DNA of 64,000 nt, taken from the NCBI GenBank assembly GCA_947479755.1, contig CANKAM010000017.1, forward strand, positions 1 to 64,000. The letters are read 5' to 3'. The DNA comes from Bacteroidota bacterium. GTDB lineage: Bacteria; Bacteroidota; Bacteroidia; SXHM01. A program made the translations under genes and the position numbers. How positions within the stretch are numbered: the stretch's first letter is position 1; the number at the start of each line of letters is the position of its first letter. Positions 1-64,000 of this stretch are shown piece after piece. The notes below the pieces were generated by a model. It did no database searches. It had not been told where the DNA came from and saw only the letters and a program-made list of their open reading frames with translations.

Positions 1-118
1 CTTGATTCATAATTACTTATTTATCAAGAAAATAAAAAATATTTTCAACTCATAAATTCAAATCGTTGCAGGCAATAAAATCGCTGAAACTCAATAATAA
101 CAATACTTTCAAAGAACT

Positions 119-126
119 TATATTTG
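119..126 (+). promoter_or_regulatory. candidate -7 promoter element TATATTTG
   Basis: The 8-mer matches the Bacteroidota -7 consensus TAnnTTTG and lies 54 nt before the ATG of the first gene. No clear TTTG is present at the -33 position, so the call rests on one element only. Confidence 0.4.
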
Positions 127-180
127 TAACATCAAAACGCTAATGAAAAATCAATACTAACCATCAAAACAAACAAAATC

Positions 181-1164
181 ATGGAAAAGCCCTGGACCTA
201 TTTAGTCAATCAATTTATTAACGCTACTAAAGAAAGCTACAAAAAAGCCCTGAAACTGAGCAACTATCATGATGCGGCACTCAAAACCGCATTGGATGCC
301 GACCCTGCCAAACCCGATTGGATGCTGCTTTACAACCGTTATCATCCCGTTCACCTTGTATATGTTGATGCCTATAGCCAATGGAAAAATGCAGGAGGCA
401 GCCAGGAAGGGCAAACCCTGAATCTGGAACAACATCTTGAACTGCTGGTTACCAAAGCAGCACGCTGGGATGCTCAGGTGCAGGTAGTATATGATAAAAA
501 AAGTGTTGAATACAAAACCCTTTTTCCAAATGGACGTGCACCCTTTACAACGGGCAGCTATATAACACGCATACTTGCTCTACAAACCCTTGGCACTGCA
601 CTAACACCCTTTGCCGCCCTGATTGCAACCAAAATGGAAGTAGATGCTTTTTACACCACTATAGACACTGTGCGCGATACCCAGGAAGGAACCAAAGGAA
701 CCACCAAATCAAAAAGCGAACAAGTGGAAGACAAACGCATAGTTGCCATGACTGAGCAATACCGCGACCTTGGCTACCTTATAAACCTGAAAGCGGAAGA
801 CCCTGATACCATTGCACCATTCTTTGAACTGAGCATATTACGCAACCAGCGCCAAAGCCTCTTTACAGGAACGCTGGATACCAACGAAAACGAACCCGTA
901 TTAGTACACAGCTTTGTAGCCGATGATGAACTGGAACTGGAGATAACACAAGACCCGCCAACACCGGGTATACATACCGTATCATTCTACCTTGCCACCA
1001 TCGCAGGCGGAACAGACAGCACACCCGTAACCATTATAGCCGGCATTGTCAAAACTAAAATACAGGCATCAGCATTTGGTATCAGTGATTATGGTACACA
1101 CCGCTTCTTAACGGCTGTAAATAACAGTGCTCAGGAGCTGCACTATAAAGTGGAGTTGTTGTAA
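181..1164 (+). CDS. hypothetical cytoplasmic protein
   Basis: This 327-residue protein has no signal peptide, no membrane segment and no motif I can assign. The N-terminal two thirds look alpha-helical and rich in charged residues, with an aromatic-rich start (WTYLVNQFINATKESY). A short KGTTKSKSEQ linker lies near residue 180. The last 100 residues look like beta-strand, with a GGTDSTPVTI segment. From memory, proteins of this shape recur as unannotated proteins in Bacteroidota, but I cannot name a family. It is preceded by a single candidate -7 element and followed by a bidirectional terminator shared with the convergent TPR gene. No function is proposed. Confidence 0.85.
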   Translation: MEKPWTYLVNQFINATKESYKKALKLSNYHDAALKTALDADPAKPDWMLLYNRYHPVHLVYVDAYSQWKNAGGSQEGQTLNLEQHLELLVTKAARWDAQVQVVYDKKSVEYKTLFPNGRAPFTTGSYITRILALQTLGTALTPFAALIATKMEVDAFYTTIDTVRDTQEGTKGTTKSKSEQVEDKRIVAMTEQYRDLGYLINLKAEDPDTIAPFFELSILRNQRQSLFTGTLDTNENEPVLVHSFVADDELELEITQDPPTPGIHTVSFYLATIAGGTDSTPVTIIAGIVKTKIQASAFGISDYGTHRFLTAVNNSAQELHYKVELL

Positions 1165-1180
1165 GTAGAAACGACAGAAT

Positions 1181-1216
1181 AAAAATCCCTTCTTCAGAAA
1201 TGGAGAGGGGATTTTT
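1181..1216. terminator. bidirectional terminator between convergent genes
   Basis: AAAAATCCC at 1181-1189 pairs with GGGATTTTT at 1208-1216, giving T-runs on both strands. It lies between the stop of the first gene (1164) and the stop of the convergent TPR gene (1224). Confidence 0.75.
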
Positions 1217-1223
1217 GTTGTTG

Positions 1224-1742
1224 TTAATTCTGATTTGCTTTCAAATCGTTGCAATAATTCTCATTATTGGCATCGTGCAAACCAAATTCAGAGGCGCGTT
1301 GCCAGTCGCTGCAGGCGCCTTCTTTATCATTCAGCTTGTAGCGGCAGTTGCCTCGGTTCATATAGGCTTGCGCATACTGCGGGTTCAGTAAAATGGCGCA
1401 GTTATAATCCTGCAAGGCACCGGCAAGGTCGTTGCTTTTTGTTCTGCAAACACCGCGGTTAAAGAGCGCTTCGTCATCATCGGGTTTCAGTTGTATGGCT
1501 TTTGTGTAGTCCTGTATGGCAGCAACAAACTGTTTCAGTTTATAATAAGCAATGCCGCGACTTAAATATGCTTGCACTAATTTAGGGTCAAATTCCAAAG
1601 CCTTGCTGTAATGGGTAATGGCTTCTTTTAAATCACCATTATCAGCAAGAAAATTCCCGCGGTTGAGATGGTAATCTGCAGATTGCGGAAAAGCAACTAA
1701 ACTCAGTGCAGAAAAAAACAGGGTAATAAAGGCGTTGCGCAT
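1224..1742 (-). CDS. exported tetratricopeptide-repeat protein
   Basis: A 172-residue protein with a signal peptide ending near FPQ, followed by four TPR units carrying the usual spacing (A-x-x-x-x-x-A-I-x-x-Y-x-x-A-I). TPRs are protein-interaction scaffolds, and the export signal places it in the periplasm. I start it at the ATG at 1742 (MRNAFIT) rather than the upstream ATG at 1751, because the signal peptide n-region then looks normal. It is a tandem paralogue of the gene at 1830-2345, with the same order of signal peptide, repeats and a C-terminal GACSDW or GACQDW motif. The partner is unknown. Confidence 0.85.
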   Translation of the reverse strand: MRNAFITLFFSALSLVAFPQSADYHLNRGNFLADNGDLKEAITHYSKALEFDPKLVQAYLSRGIAYYKLKQFVAAIQDYTKAIQLKPDDDEALFNRGVCRTKSNDLAGALQDYNCAILLNPQYAQAYMNRGNCRYKLNDKEGACSDWQRASEFGLHDANNENYCNDLKANQN

Positions 1743-1829
1743 ATAAACCAAAAAGGCAACGCAAAACTACCAGTGTAACGGAACTATTTACAGAAATTCG
1801 ACAAGCATGGAATAACAGCCAACCAAAGC

Positions 1830-2345
1830 CTATCTGCTTGCGAGCATTGCCTTGCAGAAACTGATATTCTTATCGTTAGGCAATCCGAATTTAACCGCAT
1901 TTTCCCAATCCTGACAAGCACCTTCTTTATCATCCATTTTAAATTTGGCATTACCGCGATTAACATAAGCCTGAGCAAAATCAGGACTTAACGCTATAGC
2001 CTCTGAGTAATCAATAATGGAAGAACTGAGGTCGGCCAGTTTACCATTGCTGGCAGCACGGAAAAAGAAGGCATCTTTATCTTTCGGGTTCAAGGCAAGC
2101 GCCTTGCTGAAATCAGCAATAGCACCACGGTAATCAGCCAAACGGTATTTTGCCTCACCGCGACTGAACCATGCTTCCTGCAATTTTGGGTCGAGCTTTA
2201 TGGCTTCGTCATAATAAGGCAGAGCCTCGTCATAAGTGCCGTTGGCAGCCAGATAGCTTCCGCGGTTATACTGATACGTTGCTGTTTGTGCAAAAACAAA
2301 ACAGCCTATTGAAATGTTAAGTAGTGTGAGTAGAACCTTGCGCAT
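1830..2345 (-). CDS. exported tetratricopeptide-repeat protein, tandem paralogue
   Basis: A 171-residue protein with a signal peptide (MRKVLLTLL...FVFAQ) and four TPR units, ending in a DKEGACQDWENA motif also found in its neighbour at 1224-1742. The two genes are in the same orientation and about 90 bp apart, so they probably arose by local duplication. TPR proteins mediate protein contacts; this one should act in the periplasm. No operon partner other than the paralogue is apparent. The function is unknown beyond the fold. Confidence 0.85.
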   Translation of the reverse strand: MRKVLLTLLNISIGCFVFAQTATYQYNRGSYLAANGTYDEALPYYDEAIKLDPKLQEAWFSRGEAKYRLADYRGAIADFSKALALNPKDKDAFFFRAASNGKLADLSSSIIDYSEAIALSPDFAQAYVNRGNAKFKMDDKEGACQDWENAVKFGLPNDKNISFCKAMLASR

Positions 2346-2431
2346 AAATTGAGATTTGGTTTGTTTGGTATTTAACTCTGAACTGCTTGATTAAGTTAAG
2401 CCGTTTATCGATTACTAAAGAAAGAAGAATA

Positions 2432-2439
2432 TAGTTTTG
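2432..2439 (+). promoter_or_regulatory. candidate -7 element TAGTTTTG of the aconitase promoter
   Basis: Full match to TAnnTTTG, 71 nt before the aconitase ATG. The -33 element is not clear. The transcript would carry a leader containing the heptamer array at 2471-2505. Confidence 0.45.
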
Positions 2440-2470
2440 CGACTATGATAAATTTCTAATTTCGCGCACG

Positions 2471-2505
2471 ATTTCTAACATCTAATCTCTAACATCTCAT
2501 ATCTA
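2471..2505 (+). repeat. heptamer array in the aconitase leader
   Basis: Five consecutive 7-bp units: ATTTCTA, ACATCTA, ATCTCTA, ACATCTC, ATATCTA. The array ends five bases before the aconitase start codon. It is one of several 7-bp period arrays in this window. Confidence 0.75.
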
Positions 2506-2509
2506 AATC

Positions 2510-4768
2510 ATGGCTTTCGACATTGAAATGATCCGCAAAACCTACGCGGAATTACCCGGTAAAGTAGAGGCAGCCCGCAAACTGGTTGGCCGTCCGCTTA
2601 CCCTCACCGAAAAAATATTGTATGCCCACTTACACAGTGAGCAGAAACCCGATAATTTTCAGCGCGGAAACTCCTACGTTGATTTTTCTCCCGACCGTGT
2701 AGCCATGCAGGATGCAACAGCGCAGATGGCACTATTGCAGTTTATGCAGGCAGGCAGACCAAAAGTAGCTGTGCCTTCAACCGTTCATTGCGACCACCTG
2801 ATTACCGCAAAAAACGGAGCAGAAGAAGACTTGGCGTTTGCAACCAAGGAAAGCAAAGAAGTGTTTGATTTCCTTGGCTCAGTATCTAATAAATACGGAT
2901 TAGGTTTCTGGAAACCGGGTGCAGGTATTATCCACCAGGTTGTTCTTGAAAATTATGCTTTCCCGGGAGGAATGATGATAGGAACCGATTCACACACCGT
3001 GAATGCAGGCGGATTGGGAATGATAGCCATCGGTGTTGGTGGTGCAGATGCCTGCGATGTGATGGCAGGTTTAGCATGGGAATTGAAAATGCCTAAGTTG
3101 ATTGGTGTTAAACTTACCGGCAAACTAAGCGGTTGGACAGCACCTAAAGATGTTATTCTGAAAGTAGCAGGTATCCTTACTGTTAAAGGCGGAACCGATG
3201 CAGTGGTTGAATATTTTGGTGAAGGCGCAACCTCCATGAGCTGCACCGGAAAAGGAACCATCTGCAACATGGGTGCTGAGATAGGAGCAACCACTTCTAC
3301 GTTTGGGTATGATGATTCAATGGCAAGATATTTAAAAGCAACCGGCCGTGCCGATGTTGCCGAACTTGCTGATAAAATAAGAGAACACCTGACTGCCGAT
3401 GCTGATGTCTATGCAAACCCTGAGCAATATTTTGATCAGTTAATTGAGATTAACCTGTCGGAACTGGAGCCACATGTAAATGGTCCCTTTACACCTGATT
3501 TAGCTACACCTATTTCTAAACTAAAAGAAGAAGCTCTTAAAAACGGCTGGCCTTTAAAAATATCAGTTGGCTTGCTGGGCTCCTGCACCAACTCATCGTA
3601 TGAGGATATTTCACGTGCGGTTAGTCTTGCCAAACAGGTATCAGCTAAAAACCTGAAAGCAAAAGCAGAATACTTAATCAACCCGGGTTCTGAACAAATC
3701 CGCTACACCATTAAACGTGATGGTTTCTTAGATGTGTTCGACCAGATAGGCGCTAAAGTATTTACCAATGCCTGCGGTCCTTGCATCGGTATGTGGGACA
3801 GAATGGGAGCAGAGAAGAAAGAGAAAAATACCATCATCCACTCCTTCAACCGCAACTTTGCAAAACGTGCAGACGGAAATCCGAATACCTACGCCTTTGT
3901 TGCTTCTCCTGAGATTGTAACGGCAATGGCTATTGCTGGTGATTTAACATTCAATCCTTTGACAGATTACCTGACCAACGAAAAAGGGGAACAGGTAAAA
4001 TTAGATCCGCCTTCAGGTGATGAATTACCTACAAAAGGTTTTGCAGTAGAAGATGCCGGATATCAGGCTCCTGCTGCTGACGGCAGTAAAGTGAGTGTTC
4101 TGGTTGCTGCAACATCAGACCGTTTGCAGATACTTTCTCCTTTCTCAGCATGGGAAGGTGTTGACCTGAAAGGGTTGAAACTCCTCATCAAAGCAAAAGG
4201 TAAATGCACTACCGACCATATTTCAATGGCAGGTCCTTGGCTCAAGTTCCGCGGACACCTTGATAACATCAGCAACAACATGTTGATTGGAGCAGTAAAT
4301 GCATTCACAGAGAAAACAGATAGCGTTAAAAACCAGATCAGTGGGGCTTACGATTCAGTACCTAAAGTGCAACGTGCTTACAAAGCCGCTAATATTGGTT
4401 CTATAGTAGTAGGTGACGAAAACTACGGTGAAGGTTCATCACGCGAACACGCAGCGATGGAGCCGCGCCACTTAGGTGTACGTGCAGTATTGGTAAAATC
4501 ATTTGCCCGTATCCACGAAACCAATTTGAAAAAACAAGGAATGCTTGGATTAACTTTTGCCGACAAAGCAGACTACGATAAAATAAAAGAAGACGACAGC
4601 ATTGATATTCTTGGTTTAACCGAGTTTGCGCCCGGAAAACAATTGCAATTAGTATTGCACCACAATGATGGTAATCATGATATCATTAAAGTAAACCACA
4701 GCTACAATGAACAACAGATTGAGTGGTTTAAAGCCGGTGGAGCGCTGAATATTATCAGGGCGCATTAG
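2510..4768 (+). CDS. acn: aconitate hydratase
   Basis: Aconitase interconverts citrate and isocitrate in the TCA cycle, in the cytoplasm. The 752-residue length and layout match the mitochondrial-type family. The three cysteine ligands of the 4Fe-4S cluster are visible: C359 in GSCTNSS, and C422 and C425 in ACGPCIG, almost the same numbering as mitochondrial aconitase. The DSHT motif occurs near residue 165, and the C-terminal swivel domain carries [14 protein letters not shown]. The ATG is preceded by a heptamer-repeat leader. It is monocistronic: a strong terminator follows 30 bases after the stop. Nothing in the sequence suggests loss of function. Confidence 0.98.
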
Positions 4769-4795
4769 GAGCATAAGTCGATTAATAGGTGTTAT

Positions 4796-4836
4796 AAAAA
4801 GAGAAGTCCCGCTTTTGGCGGGACTTCTCTTTTTAT
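4796..4836 (+). terminator. rho-independent terminator of aconitase
   Basis: A perfect 12-bp stem, GAGAAGTCCCGC at 4801-4812 with GCGGGACTTCTC at 4818-4829, has a 5-base loop and is followed by a T-run. The A-run before the stem makes it usable on the opposite strand too, for the lipoprotein gene at 4883. Confidence 0.9.
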
Positions 4837-4882
4837 GTGATAATCCCTGCCGGTAGGCAAGGTGCGTTATCTGTGGTGAAGT

Positions 4883-5071
4883 TTACTTACAATCGCAGCC
4901 GCTCAATGCTTCTGCCGAAGCAATAAAAGCATCGTAATCATCTTTGTTGTTAAAATCATCCTGACAGACTTCTCCGTCAGCTCCAAAACATCCGGTGCAG
5001 TCAACACATTTGTCGCATGAGGTAAGCCCAAATGCTAATACAGCGATAAAAAGGTAAAGTAGTTTTTTCAT
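4883..5071 (-). CDS. small Cys-rich lipoprotein
   Basis: A 62-residue protein beginning MKKLLYLF with a lipobox LTSC, so it is a predicted lipoprotein. I chose the ATG at 5071, because the upstream extension to 5158 has no signal-like character and runs into the neighbouring gene. The mature part contains an unusually dense set of cysteines (CDKCVDCTGC, then C, then GCDCK at the end). The CxxCxxC start resembles that of the lipoprotein encoded immediately upstream (5133-5537, CNTCQTC), which suggests a related pair. The cysteines could form disulfides or bind metal; neither is shown. Confidence 0.75.
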   Translation of the reverse strand: MKKLLYLFIAVLAFGLTSCDKCVDCTGCFGADGEVCQDDFNNKDDYDAFIASAEALSGCDCK

Positions 5072-5132
5072 GTTGTTTTGGTTTTTGTTAGTTAGTATTG
5101 ATTTAATTGTTTCTGATGCAAAAGTAAAAAAA

Positions 5133-5537
5133 TTATTCTCCGTTATTTGCACATTCAACTCTTGTAAATAATGGCGTAACCACTACCGAAGGGCTGTCGG
5201 CAATAAACACATTGTAAAGTGAATCTTTGAGGTGGGCAAGGCTGTCAATATTTCCGCAAACCTGTGGTGAAATATAAACGGTAACACCATCGCTGTCGTT
5301 TACGGTGTAGTTGTAACACACCCATTGTGCTTTTAAATCCTTTTTGTAGCTTTCAATGCCTCCGCATTTTTCGTCTGAAAAATAAACAGTATTGCCAACC
5401 GAGTCTTTTACCTTGCAGGTTTGGCAGGTATTGCAGGATGTGAGAACAACAGTGGATAGCAAATAGCAAATAGCAAATAGTAAATAGTAAATAGTGTTAT
5501 TGCCTTCAATTTTATATTTGCTATTTACTATCATCAA
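5133..5537 (-). CDS. Cys-rich lipoprotein with repeat-derived signal peptide
   Basis: A 134-residue predicted lipoprotein with the lipobox VLTSC near residue 35. The mature protein starts CNTCQTC and has further cysteines spread through two repeated halves (VYFSDEKCGG and VYISPQVCGN). The signal peptide (YYLLFAICYLL) is encoded by tandem heptamers at 5452-5493, on the strand opposite the GCAAATA and GTAAATA units. The upstream part of the same repeat, at about 5512-5532, encodes the first residues, so the start codon itself lies in repeat DNA. It sits between the aminotransferase gene (5549) and a second Cys-rich lipoprotein, in the same orientation. Function unknown. Confidence 0.75.
   Translation of the reverse strand: MMIVNSKYKIEGNNTIYYLLFAICYLLSTVVLTSCNTCQTCKVKDSVGNTVYFSDEKCGGIESYKKDLKAQWVCYNYTVNDSDGVTVYISPQVCGNIDSLAHLKDSLYNVFIADSPSVVVTPLFTRVECANNGE
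5452..5532. repeat. heptamer array and inverted partner encoding a signal peptide
   Basis: Six 7-bp units (GTGGATA, three GCAAATA, two GTAAATA) lie at 5452-5493. They are followed at about 5512-5532 by an inverted copy (TATTTGCTATTTACTATC), so the element can fold into a hairpin. Read on the minus strand the heptamers give the hydrophobic core YLLFAIC of the lipoprotein at 5133-5537. Confidence 0.85.
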
Positions 5538-5548
5538 TTTTCTATTGA

Positions 5549-6619
5549 TTAATTAATCTTCATCGTCCAGCCATGCTTATCCTCAGCTTTACCAAAACGG
5601 ATAGCCTCTAACTCTTTGTGTATTTTACCGGATAGTTTGCGCTCGCTAACGGGAGGTAACATGTAATCCTCGCCTTCAAAGCCAATTAACTCAATGGGGG
5701 CAATGGTGGCTGCAGTTCCTGTTCCAAAGGCATCTAATAATTGACCTTTGTTATGCGCCTCTACCAATTCGGTAATACTTATTTTACGTTCTTCAACGGT
5801 AACTCCCATATCGCGGGCAAGTGTCAGTACGCTGTCACGCGTAACACCGGGAAGAATGGTATTGCTTACAGGCGGTGTAATCAGTTTATCACCCACCTGA
5901 AAAATTACGTTCATTGTTCCCGATTCCTCAATGTATTTATGTTCAAAGGCATCGGTCCAGATTAATTGCTGATAACCTTTTTCGTGTGCAATTTTTGAAG
6001 GGTAAAGTGAGCGACCGTAATTACCCGAAGCTTTTACATAACCGGTTCCACCTTCAAAGGCGCGTGCAAATTTGCTTTCCACCAATACCTTAATCGGTTG
6101 CGAATAATAAGCAGCTGAAGGTGATGTAATAACCATATACTTATACGTGTCGGATGGGCGAACACCCAGAAATTCATCGGAAGCAAACATAACAGGACGG
6201 ATATACAATGAGCAGCCTGCTGCAGTTGGTATCCATTCTTTGTCTAATAATACCAGCTGACGAATACTTTCCATAAATATTTCTTCGCTAACCTCGGGCA
6301 TGCACATGCGTTTGGCAGAGCGGTTAAATCGCTCAAAATTCTCCAAGGGACGAAACAGGAAAATCTCACCTTTTTCATTTTTGTAGGCTTTCATTCCTTC
6401 AAAAATACTTTGTCCGTAGTGGATAACAGCCAGTGAAGGCGACATCTGTAATTTCTCGTAAGGAATTATTTTAGCGTTCTTCCACTGTTCCTCTTCATAA
6501 TCCATCTGAAACATATGGTCGGCAAATGTTTTACCGAAATGAAGATCGCTGAAATCAGTCTCAGCAAGGCGAGAATGCGTTATTTTCTGAATGTTGATAT
6601 TTAAAGTTTCTGCAATCAT
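5549..6619 (-). CDS. ilvE: branched-chain amino acid aminotransferase
   Basis: A PLP-dependent class IV aminotransferase that transfers the amino group between glutamate and the keto acids of Leu, Ile and Val. The 356-residue length and motifs fit the eukaryote-like BCAT branch: FEGMKAY near residue 75, the PLP lysine K196 in KASGNYG, then EESGTMNVIF and a GTGTAATIAPI loop near the C-terminus. It is cytoplasmic. The lipoprotein gene 5133-5537 follows 11 bases downstream in the same direction, perhaps by read-through, but the products have no obvious link. The start at 6619 gives a normal N-terminus. Confidence 0.95.
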   Translation of the reverse strand: MIAETLNINIQKITHSRLAETDFSDLHFGKTFADHMFQMDYEEEQWKNAKIIPYEKLQMSPSLAVIHYGQSIFEGMKAYKNEKGEIFLFRPLENFERFNRSAKRMCMPEVSEEIFMESIRQLVLLDKEWIPTAAGCSLYIRPVMFASDEFLGVRPSDTYKYMVITSPSAAYYSQPIKVLVESKFARAFEGGTGYVKASGNYGRSLYPSKIAHEKGYQQLIWTDAFEHKYIEESGTMNVIFQVGDKLITPPVSNTILPGVTRDSVLTLARDMGVTVEERKISITELVEAHNKGQLLDAFGTGTAATIAPIELIGFEGEDYMLPPVSERKLSGKIHKELEAIRFGKAEDKHGWTMKIN

Positions 6620-6677
6620 TTCTGCTATTTTTTGTGCAATGTAGAAATATCTTTTAACCCGCTGTTTTATCGTCAGG

Positions 6678-9056
6678 TTAATTTTTAATCAGTTTTTCAA
6701 CAATGCAAACTTTACCAGTCTTGTCGCTGAGTTTAACGATATACAAACCTTGTGAAAGCGATGAAATATCTATAGATGATGTTTGTTGTGATATCGCTGA
6801 ACTGAAAATCAGTTGACCGGTTGCAGTGAAAATTTCAAGTGCTGCTTTTGAGTTCTCTGTCTGTTGAATATTCAGAATACCATTGCTTGGATTGGGATAA
6901 ATTCTGATTTGTTCTGTTTGTGTTTCTGTAATTCCTGTTCCTGAACCTTCTTCAACATAAAATCTATCAAGACCTGCCTCAACAATATTTCCGGGAGTGT
7001 AATCAGTTGCAGTTGCTTTCAAAGTCATAGTAGCAGTAGGAGTGAGGTAGTCAGAAATTTCAAATGATTTATTAATCCACTCCGACATATTTCCTGATGT
7101 TCTGGATATTTTTTCAAGCACAACTGTTTGCTGACCATTGCTAAGTTCAATAACTAATGTGTCATTGGCAGGTGGAGGATTAGTGCCGTTTCCACCGGCA
7201 TTAAAAAACCAAGTTGAGTAATAAATGTAGGGATTACTGAAGGTGATTAAATCAAAAACAGGAGAAGCTAAAATCACGTTTCCATCATCCACATCATCAT
7301 CACCTCCGCTGGTACCGGAGTTACCGGTAACGTAAGCAAGATTAAGACAATCGTTAGCTGCATCATAACCGGGATTACTTTCATTGTCGTTAAAATCTGT
7401 GCCTGTTGGAACTCCGCGTTCCCATTGTCCTGTGGGTGATGTATTGGTTTCTGTCCAGCCGAAATTAAAACTGAAGTCATCGTAAATGCCTTTATCTAAT
7501 TCTACAACCGTTGTTCCAGATGTTGATGTTATATCATAATCTGTGCAACTGGTTTTATATCTCCATTTCCCGGCTACAATTTCATAATTGCCGGCATAAA
7601 ATTGTAACACGCTGAACATGCCGTCTGCATCGGCTGTAAGAGAATATGAAAACCAGTCGTTGAAGATTCTAACATCAGCTCCTGCTATCGGATTTCCTGT
7701 TGCGGCTTCTACCACCATTCCGGTGAAACTGAAAGGAATATCGGGTATTAGTTGAACATCAAGTGTGGTAATGTTTCCGCTGGTTAAAACTACGTTGTTG
7801 ATTGTTTGTGTAATGTATCCGCCTTTTGAGAACTGCACTGAATAAGTGTTTGCATTGGCAAAGCCTGTTGCATATTCACCAACAAGATCAGTAAGTGTTA
7901 ATCCTGATGTGGTAAGAATTTCAACCGTTACACCGTTCAGTAAATTGCCGTTGGTAAAATCTGTAACAACACCTTCAAGGTAACAGGAAGGTGAATTATT
8001 AAAGCCAAGAATCCAAAGTCCTGAAGCCATATCCGAAGCAATTATATTTCCTGAAGGCAGGTAAGGATAAACGCCCCAGCAACCATTAAATCCATCTCCC
8101 GACATAGTTGGAGCGGTATCGTAAAACCCTGACTCTACAAGATTGTCAGGATTGCTTACATCAATAACTACCACGCCATCCTTGTAATACGAAACGTAAA
8201 GAAAGTTGCCGAGTAAATGAGCATTGTGAGGTATTGAGTTGCTTCCGGGATAATGCTGAAAGCGGTCTAATTCAGTGATATTGTTAAAGTCAGAAACATC
8301 ATAAGAACCAACATAGGCATTACTTACTTCATCGGTTGTAAACAAATAGTGGTTATCATTAGTAGGCCATGAGTTGTGAGTGAAATTGCTGGGCGTATTA
8401 AATGATGTATATTCCGTAGCATTAGCTTTATCAGTTACATCAACAATCCCCAAAAAGCCATCGTAAACACTGGAAGCCCATAAGGTATCGCCACGCACAA
8501 AACCATCGTGAATGTAGTAGTCGTCAAAAACACCCAGTTCCACAGGATCTTCTGGATTAGCGTTCAGATCATACATAATAGCACCACCCTGACCATAGTC
8601 AGATCCGAAAATGTAGAGAATTCCGTTTTCATCAATGTATAAGGTATGTGCAGTTGTAAAATCATATTGGTTGCCAAAATAACTTACACTGCTCAGGTTG
8701 GTATTTTGCGGAAGAGGAGTCATATCAACAATCTGCAAGCCACCTCCACCTTCTGTGGTAATATAAGCATGGTTGTTAAACACTTTTATTTCGCGCCAGA
8801 TAGAGTTAACACCTGATTTGAAATAAACTTCAACAGGGTTTGCCGGATCCGTAACATCTACAAATGAAGTTCCGCTGGAGTTACCTGCCAGGGCATACTC
8901 TCTGCCTTCGGTTGCGTAGCCCCAGATATTGCTGAGTTGTGCGGTGTAATCAAGTTGACCAAGTTTGGTCATGTTAAGCGAGTCTTGCGCAGTTAATGAA
9001 AGAGACAAGAAGCATGAAGCAAGAATCGGGAAAATAGAGAATTTGTATTTGTTCAT
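6678..9056 (-). CDS. T9SS-secreted choice-of-anchor B family protein
   Basis: A 792-residue exported protein with these parts in order: a signal peptide (about 1-23); a choice-of-anchor B region of LVIVD-type beta-propeller repeats (about 28-365), with phrases such as GTSFVDVTDPANPVEVY and VVVIDVSNPDNLVESG; two carboxypeptidase-regulatory-like beta-sandwiches (about 370-530); a beta-sandwich resembling a MAM or adhesion fold (about 530-690); and a type A T9SS sorting domain (about 710-792, IRIYPNPSNGILNI to VEKLIKN). It should be surface-attached or released. No catalytic residues are apparent, and its ligand is unknown. It appears monocistronic. Confidence 0.9.
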   Translation of the reverse strand: MNKYKFSIFPILASCFLSLSLTAQDSLNMTKLGQLDYTAQLSNIWGYATEGREYALAGNSSGTSFVDVTDPANPVEVYFKSGVNSIWREIKVFNNHAYITTEGGGGLQIVDMTPLPQNTNLSSVSYFGNQYDFTTAHTLYIDENGILYIFGSDYGQGGAIMYDLNANPEDPVELGVFDDYYIHDGFVRGDTLWASSVYDGFLGIVDVTDKANATEYTSFNTPSNFTHNSWPTNDNHYLFTTDEVSNAYVGSYDVSDFNNITELDRFQHYPGSNSIPHNAHLLGNFLYVSYYKDGVVVIDVSNPDNLVESGFYDTAPTMSGDGFNGCWGVYPYLPSGNIIASDMASGLWILGFNNSPSCYLEGVVTDFTNGNLLNGVTVEILTTSGLTLTDLVGEYATGFANANTYSVQFSKGGYITQTINNVVLTSGNITTLDVQLIPDIPFSFTGMVVEAATGNPIAGADVRIFNDWFSYSLTADADGMFSVLQFYAGNYEIVAGKWRYKTSCTDYDITSTSGTTVVELDKGIYDDFSFNFGWTETNTSPTGQWERGVPTGTDFNDNESNPGYDAANDCLNLAYVTGNSGTSGGDDDVDDGNVILASPVFDLITFSNPYIYYSTWFFNAGGNGTNPPPANDTLVIELSNGQQTVVLEKISRTSGNMSEWINKSFEISDYLTPTATMTLKATATDYTPGNIVEAGLDRFYVEEGSGTGITETQTEQIRIYPNPSNGILNIQQTENSKAALEIFTATGQLIFSSAISQQTSSIDISSLSQGLYIVKLSDKTGKVCIVEKLIKN

Positions 9057-9148
9057 TTAATTAGTTTTTTGTCAAAGGTATTGGAATAGTTATCAGTTCA
9101 GAAACTTGGTAATTAAGCCTACATTTGCTGCCATTAATCTGAAATATC

Positions 9149-9610
9149 ATGCAATCAAAAGCTGCAACACCACAAGAATATATTGATAGCCTTCCCGAAG
9201 ACAGGAAGAATGCCATGACAGAATTACGCAAGATAATTCTTGCCAATCTCCCCAAAGGGTTTAAAGAAGGAATGGGCTACGGCATGTTGGGCTATGTTGT
9301 GCCACATTCACTCTATCCGGCAGGCTATCACTGCGACCCGAAACTGCCATTGCCCTTTATGAGTGTTGCATCGCAGAAGAATTTTATTGCGGTGTATCAC
9401 ATGGGTGTTTATGCCGACCAAAAACTGTTGAAATGGTTTACTGATGAATTTACTAAACACAGCAAAACCAAATTAGACATGGGAAAAAGTTGCATCCGCT
9501 TTAAAAAGCCTGAACAGATTCCGTTTAAATTGATGGGTGAATTGGCTTCAAAAATGACGGTGCAGGAATGGGTAGCTATTTACGAAAGTCTCTTTAAGAA
9601 GGGGAAATAG
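9149..9610 (+). CDS. DUF1801 domain protein
   Basis: A 153-residue cytoplasmic protein of the DUF1801 (YdhG-like) family, recognised by the start TPQEYIDSLPEDR, the central GYGMLGYVVP and the C-terminal GKSCIRFKKPEQIP segments. Members are small single-domain proteins of unknown biochemical role. It is transcribed away from the large T9SS gene, and the next gene (9659) follows after about 50 bp in the same direction. No signal peptide or membrane segment is present. Confidence 0.85.
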   Translation: MQSKAATPQEYIDSLPEDRKNAMTELRKIILANLPKGFKEGMGYGMLGYVVPHSLYPAGYHCDPKLPLPFMSVASQKNFIAVYHMGVYADQKLLKWFTDEFTKHSKTKLDMGKSCIRFKKPEQIPFKLMGELASKMTVQEWVAIYESLFKKGK

Positions 9611-9658
9611 GGATAAAGATTATAAGGAAAACAAGTAAACAACCGCGCAAAGAAATAC

Positions 9659-10384
9659 ATGTTTAAACATATAGGCAATTCAAGGACATATGAGCATAAT
9701 TTGAAAATTGCCTCTTTATTATCGTTTGTTGCAGGCATTGTAAATGTTGCCGGTTTTTTAGCCGTTCAACGCCTGACAACAAACGTAACCGGACATTTTG
9801 CTTTTTTTGTTGATGAGGTTTTTAAGTTAGAATTTTTAGAAGGATTTATTTATTTTCTATATATACTTTCCTTCTTTTTAGGTTCATTTACTTCCAGCTT
9901 AATTGTTGAAATTATTTCAAGAAAAAACAATAACTTGGTATATGTTATTCCTGTTATTATTGAAAGTATTATATTATTCTCTGTAGCCGTATTCGGACAA
10001 TTTCTTATTTCACATAACCCAAACTTATTGGCATTCTCCTTGCTTTTTGCAATGGGTCTGCAAAATTCATTAGTAACTACTATTTCAAATGCAATAGTTC
10101 GGACAACTCACTTGACCGGTCTGTTTACAGACTTAGGAATAGAACTATCTCAATTATTCTTTTATAAACTTAAAGAGCAAAAAGAAAAACTCTATTCATC
10201 AATTAAGCTACGATTGACAATTATAAGTTTTTTCTTTTTTGGCGGGCTTTTTGGCGGTACTTTTTATTCGACAATAAAGCTCTATGTATTAGTAATTGCA
10301 GGGGCAGTTTTGCTCATTGGAATTATATATGACGACATAAAACTGCGCTTGCTGCATAAAAGCAGCAGAATATATAATGGCTAA
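9659..10384 (+). CDS. DUF1275 (YoaK-like) membrane protein
   Basis: A 241-residue inner-membrane protein with about six hydrophobic segments. The pattern FVAGIVNVAGFLAV, then TTNVTGHFAFF, and later MGLQNSLVTTISNAIVRTTHLTGLFTDLG is diagnostic of DUF1275. The family is sometimes suggested to transport small molecules, without proof. The coding region is more AT-rich than its neighbours. It lies 48 bp downstream of the DUF1801 gene and is followed by a palindromic repeat (10407-10484). Confidence 0.85.
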   Translation: MFKHIGNSRTYEHNLKIASLLSFVAGIVNVAGFLAVQRLTTNVTGHFAFFVDEVFKLEFLEGFIYFLYILSFFLGSFTSSLIVEIISRKNNNLVYVIPVIIESIILFSVAVFGQFLISHNPNLLAFSLLFAMGLQNSLVTTISNAIVRTTHLTGLFTDLGIELSQLFFYKLKEQKEKLYSSIKLRLTIISFFFFGGLFGGTFYSTIKLYVLVIAGAVLLIGIIYDDIKLRLLHKSSRIYNG

Positions 10385-10406
10385 AAAAAGTGTAAGTAAT
10401 AACGCA

Positions 10407-10484
10407 TCATTCCGAGGGAGGAACGATCAAGGCAATCTTAAATTAATTATCAGATTGCTTCGGCTGAAAGAACCTCGCATGACA
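10407..10484. repeat. dispersed palindromic element (TCATTCCGAGG type)
   Basis: The left arm TCATTCCGAGGGAGGAACGA...GGCAATCT pairs imperfectly with the right arm AGATTGCTTCGG...AACCTCGCATGA. From memory, similar palindromes with 'gcaatct...agattgcttcg' arms are scattered in many Bacteroidota genomes. It fills most of the gap between the DUF1275 and thioesterase genes. Confidence 0.7.
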
Positions 10485-10502
10485 ACCTAAACCCTAAGTA
10501 AA

Positions 10503-10910
10503 TTGAGTAACTATAGAGAAAGCCAAATTGAAATAAAAGTGCGTGGCTACCACTTAGATGTTTACCAGCACGTAAACAACGCCCGCTATCTTGAACTGCT
10601 GGAAGAAGGTAGATGGGCGCATTATGAAGGTAGGTTGGAAAGCGATTTCTTTACCCAGAATAAATTAGGAATGGTGGTAGTAAATAACAACATCAATTAC
10701 CATTACCCTGCAACACTGGGCGAGGTGCTGATTGTAAAAACTAAAATTGAACACGTTGGCAATAAAAGTGTGCGTTTTCGCCAGCAACTGTTTTTAAAAG
10801 GCAGTGATAAATTAGTGATTGATGCCAGCGTTACCTTTGTTATTCTGGATATGAAAGCCACCAAATCTGTGCTTATTGAGGGCAAGATATTAGAGATGCT
10901 TGTGAGTTGA
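10503..10910 (+). CDS. acyl-CoA thioesterase, hotdog fold (YbgC/FadM-like)
   Basis: A 135-residue single-domain 4HBT protein, predicted to hydrolyse acyl-CoA thioesters in the cytoplasm. The motif HVNNARYLELLEEGRWAHYE at about residues 22-41 is the substrate and catalytic helix region of the YbgC/FadM group. The only start giving a full domain is the TTG at 10503, so a TTG start is inferred. The stop codon lies three bases before the -33 element of the RNA gene that follows, so the two transcription units abut. Confidence 0.85.
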   Translation: MSNYRESQIEIKVRGYHLDVYQHVNNARYLELLEEGRWAHYEGRLESDFFTQNKLGMVVVNNNINYHYPATLGEVLIVKTKIEHVGNKSVRFRQQLFLKGSDKLVIDASVTFVILDMKATKSVLIEGKILEMLVS

Positions 10911-10912
10911 AA

Positions 10913-10944
10913 TTTGCCTCTTATTTAAAAATGCTTTACTTTTG
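10913..10944 (+). promoter_or_regulatory. consensus Bacteroidota promoter of the RNA gene
   Basis: TTTG at 10913-10916, a 20-base spacer and TACTTTTG at 10937-10944 match TTTG-N(19-21)-TAnnTTTG exactly. Transcription should start about six bases downstream, near 10950. There is no open reading frame of note downstream on this strand before the terminator at 11160. Confidence 0.85.
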
Positions 10945-10949
10945 GGCTA

Positions 10950-11198
10950 TCAGGCTAAAATAAAAAGGCAGTTACGCAGTAATGCGGAACAGGCTAAGGT
11001 AAGTTCCAGCCATGGTACTTTCCGGTGTCAGAGTCATAAATAGGAACACCCACAAGCCAGTCGCAAGACCGGTTTTTCTGCAGCAATGCAGAACTAATGA
11101 TGACGAAGTCGTAATAAATAAAACCTGACTGTTCCGTTACTCTGGTAAAGGAATTTGAAGAAAACGCGATCTTGCGAGGGTCGCGTTTTCTTATTTTA
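10950..11198 (+). ncRNA. structured non-coding RNA, family not identified
   Basis: A roughly 250-nt transcription unit with a consensus promoter just upstream and a rho-independent terminator at its end. A long-range helix joins 10972-10992 to 11129-11148 (CGGAACAG with CTGTTCCG, GTAA with TTAC, TTAC with GTAA, small bulges). Inside it are local hairpins at 10998-11023 (GGTAAGT with ACTTTCC, one mismatch, extended by CCA-GCCA-TGG), 11057-11072 (GTC-GCAA-GAC core) and 11078-11091 (CTGCA-GCAA-TGCAG). Two loops are GCAA tetraloops. This branched fold does not look like 6S RNA (one long rod). I see no tmRNA tag, no SRP core and no RNase P P4 motif. Confidence 0.7.
11160..11198 (+). terminator. 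rho-independent terminator of the RNA gene
   Basis: GAAAACGCGA (11160-11169) pairs perfectly with TCGCGTTTTC (11181-11190) and is followed by TTATTTTATA. The T-rich side points to plus-strand transcription. Confidence 0.85.
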
Positions 11199-11207
11199 TA
11201 TTGGTAT

Positions 11208-11272
11208 GTCACCCTGAATTTATTTCAGGATTTTTCTCAGATGGGAGATGCTGAAACAAGTTCAGCATGACG
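11208..11272. repeat. dispersed palindromic element (CCCTGAAnTTnTTTCAG type)
   Basis: The arms GTCACCCTGAATTTATTTCAG and GCTGAAACAAGTTCAGCATGAC form an imperfect palindrome. Related copies lie at 36781-36841 and 57153-57218, and a related half element at 21985. All are intergenic. Confidence 0.75.
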
Positions 11273-11281
11273 AGGGGAGTT

Positions 11282-11590
11282 TTATTTCTTCACCACTTCT
11301 GTCAGCGTAGCCGAAGAAGTCATGGAAACTGCAGATTTGTCAATCTTCAGTCGGTTGTTGCCTTCTACCTCAATGATAAACGAATCATCACGGATTTCAT
11401 TTATTTTTCCGTGGATACCACCGATGGTAACTATGCGGTCGCCCTTTTTCAATTCCTCACGGAATTTCTTTTCGTCTTTTGATTTTTTCATCTGCGGGCG
11501 CAGCATAAAAAAGTAAATAACAATCATTACCAGCCCCATCATTATCAGAGGTTGAACATCTTGAAGACTTATCAGAATTACGTTTAACAT
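11282..11590 (-). CDS. yajC: preprotein translocase subunit YajC
   Basis: A 102-residue protein with one N-terminal membrane segment (about 10-30) and the family signature FFMLRPQMKKSKDEKKF followed by GDRIVTIGGIHGKI. YajC associates with SecDF at the Sec translocon. It lies downstream of the DUF1573 lipoprotein gene in the same orientation, 58 bp apart, an arrangement I recall from other Bacteroidota. No secD or secF is in the window. Confidence 0.95.
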   Translation of the reverse strand: MLNVILISLQDVQPLIMMGLVMIVIYFFMLRPQMKKSKDEKKFREELKKGDRIVTIGGIHGKINEIRDDSFIIEVEGNNRLKIDKSAVSMTSSATLTEVVKK

Positions 11591-11648
11591 TTTATTTTTT
11601 TAGGAATTAGAAATTAGTCAAATAGGAATTAACAGCAAATGATTAACA

Positions 11649-12122
11649 TTATTTTTTCTCAGTTTCCAGATTAGGAACTTCCACCTCACCGGTAATGCGC
11701 AGCACCACTGTGTTAGGATTAGTGTTAGCCATCAGCGTAACGGTTTTATCCTGATGCCCTTTTTTGCCATCGCTGTCAAAAATCACATCAACTTTTCCAC
11801 TTTCGCCCGGCTTTACAGGTTCTTTAGAATATTCTGGAACGGTGCATCCACAGCTTCCTTTGGCATCAGAAATAACCAAATCACTTTTTCCGGTGTTCGT
11901 AAAACGGAAGGCATAAGCTACACGTTCGCCCTGCACAATTTTACCGAAATCATGCACTTCTTTTTCCCATTGAAACTTAGGAAGGTTGGTGGTGTCGCCC
12001 GGTGCGCTTGCTGTTGCAGGGTTGTTCAGCACTTCATTAGAAGTAGCTTTTTCATCGTTGTTGCAGGAATAAATAAAAGGAATGATTGCAATGCTTAAAG
12101 CAAAAATGTAGTTTCTATTCAT
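11649..12122 (-). CDS. DUF1573 lipoprotein
   Basis: A 157-residue predicted lipoprotein. The start at 12122 (MNRNYIFAL) gives a signal peptide ending in the lipobox FIYSC; the longer upstream reading frame has no signal character. The mature part carries the DUF1573 immunoglobulin-like fold with its markers KEVHDFGKIVQGE, FTNTGKSDLVI and GSCGCTVPEY. The role of the family is unknown, although it is abundant in Bacteroidota. A divergent gene (DUF885) starts 82 bp away, and a -7 element TATTTTTG lies on the minus strand at 12146-12153. Confidence 0.9.
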   Translation of the reverse strand: MNRNYIFALSIAIIPFIYSCNNDEKATSNEVLNNPATASAPGDTTNLPKFQWEKEVHDFGKIVQGERVAYAFRFTNTGKSDLVISDAKGSCGCTVPEYSKEPVKPGESGKVDVIFDSDGKKGHQDKTVTLMANTNPNTVVLRITGEVEVPNLETEKK

Positions 12123-12145
12123 AAGTGTTATTTTTTTTGAGGCGA

Positions 12146-12153
12146 CAAAAATA
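12146..12153 (-). promoter_or_regulatory. candidate -7 element TATTTTTG (minus strand)
   Basis: Full match to TAnnTTTG, read on the minus strand, 24 nt before the DUF1573 start codon, in the divergent gap with the DUF885 gene. Confidence 0.45.
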
Positions 12154-12203
12154 ATAAAATTCACACAGTGATTTTTTCTACTTTCGTTTTCAAATATTCT
12201 GAT

Positions 12204-14015
12204 ATGAAATTGAAAAAAATATTCCTTTATCTGCTGCTTCTTGTGGTGTTTGCTTTTGGTGTTTTTATGGTGAACCTGATCTGGTTCAAACCCTTCAGCA
12301 TTAACCATTTTTATGAACGTGTGTTTATTGAATACGCACTCGAAGACCCCGAAATCCTTAGTCAGTTAAGGATACTGGAAGGCATGGGGATTAATTTCCA
12401 TAACGATGATCTGACGGATATTTCGGATGCGCGTTTTCAAAAACTGAAAAAGAAACTTGATAGCAATTACAAAACCTTACTCGATTATGACCGCGAAAAA
12501 CTGAGCAAAGAACAACAGCTTTCGTACGATATACTGAAATGGTTTCTGGATGATGCGGTAAGGCGCGAGCAGTTTATGTATCACGATTATATTATTACGC
12601 AGTTGCAGGGTGTACACATGGATTTGCCTGACTTTATGGTGAATGTTCACCAGATAAACACAAAGAAAGATGCAGAGAATTACATAACCCGTCTTTCAAA
12701 ATTTGATACCAAATTTGAACAATTACTGGAACAGCTTAAACTGCGCGAAGAGCGCGAAATTATTCCGCCACGCTTTGCGGTGGAAAAAGCATTGAAGCAA
12801 ACACATGAGTTTATTAATGACAGCGCTCAACGGAATATTCTTTACATTGCATTCAAAGAAAAAACCGACACCATACAAGACTTAAGTGCAGAAGACAGAA
12901 CTGTTCTGCAACAAAAAGCATTGGATGAAGTGAGCAAAACGGTTTATCCTTCTTACCGCAGATTAGAAAAATATCTTTCACAGTTGGCACAGAAGGCAAC
13001 TGGAGTTGATGGCGTATGGAAACTGCCTGAGGGTGATAAATGGTATGCCTTTCAGTTGCGCAGCAATACTACAACGGATATGACACCCGAAGAAGTGTAT
13101 CAGTTAGGTGTATCGGAAGTGGGGCGAATTGAAAAAGAAATGCGAACTATACTGGATAGTATTGGTGTTCCCGATACCGGTTCGGTGGGTAGTATTCTAT
13201 CACATTTCGCAACAGAGCCTCAGTTTCTTTATGCAGATGATGCAACAGGAAAGGCGCAGTGCCTGAAAGATTACCAGATTATTATTGACGAGATTGATAA
13301 TAACATGGGCGATATTTTTGACATGCGCCCCAAGATGGGAGTAAGGGTAGAAGCCGTTCCTGAGTTCAAGCAGCAGGGCGCACCTGGAGCTTACTACAAT
13401 GCGCCTGCTATGGACGGCACCCGCCCCGGAATTTTTTATGCCAACATGCGCAGCATGGCCGAGATACCTAAATACGGTATGCGCACCCTGAGCTATCACG
13501 AAGCAATTCCCGGTCACCATTTTCAGATTGCAATACAACAGGAGTTGACAGGCGTTCCAACCTTCCGCAAAGTTCTTCCTTTTACTGCTTATGCCGAGGG
13601 CTGGGCTTTGTATGCAGAGCGCTTGGCATGGGAATATGGTTTCCAGAAAGATCCGTATAGTGATTTAGGTCGCTTGCAGGCAGAGATATTCCGTGCGGTG
13701 CGTTTGGTGGTTGATGTGGGTATCCACCACAAACGCTGGACACGCGAGCAGGCTATTGATTACATGATTAAAAAAACCGGTATGCCCGAAGGTGATGTGG
13801 TAGCTGAAATTGAGCGTTATATTGTATGGCCCGGACAAGCCTGTGCCTACAAAGTTGGTCAGTTGAAAATACTGCAGCTGCGCGACTATGCCCGCAAAGA
13901 GTTAGGCGATAAATTCAACATCAAGGAGTTTCACAACGTGGTGTTGATGAATGGCTCTATGCCGCTGAGCATACTGGAAGAACTGGTGAAGCAGTATGTG
14001 AAGGAGAAGAAGTAA
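12204..14015 (+). CDS. DUF885 peptidase-like protein
   Basis: A 603-residue protein with one N-terminal hydrophobic segment (MKLKKIFLYLLLLVVFAFGVF) and then the DUF885 alpha-helical domain. The metallopeptidase-like signature SYHEAIPGHHFQ occurs near residue 432, followed by AYAEGWALYAERLAWEYG, as in gluzincin-type M32/DUF885 relatives, so zinc-dependent peptidase activity is plausible but unproven. I use the ATG at 12204 rather than the upstream one at 12168 because it places the membrane segment directly at the N-terminus. It is likely anchored facing the periplasm. It converges on the damaged dehydrogenase gene. Confidence 0.9.
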   Translation: MKLKKIFLYLLLLVVFAFGVFMVNLIWFKPFSINHFYERVFIEYALEDPEILSQLRILEGMGINFHNDDLTDISDARFQKLKKKLDSNYKTLLDYDREKLSKEQQLSYDILKWFLDDAVRREQFMYHDYIITQLQGVHMDLPDFMVNVHQINTKKDAENYITRLSKFDTKFEQLLEQLKLREEREIIPPRFAVEKALKQTHEFINDSAQRNILYIAFKEKTDTIQDLSAEDRTVLQQKALDEVSKTVYPSYRRLEKYLSQLAQKATGVDGVWKLPEGDKWYAFQLRSNTTTDMTPEEVYQLGVSEVGRIEKEMRTILDSIGVPDTGSVGSILSHFATEPQFLYADDATGKAQCLKDYQIIIDEIDNNMGDIFDMRPKMGVRVEAVPEFKQQGAPGAYYNAPAMDGTRPGIFYANMRSMAEIPKYGMRTLSYHEAIPGHHFQIAIQQELTGVPTFRKVLPFTAYAEGWALYAERLAWEYGFQKDPYSDLGRLQAEIFRAVRLVVDVGIHHKRWTREQAIDYMIKKTGMPEGDVVAEIERYIVWPGQACAYKVGQLKILQLRDYARKELGDKFNIKEFHNVVLMNGSMPLSILEELVKQYVKEKK

Positions 14016-14023
14016 AAGAATTT

Positions 14024-14765
14024 CTACCCTTTAAACAACATTCCCGAAGCTTGGGTGGCAAGTGTTTGTGGCGTAAGTTTAGCGGCAAAAGCACCCAGTT
14101 TATTAAAGAATCCGGGAATGATAACCGCCTTACGTTTCAATGTTCCGTCAAAGGCTATGCGGGCTACGCTTTCGGCTGTCATCATGTATTTTTTGTTTTT
14201 GTGCCATATCTCGTCCATTTTGGCGGGCTCAAAAAACTGGCTTTCGGTAGGACCGGGACAAAGTGCAGAAACCGAGATATTACTCTTGCGCAACTCAAAC
14301 CGTATGCCCTGCGAAAAGAACAACATAAATGCTTTAGTGGCAGCATATATCGTCATTTTAGGTACGGGCTGGTACGAGGCGGTGCTGGCTGTATTCAGCA
14401 AATAGCAGCGGTGTTCTTTGCCTTTGTTGCGGATTATAAATTCATGAGCCATGCGCACCATCACCTCATTATTAAGGCGCATGGTTATTAAATGATCTTC
14501 GAGGGGCAGTTTGTAAAACTTGCCGTAGTTACCCATGCCGGCATTGTTGATAAGGATATTTACACTTAGTCCGCGCTTTTCTACTTCATTAAAAAGTTCG
14601 GTGTGGCTGCTGTCATTAAGTAAATCAATGACTATGGTTTGCACATCTATTCCGGTTGCCGAAAGCTCGGTTGCCAGTTCACTCAATAGGTTTTGACTGC
14701 GAGCTGCAAGAATAACATTCTGCTTGCGCATTGCTGGCTCCGGTGATTAGGGTGTAGTGTTTCAT
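14024..14765 (-). pseudogene. short-chain dehydrogenase with deleted cofactor motif (frameshifted)
   Basis: The open frame from 14731 encodes most of a classical SDR: NVILAARSQNL, NNAGMGNYGKF and the catalytic Y-AATK motif after STASYQPVP. It lacks the N-terminal glycine-rich NAD(P) loop. That start is still present upstream in another frame: from the ATG at 14765 the minus strand reads MKHYTLITGAS and then breaks, one base before the downstream ATG. The two pieces therefore flank a deletion of roughly 13 codons that removed GxGxxG and shifted the frame. It is either a pseudogene or an assembly error. An intact enzyme would be a typical acyl or ketone reductase-like SDR. Confidence 0.8.
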
Positions 14766-14970
14766 TGGGTTTATTTTAAGCAAAACTAATATTTTGTTCG
14801 GCTACAACTCTTTCTTAATAATTATAGACACTTTTCAACCCCATTCTGTTCAATATTCATTATTTCAAACTTTCCATTGTTAATATTATTTCATCGAATA
14901 CCCCTTGCACACATCCTAAAAAATGCTGAAATTGCAACACTTTTAATAAAGCATACATTTTTCCGCAGCA

Positions 14971-17900
14971 ATGGTTAAGTTCAATTTACGTTTTCTCCGC
15001 TCACCAAGGCTGCTAATCTATCTTCTATCCTCTATCTTCTATCTTCTATTTTCTATTTCAGTATCCGCCCAGGAATGTGGCGTTGTCTACGTAACCCCCA
15101 ACGGAGTATCAGTAGGCGCGGCAGGTACCAAAACAAACCCCGCAAGTTTGGTTTACGGATTAACACTTGCTAACCCCGCCAACAAACGCATCTGGCTTCA
15201 GGCAGGAACCTATACCCTTTCAAATGCCATTAACATACCCTCGGGCGTTGACATAGATGGCGGTTACAACACCGTGTGGCAAAAAAGCAATGGCGCAGCC
15301 AGTATTATTCTAAGAAATACATCAAACGTTGAAACCAATCCCTCGCGCCTGGTGGCGGTATATTGCAACAGCGTAAATAATTTTCGTTTACAAGATTTAA
15401 CGATAAGAGTTACCAACGCCTTTGGCAACGGCACCTCCACCTACGGATTATATATGAATAACTGCAGCAACTACAAATTAGTGCGCTGTAAGGTAATTGC
15501 CGGAAACGCAGGCGCAGGCAACAACGGCACTGCCGGAACACCCGGCATGAATGGCGTTGGCGGTACCATTGGCGAAAACGGTGACGAAGACGGACCTTGC
15601 TGCCGCGCAGGCGGTGCAGGTGGTTCAGGTTCTTTTCCCGGAAGTTTCGCAGGCGGACAAGGTGGTGATGGTGGCGAGCGGGGCGAATACTACGAGTGGA
15701 CAGCCGATGGCGCAACCTATCCCGGCTATCCCGGATTAAACGGTGCGGGCCTTGGTGGCGGCTTTGGCGGCAGCGGTGGTATCGGAATTTTTACAACCAT
15801 CATATCACTGGAATGCGACCGCTCTCAGGCAAACGATGGTTCGCCCGGAGCAAACGGTGCAGATGGCACACAAGGCTCTTACGGCATACCCGGAACAGAT
15901 GCCTTCAGTGCCGGTTACTATACTCCCGGAAACGGTACCACAGGCGATGCAGGAACCAATGGCTACGGTGGTGGCGGTGGTGGCGGTGGCGGCTCACAAG
16001 GCGGTATTTTTTACGAAACTATTTTTAATCTTATAACCAACAGCAATGGCTCGGGCGCGGCAGGTGGTGGCGGTGGCGAAGGCGCACAGGGCGCATTGGG
16101 CGGTTCAGGTGGCTCAGGCGGTGGCGGCTCATTTGCTGTTTACTTAAACAATAATGGAGCAGGCGGAATTATTCAGGATTGCAGCTTTCAGGCGGCTAAT
16201 GGTGGCATCGGTGGCTTAGGCGGACAAGGCGGCAGCGGTGGTCTGGGCGGACAAGGTGGTGGAGCCGGTGGTACCCTAAACTGTGATGTGGGCGCAGGCG
16301 GTGATGGTGGTGATGGCGGAAATGGCGGAAACGGTGGAGTAGGAGGCAAAGGCTCTGATGGTATTGCCTACGATTTGTATCAGGACCCAAGTGGAACTAC
16401 AGTAACCGAAATGAACGTAAACAGTTTACTGCAACCCGTTGTAAGAGTGAGATACAGCGGTTGCACCAATGCACCGGTTGATTTTTCAACCAACGCAACA
16501 GGAACAGTACAATGGTATTTTGGTGCTGGCTCATCACCAACCAACTTTATTGGACTTACTGCACAATGTTCCTACACAACACAAGGTCGCAAAACCTTTA
16601 CCATGGTGGCCAACGGAATAGCCTATACGTTCACAGGCTTCATTGATATTTTTCGCAACGGACCTACAGCATTGCCCAACATCAACTCCAACAGTGATTC
16701 ATTGTGCGAAGGCGAAACAGGCAGTTTCAGCGCATCAATACTTGCCGACAGTTACATCTGGACTGTTTATAACGAAACCGATACACAATCCATTTCAGGC
16801 GCTGCCTTCCAGAGTTTCAGCAATGTGCCCTTTGACAGTGCCGGAAACTATACCGTGGTTATGAATACCTTCACCCAGTGCTGCGGCATCTCTTTCCCCG
16901 ATACCTTTACCGTAGTGGTTGATTCGATTGTGATGCCCATCATCTCTATCCAATCTACCGCTGAGGATTCAGTCAACACCATTTGCGACCAGACCAACGT
17001 AACGTTTGTAGCTACTTCAGATTATGTAGGACTTTCACCAACGTATCAGTGGCAGGTAAACGGCAGCAATGCCACAGGCGGAACCAATAGTCCTGCCTAC
17101 ACCACCTCAACACTGGCAAACGGTGATGCGGTTACCTGTATTGTTACTTCAACGCTTGCCTGTGCCGTTGGCGAAAAGGATACTTCCAATGCTATTGTAG
17201 TTACCGTCATTGATATTCCGCAACTGAGTTGCGCAGCCGATTCGTTTGTAACCGATGCACCAACTTATTTTAACTCACAGGTGGTATCAGGCGGACTTGC
17301 TCCCTACACTTTTAACTGGGATTTTGGTGACCAGACACAAGGCACAGGTGACAGTGTTGCACACATCTATATCACTGACGGAGCCTTTATGGTTAATCTT
17401 GAGGTAACAGATGCAAACGGATGTGCTTCAAGTTGTTCAACTGTTGTAGTAACTTCAAGTAATCTGAATGCAGCCTTTACTGCTTCCAAGTTTAGTGGTT
17501 GCTCTCCGTTTGTAGTTCAGTTCTTTAATCAGAGTACCAATGCGGTAACTTATTTCTGGCAGTTTGGTGACGGAACCACTTCCGCAGCTTTTGAACCACA
17601 GCACATATATTATACCCCCGGAACCTATGATGTAAATATGTGGGCCTTTGGCGGAAACGGAAACGATTCGGTGCTGGTAACTTCACAGATTGCGGTGTTC
17701 CCCGACCCCGAAGCTAATTTCCAGTGTATCCCATCTAACATAACCGTAGCAGGCGATACCGTTTTCTTTGCTGATAACTCTTCTTCTGCTGCCAACTCAT
17801 GGGAATGGAGTTTTGGTGATGGCGGTACTTCAACGGAACAAAATCCTTATCACGTATATGCCAACAACGGTTCGTATGATGTAACGCTGGTTGTAACCAA

Positions 17901-18246
17901 CATCTACGGCTGTCAGGACAGTCTTACCATTCCAGCCTTTGTTTACATGAACGTAGGCGTGAATGAAAACAATGCAGTTAAAGATTTTACACTGATAAAT
18001 GTTTATCCTGTTCCCTTCTCAGCCAACCTTAGTGTAGAATTCTACGTTCCCTCAAGCGGACAGCTTGATATGTATCTGGAAGATGTGCGCGGCAGAAAAG
18101 TAGAAACCCTTTATTCAGGTGAAGCCTTGACAGGAGTTCACAGAATGAATCATGTGTTCAGTTCAATAGAATCAGGAGTTTATTTATTGAGAACAAATTA
18201 CGCGGGACAGGTGTTTAACCATAAATTAATTGCTAATCCTAAATGA
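14971..18246 (+). CDS. giant glycine-rich, PKD-repeat surface protein (T9SS type A)
   Basis: A 1091-residue protein. A signal peptide (1-34) is encoded by six heptamers. A beta-helix-like region follows (about 35-170) with CGVVYVTPNGV, GTKTNPASLVYGL and IWLQAGTYTL, as in DUF1565 or pectate-lyase-like folds. The core at about 176-463 is extremely glycine-rich (GGxGGxGG, collagen- or silk-like in composition). Ig- and PKD-type domains follow, with markers FNWDFGD (about 777), FWQFGDG (about 860) and WEWSFGDGG (about 943). A type A T9SS sorting domain ends it (about 1006-1091, NVYPVPFSANLSV). It is probably a structural or adhesive surface protein. Its stop overlaps the start of its paralogue by ATGA. 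Confidence 0.9.
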   Translation: MVKFNLRFLRSPRLLIYLLSSIFYLLFSISVSAQECGVVYVTPNGVSVGAAGTKTNPASLVYGLTLANPANKRIWLQAGTYTLSNAINIPSGVDIDGGYNTVWQKSNGAASIILRNTSNVETNPSRLVAVYCNSVNNFRLQDLTIRVTNAFGNGTSTYGLYMNNCSNYKLVRCKVIAGNAGAGNNGTAGTPGMNGVGGTIGENGDEDGPCCRAGGAGGSGSFPGSFAGGQGGDGGERGEYYEWTADGATYPGYPGLNGAGLGGGFGGSGGIGIFTTIISLECDRSQANDGSPGANGADGTQGSYGIPGTDAFSAGYYTPGNGTTGDAGTNGYGGGGGGGGGSQGGIFYETIFNLITNSNGSGAAGGGGGEGAQGALGGSGGSGGGGSFAVYLNNNGAGGIIQDCSFQAANGGIGGLGGQGGSGGLGGQGGGAGGTLNCDVGAGGDGGDGGNGGNGGVGGKGSDGIAYDLYQDPSGTTVTEMNVNSLLQPVVRVRYSGCTNAPVDFSTNATGTVQWYFGAGSSPTNFIGLTAQCSYTTQGRKTFTMVANGIAYTFTGFIDIFRNGPTALPNINSNSDSLCEGETGSFSASILADSYIWTVYNETDTQSISGAAFQSFSNVPFDSAGNYTVVMNTFTQCCGISFPDTFTVVVDSIVMPIISIQSTAEDSVNTICDQTNVTFVATSDYVGLSPTYQWQVNGSNATGGTNSPAYTTSTLANGDAVTCIVTSTLACAVGEKDTSNAIVVTVIDIPQLSCAADSFVTDAPTYFNSQVVSGGLAPYTFNWDFGDQTQGTGDSVAHIYITDGAFMVNLEVTDANGCASSCSTVVVTSSNLNAAFTASKFSGCSPFVVQFFNQSTNAVTYFWQFGDGTTSAAFEPQHIYYTPGTYDVNMWAFGGNGNDSVLVTSQIAVFPDPEANFQCIPSNITVAGDTVFFADNSSSAANSWEWSFGDGGTSTEQNPYHVYANNGSYDVTLVVTNIYGCQDSLTIPAFVYMNVGVNENNAVKDFTLINVYPVPFSANLSVEFYVPSSGQLDMYLEDVRGRKVETLYSGEALTGVHRMNHVFSSIESGVYLLRTNYAGQVFNHKLIANPK
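15018..15059 (+). repeat. six heptamers encoding a signal-peptide core
   Basis: Units CTATCTT, CTATCCT, CTATCTT, CTATCTT, CTATTTT, CTATTTC follow one another without a gap. In the reading frame they give the hydrophobic stretch LLSSIFYLLFS of the signal peptide. Confidence 0.9.
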
Positions 18247-21200
18247 GGGAAGTTGTAGGCAAATTGAAAAAACTCTGCGTTCTCTGCGTCTTCTCTGTGT
18301 TCTCTGCGGTTAGCTTCGCTCAGGAATGCAATATCGTTTTCGTTTCGCCTAACGGTGCAAATGCAGGAGCGGCAGGAACCAAAGCAACACCTGCAAGTTT
18401 AACCTACGCATTAACACTTGTAAGCCCCGCCAACAATCAGATTTGGCTGGCAGCGGGTAACTACAATATCTCAACTACTATAGACTTAATCAGCGGGGTG
18501 ACCATTGAAGGTGGCTTTAACCCTGCAACCTGGGTAAAATCAAACAGCACACCCAGCATCATCAACCGCGATAACTTAAACGTATTGCCTGCACCCAATC
18601 GTCTGGTTGCTATTTCCTGTGTAGGTATTTCAACATTTAATGTAAATGATTTAACAGTTAACGTTGCCAATGCAGTGGGCAGCGGAGTAACCACTTACGG
18701 TATTTACGTGAGCGGCTGCTCTGATTATAAACTAACCCGCCTTAAAGTAAACTCAGGCGATGCCACCGATGGTGATGACGGTCTTCCCGGTGTGGATGGA
18801 ATAGACGGTGCAGACGGAACAGATGGTTCAGCAGGAAATGAATGTGGTGGCGGAAACACAGGTGGCGGACCGGGTGGTAACACACCTGCCGGATTCCCCG
18901 GTGGTAATGGAGGTGATGGAGCTCCTCAAGGTGATCCTTTGGTTTTATGGCCTCCCTGGAATTTTGATGCAGGTGAAGGTTTTGATGCAAACCCGGGTTT
19001 AGTAGGAGCAGGCCCTTGTGGTGGTGGTGGAGGAATAGGCGGACAAGGAAATACCAATGCTTTACCTTCATCTGTTTGTTTTTTTATTGGCGCCTGCACT
19101 GCAGGTGTTAATGCACATGGCGGAGTAGGAGTTGCAGGTGGCGATGGCTTGGATGGTGCCAATGGTATTGATGGAGTTCCGGCACATGCCGGTGGTTTTT
19201 TTGTTCCCGGTGACGGGCAGACCGGAGTAGATGGTGATCATGGCTGCGGTGGTGGTGGTGGCGGTGGTGGTGGCTCACACGGTGGTGCATTAATTGGTGG
19301 TGATGGTTCCGGCTCAGGTGGCGGTGGCGGTGGTGAAGGCGGTCAGGGAGGAACAGGTGCTACAGGTGGTTTAGGCGGTGGCGGTTCATTCGGAATTTAT
19401 GTAGATGCCAACGGGGTCAATGGTGAAATAAGTGATTGTATTGTTACAGCAGGCGCTCCCGGAATGGGCGGACTTGGCGGAATACCCGGTGGTTTTGGTG
19501 GCTTTGGTGGTTTTGGCGGACTAGGCGGAGGCAGTGGCTGCACCATTGGTCGCGGTGGCAATGGTGGCGATGGCGGTAATGCCGGTCGCGGTGGAACAGG
19601 CGGAAACGGTGCGCCCGGTGTAAGTCAGGAAGTATATGAAGACCCTAATGGAATTGCAGTTTCGCAAACCAACATGAATGCACCGGTTGAACCTAACGTG
19701 TTTCTTGTAAATACAGGCTGCACCTGGCACGACATAGATTACAGTACCAACGCCAGCGGAATTATTCAATGGTATTTTGATGGCGGCAGCGTTCCCCTGA
19801 GTGCATTCGGACAAAGCGTTACCACGCAATACAACACATTCGGAAGACATGATATTACATTGGTAAGCAACGGAGTTCCTTTTATGTTAAGTGACTTCGA
19901 AGGCATTTTTGCTGATGGCACACCTTTTCTTCCTGAGATAGTTGCTCCAGACAGCGCTTGTCCCGGACAGCCTGTAAACTTCTCGGCTATCTTTCCTTCG
20001 GTATTTAACGTGTTGGTTTATGACTGGAATTTTGGTGACCCTATCTCGGGTGGTAACAATACATCTGCGGCTGCCGCACCTGCTCATACCTTCGCTAATG
20101 TTGGCAACTACTGGGTAACACTGCAAACTACATCGGAGTGTTGCGGTCGCTCTAAGGTTGACAGCTTTTTAATTCACATTGTTCCTTTCCGTTTGCCTGA
20201 GGTATTTATTTCGGCTGACCAGGATAATATTTGTTTTGGTGATGTGGTAGAGTTTGCTGCAGTTCCTGTTTGGGGTGGGTATACTCCGGTATTTGAGTGG
20301 TTTGTGAACGGTAATAGTTCAGGAACCAATCCAACTATTACACTTCCCGGATTAAGCAATGGTGATTTAGTTTATTGCGAGCTGACCAGTTCTTATACCT
20401 GTCCAACGCAAAATCCGGTTCAATCACCCACTATTAATATTACGGTAAATCCTTTGCCAACGCCTGTTTGCAGCAGCACGTTAAATTATCTGGGAGCAAA
20501 TACCGAGTTTGATGTTACCAGTGTGGTAGGCACACAACCTTTTACTTATGCATGGGATTTTGGTGATGGTGGAACTGCCTCCACGCAAAACCCACAACAC
20601 ACATTTGGCGGAACAGGTATTTACAATACTTCGGTATTACTTACCGATGCCAATGGCTGCGAAGCCCTGTGCAACCTTCCGGTTGACATTATTATTCCTC
20701 CGGTTGTGAATGCAGAGTTTACTTCAATAATCAATCAGACTTGCGCTAATACCACTGTTGATTTCACTGACATCAGCACCGGAAATGTGATTAACTGGTA
20801 CTGGGATTTTGGCGACCCTGCTTCGGGCGCCAACAATACTTCAACTTTACAAAACCCAACGCACGTTTATACTACACCCGGTTTTTATACCGTAACCTTC
20901 GCGCCCGGAAACGGTGTGCTTACCGATACCATTATATTACCCAATTATGTGGAAGTGCTGGAAAATCCGGTGGCTGATTTCATGAGTTATGAAACAACCT
21001 ATTGTGAACCTGCCGATGTTAAATTCTATGATGTATCAGATGGGGCAGTGGCTTGGGTTTGGGATTTTGGTGACGGAGGAACATCGGATTTACAGAACCC
21101 ATGGCATACGTATGATGCCGATGGTATCTACACCGTTTCACTTACCATTACTTCGGCTGACGGCTGCACCAATACCACAACATACAATAACTACATTACC

Positions 21201-21980
21201 ATACTTCCTTCGCCTGAAGCAGAGTTTGAGGCCGATACTATAGTGTGTACAACTGTTCCTATTCTATTTACTGATTTATCCATTGATGCCAACAGCTGGA
21301 GTTGGGACTTTGGTGATGGCGGTGGTTTTACCGACAGCGTTCAAAATCCTTATCATGCTTATCAAAATCCGGGTGAGTTTACTGTAACACTTGCTGTTAC
21401 CAATGCGCTGGGCTGCACCGATACGCTGATAAAACCTTTGTATATGGATGTTGTTCCTTATCCTAATGCAGATTTTGCGCCCGACAGTATTGCGCTGCAA
21501 CTGCCCGATACCATTGTGCAGATTTTTAACTACAGCACCGATTACGATACCTGGGAATGGGATTTTGGCAATGGCGATACGATAGTGGACCTGAACCCCG
21601 AAGTGCATTATCCGTTGCCGGGCGATTATAATATGATACTGTATGTATCCAACCGTTTGGGTTGTGTGGATACCTTGATTATTCCGTTCAGCGTATTTGA
21701 AATGGAAACCTTTTTTGCGCCCAACAGCTTTACTGCCGATGGTGACGGACTGAACGAATACTGGAAAGGCTACGGAAAAGGAATAACGCAATACACCCTG
21801 CGCGTTTTTAACCGCTGGGGCGAAATGGTATTCTTCAGCGATTATATTGACCAGCCCTGGGATGGCACCGACCTGAAAGGTGTTGGCGTTCCGCAAGGTG
21901 TTTATACCTACACGGTGTCTATGCAATGGTACACGGGTAAAACATTTTCAAGATCGGGAACGGTTACCTTGATACGATAA
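18243..21980 (+). CDS. giant glycine-rich, PKD-repeat surface protein (T9SS type B)
   Basis: A 1245-residue paralogue of the preceding protein with the same plan: signal peptide (1-27); beta-helix-like region (28-170, CNIVFVSPNGANAGAAGTK); glycine-rich core (about 172-459); then at least six PKD-like units marked by WNFGD, WDFGDGG or WDFGNGD at about 592, 769, 852, 937, 1019 and 1104. It ends in a gliding-motility-associated type B sorting domain (about 1157-1245, FFAPNSFTADGDGLNEYW to YTGKTFSRSGT), unlike its partner. The start codon overlaps the upstream stop, so expression is probably translationally coupled. The signal peptide KLCVLCVFSVFSAVSF is encoded by CTCTGCGTT-type repeats. Function inferred only as surface adhesin or sheath. 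Confidence 0.9.
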   Translation: MREVVGKLKKLCVLCVFSVFSAVSFAQECNIVFVSPNGANAGAAGTKATPASLTYALTLVSPANNQIWLAAGNYNISTTIDLISGVTIEGGFNPATWVKSNSTPSIINRDNLNVLPAPNRLVAISCVGISTFNVNDLTVNVANAVGSGVTTYGIYVSGCSDYKLTRLKVNSGDATDGDDGLPGVDGIDGADGTDGSAGNECGGGNTGGGPGGNTPAGFPGGNGGDGAPQGDPLVLWPPWNFDAGEGFDANPGLVGAGPCGGGGGIGGQGNTNALPSSVCFFIGACTAGVNAHGGVGVAGGDGLDGANGIDGVPAHAGGFFVPGDGQTGVDGDHGCGGGGGGGGGSHGGALIGGDGSGSGGGGGGEGGQGGTGATGGLGGGGSFGIYVDANGVNGEISDCIVTAGAPGMGGLGGIPGGFGGFGGFGGLGGGSGCTIGRGGNGGDGGNAGRGGTGGNGAPGVSQEVYEDPNGIAVSQTNMNAPVEPNVFLVNTGCTWHDIDYSTNASGIIQWYFDGGSVPLSAFGQSVTTQYNTFGRHDITLVSNGVPFMLSDFEGIFADGTPFLPEIVAPDSACPGQPVNFSAIFPSVFNVLVYDWNFGDPISGGNNTSAAAAPAHTFANVGNYWVTLQTTSECCGRSKVDSFLIHIVPFRLPEVFISADQDNICFGDVVEFAAVPVWGGYTPVFEWFVNGNSSGTNPTITLPGLSNGDLVYCELTSSYTCPTQNPVQSPTINITVNPLPTPVCSSTLNYLGANTEFDVTSVVGTQPFTYAWDFGDGGTASTQNPQHTFGGTGIYNTSVLLTDANGCEALCNLPVDIIIPPVVNAEFTSIINQTCANTTVDFTDISTGNVINWYWDFGDPASGANNTSTLQNPTHVYTTPGFYTVTFAPGNGVLTDTIILPNYVEVLENPVADFMSYETTYCEPADVKFYDVSDGAVAWVWDFGDGGTSDLQNPWHTYDADGIYTVSLTITSADGCTNTTTYNNYITILPSPEAEFEADTIVCTTVPILFTDLSIDANSWSWDFGDGGGFTDSVQNPYHAYQNPGEFTVTLAVTNALGCTDTLIKPLYMDVVPYPNADFAPDSIALQLPDTIVQIFNYSTDYDTWEWDFGNGDTIVDLNPEVHYPLPGDYNMILYVSNRLGCVDTLIIPFSVFEMETFFAPNSFTADGDGLNEYWKGYGKGITQYTLRVFNRWGEMVFFSDYIDQPWDGTDLKGVGVPQGVYTYTVSMQWYTGKTFSRSGTVTLIR
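18273..18310 (+). repeat. CTCTGCGTT-type tandem repeat encoding a signal peptide
   Basis: Four imperfect units of 9-11 bases beginning CTCTGCG or CTCTGTG. They resemble the intergenic CGCAAAGAA units at 35616-35708 read on the other strand. Confidence 0.75.
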
Positions 21981-21984
21981 GGCT

Positions 21985-22010
21985 GTCACCCTGAGCTTGT
22001 CGAAGGGCCT
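21985..22010. repeat. half element related to the dispersed palindromes
   Basis: GTCACCCTGAGCTTGTCGAA followed by GGGCC directly follows the stop of the large surface protein. It has the left-arm form of the GTCACCCTGA family, but no clear right arm is visible. Confidence 0.5.
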
Positions 22011-22066
22011 TGTTATTTTCGCTTCCCGATTACGCTCGATTGACAGACAACTAATAATTTTTTCAG

Positions 22067-22270
22067 ATGCTAAAAAACACACTAGTCGGCCTTCTGGCTC
22101 TCCTCTCCCTCATCTATCTCATAAACCCAACGGCAGGTATTTTAGAATTTATTCCCGATAACATTCCTTTTATCGGTAACCTGGATGAAGGGGGCGCTGC
22201 CTATATTTTATATAGTTGCATTGAATATTTCAGAGGAAAAGAGATTGGGCTTTTCAGGAAGCGGGGATAG
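22067..22270 (+). CDS. small membrane protein with DUF1232-like motif
   Basis: A 67-residue protein with one N-terminal membrane segment followed by IPDNIPFIGNLDE, the characteristic segment of DUF1232 (YkvA-like) proteins, and a short hydrophobic tail. The family has no known biochemical role. The gene stands alone in the plus direction and ends 30 bp before the 21-bp repeat array, converging on the frameshifted gene beyond it. Confidence 0.75.
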   Translation: MLKNTLVGLLALLSLIYLINPTAGILEFIPDNIPFIGNLDEGGAAYILYSCIEYFRGKEIGLFRKRG

Positions 22271-22299
22271 GGGTTGAGGGGTGGTGGAAAGAGGAATCC

Positions 22300-22509
22300 T
22301 GTCAGAAAAATGTAAAACCCTTTGCAAGAACTACAAAACCCTTTACGAAAAGTATAAAACCCTCTGCAATAAATGAAAGTCCCTGTCAGAGAAATATAAA
22401 ACCCTGTCAGAAAATGTAAAGTTACTTTGCACTAAGTATAAAGTACTCCGCTGGAAATGAAAAACCCTCTGACAGTTTTGAAGTTTACTGTCAGAGGGTT
22501 GCAAGTAAT
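22300..22509. repeat. array A: ten 21-bp units
   Basis: Ten consecutive units of exactly 21 bp begin at 22300. Most start TGTCAGA, TTTGCA, TTTACG or TCTGCA and end AAAACCC. The sequence is degenerate but the period does not slip. The last two units contain a 13-bp inverted repeat (22463-22475 with 22488-22500) that could form a hairpin. One plus-strand frame reads as leucine-spaced heptads (for example YKTLYEK, LSEKYKT) interrupted by stops. It lies between the convergent ends of the DUF1232 gene and the frameshifted gene. Confidence 0.9.
22463..22500. terminator. hairpin at the end of array A, possible terminator
   Basis: AACCCTCTGACAG and CTGTCAGAGGGTT form a perfect 13-bp stem with a 12-base loop, 28 bp beyond the stop of the minus-strand gene at 22528. 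No strong T-run follows on either strand, so termination is only possible. Confidence 0.4.
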
Positions 22510-22527
22510 TTAGGCGGCAAATTAGTT

Positions 22528-23311
22528 TTATCTTGGTTTGGTAAATTTGATTTTGCTGACTTGTTTATACTGCTGGCTTGAAGCTCCGAAAACGGATTTC
22601 ACATATTTTTTTACTTCGAGTTGAATGTCGTAAAGTCCTGTATTGGGTGCGTATAATGTTGTGTCGCGAGTGATGCGTGCATTGCTCAGGTTGGTAGTTG
22701 CGTCAATTACGTTTGTATTTGCTAAGGCAAGAGAAGCAGCCAAGGTGTTAAGAGTAGCTACCTGTAAATCAACTTCGTTTGGTGTGTATGATGGCTCTGA
22801 AGCTACCAACAAGATAAGTTTATTGAAGTTTTCGAGTAAGCTATCGTAGCTCTGCTGAGAAACTGATATTTGAGTAGGCGTTGGCGGAACTGGAGTAGGG
22901 CCAGTGCCTGGAGGCGGAACCGGGGGAGCCGGTGGTGCCGGAGGAGTGGGAGTGGTTGGGGTTGTTGCTATGGTTTTACGGGCACCCTGAATTTTGCGAT
23001 TGATGGTTTTTGCATCTTTCACTAATTCGTCTGTTGCGTTTGTTGCATCGAGTGCATTTACAATGCGTGTTGCCAGTGCTTTTAGCGGGTCGAAGGCTAA
23101 CTGACGAGCATTAATTACATTGATTAAGGCAACTGCGAATGCGTTAACATTTTGAATGTTGCCTTGTGCCGTTGTGCGAAGCCCTTGCTGCTACAATTTG
23201 CAGCGCAAGTTTTACGGGATTGTAACTGCCTCCGTAGCCGATGCAGTAGGAGATTAAGTCTTCAAAATTAGCTACGTTGATTGCGTGACCTGTTTCTGAT
23301 GTTGATGCCAT
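22528..23311 (-). pseudogene. hypothetical protein gene with single-base frameshift
   Basis: The ATG at 23311 starts a frame reading MASTSETGHAINVANF through about residue 44 (LALQIVAARAS), after which it hits a stop. A second frame, open from just there to the stop at 22528, continues LRTTAQGNIQNVNAFAVALI. Removing one base from the CCC run at 23182-23184 joins them into a continuous protein of about 260 residues. The joined protein is helical, has a proline-rich linker (PPAPPAPPVPPPG) near residue 120 and ends VFGASSQQYKQVSKIKF. There is no signal peptide or known domain. The total length of 784 bases (3n+1) fits one inserted base. It is either a pseudogene or a sequencing error. Confidence 0.75.
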
Positions 23312-23429
23312 AATTTCTAAAGTTTTTAATTGTTAATTTATATTGTTTGTTAAAGAGTTTTTGAGATGCTCTTTAATATGATAACGGGGTGGTATTATTA
23401 TTTATTGTGCAGGATGAAAAATATTTTTG

Positions 23430-23690
23430 CTTTTATTTTTAAGTTCTTTTTTGCTTGTCCAAAAAGGAACGAAAAAAAGACACCACGCTGACCAACCGCA
23501 AGCTTTTGCTTTTCCCACAAGGCACCGCTGCCCAGCCGCAAAACTTACGGTTCGCACACAGCGTGGACAGCCGCCCACAGGCGACAAACGCGAGAACATG
23601 TTTATGGCAAAAAATAATTTAAAAGGCAGGATGCCTTGTTAATAGCAGCGTAGCGAGACGCTGCGCTGAACCAGGCGGTCAGGTTGAATA
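23430..23690. other. GC-rich non-coding stretch with open frames on both strands
   Basis: This part of the gap between the frameshifted gene and 23890 is richer in GC than its surroundings. It contains CGCTGCCCAGCCGCAAAAC-type sequence and two small hairpins (AAGGCA-GGA-TGCCTT near 23625-23640 and GCAGCGT-ACGCTGC near 23646-23667). Open frames exist on both strands, but neither looks like a protein. I suspect a dispersed repeat, without proof. Confidence 0.4.
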
Positions 23691-23719
23691 CGCTGAGACA
23701 AAAACACTGAACATTAAAT

Positions 23720-23752
23720 CTGTTAACAATAACTTAACCTTAACTTAAATAG
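23720..23752 (+). promoter_or_regulatory. candidate Pho box 1, three 11-bp units
   Basis: CTGTTAACAAT, AACTTAACCTT, AACTTAAATAG: three adjacent 11-bp units with a TTAAC-like core, in the format of PhoB boxes. It is followed by TTTTTGAAC and a TCACTTTTG -7-like element. The whole block of about 100 bp recurs before the phosphate porin gene (box 2). Confidence 0.65.
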
Positions 23753-23889
23753 TCTGTAATTTTTGAACAGTTTCAATAGTTCACTTTTGCCCGGGTGAAG
23801 GGATTTGTATGAAAAGAATTTGCCTTTGCGTCACTTAAATTTATTCTATGAACTACTCTCACAAAATTCTTAAAAAAATAAAATCAGAA

Positions 23890-24579
23890 ATGAGTAAAAA
23901 ATATCTCTTAGCATTTTTATTGCTTGCCTCACAAATCGGCTATTCACAGGATATCCGTTTTAACGATGAACTGGATAAATTTTGCAGACAGACTAAAAAA
24001 GAATTTGCTTCCATTCCGGCAGAAAGAAGGGCAGTACTCAACCGTATTGCAGAGCAACTCACTAAAAAAAAATACATCGGGTTTACCTGCCACACCAACT
24101 CAAGGCGCACTATGCTGCTGCAAACCTGGGCACAAACAGCATTTATTTATTATGGACTGAATGATAAATTCGCTTTTTCAATAGGCGATACTGTTTCAGA
24201 GGTTTATCCTGAAGTAGTGAATGTTCTTGAGCTATCAGGATTTTATTACACGGCCCTTGAAGAAGTTTCGCCAAAGGGATATGTTATTTATATCGAAAAA
24301 GATATTCCCCTTGATTATATGGTATCTAAAACAGATTTCGGCACTATTGATATTGCTAAAACCGTTGTGGTAAACATCTGTTCTTCGGGAGAGAAATCCA
24401 GTGTTGCATCAAATTTTCCTAACATAGAACTTGGCTACCAAAGCCCTAGCGTATTTGAAAAAACACCCGAAGAAAAACAAAAGTACGAAGAGCTTAACCG
24501 GCAAATAGCAATGGAAATGCTTTATTTGGCAAAGAAAACGAAAGACCTTATTTCAGCGCAGGAGAATGCCGGTGAATAA
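23890..24579 (+). CDS. exported hypothetical protein, likely phosphate-regulated
   Basis: A 229-residue protein with a signal peptide (MSKKYLLAFLLLASQIGYSQ). I chose the ATG at 23890 over the one at 23848 for that reason. The mature part shows no family I can name; it has a mixed fold with segments such as FTCHTNSRRTMLLQTWAQTAF and ends in a helical region. Its upstream region is a near copy of the phosphate-porin promoter, including a candidate Pho box. Together with its position before the porin and pst genes, this suggests a periplasmic or envelope role under phosphate limitation. That role is inferred from regulation only. Confidence 0.8.
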   Translation: MSKKYLLAFLLLASQIGYSQDIRFNDELDKFCRQTKKEFASIPAERRAVLNRIAEQLTKKKYIGFTCHTNSRRTMLLQTWAQTAFIYYGLNDKFAFSIGDTVSEVYPEVVNVLELSGFYYTALEEVSPKGYVIYIEKDIPLDYMVSKTDFGTIDIAKTVVVNICSSGEKSSVASNFPNIELGYQSPSVFEKTPEEKQKYEELNRQIAMEMLYLAKKTKDLISAQENAGE

Positions 24580-24716
24580 TCTGGGCATAAGGCTTATACT
24601 TCCTAAAGGTTCAATATTTTCACACAAGTAACCTCTGTAACTTTTACAGCACTTTCCTATCAGTACAGGTAATCACTGTATTAAATACGCTGACATATAA
24701 ACGCTGAACATTAAAT

Positions 24717-24749
24717 CTGTTAACAATAACTTAACATTAAATTAAACTA
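24717..24749 (+). promoter_or_regulatory. candidate Pho box 2, three 11-bp units
   Basis: CTGTTAACAAT, AACTTAACATT, AAATTAAACTA, followed by the same TTTTTGAAC and GACTTTTG spacing as box 1. It lies 84 nt before the porin ATG. Confidence 0.7.
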
Positions 24750-24833
24750 CCCGTAATTTTTGAACGGTTTGTATAGCTGACTTTTGTGTCGTTAAAACCA
24801 AAATCATAACAATTACCTAACATTAAAATTACA

Positions 24834-26057
24834 ATGAAAAAACAATTACTTTACATTTTGTTAACGTGTTTTGTAGCCTTTTACGCTCAGGCTAACACTG
24901 TGCAGGCTGCTAATGCCGACAGCACAAAAAAGGAAGAGCCCAAAAAGAAATGGTATGAAACACTATCTATCCGCGGCTATACACAGGTGCGTTACAACCG
25001 CCTGCTTGAAACCAACAAAAAACTGAAATGCGAGCAGTGCGATAAATCCATTGGTGATAATGGCGGTTTTTTTATAAGACGCGCCCGTCTTGTATTTTCA
25101 GGATATGTGCATGATAAGGTTTATATCTATATACAGCCCGATTTTGCTTCGGCACCATTGAGCACACAAATGAATTTTGTGCAAATCCGCGATGCGTATG
25201 TGGATGTTGCCATTGATAATAAAAAAGAATTTCGTTTCAGAGTGGGGCAAAGTAAAGTGCCTTATGGCTTTGATAACCTGCAAAGCAGTCAGAACCGTTT
25301 GGCCTTTGACCGCAGCGATGCCATCAACTCAGGTACAGCAAATGAACGCGATATTGGTGTAAATTTCTTCTGGGCACCTTCAGCTATCCGCGACCGTTTT
25401 AAAAAATTAGTAGAGGATGGATTAAAGGGAACCGGTGATTATGGTGTAGTTGCTCTTGGTGTTTATAACGGTCAAACTGCCAATAAGCCTGAATTAAATA
25501 ACCGTCCGCATGTGGTGGCCAGAGTTTCTTATCCGTTTATGTTCAAAAACGGTCAATTTCTTGAAGCAGGCATTTCAGGCTATTATGGTGAATACAATAT
25601 ATCAGCTGACCAGCGTAATACTGCAACCTTAGGAGCAAGTCGTTTCCTTGATAAAAGAGTGGCAGCAAGTGTTATCCTGTATCCTCAGCCTTTTGGTTTT
25701 CAGGCCGAATATACACTGGGATATGGCCCGCGTTTTAACACCTTTACTTCAACTATTGATGCCGATAAATCATTGCAGGGTGGCTATGTGCAACTTATGT
25801 ATATGATAAAAGCAGGAAAACAACTCATCACGCCTTATGCCCGCTCACAATATTATGACGGTGGTAAAAAACATGAAATGGATGCCCGTTCCTATGTTGT
25901 GCGTGAACACGAATTTGGTGTTGAATGGCAGCCCTGGAAATATGTTGAGCTTACTGCAGCTTATGCTATTTCTGACCGCACATTTGAAGACCAGAAAAAT
26001 CCTGACAACAATCAGAAAGGAAATTTTTTAAGACTTCAGTTGCAGTTTAACTATTAA
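24834..26057 (+). CDS. phosphate-selective porin, OprO/OprP-like
   Basis: A 407-residue outer-membrane beta-barrel with a signal peptide (about 1-28). A charged linker (STKKEEPKKKWYE) precedes the barrel start SIRGYTQVRYNR. Further markers are FFIRRARLVFSGYVHDKVYIY, FRVGQSKVPYGFDN and the terminal strand ending LQLQFNY, with a C-terminal aromatic as expected for Bam-inserted porins. The family takes up phosphate or polyphosphate across the outer membrane. The Pho box upstream and the pst operon directly downstream support a phosphate role. Confidence 0.92.
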   Translation: MKKQLLYILLTCFVAFYAQANTVQAANADSTKKEEPKKKWYETLSIRGYTQVRYNRLLETNKKLKCEQCDKSIGDNGGFFIRRARLVFSGYVHDKVYIYIQPDFASAPLSTQMNFVQIRDAYVDVAIDNKKEFRFRVGQSKVPYGFDNLQSSQNRLAFDRSDAINSGTANERDIGVNFFWAPSAIRDRFKKLVEDGLKGTGDYGVVALGVYNGQTANKPELNNRPHVVARVSYPFMFKNGQFLEAGISGYYGEYNISADQRNTATLGASRFLDKRVAASVILYPQPFGFQAEYTLGYGPRFNTFTSTIDADKSLQGGYVQLMYMIKAGKQLITPYARSQYYDGGKKHEMDARSYVVREHEFGVEWQPWKYVELTAAYAISDRTFEDQKNPDNNQKGNFLRLQLQFNY

Positions 26058-26073
26058 AAGCACGAAAAATAAT

Positions 26074-26095
26074 CTGTTAATATTCCGTTAACATT
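26074..26095 (+). promoter_or_regulatory. candidate Pho box 3, two 11-bp units
   Basis: CTGTTAATATT and CCGTTAACATT, two adjacent 11-bp units. They are followed seven bases later by TAATCTTTG, a near -7 element. The site is 34 nt before the pstS start codon. Confidence 0.65.
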
Positions 26096-26128
26096 AGAAA
26101 CTAATCTTTGCAAAAAAATAATAAATCA

Positions 26129-26989
26129 ATGAACACAAAAATCACATTCCTCACCCTCATATTAGCATCAGCAGTATTTTCTTCCTGCAAAAATGAAGGA
26201 GCTAAAACAGAAGAAACAACAACAGCCGTTTCTATTACCATGAAAGGTAGTGATACCGTTCTTCCGCTTGCGCAAAAAGAAGCCGAAGATTTTATGAAAG
26301 CAAATGCAGGTTCAACCATCACCGTTACCGGTGGCGGCACAGGTGTTGGTATCTCTGCGCTGCAGGATGGCACCACCGATATTGCTATGGCATCACGTGA
26401 TCTTAAGGCCACTGAAAAATTAAAACTTCAGGAAGCCGGTAAAGACATTCAGTCGGCAACCATTGCTTACGATGCACTGGCTGTTGTGGTGAACCCAGCG
26501 AACAAAGTTCAGAAACTTACCCGCGAACAGATTGAAGGCATTTTTACCGGAAGCATCGCCAACTGGAAAGAAGTAGGCGGAGCAGATGAGAAAATTATAG
26601 TGTATTCACGTGAGTCAAGTTCAGGAACCTATGAGTTTTTTAAAGAACACGTAATGGACAAAAAGAACTATGCAAGCACTATCCTTAGTTTGCCTGCAAC
26701 AGGGGCAATTGTGCAAAGCGTTGGACAAACAAAAGGTGCCATTGCTTATGTAGGTCTGGCTTATCTGGATGTAAGCATAAAAGCACTGGAAGTATCTTAT
26801 GATCAGGGTAAAGTTTTTGTTGCTCCATCAGTTGCAGCTGCTAAAGATGGCAGCTACCCGGTTTCACGTCCGTTGTTTTATTTCTACAATAAATCTTCAG
26901 AAGCAAAAGTTAAATCCTTTGTTGATTATGCCTTGTCAGATGCAGGTCAGGCTGTAGTTGCAGCAATAGGTTATGTACCTGTAAAATGA
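26129..26989 (+). CDS. pstS: phosphate ABC transporter substrate-binding lipoprotein PstS
   Basis: A 286-residue periplasmic phosphate-binding lipoprotein. The ATG at 26129 gives a signal peptide with lipobox FSSC. The mature part starts the PBP fold with TMKGSDTVLPLA, the phosphate-contacting GSDT. It continues with TGGGTGVGISALQDGTTDIAMASR and the RESSSGTYEFFKEH loop, all typical of PstS. It is the first gene of the pst operon, followed by pstC after 10 bp. A candidate Pho box precedes it. The frame is also open from a TTG at 26108, which I reject. Confidence 0.95.
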   Translation: MNTKITFLTLILASAVFSSCKNEGAKTEETTTAVSITMKGSDTVLPLAQKEAEDFMKANAGSTITVTGGGTGVGISALQDGTTDIAMASRDLKATEKLKLQEAGKDIQSATIAYDALAVVVNPANKVQKLTREQIEGIFTGSIANWKEVGGADEKIIVYSRESSSGTYEFFKEHVMDKKNYASTILSLPATGAIVQSVGQTKGAIAYVGLAYLDVSIKALEVSYDQGKVFVAPSVAAAKDGSYPVSRPLFYFYNKSSEAKVKSFVDYALSDAGQAVVAAIGYVPVK

Positions 26990-26999
26990 TGAATTTGAA

Positions 27000-28196
27000 G
27001 TGAACACTTCTTTTAAAAAGTTTAAAGAAACCCTTATTGAAGGGCTTCTCATGATCAGCGGAACCGTTACCAGTTTAACAGTTCTGCTGATTGTGTTTTT
27101 TCTCTTTAGTGAAGGCATTGGAGTTTTTAGCGAGTCGCCTGTTGAAGCAGGGTATTCCATTGCGCTTAACAAAGCCAATACGGTAACAGCCTTATCGGCC
27201 GAACAGGTAAAAAATATTTACGATAAAAAGATTACCAACTGGCAGGATGCCGGTGGAAAGAATGAGGCGATTATTGCCTTCAGGATGGACGACATCGATA
27301 CGTATTATACCGAAGATGAATTGGGTTCTTCCTTTGAACATCTTCCCGAAAAAATAAACGAGTTGATTGAAAAAAATCCGGGTATCATCGCCTTTGTTTC
27401 CGATAAATATAAAGCCAAAGAGTTCAACGGTAAAATAATAACGGTTAAAAACATTAATCCCAAAAGTTTTCTGGGAGGCGAGCAATGGTTTCCCACTGCC
27501 GAGCCTGCTGCACAACTTGGAGCTTTACCGCTTATACTGGGTACTTTATGGGTAAGTTTTTGTGCCATAATTCTGGCGCTGCCTTTAGGTCTTGCTACCG
27601 CTATTTACATGGCAGAAATAGCCAATGATAAAGTACGCAATGTTATGAAACCTGTTATTGAGTTGCTTGCAGGTATTCCTTCCGTTGTTTATGGTTTTTT
27701 CGGGCTTGTTGTTATTGTTCCGCTCATACAGGATGTTTTTAATCTGCCTGTTGGCGAAACGGCACTTTCAGGAAGTATAATTCTCGGCATCATGGCATTG
27801 CCAACCATCATCACAATTTCTGAAGATGCATTGCGCACAACGCCCAAAGCAATGAAAGAAGCAAGTCTTGCATTGGGTGCTACCAACTGGCAAACTATTT
27901 ATAAAGTTATTATCCCGTATTCTGTTTCAGGTATTTCGGCAGCCGCTATTCTTGGTATAGGCAGGGCAGTGGGCGAAACCATGGCCGTGTTAATGGTAAC
28001 CGGAAATGCCTCCGTAATTCCACATACTATTTTAGAACCGGTTAGAACAATACCTGCTACAATAGCTGCTGAACTGGGCGAAGCTCCGCAGGGAGGTATG
28101 CACTTTAAAGCTTTGTTTGCATTGGGTTGCATTCTGTTTATTATTACGCTAATTATTAACCTGAGTGTTGAATTTATTTCAGCAAAAAGAAAATAA
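27000..28196 (+). CDS. pstC: phosphate ABC permease PstC with inserted half-PBP domain
   Basis: A 398-residue inner-membrane permease, with a GTG start 10 bp after pstS. The C-terminal 230 residues are a standard PstC with six membrane segments and the EAA loop (EASLALGATNWQTIYKVIIP). Between the first membrane segment (about 15-40) and the second lies an extra periplasmic region of about 110 residues. It resembles the second lobe of PstS: ALSAEQVKNIYDKKITNWQD matches LTREQIEGIFTGSIANWKE of the neighbouring PstS, and PGIIAFVSDKY matches KGAIAYVGLAY. The phosphate-binding GSDT and SSSGT motifs are missing. It works with PstA and PstB. Confidence 0.93.
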   Translation: MNTSFKKFKETLIEGLLMISGTVTSLTVLLIVFFLFSEGIGVFSESPVEAGYSIALNKANTVTALSAEQVKNIYDKKITNWQDAGGKNEAIIAFRMDDIDTYYTEDELGSSFEHLPEKINELIEKNPGIIAFVSDKYKAKEFNGKIITVKNINPKSFLGGEQWFPTAEPAAQLGALPLILGTLWVSFCAIILALPLGLATAIYMAEIANDKVRNVMKPVIELLAGIPSVVYGFFGLVVIVPLIQDVFNLPVGETALSGSIILGIMALPTIITISEDALRTTPKAMKEASLALGATNWQTIYKVIIPYSVSGISAAAILGIGRAVGETMAVLMVTGNASVIPHTILEPVRTIPATIAAELGEAPQGGMHFKALFALGCILFIITLIINLSVEFISAKRK

Positions 28197-28197
28197 A

Positions 28198-29082
28198 ATG
28201 ACAGAAGAAATACTGGATGCAAGCGGCAGAGCAAAACGCAGAGCACAGCGAATAGCGTTCTTCACGTTCACCTTTATGAGTTTCTTTGTAATAGCTATTC
28301 TGCTGGTAATACTTTCATTCATCATTATACGCGGTATTCCAGCTATCAGCTGGGAGTTTTTGACCGAGATGCCGAAAGACGGAATGACCAAGGGAGGAAT
28401 TTTTCCTGCCATTATCGGAACACTTTGTTTAGTTGCAGGAAGTATGCTTTTCGCATTTCCGGTAGGCGTAATGTCAGCTATTTATATTAATGAATATGCC
28501 AAAAGTAGTTGGGTAAAACGTTTTATCCAGATGATGACTAATAACCTTGCAGGTATTCCATCCATTGTCTTTGGATTATTCGGAATGGCCTTATTTGTAA
28601 ACCGTTTTGGTTTTGGTGATTCCATTCTTGCCGGTTCGCTTACATTGGGTTTGCTTGCTCTGCCTGTTGTAATCCGCACTACCGAAGAAGCATTGAAATC
28701 GGTTGACGACAGTTTCAGAATTGCAAGCATTGCATTAGGCGCATCTAAATGGCAAACTACCAGTCTGGTGGTTTTGCCAATCGCATTCCCGAATATCATT
28801 ACAGGACTTATTCTTTCTATCGGAAGAGTTTCAGGCGAAACAGCACCGATTCTTTTTACTGTTGCTGCCTATTTTTTACCTAAACTTCCTTCTGGTATAT
28901 TTGACCAGGTTATGGCCTTGCCTTATCACCTGTATGTAATTTCAACCAGTGGAACAGATTTGAAAGCCTCACGCGAAATGGCATACGGTACTGCATTGGT
29001 TTTGATTGTAATTGTTTTGATAGTAAACCTGCTGGCAAACTGGCTGCGAAAATATTTTGGTAATAAAGTGAAACTGCATTAA
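28198..29082 (+). CDS. pstA: phosphate ABC permease PstA
   Basis: A 294-residue inner-membrane permease with six membrane segments and the EAA loop ([20 protein letters not shown]). The ATG at 28198 lies one base after the pstC stop and is preferred over the upstream ATG at 28165, which overlaps pstC. It has the characteristic [22 protein letters not shown] periplasmic loop of PstA proteins. It pairs with PstC to form the channel and with PstB for ATP hydrolysis. Close spacing places it in the pstSCAB-phoU operon. Confidence 0.96.
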
Positions 29083-29086
29083 AGAA

Positions 29087-29866
29087 ATGGCAGAAGAAAA
29101 AGAAATAAAAAAGACATTCAAAATTCAGACAAAGGATTTGCACCTTCATTATGGTGATTTCCATGCGCTGAAAGGAATAAATATTGCCATCAAGACAAAC
29201 ACGGTAACCGCACTGATTGGCCCTTCAGGTTGCGGGAAATCAACATACCTGCGTGTGTTTAACCGCATGAACGATCTTATTACAGGTGTTAAAATTGAGG
29301 GCAGTGTTCTGGTAGATGATGTAGATATATACAAGGATAAAATTGCCATTGATAATCTTCGTAAAAATGTGGGTATGGTTTTTCAGAAACCGAATCCATT
29401 TCCAAAATCTATTTACGAGAATGTTGCTTACGGTTTAAGAGTTAATGGAATCAACGACAAAAACTTTATTGATGAACGTGTAGAGCGTTCATTAAAGCAA
29501 GCTGCTTTGTGGGATGAAGTTCAGGATAAACTAAAAAAATCTGCAATGGCTCTTTCAGGCGGACAGCAACAGCGTTTATGTATTGCCAGAACATTAGCAG
29601 TTGAGCCAACCGTAATTCTAATGGATGAACCGGCTTCAGCACTTGATCCTATTTCTACAGCAAAAATCGAAGAACTGATTCATGAATTGAAACAGAAATA
29701 CACCATTATTATTGTAACACACAATATGCAGCAGGCAGGGCGAGTTAGTGATAGAACTGCATTTTTTTATTTAGGTGAATTGATTGAATACGGAAACACA
29801 AAAGAGATTTTTACACACCCGAAAAATCCGCGAACACAAAATTATATCACAGGACGTTTCGGATAA
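29087..29866 (+). CDS. pstB: phosphate ABC transporter ATPase PstB
   Basis: A 259-residue cytoplasmic ATPase with Walker A GPSGCGKS (about 45-52), Q-loop [15 protein letters not shown], signature LSGGQQQRL, Walker [13 protein letters not shown] and H-switch IVTHNMQQA. The family tail [15 protein letters not shown] is intact. It powers phosphate import through PstCA. It starts four bases after pstA and is followed by phoU after 24 bp. Confidence 0.98.
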
Positions 29867-29890
29867 TTATTTTTGTAACTAAAACTGAAA

Positions 29891-30553
29891 ATGACCCAAC
29901 TCGAATTAAAAATAAATGAATTAAAAGAGCTCTTGTCAGAAATGACAAACCTTGTGCGTTTGCAATTGACTAAATGTGAAGATGCCATTATGCACAACGA
30001 CCATGCAATAGCATTGGAAGTTATGGCAAAAGAAAAAAGAGTGAATGCATTGGAACTTAAAATTGACCGCGACTGCGAAAATGTTATTGCACTCTTTAAC
30101 CCGGTGGCAATTGACCTGAGGTTTATTCTTGCTACTTTAAAAATCAACACCAATCTGGAACGCATAGGCGATAATGCAGACGGTATTGCCCGCTATATTG
30201 TTGATTTGAAAAAAACATTTGACAGTGATTTAGTTGAAAAGTATCAATTGGCAGAAATGTTTCAGACTGCTGTTTCAATGGTAGATGATACCATAGCCTC
30301 ATTAGTAAATGAGGATAGCAAGATGGCGCGAAAAGTTTTGGATAAAGACGAAAAACTGAATACCATCAACAGGCAGGCTACAACTGTTACACTGGATTTG
30401 ATAAAAAATGCTCCTGAACGAGCTGATCAATATCTTTTGCTCTTATCCATTATCCGCAAATTGGAAAGAGTAGGTGACCAGACCCAGAATATTGCCGAAG
30501 AAATTATTTTCTTCATTGAAGCAAAAGTGCTTAAGCATAAAGACAAGCGCTAA
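29891..30553 (+). CDS. phoU: phosphate signalling protein PhoU
   Basis: A 220-residue all-helical protein with two PhoU repeats. The metal-binding-type motif NTNLERIGDNADGIA occurs near residue 90, and its second copy RKLERVGDQTQNIAEE near residue 195. PhoU represses the Pho response when phosphate is plentiful, by contact with PstB and the sensor kinase. It ends the pst operon here. The next promoter (30641-30673) starts the DUF47-PiT unit. Confidence 0.96.
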   Translation: MTQLELKINELKELLSEMTNLVRLQLTKCEDAIMHNDHAIALEVMAKEKRVNALELKIDRDCENVIALFNPVAIDLRFILATLKINTNLERIGDNADGIARYIVDLKKTFDSDLVEKYQLAEMFQTAVSMVDDTIASLVNEDSKMARKVLDKDEKLNTINRQATTVTLDLIKNAPERADQYLLLLSIIRKLERVGDQTQNIAEEIIFFIEAKVLKHKDKR

Positions 30554-30640
30554 GTAAAAAATCTTTCTTATAGTTTAGTAGGGTATTCATCAACCCTGAC
30601 ATACTGTGTTTAATCTTTGATTAGAATTAATTAGAGTGAT

Positions 30641-30673
30641 TTTGTTATGGACTGAATAATTATTTCATATTTG
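30641..30673 (+). promoter_or_regulatory. candidate promoter of the DUF47-PiT genes
   Basis: TTTG at 30641-30644, a 21-base spacer and CATATTTG at 30666-30673 match the Bacteroidota promoter with one mismatch in the -7 box. The DUF47 ATG is 25 nt downstream. No Pho box was seen here. Confidence 0.6.
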
Positions 30674-30697
30674 CGTTCTAAATAATATCAAAATCAC

Positions 30698-31339
30698 ATG
30701 GCAAATCTTCTTCAGTTTTTTATTCCTCAGGACAAAAAATTCTTCCCTCTTTTTGAAAAAGCAACCGACAACCTTTTGACTATTTCTAAGGTGTTGGTTG
30801 AAATGGTTGGTACTTCTAATCTCGAAAAACGAAGAGAACTGATACGCGAAATTGAAAAGCTGGAACATGTTGGCGATGCGGTAACACACGAAATATTTCA
30901 TGAACTGAGTGCCAATTTCATTACTCCGTTTGATCGCGAAGACATACATGCACTTGTAACTTCTATTGATGATGTGGTTGATTTTATCCATGGCTCGGCA
31001 AAGCGTATAGAACTATACGGAATAGTTGAAATGCCTACCGCATTTATAAAACTGTCTGAACTTATTCTTCAGGGTTCAGAGCAATTGAAGATTGCCGTTT
31101 CAGGTTTGAAAGACATCAAGAAGTCAGGAAAAATTCGTGAAGCCTGTGTTAAAATAAACAGCATTGAAAACCATGCCGATGATATTTTTGACATGACCAT
31201 TGCCCGCCTTTTTGAAGAAGAAACCAATGCCATCACCATTATCAAGCACAAAGAAATTCTGTATGCGCTGGAAGAAGCAACCGATAAATGCGAAGATGCT
31301 GCCAATGCCATTGAAAGTATAGTAATTAAATACTCATAG
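30698..31339 (+). CDS. DUF47 family PhoU-like protein, PiT accessory
   Basis: A 213-residue helical protein of the DUF47 (TIGR00153-type) family, distantly related to PhoU. Markers are the start FFPLFEKATDNLLT, the motif EKLEHVGDAVTHEIFHEL, and FITPFDREDIHALVTSIDDVVD. These proteins are routinely encoded beside PiT phosphate transporters and are thought to regulate them. Here the PiT gene starts four bases after the stop, which supports co-translation. It is cytoplasmic. Confidence 0.92.
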   Translation: MANLLQFFIPQDKKFFPLFEKATDNLLTISKVLVEMVGTSNLEKRRELIREIEKLEHVGDAVTHEIFHELSANFITPFDREDIHALVTSIDDVVDFIHGSAKRIELYGIVEMPTAFIKLSELILQGSEQLKIAVSGLKDIKKSGKIREACVKINSIENHADDIFDMTIARLFEEETNAITIIKHKEILYALEEATDKCEDAANAIESIVIKYS

Positions 31340-31343
31340 TCGC

Positions 31344-32642
31344 ATGACCTTATTGATTATCGTCATAATTCTTGCGCTTGCATTTGATTACATCAATGGT
31401 TTTCATGATGCGGCTAACTCAATAGCCACTGTTGTTTCCACCAAAGTATTGTCACCTTTTCAGGCGGTGGCATGGGCAGCATTTTTTAATGCCATTGTAT
31501 TGTTTCTTTGTCAGCATAGTTTATTGGGTTTTGAATTTAAAGTAGCCGATACGGTTGCTAAAATTGTAAAGACCGATGCTATTACCATGACGGTAATTCT
31601 ATCCGGATTGATTGCCGCAATAACATGGAACCTAATTACCTGGTGGTTTGGTATTCCTTCCAGTTCATCACACACACTGATGGGTGGATTTGCAGGAGCA
31701 GCAATTGCAAAAGCAGGTTTTGGAGTGCTGGCCGATTTGACAAAGATTTACACCACCATTGCTTTTATTTTTCTTGCTCCCATCATAGGTATGATTTTGG
31801 CGTATTTCATTACGGCACTCATCATGAATCTATTTCGAAAGAGTAGCCATGCAAAATCAGAGAAGTGGTTTAAACGCTTGCAATTGGTTTCGTCAGCAGC
31901 CTTCAGTCTGGGTCATGGTGCCAACGATGCACAAAAAGTAATGGGAATTATTGCTGCTGCCATGCTGGTTTTTGCTAATACCGCACCCAAAGAAGAATAT
32001 GACCAACACCCGTGGACACATGTGAAAACTGTTTATAAAATTGATACAGCTTATTACGCCCTTGATTCAGCTAAGTGCGTGCTTGCAACTTTTGACGGCA
32101 AAGAAGTGATGATGGCAGAGAAAAGTAACTTTGTTAAAAAAGGAAAAGCAAAAGATAAGAAGTTCATTGCAGTTAAAGGTTCAGACCTTTCAACCATATC
32201 ACAAGATGGAAAAGAGTTTTGTGTTGCTCCTCAGGAAGCCTTTGTATCGGTTAGTACACTAAAACCTAAGAAGGACATCGCTGATATTCCATACTGGGTG
32301 CAATATGCCTGCTTTGCAGCTATAGCACTAGGCACACTTTCGGGTGGCTGGAGAATTATTAAAACCATGGGAACCCGCATTACTAAAGTAACTCCTTTAG
32401 AAGGTGTGGCAGCAGAAACAGGGGGAGCAGTAACACTTTATCTGAGCCAGTATTTCGGTATTCCGGTAAGCACAACGCATACCATCACCGGAGCAATTGT
32501 GGGTGTTGGTATTACCAAACGTATTTCAGCTGTGCGTTGGGGTGTTACCGTAAGCCTGCTATGGGCATGGATATTAACCATACCTGTTTCGGGAGGATTG
32601 GCTGCTTTGGTTTATTACATCTTAAGCCCTATACTGGAATAG
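31344..32642 (+). CDS. inorganic phosphate transporter, PiT family
   Basis: A 432-residue inner-membrane symporter. Both PiT signature repeats are present: GFHDAANSIATVVSTKVLSP near the N-terminus with GHGANDAQKVMGI at about residue 192, and the second-half GIPVSTTHTITGAIVGVG. Between the halves, at about 213-315, lies an unusually long hydrophilic segment (EEYDQHPWTHVKTV through LKPKKDIADI) with no recognisable domain. It is co-encoded with the DUF47 protein. It is a low-affinity phosphate route complementing PstSCAB. Confidence 0.93.
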   Translation: MTLLIIVIILALAFDYINGFHDAANSIATVVSTKVLSPFQAVAWAAFFNAIVLFLCQHSLLGFEFKVADTVAKIVKTDAITMTVILSGLIAAITWNLITWWFGIPSSSSHTLMGGFAGAAIAKAGFGVLADLTKIYTTIAFIFLAPIIGMILAYFITALIMNLFRKSSHAKSEKWFKRLQLVSSAAFSLGHGANDAQKVMGIIAAAMLVFANTAPKEEYDQHPWTHVKTVYKIDTAYYALDSAKCVLATFDGKEVMMAEKSNFVKKGKAKDKKFIAVKGSDLSTISQDGKEFCVAPQEAFVSVSTLKPKKDIADIPYWVQYACFAAIALGTLSGGWRIIKTMGTRITKVTPLEGVAAETGGAVTLYLSQYFGIPVSTTHTITGAIVGVGITKRISAVRWGVTVSLLWAWILTIPVSGGLAALVYYILSPILE

Positions 32643-32685
32643 TTCTTGTTTTCGTAAGTTAGCGCTCTGTAACTCATTCCTGATT

Positions 32686-33699
32686 TTGAAAAAATCCATC
32701 CAGCTTTCATTCGTTATTGCATTTATAGCTTCCGCATTAGTCAGCCTTTTTATATGGTTTTCTGGTGATTATGTAAATGTGGCATCGCCCAGCTATAGCC
32801 TTACAGCATTAGTTTTTCTGATGACGTTTATACCATCCTTCTTAATTCTTGAATTTTGGGTATTTAGGAAAATTAGAGAAATTTTCATGGAATTTTCAGA
32901 AGGTAAAAACCCTTCAACAACAGATGAAATTGGAGAACTTGAAAAAAGTGCAAAGAGTTGGATTGCCGAGCGGGCAGCAGAAATTGAACAGCTTCAAAGA
33001 CATGAATCCTATCGCAAAGAATTTTTGGGTAATGTTTCTCATGAATTGAAAACTCCGATATTTAATATTCAGGGATATATTTCTACCTTATTGGATGGAG
33101 GTTTGGATGACCCGAAAATTAATCGCCCCTTTCTGGTTAAAGCAGAAAAAAGCGTGGAGCGCATGATAAATATTGTGGATGATCTGCAGTCGATAAGTCA
33201 ATTGGAGCGAGGTGTGCTTGAACTTCACGAAGAATGGTTTGATATTGTTGCGCTTGCAAAAGATGTGTTTGATGCAATGGAATTAAAAGCCAAAGAACGC
33301 AATATCACTTTTGAGTTAGTGAACGATCTGGAGCTGCCGATTATTGTTAATGGAGACAAATTCCGTATCAGGCAGGTGCTTGTAAACCTTGTTGTTAATT
33401 CCATACGGTATGGAAAAGAAAACGGGGTAACAAGGATTAAAATAAATGACATTGGAGATAAATCGTTTGTAGAAGTAACAGATAATGGTATCGGTATTGC
33501 AAAAGAACATTTACCCCGGATTTTTGAACGTTTTTATCGTGTTGACAAAAGCCGTTCGCGAGAATTGGGTGGCACAGGTTTAGGTCTTGCCATAGTAAAA
33601 CACATCATTGAAGCACATAATCAAAAAATAAGTGTGCTGAGCACAGAAGGTGTAGGGTCGGTGTTTTCGTTTACATTGAAAATGGGATCAACAACCTAG
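32686..33699 (+). CDS. sensor histidine kinase, PhoR-like
   Basis: A 337-residue membrane sensor kinase. Two N-terminal membrane segments (about 6-25 and 38-60) enclose almost no periplasmic domain. A short linker (HAMP-like region) follows, then the HisKA box with H119 in NVSHELKTP and the HATPase_c domain with N-box VVNSIRYG, DNGIGI and GTGLGLAI. The layout matches PhoR/PhoB-system kinases, and the position after the phosphate genes supports that. No response regulator is in the window. The start is a TTG at 32686. Its TAG stop overlaps the stop of the convergent YqgE gene in one CTAG. Confidence 0.88.
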   Translation: MKKSIQLSFVIAFIASALVSLFIWFSGDYVNVASPSYSLTALVFLMTFIPSFLILEFWVFRKIREIFMEFSEGKNPSTTDEIGELEKSAKSWIAERAAEIEQLQRHESYRKEFLGNVSHELKTPIFNIQGYISTLLDGGLDDPKINRPFLVKAEKSVERMINIVDDLQSISQLERGVLELHEEWFDIVALAKDVFDAMELKAKERNITFELVNDLELPIIVNGDKFRIRQVLVNLVVNSIRYGKENGVTRIKINDIGDKSFVEVTDNGIGIAKEHLPRIFERFYRVDKSRSRELGGTGLGLAIVKHIIEAHNQKISVLSTEGVGSVFSFTLKMGSTT

Positions 33700-34274
33700 T
33701 TCATTGTCGGATCTTCCGGGAAATCAGCAATAACTCCAAACTCCTTTCCTTTTTCTTTCAGAATATCTTTCCATAGGTTGGCAGTGTTGCGTTTCATAAT
33801 GTCGCTTACACTTCCATCCAGAACAATCCAGCTGTTTAGCTCCAGTTCCTTGTTTAATTGTTTCGGTTCCCAGCCCGAGTATCCTACAAAAAATTTCACA
33901 GCTTCAGGTTTTATCTTATCCAGCTCAATCAATTTCTTCAGGGTTTCAAAATTACCGCCCCAAAAGAGTCCTTTCATTATTTCAAGACTGCCGTCAATCA
34001 AATCGCCTTCGGTATGCAGAAAGTGCAGCGTTTCGCGCGCCACCGGTCCGCCCAGATGTATGTTTGAATCAATGGGTGGCAATTCGCCCACTGCATCTTT
34101 CAGTTTTATTTCAATAGGTTTATTCAGTATAAAACCGATGGTTCCGTTTTCATTATGTTCAGTAAGCAATACCACACTGCGCTTGAAATACGGGTCGTCA
34201 AGAAAAGGCTCTGCAATCAGCAGTTTTCCGGGTTCAGGTTTTATATTGGTAAAAGGAATTTTCAGTTCACTCAT
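33696..34274 (-). CDS. YqgE/AlgH family protein
   Basis: A 192-residue cytoplasmic protein recognised by GKLLIAEPFLDDPYFKRSVVLLTEH, GTIGFILNKP and HLGGPVARETLHFLH. The fold is known but the function is not; AlgH affects alginate regulation in Pseudomonas. Its start codon overlaps the stop of the fumarylacetoacetase gene by ATGA, so the two are translationally coupled although functionally unrelated. Confidence 0.93.
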   Translation of the reverse strand: MSELKIPFTNIKPEPGKLLIAEPFLDDPYFKRSVVLLTEHNENGTIGFILNKPIEIKLKDAVGELPPIDSNIHLGGPVARETLHFLHTEGDLIDGSLEIMKGLFWGGNFETLKKLIELDKIKPEAVKFFVGYSGWEPKQLNKELELNSWIVLDGSVSDIMKRNTANLWKDILKEKGKEFGVIADFPEDPTMN

Positions 34275-35584
34275 CAGGTTGCGGGCAATACTTTTGATTT
34301 CACTTCTCCAAATCCAACACGCACACCATTTTTTTCTGCAAAACCTTTCATAATAACAGTGTCTCCGTCTGCAATAAATTTGCGTTCTGTTCCGTCAGGC
34401 ATTGAAATAGGTTTGGTGCCTTTCCAGCAAAGTTCAAGCATGCTGCCATACGAATCAGGTGCTGCACCGCTGATGGTTCCTGATGCATATAAATCGCCTA
34501 CACAGATATTACAACCGTTGGATGTATGATGCGTCAGTTGTTGCGCCATGTTCCAATACATGTATTTGAAATTGCTGGTGCAGACTTTTTTTGCTTCTGA
34601 ATTCTCGGGCTGAATGTATACTTCAAGGTTGATGTCATAATTTTTTTCTCCGCTGTATTTCAGATAAGGCAATACTTCCGGATTTTGTTCCGGTCCTTTT
34701 ACTTTAAAGGATTGCAGCGCATCTATAGTTACAATCCAGGGTGAAGCTGACGATGCAAAATTCTTTGCAAGAAATGGCCCAAGCGGAACATATTCCCATT
34801 TCTGAATATCGCGTGCACTCCAGTCATTGAACAACACCATTCCGAAAATATAATCTTCTGCTTCTGCAGTGCTGATGCTGCTTCCAAGTCCAGTATTTTG
34901 GTTGGTAATGAATGCCATTTCCAACTCAAAGTCTAATTGTTTGGTTGGCCCGAATGATGGCGCAGGTGCATCATCGGCTTTTGTTTGTCCTTTAGGACGG
35001 TGAATATTTACCCCCGAAACAATGATAGAAGAAGCCCTTCCGTGATAACCAACCGGAATGTGTTTCCAGTTAGGTAACAATGCATTTGCAGGGTCACGAA
35101 ACATGGTTCCAACGTTTGTGGCGTGTTCCATACTGGAATAAAAATCGGTGTAGTTGCCTACTTTTACGGGCATGCACATTTCCACTTCTGTAAGCGGAAA
35201 CATGGCTTTCTCTTTCAGATTAGCATCATCGCGGAATTCAGCGTTGTCAGCATTCAGCACATCTGAGATGCGTTTACGAACAGCGCTGGTTGCTTCTTTG
35301 CCCAGCGCAATAAAATCATTCAGAAAATCTTTTTCAAAAATTCCTACTGGTAAAGTTGTTTGTTTTTCGGTTGAATGAAGTGGTGAGGGAATTGTTACTT
35401 CACCAAATATTCCGTAGTGATGCAATACTGCTAAATCAACGAGATAGTCACCAATAGCAATGGCAGCGCGATGCTGACCGTATTTGTTTTTGTAAATCCC
35501 GAAAGGAATATTTTGTATCGGGAAATCTGAGTTGGGTTTTACATCAATCCAGCTTTTCAGATTAGTGTCATTAGCTTTTATCAT
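34274..35584 (-). CDS. fahA: fumarylacetoacetase
   Basis: A 436-residue enzyme that hydrolyses fumarylacetoacetate to fumarate and acetoacetate, the last step of tyrosine degradation. The N-terminal SH3-like domain starts WIDVKPNSDFPIQNIPFGI. The C-terminal FAH domain carries the catalytic region YTDFYSSMEHATNVGTMFRD, GYHGRASSIIVSG, the metal ligands in LDFELEMAF and FGMVLFNDWSARDIQKWE, and the GDLYASGTISG tail. It is cytoplasmic. The divergent gap to mnmH is filled with GCAAAGAAC-type repeats. No other tyrosine catabolic gene is in the window. Confidence 0.96.
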   Translation of the reverse strand: MIKANDTNLKSWIDVKPNSDFPIQNIPFGIYKNKYGQHRAAIAIGDYLVDLAVLHHYGIFGEVTIPSPLHSTEKQTTLPVGIFEKDFLNDFIALGKEATSAVRKRISDVLNADNAEFRDDANLKEKAMFPLTEVEMCMPVKVGNYTDFYSSMEHATNVGTMFRDPANALLPNWKHIPVGYHGRASSIIVSGVNIHRPKGQTKADDAPAPSFGPTKQLDFELEMAFITNQNTGLGSSISTAEAEDYIFGMVLFNDWSARDIQKWEYVPLGPFLAKNFASSASPWIVTIDALQSFKVKGPEQNPEVLPYLKYSGEKNYDINLEVYIQPENSEAKKVCTSNFKYMYWNMAQQLTHHTSNGCNICVGDLYASGTISGAAPDSYGSMLELCWKGTKPISMPDGTERKFIADGDTVIMKGFAEKNGVRVGFGEVKSKVLPAT

Positions 35585-35615
35585 GGAACAAAAATAGAAA
35601 TCGTTGCAAGAATAT

Positions 35616-35708
35616 TAACAGCAAAGAACGCAAAGTTTTTTCGCAAAGAACGCAAAGAAAGAAATCTAAAACCTTTACTCACTTTGCGGTTTCTTTTTCT
35701 TTGTGAAC
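35616..35708. repeat. CGCAAAGAA-type repeat with inverted partner in a divergent gap
   Basis: Units GCAAAGAAC, GCAAAGTTT, GCAAAGAAC, GCAAAGAAA (9-bp period) are followed by the inverted form CTTTGCGGTTTCTTTTTCTT...CTTTGCGG. They fill the gap between the fahA and mnmH start codons, so any promoter must lie within repeat DNA. The complementary form resembles the repeat in the signal peptide at 18273. Confidence 0.75.
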
Positions 35709-35725
35709 TTTGCGGTTGATACGTT

Positions 35726-36790
35726 ATGCCTGAATCGATAAATATTCCCCAACTTCTTGAATTGAGAAAAACACTTCCTCTGCTCGACACACGCAGTGAA
35801 GGTGAGTATACTCATGCCCATATTCCGGGTGCAATTAATCTGCCTTTGCTTAATAATCAGGAGCGCGAAAAAGTTGGAACCTGTTACAAACAGAAGGGCA
35901 GGGAAGAAGCGGTGTTACTGGGTTTTGATCTGGTAGGTGGAAAGTTTGGAGATTATATAAGAAAGGCAAAAGCAATATCGAATATCGAACAAGGAATATC
36001 GAATGTAGAACAATCACAAATTATTATTTATTGCTGGCGGGGTGGTATGCGCAGTAATATCATGGCCTGGCTTTTAGAAAAAGCAGGATTAAAAGTCTAT
36101 CTTTTAGAAGGCGGTTACAAAACCTTTCGTCATTGGGCATTGAATGAATTTGAACAACCATTTCAATTGCTGGTACTGGGCGGAAAAACAGGTTCAGGAA
36201 AAACTGAGGTGTTGCACGAAATGAAAAATTCAGGCGAACAGGTAATAGACCTCGAAGGCTTGGCGCATCACCGCGGTTCTGCGTTTGGTGCACTGGGACA
36301 GCCTGCACAAACCACTTCTGAGCAGTTTGAAAATAATCTTGCTCTGGAGTTATTGCAGATTGACAGAAAGAAAACGCTGTGGCTTGAAAATGAAAGCAGC
36401 AAAATTGGTGGCGTTAAAATTCCGGATGGAATTTATAATCAAATGCGCGCTAACACGGTGGTAGAAATTGAAGTGCCGTTAGATAGAAGAATTGAAAACA
36501 TTGCCCGCGATTACGCCTCGTTTCCTAAGGAGAAACTTGCAGAAGCCACAAAACGAATTGAGAAAAAACTGGGCAATAAAAATATGAATGACGGCCTCAA
36601 TTATCTGCACGAAGATGATTTTTATAACTGGATAAAAATACTGCTCGACTATTATGATAAGGCTTATACCTTCAGCAAATCACAACGTGAACCCGGAACA
36701 ATATTGAACGTGCCAATCACTACTGAAAATCATTCTGAAATAGCTGTTGCTGTTATTAGTTTTGCCAAACAAAAAATAACGTCACACTGA
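35726..36790 (+). CDS. mnmH: tRNA 2-selenouridine synthase MnmH with in-frame heptamer insertion
   Basis: MnmH (SelU) converts 2-thiouridine at the tRNA wobble position to 2-selenouridine using selenophosphate. The N-terminal rhodanese domain carries the catalytic C103 in YCWRGGMRSN; the C-terminal P-loop domain carries GGKTGSGKTE (about 151-160), and LEGLAHHRGSAFG follows. Between the expected helix and the strand leading to C103 lie about 14 extra residues (SNIEQGISNVEQSQ) encoded by six heptamers at 35974-36015. The frame is preserved. selD follows after 73 bp, so the pathway is complete apart from tRNA thiolation genes. No SelA or SelB is seen. Confidence 0.95.
   Translation: MPESINIPQLLELRKTLPLLDTRSEGEYTHAHIPGAINLPLLNNQEREKVGTCYKQKGREEAVLLGFDLVGGKFGDYIRKAKAISNIEQGISNVEQSQIIIYCWRGGMRSNIMAWLLEKAGLKVYLLEGGYKTFRHWALNEFEQPFQLLVLGGKTGSGKTEVLHEMKNSGEQVIDLEGLAHHRGSAFGALGQPAQTTSEQFENNLALELLQIDRKKTLWLENESSKIGGVKIPDGIYNQMRANTVVEIEVPLDRRIENIARDYASFPKEKLAEATKRIEKKLGNKNMNDGLNYLHEDDFYNWIKILLDYYDKAYTFSKSQREPGTILNVPITTENHSEIAVAVISFAKQKITSH
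35974..36015 (+). repeat. six heptamers inserted in frame in mnmH
   Basis: AATATCG, AATATCG, AACAAGG, AATATCG, AATGTAG, AACAATC. The first 24 bases are identical to 50201-50224, which is a non-coding copy next to another gene. The 42-bp length keeps the frame. Confidence 0.9.
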
Positions 36791-36841
36791 ACTTGTTTCA
36801 GGGTCTCTTTATATGATGCTGAAATAAATTCAGCATGATGA
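36781..36841. repeat. dispersed palindromic element between mnmH and selD
   Basis: CTGAACTTGTTTCAG and CTGAAATAAATTCAG are near-complementary arms flanked by GTCACA and CATGATG. It is the same family as 11208-11272 and 57153-57218 and could attenuate read-through into selD. Confidence 0.75.
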
Positions 36842-36863
36842 TTTACATTAAACACAAGAACAC

Positions 36864-37919
36864 ATGAATACACAAACTGAAGAAATAAAACTCACTCAAT
36901 ACAGTCATGGCGCAGGTTGCGGCTGCAAGATTTCACCCGCAACGCTCAGTATTATTTTAAAGACGAATGAAATTCAGAAAGAGTTTCCTGGCTTATTGGT
37001 AGGCAACTCCTCCCGCGATGATGCTGCTGTTTTGGATTTAGGAAACGGAACAGCACTAATCAGCACCACCGATTTTTTTATGCCCATTGTGGATAATGCT
37101 TTTGACTTTGGTCGTATTGCTGCTACCAATGCCATCAGTGATGTTTATGCTATGGGTGGGAAACCTGTTCTTGCTATTGCCATTCTCGGCTGGCCTATTG
37201 ACAAACTTGCTCCTGAAATTGCAGGACTGGTTGTTGCAGGTGGAAGAGCAGCCTGTGAAGAGGCAGGAATTCCTTTAGCAGGTGGACATAGCATTGCTTG
37301 TCCCGAGCCGGTTTTTGGTCTGGCTGTTAACGGAATTGTTGATATTGAAAATCTGAAACAAAATAACACTGCACAGGTTGGTGATATTCTTTTCCTCACC
37401 AAACCAATAGGTGTTGGTATTCTAAGTACCGCATCCAAAAAAGGTTTTCTGGAAGAGGCTGACAGAATAGTTTCTGTGAAGAGTATGACTACTTTAAATA
37501 AAGTCGGCTATGAATTAGGTAAGTTAAAAAGTGTTCATGCGCTGACAGATGTTACCGGTTTTGGTTTGCTGGGCCATGCCATAGAAATGGCTGAAGGGAG
37601 TGCCTTAACTGCAGAGATAGATGTAAATGCTGTTCCGCTTATTCCGGGATTGGATAAATATTTAGAAAAGAAATCTGTGCCGGGCGGAACCAACCGCAAC
37701 TGGGCAAGCTATGGAACAAAGGTTTCGGAAATAACAGAGCGCACCCGCCACTTGCTTTGCGACCCGCAAACCAGCGGTGGGTTGTTAGTTGCAGTTGCAC
37801 CTGATGCCGTTGATGAATATTTGGCTGTTGCAAAAGCAGCAGGTTTGTCAGAGAGCGCAATGAAGCCGGTTGGTAGAATGCTGGCAAATAAAGAGAAGGT
37901 TGTTACAGTAATTGAATAA
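36864..37919 (+). CDS. selD: selenide, water dikinase (selenophosphate synthetase)
   Basis: SelD makes selenophosphate from selenide and ATP. The 351-residue protein has the catalytic pair C19 and K22 in GAGCGCK (cysteine, not selenocysteine). The ATP-binding region follows with DDAAVLDLGNGTALISTTDFF, and then GGHSIACPEPVFGLAV and LTDVTGFGLLGHAIEMA. It directly follows mnmH; this pairing implies that selenium is used at least for tRNA modification. It is cytoplasmic. Confidence 0.97.
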   Translation: MNTQTEEIKLTQYSHGAGCGCKISPATLSIILKTNEIQKEFPGLLVGNSSRDDAAVLDLGNGTALISTTDFFMPIVDNAFDFGRIAATNAISDVYAMGGKPVLAIAILGWPIDKLAPEIAGLVVAGGRAACEEAGIPLAGGHSIACPEPVFGLAVNGIVDIENLKQNNTAQVGDILFLTKPIGVGILSTASKKGFLEEADRIVSVKSMTTLNKVGYELGKLKSVHALTDVTGFGLLGHAIEMAEGSALTAEIDVNAVPLIPGLDKYLEKKSVPGGTNRNWASYGTKVSEITERTRHLLCDPQTSGGLLVAVAPDAVDEYLAVAKAAGLSESAMKPVGRMLANKEKVVTVIE

Positions 37920-37922
37920 ACC

Positions 37923-37930
37923 TATTTTTG
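37923..37930 (+). promoter_or_regulatory. candidate -7 element TATTTTTG before the bestrophin gene
   Basis: Full match to TAnnTTTG, with GTTG 20 bases upstream as a weak -33 element. The bestrophin ATG is 23 nt downstream. Confidence 0.5.
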
Positions 37931-37952
37931 TTCATCCTTAAAAAACTAATTT

Positions 37953-38972
37953 ATGCATTCAGGTAAAAATTTTGGGCTGGGAGAAGCCATCCTCTGGACA
38001 CGACATGATATTTACAAATATGTCATCATTGCTACTGTTCCAACAGTAATTTTTGAAGCATTTCATTTCCAATGGCTGGCATTACCATGGGTGCCAATTG
38101 CTCTTATTGGAACAGCAGTAGCTTTTCTTATTGGTTTTAAAAACAATGCTACCTACGACCGTCTGTGGGAGGCTCGTATGATTTACGGAGCCATTGTAAA
38201 CTCAAGTCGCACCTGGGGAATGATGGTGAAAACTTACATCACCAACAAGCATGTTCAACAGCCCTTAACGGCAAGTGAATTGAAAGCTGTTCACCAGCGC
38301 CTTATATACCGACATATTGGTTGGCTTACAGCCATGCGCCACCAATTGCGCCAACCGCGCGCTTGGGAGACAATGAACGATAAAAACAATATTGAGTATA
38401 AACAGTTTTTTACAGTTCCTGAACATGAAATAAGTCTGGAAGATGACCTTGCACCGTTTTTATCAGCGCCAGATAAAGCATATATTTTAAGTAAGAAAAA
38501 CAGAGCAACTCATCTCATTACACAACAGGCTGAAGATTTAAAAGAATTGCTGAATAAGGGATTGATTGAAGATTTTCGTCATATTGAATTGCAAGGTGTG
38601 TTGGCAGATTTATATGACCATCAGGGAAAATGTGAGCGGATTAAAAACTTTCCGTATCCCCGCCAGTTTGCAACGCTCAACTTATATTTTGTCTGGTTGT
38701 TTGTTATTCTGCTGCCATTTGGTATGATGCAGGAGTTTGAAAAAATGGGTCATCATCTTACCTGGCTTACTATTCCTTTCAGTGTTTTGGTTGCATGGGT
38801 TTTTCACACAATGGATAAAATTGGAGAGTCAAGTGAAAATCCTTTTCAGGCCGGAGCTAATGATGTTCCAATTTCTGCGTTGAGCAGAACTATTGAAATT
38901 GATTTGCGCGAAATGCTGGATGAAACTGATTTACCTAAACCTGTTGAAGCAAAGAATAATATTCTGATGTAA
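37953..38972 (+). CDS. bestrophin family anion channel
   Basis: A 339-residue membrane protein of the bestrophin/UPF0187 family. Markers are the first membrane segments (about 22-70), the conserved NNATYDRLWEARMIYGAIVNSSRTWG motif in place of the eukaryotic equivalent, KCERIKNFPYPRQFATL near residue 230 and the C-terminal DNDVP-like region (ANDVPISALSRTIEIDLREML). Prokaryotic bestrophins are pentameric ion channels of the inner membrane. The gene is separately promoted, and its 3' end shares a hairpin with the convergent permease gene. Confidence 0.93.
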   Translation: MHSGKNFGLGEAILWTRHDIYKYVIIATVPTVIFEAFHFQWLALPWVPIALIGTAVAFLIGFKNNATYDRLWEARMIYGAIVNSSRTWGMMVKTYITNKHVQQPLTASELKAVHQRLIYRHIGWLTAMRHQLRQPRAWETMNDKNNIEYKQFFTVPEHEISLEDDLAPFLSAPDKAYILSKKNRATHLITQQAEDLKELLNKGLIEDFRHIELQGVLADLYDHQGKCERIKNFPYPRQFATLNLYFVWLFVILLPFGMMQEFEKMGHHLTWLTIPFSVLVAWVFHTMDKIGESSENPFQAGANDVPISALSRTIEIDLREMLDETDLPKPVEAKNNILM

Positions 38973-38986
38973 GCTGTTTAGCTTAC
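38969..38986. terminator. hairpin overlapping both convergent stop codons
   Basis: GTAAGCT-GTTT-AGCTTAC contains the TAA of the bestrophin gene and the TAA of the convergent permease gene. It is a short stem with a T-rich 3' flank on the plus strand (AACTTTCCTTTTA), so it is a weak bidirectional terminator candidate. Confidence 0.5.
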
Positions 38987-40417
38987 AACTTTCCTTTTAG
39001 CGAAAAAATAAACCGGAATACCCAGCGCTACCCACACCAATGCAAAGCCTGTGTTACGACCATCGTAAATAATCAGGATAACGCAAATGGCTATTGCAGC
39101 TATAATATACAGCGCAGGTATTAGCGGATAACCGAAAGCCTTGTACGGGCGCTCTGCATCCGGTTCTTTTTTACGGAGCACAAAAATTCCGGCAATGGTA
39201 ACGATGTAAAAAATCATGGAAGCAAAAGTGGCATAGCTTACCAGGTCTTTGTAAGTGCCCGTTAAACAAAGCGCACACGCCCAGGCACATTGTGTCCACA
39301 AGGCAATGGCAGGGACAGAAAATTTATTGAGTTCACCGGCTTTGGCAAAGAATAATTTCTCTTTTGCCATGGCATAATACACGCGTGAACCTGCCAGTAT
39401 CAGTCCGTTGTTGCAGCCAAATGTTGAAACCATAATTAAAGCTGCCATCAGGTAAAGACCGATGTCGCCAAATATCATAGAAGCTGCTGCTGCACCCACA
39501 CGGTCTTTTGCGGCAAACTGCATTCCCAATCCTTGCACATCAGTTGCTTCAGGGCTTCCATGTAAAGGCAATACCGAAAGATACGCGATGTTGGCAAGCA
39601 CATAAACAATGGTAACAATCAATGTTCCCAGAAAAAGACTGCGCGGAATATTTTTCTTCGGGTCTTTAATTTCACCGGCTATGAAGGTAACATTGTTCCA
39701 TGCATCGGCAGAAAAAAGTGAATTGATAATCGTAGCACCTGCAGCACCAACCAAGGCAAAGCCTGCAATGGGAACAACGGTAAGCACTCCGTCTTTATAA
39801 GTAGTGGTAGATGCTTCCCAGGCGTTGCTGAAATTCGCAGCAAGGATATCACTGTTGATGCCGATATAAATTCCGATAATGATCAATGCGAAAAGCGCAA
39901 TCAGTTTTGCTGAAGTAAAAAGAACCTGTATCATTTTGCCGCTGTTAATGCCTCGGGTATTAATATAGGTGAGCAGCAAAATAATTACGATGGCACAGAG
40001 TTGTCCGTAATTAATGATGAAGGAACCGTTGGAGATATTTACCACTTCATTATTCAGTTCAGGAACAAATACCGCAAAGTATTTAGTGAATGCAACGGCA
40101 ACTGCTGCAATGGTTCCGGTTTGAATTACAGTGAAAACCGTCCAGCCATAAATAAAGGAAGTAAAATCACCGAAGGCACGTTGTATGTAAACAAACTGTC
40201 CGCCTGCTTTGGGCATCATGCCCGCCAGCTCACCATAGCTGAGTGCAGCCATAACGGTAATAACTCCGGTAATAACCCAAAGCAGAATTAAATATCCCGA
40301 AGAACCAACCGCCCGCGCCATGTCGGAGCTGACAATAAATATTCCGGAACCAATCATGGAGCCTGCCACAATCATAGTGGCATCAAGAAGGGAGAGCGAG
40401 CGTTTGAGTTCGGACAT
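38978..40417 (-). CDS. APC-superfamily amino acid permease
   Basis: A 479-residue transporter with about 12 membrane segments. The APC start motif SLLDATMIVAGSMIGSGIFIVSSDMAR contains the unwound substrate-binding GSGIF loop, and the loop WNNVTFIAGEIKDPKKNIPRSL is typical. The arrangement resembles the LAT/SteT type of amino acid exchangers. Substrate not predictable. The stop of the upstream permease gene is four bases before this start, so the two form an operon. Confidence 0.92.
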   Translation of the reverse strand: MSELKRSLSLLDATMIVAGSMIGSGIFIVSSDMARAVGSSGYLILLWVITGVITVMAALSYGELAGMMPKAGGQFVYIQRAFGDFTSFIYGWTVFTVIQTGTIAAVAVAFTKYFAVFVPELNNEVVNISNGSFIINYGQLCAIVIILLLTYINTRGINSGKMIQVLFTSAKLIALFALIIIGIYIGINSDILAANFSNAWEASTTTYKDGVLTVVPIAGFALVGAAGATIINSLFSADAWNNVTFIAGEIKDPKKNIPRSLFLGTLIVTIVYVLANIAYLSVLPLHGSPEATDVQGLGMQFAAKDRVGAAAASMIFGDIGLYLMAALIMVSTFGCNNGLILAGSRVYYAMAKEKLFFAKAGELNKFSVPAIALWTQCAWACALCLTGTYKDLVSYATFASMIFYIVTIAGIFVLRKKEPDAERPYKAFGYPLIPALYIIAAIAICVILIIYDGRNTGFALVWVALGIPVYFFAKRKVVS

Positions 40418-40420
40418 TAT

Positions 40421-41896
40421 TTACTTTTCTTCGTTGTTCAGTTTGCTGTTTCTTTTGCTGTAGCCGAAATAAATAACAGCTCCTATCAGCAGCCAAACAC
40501 CAAGTCTCGCCCAGTTTGTCCAGCCGAGCCCGTAGATCATTGCACCACAAACGATGATACCAAGAATAGGAACCAATGGAACAAACGGTGTTTTAAACTG
40601 ACGTTTTAAATCAGGACGTTTAACACGCATGATCCAAACACCTGCACAAACAAGCATGAAGGCAAACAGTGTTCCGATGCTGGTCATATCGCCAACAATA
40701 TCACCGGGAACAAACGCTGCAAAGGCTCCAACGAAAACGAAGAATATCCAGTTTGATTTGTAAGGTGTATGAAATTTAGGATGCACTTCAGAGAAAACTT
40801 TAGGCACCAATCCATCGCGGCTCATGGAATAGAATACACGCGATTGTCCCATCAGCATCACCAGAATAACCGAAGAGAAACCTGCAAGAATAGCAACGGT
40901 TACCAGTTTGGCAAGCCAGTCATATCCGGTCATGTAGGTTTGAATGGCAAAGGCTACCGAAGCTTCTTTTCCGGTGCTTCTGAAATCTTCAACGCTGGCT
41001 ATTCCTGTCAATACATAAGCAAACAAAATATACAACACCGTGCATATTACCAACGAACCAAGAATACCAATGGGCATATCTTTCTTAGGATTTTTAGCTT
41101 CCTGCGCGGCAGTAGAAACGGCATCAAAACCAATAAAGGCAAAGAACACCACACCTGCTGCCCCCAGAATTCCCATGATGCCGCCATAGTTATGGTCAAC
41201 GCCCTGACTGTCGGTAAAAACAGAAGCCTCAGGAATAAATGGTGTGTGGTTAACAGGGTTGATATATCCCCAACCAAGAATAATCACCATAATCACAATC
41301 GCCACTTTGGTGATAACAATAATTCCGTTTACAAAAGCAGACTCTTTCATTCCGCGGATAAGCAGCAGCGTTAACACAAACACAATAAACAACGCGGGAA
41401 TATTCATCATTCCGCCAACACCCGAAATAGGGTCGGTTTCAAAAGGTGAGTGGCTCCACTCATACGGTATTCGCATGTCAATGTAGGCTAAGAGCTTGTT
41501 CAGGTATTCGCTCCAGGCAATACTAACCGTTGCAGCACCAATGGCATATTCCAACACTAAATCCCAACCGATAATCCAGGCGATGGCCTCGCCCATGGTA
41601 GCATAACTGTAAGTGTAGGCGCTTCCGGCAATAGGAATCATAGACGCAAACTCGGCATAACATAAACCTGCCAGCGCACAACCAATACCGGCAACAACAA
41701 AGGCAAGTGTAACCGAAGGGCCTGCATTGTTAGCAGCAGCAGCAGCAGTGCGCACAAATAATCCGGCACCTATAATAGCACCGATACCCAGGGCAATCAA
41801 GGCACCCGCTGTAAGCGTGCGCTTTAATCCTTTTTCGTTGTCATCGGCTTCAAGAATTAGTTTGTCTAATGATTTTTTTCTCCAGAGGTAAGACAT
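40421..41896 (-). CDS. APC-superfamily amino acid permease, CAT-like
   Basis: A 491-residue transporter. The N-terminal cytoplasmic segment ends LKRTLTAGALIALGIGAIIGAGLFV, the first membrane helix with its GAGLF loop. The protein has about 12-14 helices and the loop FDAVSTAAQEAKNPKKDMPIGI, typical of the cationic amino acid transporter (CAT/YfnA) group. It precedes a second APC gene in the same operon. A promoter-like CTTG-N19-CATATTTG lies on the minus strand at 41945-41975, between the gene and the 21-bp array at 42033. Confidence 0.93.
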   Translation of the reverse strand: MSYLWRKKSLDKLILEADDNEKGLKRTLTAGALIALGIGAIIGAGLFVRTAAAAANNAGPSVTLAFVVAGIGCALAGLCYAEFASMIPIAGSAYTYSYATMGEAIAWIIGWDLVLEYAIGAATVSIAWSEYLNKLLAYIDMRIPYEWSHSPFETDPISGVGGMMNIPALFIVFVLTLLLIRGMKESAFVNGIIVITKVAIVIMVIILGWGYINPVNHTPFIPEASVFTDSQGVDHNYGGIMGILGAAGVVFFAFIGFDAVSTAAQEAKNPKKDMPIGILGSLVICTVLYILFAYVLTGIASVEDFRSTGKEASVAFAIQTYMTGYDWLAKLVTVAILAGFSSVILVMLMGQSRVFYSMSRDGLVPKVFSEVHPKFHTPYKSNWIFFVFVGAFAAFVPGDIVGDMTSIGTLFAFMLVCAGVWIMRVKRPDLKRQFKTPFVPLVPILGIIVCGAMIYGLGWTNWARLGVWLLIGAVIYFGYSKRNSKLNNEEK

Positions 41897-41944
41897 AGGT
41901 TGTGTTTATATTTTAGAATGTTGAATGAATAGTTATCTGAATGG

Positions 41945-41975
41945 CAAATATGACAAAAAAAACTTAGGAAGCAAG
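41945..41975 (-). promoter_or_regulatory. candidate promoter of the APC permease operon
   Basis: Read on the minus strand, CTTG (41972-41975), a 19-base spacer and CATATTTG (41945-41952) resemble the Bacteroidota promoter with one mismatch in each box. The permease ATG is 49 nt downstream. The 21-bp array lies just upstream of it. Confidence 0.5.
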
Positions 41976-42032
41976 AAAAAAAATGGCAACGGAATAAAGC
42001 TTAAAAAAAGATAACCTGCTATGGGTAGCAGA

Positions 42033-42368
42033 ACGGAGTTCATTAATGCCGTCAATAATTTCTTTTTTGGGAGGAAACAAATTCTTTTTGTCGCCAGTGA
42101 GTTCATTCTTGCTAGGAAACAAATTCTTCCTGACGTCAGGAAGTTCCTTCTTGTCAGGAAACAAATTCTTCTTGCTAGGAATAATTTCTTTTTTGCCGGG
42201 AAACAAATTCTTCCTGACGGCAATGAGTTCTTTCCTGTCAGGAAACAAATTCTTCCTGATGTCAGTGAGTTCTTTCTTGTCAGGAAACAAATTCTTCTTG
42301 CCAGGAATAATTTCTTTTTTGCCGGGAAACAAATTCTTTATACCGCCAATGGGTTCTTTTTTAGTAAA
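42033..42368. repeat. array B: sixteen 21-bp units
   Basis: Sixteen units of exactly 21 bp. From 42054 two versions largely alternate: one starting AAACAAATTCTT and one starting AGTGAGTTC, AATGAGTTC or AATAATTTC, giving a 42-bp higher-order repeat. Unit junctions often form a dyad of the type TTCCTG-N-CAGGAA, perfect at 42127-42142 (TTCCTGACGTCAGGAA). Three reading frames (two plus, one minus) are open across the array and give seven-residue repeats (for example KNLFPDK KELTDIR on the minus strand). Those reading frames are not credible genes. It lies between darA and the permease promoter. Confidence 0.92.
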
Positions 42369-42394
42369 AAGAAGCTCAGGAAGGTATCAAAATG

Positions 42395-43354
42395 TTATTT
42401 TTTGCCTTTTTTATGCCAGAACGGCATAAAAACTACTTCAACTCCACCCCCCTCAAAATACTCCCGCTGCTTCTTTGCCTTTTTGGGCATCAGCAGCATA
42501 ATCAGGTTAGAGAGCGTGAAGGCAATAGGGGAGAGCACCAGCAAACCAATGGGCAGGTACCACGCAAATATTTTGGTCCGCACTCTTCGTTTGGGGTCGC
42601 CCGGGCCTCCTTTGGTAGAAATAAATTGTGCCCACTTGCGGAAAATAAGTTTGGCGCGCAGCTCCAGATTTACTAAGGTTTTAACCATTGATACTGCGCC
42701 CTGCTCTATTAAACGGCTTTGCAGATTTTGAAAATCATTGGTGTGCAGCGTATATAATATGGTGTCGCCAAAGCGCGATGCTTCGCTAATCTCTTTTTCT
42801 GAAATACCCGATGGCGGTAAAATGCCGAAAAAGTTTTCTTTTTTGTTGTAGAACAGCCAGCCGACAATAGTAGCCACGCTTATTAAGTTTGGTGCGCGGT
42901 CAATCAGCGCAATGTTGCCCACTAATTTTGCGCCTGCGTTTTTCAACATCAGCTTCACACTTTCCTGTGCGTTGAGCCACATGTTGCGCGATGCGCTAAC
43001 GGTAATCACATTTTTTCCGTTCAGCAATTGCGCCCCTTCTTTGCTTTTTAAAAAACCTGTCAGCGGTTGCGAGGGCGAGAGAAACCAAACCTGACAACCC
43101 AGAATAATTAAATCAAACTGTTCGGCAATGTTTATTTTCAATGGCTGCATCTCAATTGGTTTCTCCAACACCGATTCGGGAAAGGCATCAAAAAATTCTT
43201 TGCTTGTCCACGGAAATGGGAAAGGTTTTAAAGGTTTTAGTTCCTCATAAGTAATAGACACTGAAGCATCTGACTTAAGTGGAGTGAGTATAGAATCTAA
43301 AACCCGAGTAAGCTGACCGGTTTGCGAATAATGAATGACAAGAATTTTTTTCAT
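42395..43354 (-). CDS. darA: dialkylresorcinol condensing enzyme DarA-like
   Basis: A 319-residue protein matching the DarA family of flexirubin and dialkylresorcinol gene clusters. It has a flavodoxin-like start ILVIHYSQTGQ, then FPFPWTSKEFFDAFPESVL, SASRNMWLNAQESVK and KLVGNIALIDRAPNLISVATIV, and two hydrophobic segments near the C-terminus (about 265-300). DarA is described as acting with ketosynthase DarB to close and aromatise the resorcinol ring. DarB is not in this window. Its start codon overlaps the stop of the acyltransferase gene by ATGA, so it ends the pigment operon on the minus strand. Confidence 0.85.
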   Translation of the reverse strand: MKKILVIHYSQTGQLTRVLDSILTPLKSDASVSITYEELKPLKPFPFPWTSKEFFDAFPESVLEKPIEMQPLKINIAEQFDLIILGCQVWFLSPSQPLTGFLKSKEGAQLLNGKNVITVSASRNMWLNAQESVKLMLKNAGAKLVGNIALIDRAPNLISVATIVGWLFYNKKENFFGILPPSGISEKEISEASRFGDTILYTLHTNDFQNLQSRLIEQGAVSMVKTLVNLELRAKLIFRKWAQFISTKGGPGDPKRRVRTKIFAWYLPIGLLVLSPIAFTLSNLIMLLMPKKAKKQREYFEGGGVEVVFMPFWHKKGKK

Positions 43355-44220
43355 GATGTTTTCTCCCAGAAATCATAATAATTAAACCACTGCAGCGGAG
43401 ATTTCCGAACCAAATTTTCCATCGAACTTACATATTCTTTCAGTAAATCTTCATAACCATTTTTACACACACTTGGTTTTGTTGCCGATAAAGCATAATG
43501 TCTTTTGCTTGCTTTAAAGGCGTAAACAAAGGAGTATGGCACTTTAAAATATGCTGCAAGATGAAAAGGTCCGTAGGGAAACAAAGCATCTTCACCCAGA
43601 AAATTGGCTGTAACAGTTTTACTGCCTTTTACAAATCTGTCGCCATGCAGGCATATCAATTCATTATCGCTCAGGCGCTTTTTGATTTCAAAAATATGGC
43701 TCAGGTCGTTGGGCTTTATCACAATAATATTTACGCTTCGTTTTCCGGTTACACTTTCCAGTGTCTTTTTTATTTTTTCGTGTTCCTCATCAAACATCAC
43801 AATGTTAATGGGCATGCTCAGTCGCTTGAAAAGATAACCCGCCACTTCCCAGTTACCGATATGCGAACTGATAAGAATACCTCCTTTGCCTCCTTTACCC
43901 ATTTCAACAATGTTTTCTTCGCCATTAAACTCGTAAGTAAATTTATTGCTGAAACCGGCCATCACACAAACCTTATCAATAATGGTTTGCCCGAAAATAT
44001 AGTAGTTACGGTAGACATTCAATCCTGATTTTACAGGACTATATCCTAGTTTGCGGAAATACTTATAAATATAAGGAGTTGCTTTTGGTGTGAAGAAAAC
44101 AAAGTAAAGCGCTACAAAACGTAGCAGCGAATAAGCAGGAGTTACACCAAAATTTTTAAGAAGAAAAATAAAAATGCTGTAGCCGAGAACGTTGCCGCGG
44201 GTTTTTCCGTCCCAAGCCAT
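43351..44220 (-). CDS. lysophospholipid-type acyltransferase (LpxL/HtrB-like)
   Basis: A 289-residue membrane-associated acyltransferase. The HX4E catalytic motif is HIGNWE in ILISSHIGNWEVAG near residue 118. It has an N-terminal membrane helix and a CLHGDRFVKGSKTV region like lipid A late acyltransferases. In flexirubin and aryl-polyene clusters such enzymes are thought to attach the pigment acid to a lipid or dialkylresorcinol; here it is flanked by darA and the ACP gene, which supports that role over lipid A biosynthesis. The assignment to pigment is contextual. Confidence 0.85.
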   Translation of the reverse strand: MAWDGKTRGNVLGYSIFIFLLKNFGVTPAYSLLRFVALYFVFFTPKATPYIYKYFRKLGYSPVKSGLNVYRNYYIFGQTIIDKVCVMAGFSNKFTYEFNGEENIVEMGKGGKGGILISSHIGNWEVAGYLFKRLSMPINIVMFDEEHEKIKKTLESVTGKRSVNIIVIKPNDLSHIFEIKKRLSDNELICLHGDRFVKGSKTVTANFLGEDALFPYGPFHLAAYFKVPYSFVYAFKASKRHYALSATKPSVCKNGYEDLLKEYVSSMENLVRKSPLQWFNYYDFWEKTS

Positions 44221-44225
44221 TTTAC

Positions 44226-44477
44226 TTAAGCAGGCTGGTTTACCTTTTGAATAATGTAGTCGTAAAAATCCTGAAATGTTTTGATGTTTACAAAATCCTC
44301 GCCTTTTGCTTTAAAGCCGAAGTTGTTTTCAATTACCACCACTAAGTCAACAAAATCCAAACTATCTAAGTCTAATGTTTCTTTCAGGCTGGCTTCAGGT
44401 GTTATTAAATTAATGTCTGCTTCAAATTCATCTACTAAGAATCCGTTTATTTTTTCAATGATTTCCTCGTTGCTCAT
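44226..44477 (-). CDS. acyl carrier protein
   Basis: An 83-residue carrier protein with the phosphopantetheine serine S39 in DLDSLDFVDLVV and an acidic surface. It lies between ketosynthase and acyltransferase genes, so it is a dedicated carrier of the pigment pathway rather than the housekeeping AcpP. It starts nine bases after the ketosynthase stop and ends five bases before the acyltransferase start. Confidence 0.93.
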   Translation of the reverse strand: MSNEEIIEKINGFLVDEFEADINLITPEASLKETLDLDSLDFVDLVVVIENNFGFKAKGEDFVNIKTFQDFYDYIIQKVNQPA

Positions 44478-44486
44478 ATCTTCTTC

Positions 44487-45707
44487 TTACTTTACTTTCT
44501 TAACTATCAGTGATGAGTTTGTTCCGCCAAACCCAAAAGAATTCGACAAAAATACATCAATATTCTTTTCAATTGTTTTAGAAACAATATTCAGTTTTGC
44601 TGAATCTTCGTCCGGTGTTTCAAAATTGATGTTGGGTGCTACAAATGAATTTTGCATCATCAGCAATGAATACACAATTTCACTTGCACCGGCCATCCAG
44701 CATTCATGCCCTGTCATTGATTTTGTTGAAGTAACAGGACATTTTGCATCACCAAAAACTTCGTGAATGGCGCGTGCTTCAAACATATCACCGATAGGAG
44801 TGGAGGTAGCATGTGCATTGATGTAATCCACATCTTTTACAGAAATACCTGCATCTTTCAGCGACATTTTTAATGAGCGTGCAGAACCTTCAACACTGGG
44901 TTGTGAAATATGTCCGCCATTGCTAGAGAATCCATAGCCTATAACTTCACCCAGAATAGTTGCACCGCGTTTTACAGCATTCTCATAACTTTCTAAAATC
45001 ACCGTTGCAGCACCTCCGCTTGGAACCAGTCCGTCACGGTTTTTATCAAACGGGCGAGATGCTTTGGTAGGCTCATTTTCACGAACAGAAAATGCACTGA
45101 TGCCGTCAAACGCTCCCATGCTGTAAGGATTTACTTCCTGACCACCGCCACAGATAACAGTTTCCTGCATTCCGTGTTTGATTAAAAAATAACCCATGCC
45201 AATAGAATGAGAGCCGCTTGCGCAGGCACCACTAACTGTAAAGTTGATTCCTTTCAATCTGAAAATGGTGGAAAGGTTCATAGTGATGGTTGAGTTCATG
45301 CTCTGAAAAATAGAACCAGAACCCATCAGCGTGGTATCTTTTTTCTGACGCATCACATCAACACCTTCAATTACTGCATGAGCAGTGCTGTCGTTTCCGT
45401 AAAGAATACCTACAATGTTATTATCCAAAAAAGCATCGTCAATCTTTGCCATTTTCAGCGCTTCATCCGTTGCGAGAAAAGCATACTCAGCTTCTTCGGG
45501 CATGGAGTTGCGGAAGCGTCTGTGCAGTTTGTCTTTCAGATTTGGAACAGGCAGAATTCCGGTCAACGCAGAACGGAAGCCCATTTCCTTGCGGATAGCC
45601 TCAAATCCAATTCCTGATTTTCCTTTGAAAAGCGAATCGCGCACCTCTTCCACATTCTGTCCGATGCAGGAATAAACACCAATGCCTGTAATAACTACTC
45701 TGTTCAT
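44487..45707 (-). CDS. beta-ketoacyl-ACP synthase (KAS I/II-like)
   Basis: A 406-residue thiolase-fold condensing enzyme. The catalytic C162 is in SGACASGSHSIG, the two histidines are in NAHATSTPIGD and SMTGHECW, and the tail is SFGFGGTNSSLIV. It is expected to extend the polyene chain on the adjacent ACP using malonyl units. Together with the following FabG-like gene (start one base apart) it provides condensation and keto-reduction. A separate chain-length-factor or second ketosynthase is not seen here. Confidence 0.93.
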   Translation of the reverse strand: MNRVVITGIGVYSCIGQNVEEVRDSLFKGKSGIGFEAIRKEMGFRSALTGILPVPNLKDKLHRRFRNSMPEEAEYAFLATDEALKMAKIDDAFLDNNIVGILYGNDSTAHAVIEGVDVMRQKKDTTLMGSGSIFQSMNSTITMNLSTIFRLKGINFTVSGACASGSHSIGMGYFLIKHGMQETVICGGGQEVNPYSMGAFDGISAFSVRENEPTKASRPFDKNRDGLVPSGGAATVILESYENAVKRGATILGEVIGYGFSSNGGHISQPSVEGSARSLKMSLKDAGISVKDVDYINAHATSTPIGDMFEARAIHEVFGDAKCPVTSTKSMTGHECWMAGASEIVYSLLMMQNSFVAPNINFETPDEDSAKLNIVSKTIEKNIDVFLSNSFGFGGTNSSLIVKKVK

Positions 45708-46436
45708 TTAGGTATAAAGTCCTCCGTTTACATGCAGCACTTCTCCTGTAATGTAGGATGCTTTTGGTGAAGCCAGAAAAGCCACAGCTTCTGCTACTTC
45801 TTCCGGTGTTCCGAAGCGTTGCGCGGGAATAATTTGTTTGTAATCTTTTTCGTCAAAACCTTCCGTCATGTCGGTTTTAATAAAGCCGGGAGCAACTGCG
45901 TTTACGGTGATGTTTCTTCTTCCTAATTCCTGTGCCAGTGCTTTGGTTGCACCAATAACACCTGCTTTTGCTGCTGAATAATTTGTTTGTCCGGGCAAAC
46001 CTTTTACACCTGAAAGTGAAACCACATTTACAATGCGCCCATAGCGTTTTGCAACCATGCCTTTAATTACGGTTCGGGTTACAAAAAAGAAACTGTCTAG
46101 GTTTGTTTTTATAACGCTGTCCCATTCTTCATCTTTCATAAAGGGAAGCAACTGGTCTTTGCGGATGCCTGCATTGTTAATCAATACCTCAACAAACTTG
46201 TCTTTGTTTTCATCTACCCATTTGCCAAGAACGGCTTCAATATCTTCGCGCTTTGAAACATCAAATTTCAAAAGCTCACCTGTTGTTCCTTTTTCTGTAA
46301 CAGCTTGCAAGGTTTGTTTTGCCGCTTCTTTGTTACTCTGGAAATTAATGATAATGTGATACCCCTGTTCAGCAAGTTTCAGGCAAATGGCTTTGCCAAT
46401 ACCACGCGAACCACCTGTTACCAATGCACATTTCAT
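45708..46436 (-). CDS. 3-oxoacyl-ACP reductase (FabG-like)
   Basis: A 242-residue SDR with GGSRGIG (8-14), NNAG (87-90), the catalytic S140 or S142, Y153 and K157 (YSAAK), and the LHVNGGLYT tail of FabG. It reduces 3-ketoacyl-ACP with NAD(P)H. It is adjacent to a ketosynthase and an ACP in the pigment cluster, so it probably serves that pathway. All catalytic residues are present, unlike the damaged SDR at 14024. Confidence 0.95.
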   Translation of the reverse strand: MKCALVTGGSRGIGKAICLKLAEQGYHIIINFQSNKEAAKQTLQAVTEKGTTGELLKFDVSKREDIEAVLGKWVDENKDKFVEVLINNAGIRKDQLLPFMKDEEWDSVIKTNLDSFFFVTRTVIKGMVAKRYGRIVNVVSLSGVKGLPGQTNYSAAKAGVIGATKALAQELGRRNITVNAVAPGFIKTDMTEGFDEKDYKQIIPAQRFGTPEEVAEAVAFLASPKASYITGEVLHVNGGLYT

Positions 46437-46439
46437 AAT

Positions 46440-47303
46440 TTAGAACTTATAAAAAACACCTGCATCAATTGCAGGATAAACATTGGTTTCTGTTTGTGGA
46501 AGAGGGCCACCGCCACCACCACCTGATACATCAGTTATAGGAAAAGAAACACCTGCGCCTAAATTAACGCCTAAATGTTTCCCGAAAATATAATCAGCAC
46601 CTGCAAGCACAGCAGGCCCAAACAGAACATCACTGAACTGTCCTCTGTCACCTGTTTCATAAAGGTAGTAATCATCATCTCTGCCAACCATGCCCATTTG
46701 AAAGTCAACGTAAATCCATTTGTAAACAAATAATTTAACACCAAAATCAAATTGTATTCTTTTTTGGAATGAACCTGTTCCCGGATTTAAAAATGGTCGC
46801 GGATAAACACCTAACCCAGTATGTAAGCCAAAACCTACTATACCGCCAACACGAAACTGAAAACGGGTTCCCGCTCCACCATAACTATTTCCAAAGCCAC
46901 CGCCAAGACTTACATATTTATCGTGACCATTTAGTTGAAACTTAGATTTTGGTTTTTCAGGTTGTTCTTCCTCTTTTTTATCGCCATCAAATGAATAAAC
47001 GTATTGATCATCTTCCGTTGTTTTTTCCGGTGTTTGCTCCTGAACTTTGGTAAAGGCTTCTTCTGTTCCGTCTTGGTATCTTATGGAAATAACATCCTCA
47101 ACATTTACTGTGCGCAAAGGTCCTTCCGGCTGGTCAAACTTCTTAAATTTGATAATTTCCGGAGTGATTTCTTCAACCTTGGCACGATACTCTGAACCAT
47201 CTTTCATATAGATGTAATCCTGCGCCTGTGCAGTAATTGTAATGAAAAAGAAAAGCAAAACAGCACTTACCTTATGCGAAAACATTTTTAAGTGGGCTTT
47301 CAT
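46440..47303 (-). CDS. exported outer-membrane-like protein of the pigment cluster
   Basis: A 287-residue protein with a signal peptide (MFSHKVSAVLLFFFITITAQAQ; the start could be 47303 or the second Met at 47285). The first mature segment DYIYMKDGSEYRAKVEEITPEIIKF is a short beta domain often found in Bacteroidota. A charged linker (about 85-125) and then beta-barrel-like strands ending YPAIDAGVFYKF follow. The gene overlaps the 3' end of the ammonia-lyase gene, so it is transcribed within the same operon. I do not know a specific function; an envelope role in pigment placement is speculation. Confidence 0.8.
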   Translation of the reverse strand: MKAHLKMFSHKVSAVLLFFFITITAQAQDYIYMKDGSEYRAKVEEITPEIIKFKKFDQPEGPLRTVNVEDVISIRYQDGTEEAFTKVQEQTPEKTTEDDQYVYSFDGDKKEEEQPEKPKSKFQLNGHDKYVSLGGGFGNSYGGAGTRFQFRVGGIVGFGLHTGLGVYPRPFLNPGTGSFQKRIQFDFGVKLFVYKWIYVDFQMGMVGRDDDYYLYETGDRGQFSDVLFGPAVLAGADYIFGKHLGVNLGAGVSFPITDVSGGGGGGPLPQTETNVYPAIDAGVFYKF

Positions 47304-48819
47304 TAAGAATTAGGTTTTTTAATTTGGTTAATTCTTCGTTGCGGGGTTTATCGTCTGTAAATTTAGGCGCAATTTTTCTCAAATTTTTGAAAACTTTTTG
47401 TGTCGCAGGTGAAAGTTTGGCTTCAAAGCCAAGATAATCCACTGCCTGCAAGATGGTCATGAATTCAATTGCCAGGATTTCTGCCGTATTATCCACCACT
47501 TTTTTTGTAATCAGTGCAGCGTTGGTTCCCATACTCACAATATCCTGATTGTCGTTGTTGTTAGGAATACTGTGCAGATACATAGGATAAGCCAGCGTTT
47601 GGTTTTCAGCAGTGGTTGAAGTTGCCGTAAACTGAATTCCCTGCATTCCGAAGTTCAGACCGAGTTTACCAAGGTTTACAAAAGGAGGGAGTTTTCCGTT
47701 CAACTTGTCGTTTAGCAAATAGTTCAACTGACGTTCGCACATCATGCTCATTTTTGCTACAGCAATTTTCAGCTTGTCCATTTCAAACGAAACATAATCA
47801 CCGTGGAAGTTACCGCCATGATAAACGTTTTCGTTTTTGTGGTCAATAATTGGGTTGTCGTTTGCTGAGTTTACTTCGTTCAGCAATACGCTTTCTGCAT
47901 TTATAATGGTGTCGTAAACAGGGCCAAGTATTTGCGGAACGCAGCGCAGCGAATAATATTCCTGCACTTTGTCTTTCAATACTTCCACTTCTACTTTTTT
48001 GCTGTACAAGTGGTCTGGACGGTGGCGGATGAGTTTGCTTCCCTTTAAAGCCTGACGCATGGTTTCAGCTATTTTCTTCTGTCCGCTATGGATTTTTGCA
48101 TTGTTCAGTCCTTCTGAAAAGTGGTCGTCAAATGCTTCCACAATCTCGTTAATCATGGAGGATGCAATGATGCTCCACGATAGTAGATTTTGTGATTTAA
48201 GGATATTGATTAATCCAATTCCTGTCATTGCTGCTGTTCCGTTCATCAGCGCAATTCCTTCGCGGATATGGATTTGCAGTGGTTTTATTTTGGCTGATTT
48301 CAACGCAACAGATGCTTTTACTTTTTCGCCTTTGTAAAACACATCACCTTCACCAATCAGGTTAAGCGCAAACTGAGCAAGCTGCACCAAATCACCACTG
48401 GCTCCTACGCTGCCGTGTTCAGGTATGTAAGGGTAAATATCGTTATTGATAAAAGCCACAATGGTTTCAGCAAGGCTTTTGTGAATGCCGGAAAGCCCAA
48501 GCATCAAGGTATTTAAACGCGCCAGCATTACTGCCTTTGCATATTGTTCAGGCAATGGGTTTCCAAGTCCTGAACAATGGCTGCGGATTAAATTGTATTG
48601 CAATGCCAGTTTATCCTTCTCGCTGATGCGGTATTGCGCCATCGGTCCGAAGCTGGTGTTGATTCCGTAAATCAATTTATTGTGCGAAAAATTATCAAGG
48701 AATTTGTGATTTTCTTCCACATTTTTCAATGCCGACTTATCGAGGCTGATTTTGTCACCATCAAATAAAACCGTTTTAAAGTTTCCGAGATTTAAATATC
48801 TGTTACCTATTACTACCAT
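47272..48819 (-). CDS. tyrosine ammonia-lyase (HAL/PAL family)
   Basis: A 515-residue MIO-type ammonia-lyase. The MIO-forming tripeptide is A140-S141-G142 in GSVGASGDLVQLA. Other markers are YGINTSFGPMAQYRI, NLIRSHCSGLG, FHGDYVSFEMDKL and the NNNDNQDIVSMGTN motif. Sequence style and length closely resemble the tyrosine ammonia-lyase of Flavobacterium flexirubin clusters as I recall it, giving 4-coumarate as the aromatic starter. Histidine ammonia-lyase is the alternative, but no hut gene is nearby. It is the first gene of the minus-strand pigment operon. Confidence 0.9.
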   Translation of the reverse strand: MVVIGNRYLNLGNFKTVLFDGDKISLDKSALKNVEENHKFLDNFSHNKLIYGINTSFGPMAQYRISEKDKLALQYNLIRSHCSGLGNPLPEQYAKAVMLARLNTLMLGLSGIHKSLAETIVAFINNDIYPYIPEHGSVGASGDLVQLAQFALNLIGEGDVFYKGEKVKASVALKSAKIKPLQIHIREGIALMNGTAAMTGIGLINILKSQNLLSWSIIASSMINEIVEAFDDHFSEGLNNAKIHSGQKKIAETMRQALKGSKLIRHRPDHLYSKKVEVEVLKDKVQEYYSLRCVPQILGPVYDTIINAESVLLNEVNSANDNPIIDHKNENVYHGGNFHGDYVSFEMDKLKIAVAKMSMMCERQLNYLLNDKLNGKLPPFVNLGKLGLNFGMQGIQFTATSTTAENQTLAYPMYLHSIPNNNDNQDIVSMGTNAALITKKVVDNTAEILAIEFMTILQAVDYLGFEAKLSPATQKVFKNLRKIAPKFTDDKPRNEELTKLKNLILNESPLKNVFA

Positions 48820-48937
48820 CCTGTTTTTTCGAAAAAGGATGCAAGTTTAATGAATTGTTCTTTTGTTTGTAATCGTAAATTAACAATTACAAGGAAAATG
48901 ATTTTAATCAATTAGTCTGTTTGTGGTTGTTAAAATT

Positions 48938-48945
48938 TAATTTTG
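48938..48945 (+). promoter_or_regulatory. candidate -7 element TAATTTTG
   Basis: Full match to TAnnTTTG, 17 nt before the ATG of the FAD enzyme in the divergent gap (48820-48961) of the pigment cluster. TTTG occurs upstream but at a short spacing (14 bases), so the -33 call is weak. Confidence 0.4.
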
Positions 48946-48961
48946 TCCAAAATTTAATGGA

Positions 48962-50200
48962 ATGCAAATAGAAAAGACGGATGTTTTGGTGATTGGTGCA
49001 GGTCCTTCTGGAACTGTAGCCGCCTCTTTAGTAAAGAAAAACGGACTGAATGCGATTATAGTTGAGAAACAGAAATTCCCCCGCTTTGTTATAGGTGAAA
49101 GTTTACTGCCCCGCTGCATGGTTCATCTTGAAGATGCGGGTTTGCTGGATGCTGTTAAAGCGCAGGGATTTCAGGAAAAGTTTGGCGCGAAGTTTTTGAA
49201 AGGTGATAAAATGTGCGATTTCAATTTTTCGGAACAGTTTACCGAAGGCTGGAAATGGACCTGGCAGGTGCCGCGTGCTCAGTTTGACAAAGCGCTGGCT
49301 GATGAAACAGAGAAAAAAGGAGTTCCTGTCTATTACGAAACAGGTGTGGTGGATGTGAAGATGAGCGGAACAGATTCACTTACTACTGTTGAAGATGCTA
49401 CGGGAAACAAAAGACAGATAGAAGCTAAGTTTATTATTGACTCAAGTGGTTACGGACGTGTGTTGCCTAATCTGTTTGATTTGAATAAGCCATCGAATTT
49501 TCCTGCGCGCAAGACATTATTTGCGCATGTAAAAGATGAAAGGCGTCCAAATAATATTGACGGAAACCGTATCACCATCATTGCGCATCATACCGATGTC
49601 TGGATTTGGGTAATCCCCTTTTCAAACGGAAATACTTCACTGGGTTTTGTTGGCAACAACTGGTATTTTGAGAAATTTCCGGGAAGCCCTGAAAAGCAAT
49701 TCAGGGAAATGGTGGAAGAAGTTCCGCATATCAATGAGCGTTTTCGTGATATTGAGTTAGTATTTGAGCCACGCACCATTGAGGGTTGGAGTATTTCGGT
49801 AAAACAGTTTTATGGCGATGGTTATGCCTTGACCGGAAACAGCAGTGAGTTTCTTGACCCCGTATTTTCATCAGGTGTAACATTTGCTACCGAATCGGGT
49901 GCGGTGGCTGCTAAGCTTGCCTGCCGTCAGATTAAAGGAGAAAAAGTGGACTGGGAAAAAGACTTTACCCAACATATGAAACAGGGTGTTGATACCTTCC
50001 GCTCCTATGTTACGGGGTGGTATGACGGCACGTTGCAGGATATTTTCTTCTCGCCCAAAGTGGATTTGAATATTAAAAAGCAGATTTGCTCGGTGCTTGC
50101 GGGTTATGTGTGGGATTTGGATAATCCGTTTGTGAAGAAACACAGCCGCGTTATTGGAAATCTTGCACACCTGGTTAAGATGGAAGCAGGAGCACTTTAG
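48962..50200 (+). CDS. FAD-dependent oxidoreductase, tryptophan-halogenase-like fold
   Basis: A 412-residue flavoprotein. The FAD motif is GAGPSGTVAA near residues 12-21, followed by EKQKFPRFVIGESLLPR, as in flavin-dependent halogenases and geranylgeranyl-reductase relatives. It continues with GNSSEFLDPVFSSGVTFATESG, the second FAD contact. The diagnostic WxWxIP motif of halogenases is partly present (VWIWVIPF). It diverges from the ammonia-lyase gene and likely belongs to the pigment cluster as a halogenase or ring hydroxylase. The activity is not decidable from sequence alone. Confidence 0.85.
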   Translation: MQIEKTDVLVIGAGPSGTVAASLVKKNGLNAIIVEKQKFPRFVIGESLLPRCMVHLEDAGLLDAVKAQGFQEKFGAKFLKGDKMCDFNFSEQFTEGWKWTWQVPRAQFDKALADETEKKGVPVYYETGVVDVKMSGTDSLTTVEDATGNKRQIEAKFIIDSSGYGRVLPNLFDLNKPSNFPARKTLFAHVKDERRPNNIDGNRITIIAHHTDVWIWVIPFSNGNTSLGFVGNNWYFEKFPGSPEKQFREMVEEVPHINERFRDIELVFEPRTIEGWSISVKQFYGDGYALTGNSSEFLDPVFSSGVTFATESGAVAAKLACRQIKGEKVDWEKDFTQHMKQGVDTFRSYVTGWYDGTLQDIFFSPKVDLNIKKQICSVLAGYVWDLDNPFVKKHSRVIGNLAHLVKMEAGAL

Positions 50201-50287
50201 AATATCGAATATCGAACAAGGAATTTAGAATGACTAAGTACACCAAACTTTCTAAATTCTGTGTTCCTTGTTCTATATTCTATATTC
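50201..50287. repeat. inverted pair of heptamer arrays between convergent genes
   Basis: The left arm is AATATCG, AATATCG, AACAAGG, AATTTAG (50201-50228). The right arm, read on the opposite strand, is GAATATA, GAATATA, GAACAAG, GAACACA, GAATTTA. The element starts directly after the TAG stop of the FAD oxidoreductase and encodes the last residues (EYRI) and stop of the minus-strand gene at 50273. Its first 24 bases are identical to part of the mnmH insertion. Confidence 0.9.
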
Positions 50288-51832
50288 ACTTATTTTCTCT
50301 GCAACGCGCTCCCCATCCATAGCAGCAGAAACAATTCCTCCAGCATAACCACCACCTTCACCGCAGGGATACAAGCCTTTTATTTGTGGATGTTGTAAGG
50401 TCTGATGATCTCTCGGAATTCTTACTGGTGATGAAGTACGCGATTCTATTGCAACTACCACCGCTTCATTGGTTATATAGCCCCGCATTTTTTTACCGAA
50501 TTCAATAAAACCTTCGCGCAGGCGGTCTGCTATTACAGGTGGAAGAACATCTTTCAACATCACTGATTTTACTCCGGGCTGATACGATGTTTCGGGAAGG
50601 GCAGGAGAGAGGATGTTTTTTGTGAAATCAACTAAACGCTGAGCGGGTGCGGTCTGTGTTCCACCTGCCGAGGCGCAAATTGCCTGCTCCAATGCCTGCT
50701 GGTATTTCATTCCGGCAAGCGGACCATATTTTTCAAATGCTTTGTAATCTTCAGGTTCAACGGAAACCACAATGCCTGAATTTGCAAAGGGGTTATTGCG
50801 CTTAGAGGGCGACCAGCCGTTGGTTACCACTTCGCCCGGTGCGGTTGCACAAGGTGCAATAATGCCGCCCGGACACATGCAGAACGAGTAAACGCCACGC
50901 CCCTGCACTTGTTGAACTACATTGTAAGGTGCGGCAGGTAAATACGGATGCCGCACATCGCAGTGGTATTGTATTTTGTCAATCAGTTGTTGGGGGTGTT
51001 CTACACGCACACCCATGGCAAAGGGTTTTGCTTCCAACTGAATTCCTTTGCTGTGGAGCAGTTCATAAATATCACGGGCCGAGTGGCCGGTGGCAAGGAT
51101 GAGTGAATCGGCTTCTATTTTATCACCATTCTGAAGGGTAACGCCTTTTACTGTGTTGTCTTTTATCAGAATATCGGTCACCCGTTTTTCGAAATGAATT
51201 TCACCGCCTGCGTTTAAGATAGTTTCGCGGATAGACTCGATAATTCCGGGCAGCTTGTTGGTGCCGATGTGGGGATGCGCATCAATCAGTATTTCTTCGG
51301 TGGCACCGTGTTGAACAAATACGGAGAGGATGCTGCGGATATCGCCCCGCTTGTTGCTGCGGGTATAGAGCTTGCCATCGGAATAGGTGCCGGCACCACC
51401 TTCGCCAAAGCAGTAATTGCTGTCGGGATTTACGATGTGGTCTTTGTGGATGGCTGCTAAATCTCTTCTGCGGTCGCGCACATTTTTTCCGCGCTCGATG
51501 ATGATGGGTTTTCTTCCTTTTTCAATAAGTTTCAATGCGGCAAATAGCCCGGCAGGGCCTGCTCCTACAATGATTACCGGCTTGCCCTTGCTTACGTCAG
51601 AATACTCCTTTCGCTGTATAAAATCATCTTGAATTACTGCTTCGCCTTTGGCAAATACTTCGAAACTGAGGTTAACCTTTACCTGTTTAGAGCGACCGTC
51701 AAACGATCTGCGGATAAGGCGGAAGTAGCCTATCTCTTTTTCAGGAACGTCTGATTTAGCGGCAATGGCTTTTGCCAGCGCTTCATCGGAGGAGGCTGTT
51801 TCGGGGGGTACTACAAGGTCAATTCTTTTCAT
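50273..51832 (-). CDS. FAD-dependent dehydrogenase-like protein (COG2509)
   Basis: A 519-residue flavoprotein. A small N-terminal domain (about 1-90) precedes the FAD-binding motif VGAGPAGLFAALKLIEKGRKP and ERGKNVRDRRRDL. Then come the conserved NYCFGEGGAGTYSDGKLYTR, PHIGTNKLPGI, GHSARDIYELL and the C-terminal YPCGEGGGYAGGIVSAAMDG. This is the widespread COG2509 family without a firmly assigned reaction. I start at the ATG at 51832 (MKRIDLVV); the alternative at 51853 lies in repeat DNA. The C-terminal four residues are encoded by a heptamer repeat. Confidence 0.92.
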   Translation of the reverse strand: MKRIDLVVPPETASSDEALAKAIAAKSDVPEKEIGYFRLIRRSFDGRSKQVKVNLSFEVFAKGEAVIQDDFIQRKEYSDVSKGKPVIIVGAGPAGLFAALKLIEKGRKPIIIERGKNVRDRRRDLAAIHKDHIVNPDSNYCFGEGGAGTYSDGKLYTRSNKRGDIRSILSVFVQHGATEEILIDAHPHIGTNKLPGIIESIRETILNAGGEIHFEKRVTDILIKDNTVKGVTLQNGDKIEADSLILATGHSARDIYELLHSKGIQLEAKPFAMGVRVEHPQQLIDKIQYHCDVRHPYLPAAPYNVVQQVQGRGVYSFCMCPGGIIAPCATAPGEVVTNGWSPSKRNNPFANSGIVVSVEPEDYKAFEKYGPLAGMKYQQALEQAICASAGGTQTAPAQRLVDFTKNILSPALPETSYQPGVKSVMLKDVLPPVIADRLREGFIEFGKKMRGYITNEAVVVAIESRTSSPVRIPRDHQTLQHPQIKGLYPCGEGGGYAGGIVSAAMDGERVAEKISEYRI

Positions 51833-51840
51833 GGTTTTTA

Positions 51841-51904
51841 GGCAAATAGCCAATTAGCCAATTAGTTCCTATGTGGCTAATTTACTATTTGGCTATGTGG
51901 CTTT
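51841..51904. repeat. repeat with inverted partner before the FAD-protein gene
   Basis: GGCAAAT, AGCCAAT, TAGCCAA and TTAG units (7-8 bp) are followed by the inverted form GGCTAATTTACTATTTGGCT. It occupies nearly the whole gap between the COG2509 start and the stop of the LOG gene. Confidence 0.7.
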
Positions 51905-51906
51905 TC

Positions 51907-52623
51907 TTAGAAATTCGGTTTCAGTCTGTGTTTTGCGTAGAAGTTATTGATGTGTTCTACGGCTTCTTCGGGGGTGTCTACCAAGCGAAAGAGGCTAAGG
52001 TCTTCGGGCTTTATGTTTTTTTCTTCTTCCAGCATCACTTCTTCTATCCATTTGAGCAAGCCTCCCCAGAATTTTTTACCTACCAGCACCACGGGAAAGC
52101 GTGCCACTTTTTTGGTTTGAACAAGGGTGAGGGCTTCAAATAATTCATCAAGGGTGCCAAAGCCACCAGGCAATACAATAAAGCCTTGAGAGTATTTCAT
52201 GAACATGACCTTGCGGACAAAGAAATAATCGAACTGCAACATTTTATCGGGATCAATGAATTTATTTCCTTTTTGTTCAAAGGGTAGTTCAATATTGAGA
52301 CCTACGGAGTGACCTCCGCCACGGTTGGCGCCTTTATTGGCGGCTTCCATAATGCCCGGCCCGCCACCCGAAATAACGCCAAAGCCTGATTTGGTAAGGC
52401 GAAAGGCGGTTTCTTCTGCTAATTTGTAATAGGTGTTGTTGGGGTGGGTGCGTGCCGAACCAAAAATGGATACGCAGGGTCCAATACGCGCAAGTTTCTC
52501 AAAACCTTCAACAAACTCGGCCATTACCTTGAATATCATCCAGGAGTCGGTGCTTTTAAGTTCGCTCCAGTCGCGTTTTTCAAATGCCAGGCGTATTTTG
52601 TCTTCTTTTTCTTTGTCGGTCAT
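51907..52623 (-). CDS. LOG-family Rossmann-fold protein
   Basis: A 238-residue protein of the TIGR00730/LOG (lysine decarboxylase-like) family. Markers are GSARTHPNNTYYKLAEETAF, the GGGPGIMEAANKGA loop and PGGFGTLDELFEALTL. LOG proteins are nucleotide 5'-monophosphate phosphoribohydrolases; without the neighbouring genes the substrate cannot be stated. The start is the ATG at 52623 (MTDKEKEDK). The frame stays open upstream through the 21-bp array, adding the spurious CHRLLFR YHRLLFR repeats, so an automatic caller may extend it wrongly. Confidence 0.9.
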   Translation of the reverse strand: MTDKEKEDKIRLAFEKRDWSELKSTDSWMIFKVMAEFVEGFEKLARIGPCVSIFGSARTHPNNTYYKLAEETAFRLTKSGFGVISGGGPGIMEAANKGANRGGGHSVGLNIELPFEQKGNKFIDPDKMLQFDYFFVRKVMFMKYSQGFIVLPGGFGTLDELFEALTLVQTKKVARFPVVLVGKKFWGGLLKWIEEVMLEEEKNIKPEDLSLFRLVDTPEEAVEHINNFYAKHRLKPNF

Positions 52624-52658
52624 GGGGTTTTGTTTAAGGGTGGTAAAGGTAGGGATTA

Positions 52659-52864
52659 GCGGAAATAATCTGTGACAGCGGAACAATAATCTATGGTAGC
52701 GGAACAATAATCTATGACAGCGGGACAATAATCTATCGTAGCGGAACAATTCTATGATAGCGGAACAATAATCTATGACAGCGGGACTATAATCTATGAC
52801 AGCGGGACAATAATCTATGGCAGCGGAACAATAATCTATGATAGAGGAAGTTCGTTCTGCTATG
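52659..52864. repeat. array C: about ten 21-bp units
   Basis: Units GCGGAACAATAATCTATGR-CA (split here at the 19th base) have a 21-bp period; the first and fifth units are 19 bp. The last, divergent unit (GAGGAAGTTCGTTCTGCTA) closely resembles an array B unit (AGGAAGTTCCTTCTTGTCA). The array starts 36 bp upstream of the LOG start codon and ends 32 bp from the Omp85 stop. Confidence 0.92.
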
Positions 52865-52895
52865 GAAAACAGGCAAAAAAGCTTATAAACAGGCT

Positions 52896-54713
52896 TTAAA
52901 ACCTGCTCACTATCCCAAAATGTATCTTGCCCGAGCGAAATTCAATAGGATTATCAAACTGCTTGCCCAGCGCATAGGTAAGTGAGAAGATGCCGATTTT
53001 GGTTTCAAATGTAATACCCGCACCAAAGCCAAAGGGCCTATCGAAGACACGCTTGCCGCGACTGGTATTCTCGTAATACGCCCCGTCAAAAAAGGTAAAG
53101 AGGTAAGAGTTCTGCTCTAGCAAAAAGCGGTACTCCACCGTGGCAATGCTGTAGAGCGAAGCAAAAATGCTTTCCTCGTCAAAGCCGCGCAGGGTTTTCA
53201 GTCCGCCAATGCGGGGCAACTCATTCTGAAAAAGGTTTTGGTTAATGAGCGTAGCCGCCTGCAAACCCGTTTTCACCGTGCTGCGGTTGCCGATAGGTAT
53301 GTAGTATTCGGCAATCAGGTCGGCATTAATTTGTAGGGATTTCAGTTTAATGTTTTCATAGGCCTCGGGATTAATCTTAGCATTCTGGCGTATGGTTTTG
53401 TTCCCTGCACGAATGTTGGCATTCAGGCGCACACCCTTGCGGGGATTAAAGCGGTAGTCCAGCTTCTCAAACTTGCCCCCAATACCATAGAGCAAGGTTT
53501 TGACATCGGCATACTGAGGCAGGGTAGTTATATTCTCCAATCCATAAGTGCTCAGCAGGTTAGAGGTGCGGCTATCGATAAACACTTTAAGGTAGTTTCC
53601 TCCGCTGAAAAGGTATTGCAAGCCACCCGCCATATTGATATTGATGAAGGTAGTATCGCGCTTGTAGAGGTCAAATTTCAGGTCAACTCCAAAGGGCGTA
53701 TTGAACAGAAAAGGATACACCACCTGCGTACGCAAATCCTGAGTTTGGGCTTGAAGTTTTCGCCAGTTAATAGAAACCGTTTCGCCCCTGCCGAATGAGT
53801 TAAGTAGGTTCAGTTTCAAATCTCCCGTAAGCAAAACCTTGCCCGTTTCGGCATTGTTGGGCATAACACCAATGATGCCGTCAAACTGACTGGCGCCTTT
53901 TTTATCTAAGTAAACAAACAGTTTAGCCTTGTCTTTGGTGAACAACGCCTGCGGACTTTGGGTTTCGCGCACAAAAGCCAACTCCTTGCTGCGGATACTG
54001 ATTTTACGCACCTGGCTCTCGTCATACAAATCGCCCGGCTTTATCCCGAAATAGTTGAAGAGGTAAACGCGGCGCACCTTGGCGTTGCCTTTTATTACCA
54101 CGCTGTCAATCAAAAACAGTCCGTTCTTTTTTAGGTTCAACGAAGCCTGCAGTTTGCCTTCCTTAATCTTCAGGCTGTCTAACTTAACCGAGGCAAAGGG
54201 ATAGCCGTTGTTTTCGCACCACGCAATAATGCGCTTTTGCAGGCGGGTAACACTGCGGAAAAAGATAGGCTCGCCAAAAAACACTTTCTCCCTGAAGTTG
54301 GCGCGGCTGAGAATATCCTCCGTAACATCACCCGCTTTGATGGTAGCCCAACGAAACACCTCGCCTGAAGTAATCCACGCTTTTAAATGCAGGGAATCAA
54401 TCTTCATGGAACTGTCAACTTTAGCACTCAGGTAGCCGTTATCGTTCAGGCGCAGAATGATGTTTTGCAGTTCGCGTTTCTGTGCGCTGTCGTTTACAAA
54501 CTCGTTTTTAAAACCGGTTATCTTTTTGAATTGCTTGTGCGGAAGAATGCTGTCGTTGCGCACCAACTCCAGTTCAAAGAAGCGGTATTGCGCTGAGGAG
54601 GTAAAGCTTAGGAAGCAGGAAAGAACAATTAAAAAAACAGAATGTTGCCACAGATTCACAGATTTTAGTTCTGTGCTTTTAACGTTTTTAATCTGTAAAT
54701 CTGTGGCAACCAT
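52896..54713 (-). CDS. Omp85/BamA-superfamily outer membrane protein
   Basis: A 605-residue protein. The signal peptide (about 19-42, HSVFLIVLSCFLSFTSSAQ) has an atypically long leader before it. POTRA-like domains occupy about 45-270. The 16-strand-type barrel carries the Omp85 lid-lock motif region FDRPFGFGAGITFETKIGIFSLTYALG and ends FGIVSRF, with a terminal phenylalanine. Related families include BamA and TamA; which process it serves is unclear. The leader MVATDLQIKNVKSTELKSVN is encoded by the palindromic repeat at 54644-54710, whose far end contains the start codon region. No internal Met provides a better start. Confidence 0.85.
   Translation of the reverse strand: MVATDLQIKNVKSTELKSVNLWQHSVFLIVLSCFLSFTSSAQYRFFELELVRNDSILPHKQFKKITGFKNEFVNDSAQKRELQNIILRLNDNGYLSAKVDSSMKIDSLHLKAWITSGEVFRWATIKAGDVTEDILSRANFREKVFFGEPIFFRSVTRLQKRIIAWCENNGYPFASVKLDSLKIKEGKLQASLNLKKNGLFLIDSVVIKGNAKVRRVYLFNYFGIKPGDLYDESQVRKISIRSKELAFVRETQSPQALFTKDKAKLFVYLDKKGASQFDGIIGVMPNNAETGKVLLTGDLKLNLLNSFGRGETVSINWRKLQAQTQDLRTQVVYPFLFNTPFGVDLKFDLYKRDTTFININMAGGLQYLFSGGNYLKVFIDSRTSNLLSTYGLENITTLPQYADVKTLLYGIGGKFEKLDYRFNPRKGVRLNANIRAGNKTIRQNAKINPEAYENIKLKSLQINADLIAEYYIPIGNRSTVKTGLQAATLINQNLFQNELPRIGGLKTLRGFDEESIFASLYSIATVEYRFLLEQNSYLFTFFDGAYYENTSRGKRVFDRPFGFGAGITFETKIGIFSLTYALGKQFDNPIEFRSGKIHFGIVSRF
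54644..54710. repeat. 21-bp-arm inverted repeat inside the Omp85 N-terminus
   Basis: GTTGCCACAGATTCACAGATT (arms quoted in two parts: GTTGCCACAG and ATTCACAGATT) pairs with the arm at 54690-54710 with one mismatch in 21. It encodes residues 2 to about 23 of the Omp85 protein. CACAGATT units appear twice in the arm (8-bp period). Confidence 0.85.
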
Positions 54714-54727
54714 TTTTTATTTACAAT

Positions 54728-55405
54728 TCAAACCCTCCAGTCAATCTCCCCAATTCCTTTACTGCGAAGGTATTCATTCGTTTTTGAAAAATGCCTGCAC
54801 CCGAAAAATCCATTGTAAGCCGAAAAAGGCGAAGGGTGAGCAGCTTTAAGGATACAGTGTTTGTTGGCATCAATCAGCACTTCTTTATTTTGTGCAAATC
54901 TGCCCCAGAGAATAAACACAAGGTTTTCTCTCTTGTCCGAAAGCTTTTTGATGGCTGCATCTGTAAAATTCTCCCAGCCCTGTTTCTGATGCGATCCGGG
55001 AGTATTGGCACGAACCGTAAGAGTTGCGTTAAGCAGTAAGACACCTTGGTCGGCCCACTTCTCCAGATTTCCTGTTTGCGGAATGGGTAAACCCAAATCA
55101 GCATGTAGCTCTTTAAAGAGATTAATCAGTGATGGTGGTTTGGCAATTCCTTCGGGTACAGAAAAACTTAATCCGTGTGCCTGTCCATCGCCATGATAAG
55201 GATCCTGCCCCAGTATTACCACCTTCACCTTATCAAAAGGTGTGTGGTTAAAAGCCGAAAAAATCTTGTCACCGGGTGGGAATACCTTCTGAGTTTGCTT
55301 TTCCAGTATTAAAAAATCTTTAAGTTCTGTAAAATATTCTGCATTGAATTCACCGGAAAGTTCTGCTTTCCAGCTTTCGTCAATTGAAGGATTAACGTTA
55401 CTCAT
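54728..55405 (-). CDS. ung: uracil-DNA glycosylase
   Basis: A 225-residue family 1 UDG that removes uracil from DNA. The catalytic D68 and Y70 are in GQDPYHGDGQAHGLSFSV, LLNATLTVR follows, and the leucine loop is HPSPFSAYNGFFG with the catalytic histidine. The start (MSNVNPSID) fits. It is a cytoplasmic repair enzyme, unrelated to the neighbouring Omp85 gene. Confidence 0.98.
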   Translation of the reverse strand: MSNVNPSIDESWKAELSGEFNAEYFTELKDFLILEKQTQKVFPPGDKIFSAFNHTPFDKVKVVILGQDPYHGDGQAHGLSFSVPEGIAKPPSLINLFKELHADLGLPIPQTGNLEKWADQGVLLLNATLTVRANTPGSHQKQGWENFTDAAIKKLSDKRENLVFILWGRFAQNKEVLIDANKHCILKAAHPSPFSAYNGFFGCRHFSKTNEYLRSKGIGEIDWRV

Positions 55406-55480
55406 GTTAAGAAATTGTTTTTTTTGAAAAAATGTTAATAACCTTTATTCCATTAAATACGTATGAACATACAATAAATT

Positions 55481-55488
55481 TACTTTTG
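55481..55488 (+). promoter_or_regulatory. candidate -7 element TACTTTTG
   Basis: Full match to TAnnTTTG, 17 nt before the ATG of the small lipoprotein gene at 55505. A -33 TTTG is not visible at the usual distance. Confidence 0.5.
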
Positions 55489-55504
55489 CACCCGTTATAG
55501 TCAC

Positions 55505-55657
55505 ATGAATACTCACACACAAAACACCTCACCCTTGAAAAAAGTTGCAATCATTCTCGTTGTATTAGTTAGCTCAGCAATGATTTTCGCATCCTGCAAA
55601 ACTCACGAAAGTTGCCCTGCATACGGTAGCATTGAGAAACAGGAAGTGAAAGGGTAA
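55505..55657 (+). CDS. small lipoprotein, about 50 residues
   Basis: A 50-residue reading frame too short for most gene callers. The N-terminus is MNTHTQNTSPLKKVAIILVV, followed by a hydrophobic core and the lipobox FASC. The short mature tail CKTHESCPAYGSIEK has the CPAY pattern I recall from other very small Bacteroidota lipoproteins. It has its own -7 element and a terminator at 55686. Function unknown. Confidence 0.75.
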   Translation: MNTHTQNTSPLKKVAIILVVLVSSAMIFASCKTHESCPAYGSIEKQEVKG

Positions 55658-55685
55658 GGCGTCATCGCTTTAAATTGCTTTCTAC

Positions 55686-55716
55686 AAGTCACGCTCATAG
55701 CGTGACTTTCTTTGTT
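55686..55716 (+). terminator. rho-independent terminator of the small lipoprotein gene
   Basis: GTCACGC-TCATA-GCGTGAC (55688-55706) is followed by TTTCTTTGTTTT. It lies 31 bp after the small lipoprotein stop and just before the stop of the convergent OsmC gene. Confidence 0.85.
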
Positions 55717-55721
55717 TTATA

Positions 55722-56126
55722 TCACCAGACAAACTTTACTGTTTGCACCAAATCAGGATGCAAGCTTTTAGCCACCGGGCAGTGCAAGGCAGCGGTTTCA
55801 ATCATCTTCTTTTGTTCTTCTGTATAATTGTTGGCCGGGAAATATAAATCCACCACTATTTCTGCAATTCTCCGCGGGTTAGCCGCCATTACCTTGGTAA
55901 CTTCTGCACGCGCTCCCTCAATGCTGTACTTGTTTTTCTGACCCGAAATCCCAACGGTGGTAAGCATACAAACGCCCAGCGAAGTAGCAGTTAAATCTGT
56001 AGGCGAAAATGCTTCACCTTTACCCAGATTGTCAACAGGCGCATCGGTTATAATTTCTGTTCCCGATTTCAGGTGAACTGCTTTGCAGCGCAGATCGCCC
56101 GTGTAGGTTAATTCAAAGTTTGCCAT
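55722..56126 (-). CDS. OsmC/Ohr family protein
   Basis: A 134-residue OsmC-like peroxide-resistance protein. The two redox cysteines are in LGVCMLT and the LHCPVAKSL motif, and the start FELTYTGDLRCKAVH fits the family. It reduces organic hydroperoxides in the cytoplasm; whether it is the OsmC or the Ohr-like subtype is not clear. It sits between the small lipoprotein terminator and the PhoD-like gene. Confidence 0.92.
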   Translation of the reverse strand: MANFELTYTGDLRCKAVHLKSGTEIITDAPVDNLGKGEAFSPTDLTATSLGVCMLTTVGISGQKNKYSIEGARAEVTKVMAANPRRIAEIVVDLYFPANNYTEEQKKMIETAALHCPVAKSLHPDLVQTVKFVW

Positions 56127-56136
56127 AGTTAAAATA

Positions 56137-57117
56137 TTACTGTATTCCTATTTCCTTAAACTCAATCAGGTGATTGACTTTAATATCACCTCTTAAACTT
56201 TGCGCCTGAAAAGTAATGCGTTTGTTATCCCAGTCAATCAGTATGAGCCCGAAGTTGCGTTTAAAATAAACCTGTCCCACTCGTTGGCTGTTATACTCAA
56301 AGGGATACATCGCGCGATCGTGTGTCAAACCGCTGGAGGTTAAATCGTAGATGGGGTATTTTACTTCATACCCGATGTAGCGGCTGAGTTCGGCAATGTG
56401 CCTGTCGCCACTGAGGAAAAATACGCCCTGCGCATTGCTGCTGCCAATCATCTTCAATAATTGTTGGCGTGCTTGCGGAAAATGTCCCCATTTTTCGAAC
56501 TGATGGTCGTTGGGAATAAACTGTATGCTGGAACCGATGATGTTGATTTTTGCTTTGCTTTCGGTTAGTTCTTTTTCCAGCCATTGCCATTGGGTTTCAC
56601 CTAAAATATCACCCGTTTCGCATGGTGAACTCCGGAAATAGCGGGTGTCGAGCATAATTATTTTTACCATCCGTTCACCTTCACCATAGGTGTATGAATT
56701 GTAAACACCTTCCTGTTTTCTGCGCGGGCTGTCTTGCGGAACATCAAAAAAATCAAGGTGCTGTTGCTGACTTTCTTTTTTCTTAGTGTATTCCTGTCCG
56801 CAATCGTTGGTGCCAAAATCATGGTCGTCCCAGGTGCCGATGACAGGGCATTGTTTCAACAGCAGTTGATAGTTGGCATTGTTTTTCAGTTTCGCATAAT
56901 CGTGCTTCATCTTCTCCATGTCTTCGGTTTCGGCATAAATATTATCCCCTAACCAGATCCACAGTTGCGGGTCGTTCTTTATAATTTCGTTCCAGATAAG
57001 TTGTTCACCACTTTGCATGGCGCAGCTGCCAAAGGCAATGCGGGTAAGATCGGTTTGCTGGGCAAAAGAAGAGCCAAGAACCAAGAGCCAAGAACCAAGA
57101 AGAAGAAAATATCTCAT
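56137..57117 (-). CDS. PhoD-like metallophosphatase, exported
   Basis: A 326-residue exported phosphatase. Markers are FGSCAMQSGEQLIWNEI, the metal-ligand motif WLGDNIYAETED, GTWDDHDFGTNDCGQEY, and FFLSGDRHIAELSRY with the metal-binding histidine. These fit the alkaline phosphatase D family. The signal peptide (YFLLLGSWLLVLGSSFAQ) is encoded by four heptamers at 57071-57098 read on the minus strand. The substrate may be phosphodiesters or teichoic-like polymers in relatives. No Pho box is visible upstream, so phosphate control is not supported. Confidence 0.9.
   Translation of the reverse strand: MRYFLLLGSWLLVLGSSFAQQTDLTRIAFGSCAMQSGEQLIWNEIIKNDPQLWIWLGDNIYAETEDMEKMKHDYAKLKNNANYQLLLKQCPVIGTWDDHDFGTNDCGQEYTKKKESQQQHLDFFDVPQDSPRRKQEGVYNSYTYGEGERMVKIIMLDTRYFRSSPCETGDILGETQWQWLEKELTESKAKINIIGSSIQFIPNDHQFEKWGHFPQARQQLLKMIGSSNAQGVFFLSGDRHIAELSRYIGYEVKYPIYDLTSSGLTHDRAMYPFEYNSQRVGQVYFKRNFGLILIDWDNKRITFQAQSLRGDIKVNHLIEFKEIGIQ
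57071..57098 (-). repeat. four heptamers encoding the PhoD-like signal peptide
   Basis: GAGCCAA, GAACCAA, GAGCCAA, GAACCAA as written on the plus strand. On the coding strand they read LGSWLLVLGS. Confidence 0.9.
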
Positions 57118-57152
57118 GAAAGAATATAAAACTGCAAAGATAGAAGTCGTTC

Positions 57153-57218
57153 GTCACCCTGAACTTATTTCATGGTCTTTTTTATTGATGTTGATCCGCT
57201 TGAGACGGACAGCATGAC
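57153..57218. repeat. dispersed palindromic element
   Basis: GTCACCCTGAACTTATTTCA with the partner region ending CAGCATGAC. Same family as 11208-11272 and 36781-36841. The centre is less conserved. Confidence 0.65.
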
Positions 57219-57226
57219 GCTAATCA

Positions 57227-57739
57227 TTATGCTGCTTTGCGTGCTGCAAGTTTATTTTTATAAAACTCTTTACTTGCTGCATAAACTGTTTTATGAAAAA
57301 CGGCATATACTGTTCCATTATCATCTTCATATTTAAGTGGAAGTTCAAAGGTATATTCCCCGTCTTCACTTACTTTTTGCTTAATTTTTTCTATGGTTTC
57401 ATCATCAATTAAAAAGCGACATTTTACTTTTTCAATAATGGGTCGCACAAATTTCATTGAAGCGCCTTTGTCCCAAACTACATAGTCTTTGCCGAGTATT
57501 TCCATCAGCATCAGCATAAAATACGGGTCAACCGAACTATAGATGCTGCCGCCATAAACGGTTCCAACCCTGTTCCAGGTGCGGATATTGCGTTTGATGG
57601 ATACATGCAGTTCTTTGAAATCACCTGCTATAAATTCTACTTTTCCTCCCGTGCACCAGATGCAAGGCCAAATGTTCATCCCCCATCGCACTTTGCGGGA
57701 TTTAGATGATTCGGTTTTGGTTGTTGGGTATTGTTTCAT
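57227..57739 (-). CDS. DUF4442 hotdog-fold protein
   Basis: A 170-residue protein with GKVEFIAGDFKELHVSIKRN, TVYGGSIYSSVDPYFMLMLMEI and a C-terminal HKTVYAASK motif, which fit the DUF4442 thioesterase-like family. I start at the ATG at 57739 (MKQYPTTK). The ATG at 57796 extends it by 19 residues and would overlap the upstream region of the divergent hydrolase gene; both remain possible. Function unknown, probably thioester-related. Confidence 0.85.
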   Translation of the reverse strand: MKQYPTTKTESSKSRKVRWGMNIWPCIWCTGGKVEFIAGDFKELHVSIKRNIRTWNRVGTVYGGSIYSSVDPYFMLMLMEILGKDYVVWDKGASMKFVRPIIEKVKCRFLIDDETIEKIKQKVSEDGEYTFELPLKYEDDNGTVYAVFHKTVYAASKEFYKNKLAARKAA

Positions 57740-57860
57740 GTTGGCAAAGTTGTGAAAGATTTTTTGTTTAATCAGTCGGTAAACAAATCTATACATGAAG
57801 TGGTTACAAATTTCAGATATACTTTTTCAACTATATTTAAGCCCTAAATCAAAATACTTT

Positions 57861-59216
57861 ATGAAAAAACTGATTACACTTTTTCTTTTCTCATTTGCTG
57901 TTTGTCATTTATCATTTTCACAGACTTATCCTGTGGGCTATGTTTATACAACCTATAACGATCCTACCCGCAGCCGCGATGTTACTTGTTGGATTTATTA
58001 TCCTGCAGTTTCGGCAACGCAAAATGCAAGTCTGGCAACAGGTTCTTTTCCTGTGATTGTTTTCGGACATGGTTTTGTAATGGGTTATGATGTTTACAGC
58101 AATATCTGGAATGCATTGGTTCCAAAGGGATACATTGTTGTATTGCCAACAACGGAAAGCGGCTTTTCTCCAGTTCATGCCAACTTTGGTGGCGATATTG
58201 CTTTTCTTGCAGCTAAGATGCAGAGCGAAGGCGCAAGCAATTCTTCCCCTTTTTACCAGCACATAACCGATAAATCAGGTGTTATGGGTCACAGCATGGG
58301 CGGAGGAAGTTCATTTCTTGGAGCTGAAAATAACTCGTCTATAACAACAATGGTAACGCTGGCAGCAGCAGAAACAAATCCTTCTTCAACATCAGCTGCA
58401 GCAAATATTACTATTCCCGCATTAACTATATCAGGTCAGGACGATTGTGTTGCTGCTCCTGCCACCAATGCTTTGCAAATGCACAATGCACTTGCATCTT
58501 CATGCAAAACATATATCAGTATTAATAATGGAAGTCATTGTTTTTTTGCACAGAATAATTTCAATTGCAATTTTGGTGAAGGCACCTGCAATCCTGTTCC
58601 TGATATTGACCGCGCTGACCAACAGGATGCAGCAGCGGATATGTTTACCTTATGGTTTGATCATTGGCTGAAAGGCAGTTGCCAGGCTTGGGAAGACTTA
58701 CAGGATTCACTGGCTGTTTCACCACGTATTACTTCACAGCAAAGCTGCACACAGCCCACACCTTCTATAAGTATGAACGGAATGTATCTGGAAGCTACAC
58801 CTGCCGGAACATACTATCAATGGTATTATGAAGGCAGTATTATTATCGGAGCAAACGGACAATTACATCAGCCCGATCTGGAAGGTAACTATACAGTTGA
58901 GGTAAATTATTTGACCTATTGCCCTATAATGTCGGCTCCTTACAACTATAACACAACAGGTATTATTAATTATGAGCGCGAAGAAATTAAGTTATTCCCG
59001 GTTCCTGCCGGTGATGTAATTCAGGTAAACCGCACAAATGGAAAAGGAAAATCAGAGGTGAAAATTTATGATGTTGCGGGAAAACTTCTGCTTCAAACTT
59101 CAATAATAAACCCACAAGCGGTCATTAACATTTCTTCACTTTCGTCAGGCTTGTATTTCATTAATTTTACCTCCGAAAACGGAACTAACCAATCACAAAA
59201 ATTTGTAAAACGATGA
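57861..59216 (+). CDS. secreted alpha/beta hydrolase with T9SS sorting domain
   Basis: A 451-residue secreted enzyme: signal peptide (about 1-21, heptamer-encoded core AVCHLSFS), alpha/beta hydrolase domain (about 25-300) and T9SS type A sorting domain (about 375-451, LFPVPAGDVIQVNRT to NQSQKFVKR). The catalytic triad candidates are S145 in GHSMGGGSS, D194 or D195 in SGQDDCVA, and H226 in NGSHCFF. The GHSMGGG nucleophile elbow is that of dienelactone hydrolase, cutinase and polyester hydrolase groups. A Cys-rich region follows (FNCNFGEGTC). The substrate is open. Its stop overlaps the start of the WG-repeat gene. Confidence 0.85.
   Translation: MKKLITLFLFSFAVCHLSFSQTYPVGYVYTTYNDPTRSRDVTCWIYYPAVSATQNASLATGSFPVIVFGHGFVMGYDVYSNIWNALVPKGYIVVLPTTESGFSPVHANFGGDIAFLAAKMQSEGASNSSPFYQHITDKSGVMGHSMGGGSSFLGAENNSSITTMVTLAAAETNPSSTSAAANITIPALTISGQDDCVAAPATNALQMHNALASSCKTYISINNGSHCFFAQNNFNCNFGEGTCNPVPDIDRADQQDAAADMFTLWFDHWLKGSCQAWEDLQDSLAVSPRITSQQSCTQPTPSISMNGMYLEATPAGTYYQWYYEGSIIIGANGQLHQPDLEGNYTVEVNYLTYCPIMSAPYNYNTTGIINYEREEIKLFPVPAGDVIQVNRTNGKGKSEVKIYDVAGKLLLQTSIINPQAVINISSLSSGLYFINFTSENGTNQSQKFVKR
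57891..57918 (+). repeat. four heptamers encoding the hydrolase signal peptide
   Basis: TCATTTG, CTGTTTG, TCATTTA, TCATTTT in tandem, immediately followed by the AQ-like cleavage region (SQT). Confidence 0.85.
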
Positions 59217-60382
59217 AAAAAATTACGTTGTCTGTTGTCTCTTATTTACTGTTTACTGTTTATTGCTTTGGTCAGATAAACCATGAACTTATTCCTTATG
59301 TAAAAGAAGGGAAATACGGTTTTGCTGATAAAAATCGCAAGGTTGTTATTGAGCCAAAATATGAAGCTGCTTATCTTTTTTATGATGGACTTGCTGCCAT
59401 AAAAACGGGTGGTAAAATGGGCTACATAGATACGAAGGGAACATTAGTTATTCCTGCAAAATACGATGCCTGCGGAAATTTTGTAAACGGTTTTGGTCAG
59501 GTGCAGGTTGCCGGAAAGTGGACTGCTGTTGACAAAACAGGGAAAGAACTTACTTCATTTAAGTACGAGATGATTTACAAGTTTAGTGATGGTCTTGCCC
59601 CGGTTCAGTCAGGAGTTAAATTTGGTTTTATTAATGCAAAAGGTGAAGAAGTTATTAAGCCCGTTTATTCAACGGTTACCGAGTTTAAAGACGGGGCAAC
59701 TGCAGCGATGGATGATGAAGGTAAAATCAGCTATTTTGGAACGGACGGCAAAAAACTGTTTGACAAAAAGTTTGATGACGGCTTTGCTTTTTCAGAAGGA
59801 CTTGCTGCTGTAAAAACAGATGAAGATAAGTGGGGATTTGTTGATAAAAAAGGCACTCTGGTAATTCCTGCTGTTTATGATTACGTTGGACAATTTTCAG
59901 ACGGACTGGCAAGTGTGAGTAAAGAATATAAATTCGGTTTTATTGATAAAACAGGCAAAGAAGTTATTGCACTGGATTACGATTGGTCACGCGATTTCAG
60001 TAATGGTTTTTGTGTAGTTGAAAAAGACAGTGCCTTCGGATACATTGATAAAACCGGTAAAGCAATTACTGATTTCATTTTTGATAAAGCATTTAATTTC
60101 AGCAGCGATGGATTAGCTCTAGTTTTTAATAAGGGCTTTATGATTATTAATGGAAAGGGAAGTGTAGTTGTAAACAGAATGTATGATCAGATAGGCGAAT
60201 TTAAAGAAGGTCTTGCCGTTGTGAAAAAGGGCGAATTGTGGGGCTATGTTGATGTAAATGGTAAAGAAGTTATTCCAACTATTTATGAGAGCTCAACTGA
60301 TTTTGAAGAAGGTCTGGGAGTTGTTCAGTTGCTTGGCAAAAATCTTTACATCGATAAGCAGGGAAATTTATTTGGAGAATAA
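59213..60382 (+). CDS. exported WG-repeat protein
   Basis: A 389-residue protein with a signal peptide (SVVSYLLFTVYCFGQ) and then about nine WG-type repeats of the form K-Y-G-F-x-D-K-x-G-x-V-V-I-x-P-x-Y-D-x-A-x-x-F-x-x-G-L-A. These are solenoid repeats found in many bacteria, probably for ligand or protein binding. The start codon overlaps the stop of the hydrolase gene (ATGA). The next gene starts directly after its stop, so the three form one operon. The signal peptide is encoded by heptamers at 59227-59265. Confidence 0.92.
   Translation: MKKITLSVVSYLLFTVYCFGQINHELIPYVKEGKYGFADKNRKVVIEPKYEAAYLFYDGLAAIKTGGKMGYIDTKGTLVIPAKYDACGNFVNGFGQVQVAGKWTAVDKTGKELTSFKYEMIYKFSDGLAPVQSGVKFGFINAKGEEVIKPVYSTVTEFKDGATAAMDDEGKISYFGTDGKKLFDKKFDDGFAFSEGLAAVKTDEDKWGFVDKKGTLVIPAVYDYVGQFSDGLASVSKEYKFGFIDKTGKEVIALDYDWSRDFSNGFCVVEKDSAFGYIDKTGKAITDFIFDKAFNFSSDGLALVFNKGFMIINGKGSVVVNRMYDQIGEFKEGLAVVKKGELWGYVDVNGKEVIPTIYESSTDFEEGLGVVQLLGKNLYIDKQGNLFGE
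59227..59265 (+). repeat. heptamers encoding the WG-protein signal peptide
   Basis: GTTGTCT twice (59227-59240) and, after a short gap, TTTACTG, TTTACTG, TTTATTG (59245-59265). In the reading frame these give SVVSYLLFTVYC. Confidence 0.85.
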
Positions 60383-61345
60383 ATGACGCGCAAACAATTC
60401 ATAAAAGGTTCGGCAATTGTCGGTCTTGGATTGGCAAGTGTACCTCTGCTGAAAACAGCCTCAGGAATGGTTAATTCCAAAACCTATCGAAAGGTTTATC
60501 GCGTGTTGAGTGCAAGCAAACAAATGGTTGGTACATTACCTGTGCTGCGTGCTTTTGCAGGCGACCACACCGATTACGTTTCGCCTTATGTATTCTTTGA
60601 CGAGTTTGGTCCTGTAAATTTAAAACCACAAACCAAACCGTTGCGGGTTGATGCGCATCCGCATGCGGGAATAATTCCCACAACATATTTTATTGCTGGT
60701 AGTGGGCATCACAAAGACAGTTTGAATTATGATTTTCAGATTGGAGTGGGCGAGTTTATGATGTTTCATTCGGGTAAGGGTGCTATACACATGGAAGAAA
60801 CAGGAAAGCAATTGTATAATGACGGTGGCGATTACCACGGTTTTCAAATTTGGTTAAATCAACCTGCACGATTAAAACATACTGCTCCTGAAACCTATGT
60901 TCACCGCGATGAAGAAACACCAACACTTGTAAATAAAGACTACACCGCAAAAGTAGTGTTGGGTGAAATGCTGGGCGCAAAATCAAAAATTGAAATGCAG
61001 TTCAATGCCTTTTATGTTCACCTGAAACTGAATGCCGGTTGCCGCCTTGATATTCCGGTGGAGGCAGCGCACAACGCTTTTATTTATGTAATTAAAGGCA
61101 AGGTAGAAACAGAAGGTGCGCGCGAAGTAAAAGCGAATCAGGTGGTGTTATATGAGCGTGGTGAAAGTCTGATTAATCTCTTTTCTGCTGAAGGCGCAGA
61201 GTTGTTGCTGCTTGGCGGCCAACCTTTGAATGAACCGCTTTATTCATATGGCCCGTTTGTAATGAATACCGAAGCTGAAATTCAGCAATGCATTATGGAT
61301 TACAACTCCGGTAAAATGGGAAATCCTGCGGAGGTGAACCGCTAA
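60383..61345 (+). CDS. pirin-like cupin with possible export signal
   Basis: A 320-residue pirin family protein with the metal-site motif VDAHPHAGI, then MMFHSGKGAIHMEE, YHGFQIWLN and the C-terminal cupin with FIYVIKGKVETEG and LLGGQPLNEP. Pirins are iron cupins with quercetinase-like or regulatory roles. Unlike most, it begins MTRKQFIKGSAIVGLGLASV, which resembles a Tat signal, although the twin-arginine is R-K. If exported, it would act with the secreted hydrolase and WG protein of the same operon. The start lies directly after the WG stop codon. Confidence 0.88.
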   Translation: MTRKQFIKGSAIVGLGLASVPLLKTASGMVNSKTYRKVYRVLSASKQMVGTLPVLRAFAGDHTDYVSPYVFFDEFGPVNLKPQTKPLRVDAHPHAGIIPTTYFIAGSGHHKDSLNYDFQIGVGEFMMFHSGKGAIHMEETGKQLYNDGGDYHGFQIWLNQPARLKHTAPETYVHRDEETPTLVNKDYTAKVVLGEMLGAKSKIEMQFNAFYVHLKLNAGCRLDIPVEAAHNAFIYVIKGKVETEGAREVKANQVVLYERGESLINLFSAEGAELLLLGGQPLNEPLYSYGPFVMNTEAEIQQCIMDYNSGKMGNPAEVNR

Positions 61346-61370
61346 CTATTCCGGTTCCTCCGGTTTTATT
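61329..61370. terminator. terminator overlapping convergent 3' ends
   Basis: CGGAGG-TG-AACCG pairs with CGGTT-CCTCCG (61329-61341 with 61352-61362, TG bulged) and is followed by GTTTTATTTG. The stem includes the last codons of the pirin gene and of the convergent thioredoxin-like gene, whose stop codons directly abut (61345/61346). Confidence 0.75.
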
Positions 61371-62851
61371 TGTATCGCTTTTTGCGACTGCTGTTTCTCC
61401 CACATCTTAATAAGTGGGTCAAGGTCTTCAACTCCTATGTGCTTTGAGATAATCTTCTTGTCTTTGTCCAGCAGATACATTTCAGGTGATTTGTAAATAT
61501 CATACAAATCACGGAACTTACTGGTATTATAGGGATCCCAGACTTTTATCCAGTCCATGGGTTTTTCTTTCAGATAATCAAAAATTTCCTGTTGGTTAAC
61601 AGTTGTGTTTACACCGTAAACCGCTACTTTCTTTTTATCACGATTTTCAAGCCACCACTCGTATAATTTAGGAGTAACCTTTTTGCAATGTCCGCAGGTA
61701 GGATCCCAGAAATAAGCAACGGTATAATCTGCTTTTACATCATGCAGTGCATAAGGTTGTTGGGTGTAAATATCCGGCAATACAAGATTAGGTGCTACTT
61801 TCCCGAGCAATAAAGGCTCAAGGGTTTTAGCGCGCTTCATAATTTTAGCCATCACGGTTGAGTCAACCCAGGAGGCCTGACCTGTTTTGTAATACTTGTT
61901 TACCATGTGGACAAAGATGGCATCCAGTCCAACCACTTTTGTGGCTTCCACTTCGTAGTGGCTGGTAATATTCTGTACAATAAATTTAAAAACCTCTGCA
62001 TTGGCGCGAGCTTTCTCAGAAAGGAAATCCGAAGCTGTAATGAGCGAATCGGGATGCTGAACAGTAAGTTTATCAAGGTACTGACGGATTTTGCTGTAGA
62101 ACACAGGAGTGCGCAACAGGCGTGCATCCGAGAAATCAATATCGTCAAAGAAATGTGATTTGTAATATTTGAAAGCAAAGGTTGAATCTTTCTTTCCGTT
62201 GGGTAGCTTTGGTGCTTCGGGTATTTCCACTTCCTTAGATGTTCTGAATACTTTTCCCAGAATATTTTCTGGATATTTTTTCATGTAATCTATCTTGAAG
62301 TTTTTTACTTCTTCGTCAATAGCTTCCAGTTTGGTTTTTATTAATTTGAATTCGGTGGAGTCAATCTTTTTATTTTCTTTTTTGAGCGAGTCTAATTCTT
62401 TCCGTATCACATCCATTTTATCCCGCAGCTCTTTTGAATCTTTCTGTTTCGGGTTAATAAATTTCAGGTAATCGTAAAATAGTTTATTGTCTTCTGAACC
62501 TGTAACCTTCATGTTGCCTACATAAGCGGTAGTATCCGTTTCCATGCGGAAATCCTGATCTTGGTCAACCATTATTTCAAAGTACTGGTTGTTCGGCAGA
62601 ATAACGATGTAAATACCTCCGGGCAACGTTTCATCTCCTCTGAAAACAAAGGCTCCGTTCTGTGCAATTACAGTGTCTTTGAGGTATTGCTTGTCGGCAA
62701 AGTAATAAGCCAGTTTGCATGTTTTGTCCGGTATGCCGACTACTTTAAATTGGAGGTTGTATCCTGTGCTTTCTTTTTCACCGTCTGCAAAAGTTACGGT
62801 TGATATTCCTAATAATACTGCGAAAAACAGAAGCGTTTTTTTGAACATCAT
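61346..62851 (-). CDS. exported thioredoxin-like (TlpA) protein with DUF4369-type N-terminus
   Basis: A 501-residue exported protein with a signal peptide (about 1-22). A beta-sandwich N-terminus of the DUF4369/DUF5106 type (about 30-130) is followed by a coiled-coil-rich middle (about 130-350) and a TlpA-like thioredoxin domain with the redox motif CGHC in WDPTCGHCKKVTP near residue 390. It should act as a periplasmic disulfide reductase or thiol oxidoreductase, possibly in cytochrome or outer-membrane protein maturation. It converges on the pirin gene. Confidence 0.9.
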   Translation of the reverse strand: MMFKKTLLFFAVLLGISTVTFADGEKESTGYNLQFKVVGIPDKTCKLAYYFADKQYLKDTVIAQNGAFVFRGDETLPGGIYIVILPNNQYFEIMVDQDQDFRMETDTTAYVGNMKVTGSEDNKLFYDYLKFINPKQKDSKELRDKMDVIRKELDSLKKENKKIDSTEFKLIKTKLEAIDEEVKNFKIDYMKKYPENILGKVFRTSKEVEIPEAPKLPNGKKDSTFAFKYYKSHFFDDIDFSDARLLRTPVFYSKIRQYLDKLTVQHPDSLITASDFLSEKARANAEVFKFIVQNITSHYEVEATKVVGLDAIFVHMVNKYYKTGQASWVDSTVMAKIMKRAKTLEPLLLGKVAPNLVLPDIYTQQPYALHDVKADYTVAYFWDPTCGHCKKVTPKLYEWWLENRDKKKVAVYGVNTTVNQQEIFDYLKEKPMDWIKVWDPYNTSKFRDLYDIYKSPEMYLLDKDKKIISKHIGVEDLDPLIKMWEKQQSQKAIQIKPEEPE

Positions 62852-62954
62852 TTTGTTGCGGAAAATTTAGTTGCCCGCAAATTTAGCAATTGTGTATTGC
62901 CTCGGATGTTAATAGCTTGTTAAAACGAATAAGAGAAAAATGGAATAAAATATC

Positions 62955-64000
62955 CTATCCTATTTTTAACCCCATCAGACTTCTTTTATAAAAGGTGGCG
63001 TTGTTGCTGTCAACTTTTGCTTTCACTCTTATTTCCATTGGAGCAGTTCCGGTAACGGTTACAACACCCATGGCAGATACCATACTTCTTTTTACCATTC
63101 CTCCGAAAGTGCGTTCAGTAGTAGAGTTCGCAGTGCCATTGGTGTAAATGGTAACGGTGCAGGAATTTGAGTTATTTCCGTTTATTATATCAGACGAAAA
63201 CCAGATCATGTAAATACCGGGAGGAACTGAAATAACCATTCCTATTACATCAACATCTGTTGTGCTGCTTATGGTTTGTGATGTTATACTACTGGCGCCC
63301 TGACTTACATCGAAGGTTGCTACAGCGGATGGAATAGTACCCCATGAGAGATTTCCTGAGCCATCATTTGTAAGTAAGGTGCCGCTTGCTCCCTGCGCTG
63401 TGGGCAGCACATAAGATATATTCGTTGCTCCCTGTGCACCAGCTTTAATAGATGTTTTACCGGTTGATGTGCCTTGCAATTTTAATGCGCCTGCAGTGCC
63501 TGAATTAGAGAGCGTGAAGTCACCATCTCGGATATCGAATTTTGAAGCCGGTGTTTCAAGTCCAACTCCAATATTCCCTGCATTGTCAATAATAAAAGGA
63601 CTTGAATCGGTATCGGTTCCGTCATCATTTACGCGAAATGATTTCCCTGCTGCTGCATTTGTTATCATCAATGCTACCCCTGTGTTCAACGTTCCGCTGT
63701 TGCTTACCTTTAATACATTTCCTGCATTGGCTGCGTTGCTTCCCGAAAGTGCGAAACTTCCGATAGACCCTGATGAACCTAAGGCTGTGGATGAAGAACT
63801 TACATTTATCCCGCTTCCTGTTGTAAGGGCGTTTGCTGTTACGTTTATTCCTTTACCTGTTGTGGTGGCGTTGGTAATGTCAAGTGTATTGTTTGCTCCT
63901 GCAGTCATCCCTATTCCTATTTCGTTTGCTGCTGCATTTATTTTCAGTCGTTCTGCACCGCTCGTTGCTAGGCGCAATGGTTGCGCATCTGTTGTGCCTA
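62955..64000 (-). CDS. repetitive fibre- or adhesin-like protein, partial (5' end outside)
   Basis: At least 348 residues, with the frame open to the window edge, so the N-terminus is missing. The sequence is low-complexity beta-repeat of the form TGKGINVTANALTTGSGINV and SSSTALGSSGSIGSFALSGS, then DGSGNLSWGTIPSA, and ends FYKRSLMGLKIG. Similar repeats are known in phage tail-fibre-like and autotransporter-like passenger proteins of Bacteroidota. No sorting domain is seen at the C-terminus. The last part (about 250-340) reads as a beta-sandwich. Secretion cannot be judged without the start. Confidence 0.7.
   Translation of the reverse strand, partial: GTTDAQPLRLATSGAERLKINAAANEIGIGMTAGANNTLDITNATTTGKGINVTANALTTGSGINVSSSSTALGSSGSIGSFALSGSNAANAGNVLKVSNSGTLNTGVALMITNAAAGKSFRVNDDGTDTDSSPFIIDNAGNIGVGLETPASKFDIRDGDFTLSNSGTAGALKLQGTSTGKTSIKAGAQGATNISYVLPTAQGASGTLLTNDGSGNLSWGTIPSAVATFDVSQGASSITSQTISSTTDVDVIGMVISVPPGIYMIWFSSDIINGNNSNSCTVTIYTNGTANSTTERTFGGMVKRSMVSAMGVVTVTGTAPMEIRVKAKVDSNNATFYKRSLMGLKIG

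Follow-up and report, generated by a model that had tools for sequence, protein, structure and literature searches.

What is encoded in the roughly 250 nucleotides behind a thioesterase gene (10503-10910; Pfam 4HBT) in the window, the whole 64,000-nucleotide stretch of Bacteroidota DNA analyzed here? The first-pass annotation had proposed a standalone structured RNA gene, possibly a new one, and conservation, compensatory changes, and the lack of an Rfam match all speak for this proposal. Judged from sequence comparison, the region is almost certainly a real conserved structured RNA gene, and the label that fits it best is a new, lineage-restricted family of structured sRNAs. A standalone gene is indicated by the combination of a conserved promoter motif, a compensated multi-hairpin fold, a terminator, a single copy, and a fixed place behind the thioesterase gene. 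For a Bacteroidota lineage represented here by metagenome assemblies, this defines a structured-RNA family with its coordinates and a fold backed by covariation (Table 1); Bacteroidota sRNAs with known function are few.

Table 1. Predicted features of the RNA gene, in window coordinates
Feature	Position	Strand	Remarks
Predicted noncoding transcript, ~250 nt	10949-11199	+	conserved in six genomes; alifold z −11.2 against 200 column shuffles
−33 box, TTTG	10913-10916	+	predicted Bacteroidota sigma-A promoter; TTTG in 5 of 6 orthologues; L006 has CTTG
−7 box, TACTTTTG	10937-10944	+	consensus TAnnTTTG; predicted start ~10949; kept in orthologues, TACATTTG in L006
Closing helix P0	10950-10954 with 11124-11128	+	in L006, two pairs with compensatory double changes
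Short helix P0b	10967-10969 with 11108-11110	+	100% of cells paired, one G-U variant
Hairpin P1	10971-10990	+	double compensatory changes at four pairs
Hairpin P2, invariant apical UCCAGCCAUGGUA	10992-11029	+	three doubly changed pairs; invariant block
Helix P3	11033-11037 with 11100-11104; 11041-11043 with 11094-11096	+	encloses P4 and P5
Hairpin P4, GUC-GCAA-GAC tip	11054-11075	+	97.9% of cells paired
Hairpin P5, CUGCA-GCAA-UGCAG	11076-11093	+	one double change; no unpaired cells
Hairpin P6, not enclosed by P0	11130-11155	+	98.3% of cells paired
Intrinsic-terminator hairpin and U-rich tail	11158-11199	+	six pairs with double changes

The promoter arrangement TTTG-N20-TACTTTTG is exact at 10913-10944, and its 20-nucleotide spacing is identical in six of six orthologous loci (the window and L002 to L006), with one base altered in each box of L006. 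The earlier promoter claim holds insofar as the motif is exact and conserved in the six orthologues; on its own, however, the motif is no more frequent than chance, the pair of boxes matching once per 64 kb compared with 2.9 matches expected. It is therefore the conservation that carries weight, and the motif alone proves little. The Bacteroidota −7 box occupies −12 to −5 relative to the start (PMC9723704), which places the predicted start at ~10949. This start fits the closing helix P0, which begins at predicted nucleotide 2 and is compensated in L006, where UCAGG/CCUGA becomes CCAAA/AUUGG with two pairs compensated and one lost. At the other end, a terminator-like hairpin of 16 pairs (11158-11192) does follow the candidate RNA region, as had been claimed. 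Its 13-nucleotide tip, AUCUUGCGAGGGU (11169-11181), is invariant in all six genomes, the stem below it being replaced by compensated pairs, and the tip occurs exactly once per genome in the three genomes checked. The promoter and terminator of its own that characterize a noncoding RNA gene are thus present here, as conserved sequence motifs only.

RNAalifold, run on the six orthologues, returns an identical structure unaided from two alignments (A1 and A4). In the consensus fold, a closing helix at the 5′ end is combined with nested junctions, and the hairpins comprise two capped by GCAA, a conserved one of sequence CCA-GCCA-UGG, and a separate one on the 3′ side, followed by the terminator. 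The GCAA hairpins noticed in the first-pass annotation are conserved at 11054-11075 and 11076-11093; the latter reads CUGUA-GAAA-UACAG in L006, with the GNRA loop retained. P3 harbors an invariant GUCA/UGAC-type core with one double change, and P6 changes from UUAC/GUAA to UUGC/GCAA in L005. Over the 75 consensus pairs, 97.3% of cells pair. Double compensatory changes are found at 18 pairs (12 without the terminator) compared with 7.1 in shuffles, none of 500 reaching 18, and 1-4 in slid controls, in which the tested structure is at an advantage, having been derived from the same six sequences. The covariation check suggested at the outset thus speaks for the fold. The covariation is shallow, as three of the six sequences are nearly identical and about four are independent, all from one genus, and the shuffles ignore relatedness.

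The consensus energy is −71.3 compared with −28.4 in column shuffles (z −11.2, 0 of 200 as low); without the terminator, z is −7.1, again with none of 200 column shuffles as low. Four non-redundant rows give z −10.2, or −7.1 without the terminator, and the reverse strand yields a weaker alifold result than the plus strand. The single-sequence fold stands at z −5.05 against shuffles with the terminator and at z −3.44 for 10966-11155. The divergent L005 and L006, folded independently, adopt nearly the same architecture. A conserved fold together with compensatory changes, the hallmark of a structured noncoding RNA gene, is thus found at this locus.

The gene is single-copy in its genome and present in six of the seven genomes of the order examined, all six belonging to one genus; the genome without it has a completeness of 68%. 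The thioesterase gene precedes it in 6 of 6 orthologous loci, and in the window the RNA starts just past the thioesterase stop codon. Downstream, yajC lies on the opposite strand in the window and L004, its motif is on the minus strand in L002, L003, and L005, and the L006 contig stops short of the expected yajC position. In L005, a 517-amino acid plus-strand gene (3865-5418), absent from this place in the window and L004, separates the RNA gene from yajC. Identity of the RNA core to the window, paired and unpaired columns together, is 69-92% in L004 to L006, while four-fold codon sites of the neighboring gene reach 50-62% in the same loci; that the RNA core outscores these sites points to selection on the RNA.

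Outside the genus, a convincing homologue came neither from a DNA search of 395 class genomes nor from covariance-model searches, which covered 395 genomes of the class, 40 relative genomes, and 396 of the phylum; the larger searches combined a loose first pass with strict filters, such that a very diverged homologue could escape them. The weak covariance-model matches outside the genus (L101 and L109 to L116; 16-23 bits) have patchy alignments and were rejected. L111, at the place of an earlier DNA match (L093), lies inside an 807-amino acid coding frame, L116 lies inside a 331-amino acid frame, and L115 overlaps the end of a short gene. L088, a second match in G006, is an unrelated hairpin. 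Viral contigs searched for the double motif gave no match, their four 17-mer matches being without covariance-model support, and the plasmids searched gave none.

What such an RNA might do is answered more tentatively. Taken whole, the statement that a standalone gene here specifies a noncoding RNA, that this RNA represents a new lineage-restricted family, and that its partner is most likely a protein is plausible but somewhat short of probable. The main sigma factor would direct transcription from ~10949, the 5′ end would be clamped into P0, and the compact junction fold would display the invariant UCCAGCCAUGGUA, GUCAGAGUCA, GUCGCAAGAC, and AUCUUGCGAGGGU to a partner. In the weakest step of this scheme, the partner would most likely be a protein, with the RNA serving as an RNA-protein scaffold or decoy. 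A protein-binding RNA is favored over a base-pairing regulator, as slightly more likely and with modest confidence, because constraint extends across the entire fold and includes its junctions and loops.

The base-pairing alternative, a possible though doubtful one, would make this a trans-acting sRNA similar to GibS, pairing with mRNAs through an invariant exposed sequence (for example, the terminator tip or the UCCAGCCAUGGUA loop). An independent intergenic gene with promoter and terminator is the usual form of such sRNAs, and a 13-nucleotide tip that stays invariant while its stem is replaced favors, and keeps open, this reading. However, constraint is not confined to one short seed but covers the entire body of the RNA, and the tip is itself partly paired within the consensus fold. 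GibS of Bacteroides (PMC7366714) and Rfp18 of Flavobacterium (PMC9723704) are lineage-restricted intergenic sRNAs of Bacteroidota that share with the candidate an independent intergenic gene, the Bacteroidota promoter motif, a terminator, and conservation within the genus or slightly beyond. In contrast to GibS, which has 145 nucleotides, the candidate is larger and has nested junctions, and no Rfam relation to either was found. If the RNA were a base-pairing regulator, it would be one more lineage-specific sRNA, whereas binding of a protein or of RNA polymerase would open a new class. A bolder version of the latter, an undescribed class of ornate RNA with a compact tertiary fold that acts in an order-specific RNA-protein machine or as an RNA-polymerase regulator, possibly replacing 6S RNA, is unlikely.

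The first-pass annotation closed the RNA with a helix of 10972-10992 and 11129-11148, which has to be given up: it arises when the RNA is cut to 10966-11155, and L005 and L006 both break pairs in its 5′ arm. In the full transcript, 10950-10954 and 11124-11128 close the structure instead, and 10971-10990 and 11130-11155 form separate hairpins. That the abandoned helix is a real alternative state, switching with P1 and P6, is quite unlikely. In its favor, 82.2% of its cells are paired, and the GGRRC/GUUCC pairing is possible in most sequences. However, its upper arm is lost in L005 and L006, pair 10991-11130 is broken in five of the six sequences, and P1 and P6, with which it competes, surpass it in compensatory changes and contain fewer broken cells.

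A junction fold with a terminator could also belong to a riboswitch or attenuator acting in cis on a neighboring gene, and L005, alone among the loci, has a plus-strand gene downstream. Such an element lies upstream of a co-directional gene that it regulates; in the window and L004, however, the RNA does not, as the next gene, yajC, points the opposite way, and the yajC motif is on the minus strand in L002 and L003 too. This downstream layout argues against a cis-regulatory element, as does the start of the RNA just behind a stop codon, making such a role quite improbable.

Comparison with known RNA families bears out the earlier statements that the RNA matches none and is unlike 6S, tmRNA, SRP, and RNase P. 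With the proposed Rfam check now run, no Rfam 15 family is at or above its gathering cut-off in the window, and the orthologues likewise remain below. A permissive search yielded just weak and scattered sub-threshold names (SQ2397, STnc250, RAGATH-22, and BTnc231), which mostly vary between orthologues or fit mainly the terminator; BTnc231 scores 21.8 bits, compared with a cut-off of 80.4, in one orthologue. Bacteroidales-1, Flavo-1, and BTnc231, Rfam Bacteroidota candidates also predicted from comparative sequence or RNA-seq and with mostly unknown functions, do not reach the cut-off for the candidate RNA. The window contains no tRNA or tmRNA on scanning. The small SRP RNA (RF00169), RNase P RNA (RF00010), and tmRNA (RF00023) are likewise structured noncoding RNAs but, unlike the candidate, are encoded by separate genes elsewhere in this genome (RNase P, SRP, and tmRNA at C41, C26, and C104, respectively), and none of these models matches at the RNA locus.

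A lineage-specific replacement of 6S RNA, or a highly diverged 6S RNA predicted to bind RNA polymerase, is very unlikely. 6S RNA forms an extended rod interrupted by a single large bubble at its center. The candidate shares with 6S and 6S-Flavo a standalone gene with a closing helix; however, it is multi-branched rather than rod-like and matches neither model, and its ~250 nucleotides compare with 108 positions in the 6S-Flavo model. The genome lacks a match to RF00013 (6S) or RF01685 (6S-Flavo), as a replacement would have it, but RF01685 is silent in every control genome and RF00013 in the Bacteroides control, so that 6S RNA may simply be undetected here and the missing match does not establish its absence.

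The first-pass annotation also saw no good plus-strand reading frame. A 38-codon frame does exist from AUG 11012, but its length is not conserved in the divergent orthologues (36, 28, and 9 codons in L004, L005, and L006, respectively), and the RNA is apparently not translated. That the RNA is a small mRNA for the 38-codon peptide, or has a dual function that includes encoding it, is highly improbable: the AUG and the next codon are invariant and 36-38 codons are open in four of six sequences, but the frame shrinks in L005 and L006, contains insertions and deletions of 1-2 nucleotides, and has its AUG within an invariant hairpin.

Just past the terminator (11205-11275) lies a palindromic dispersed repeat, GCTGAAACAAGTTCAGCATGACG with its partner arm, related copies of which occur at 36780-36840, with none expected by chance. 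The gap upstream of the thioesterase gene (10400-10485) holds a repeat-like GAGGAACGATC...AGATTGCTTCG, and in L002, L003, and L004 a similar sequence lies behind the RNA terminator, where the window has the palindromic repeat.
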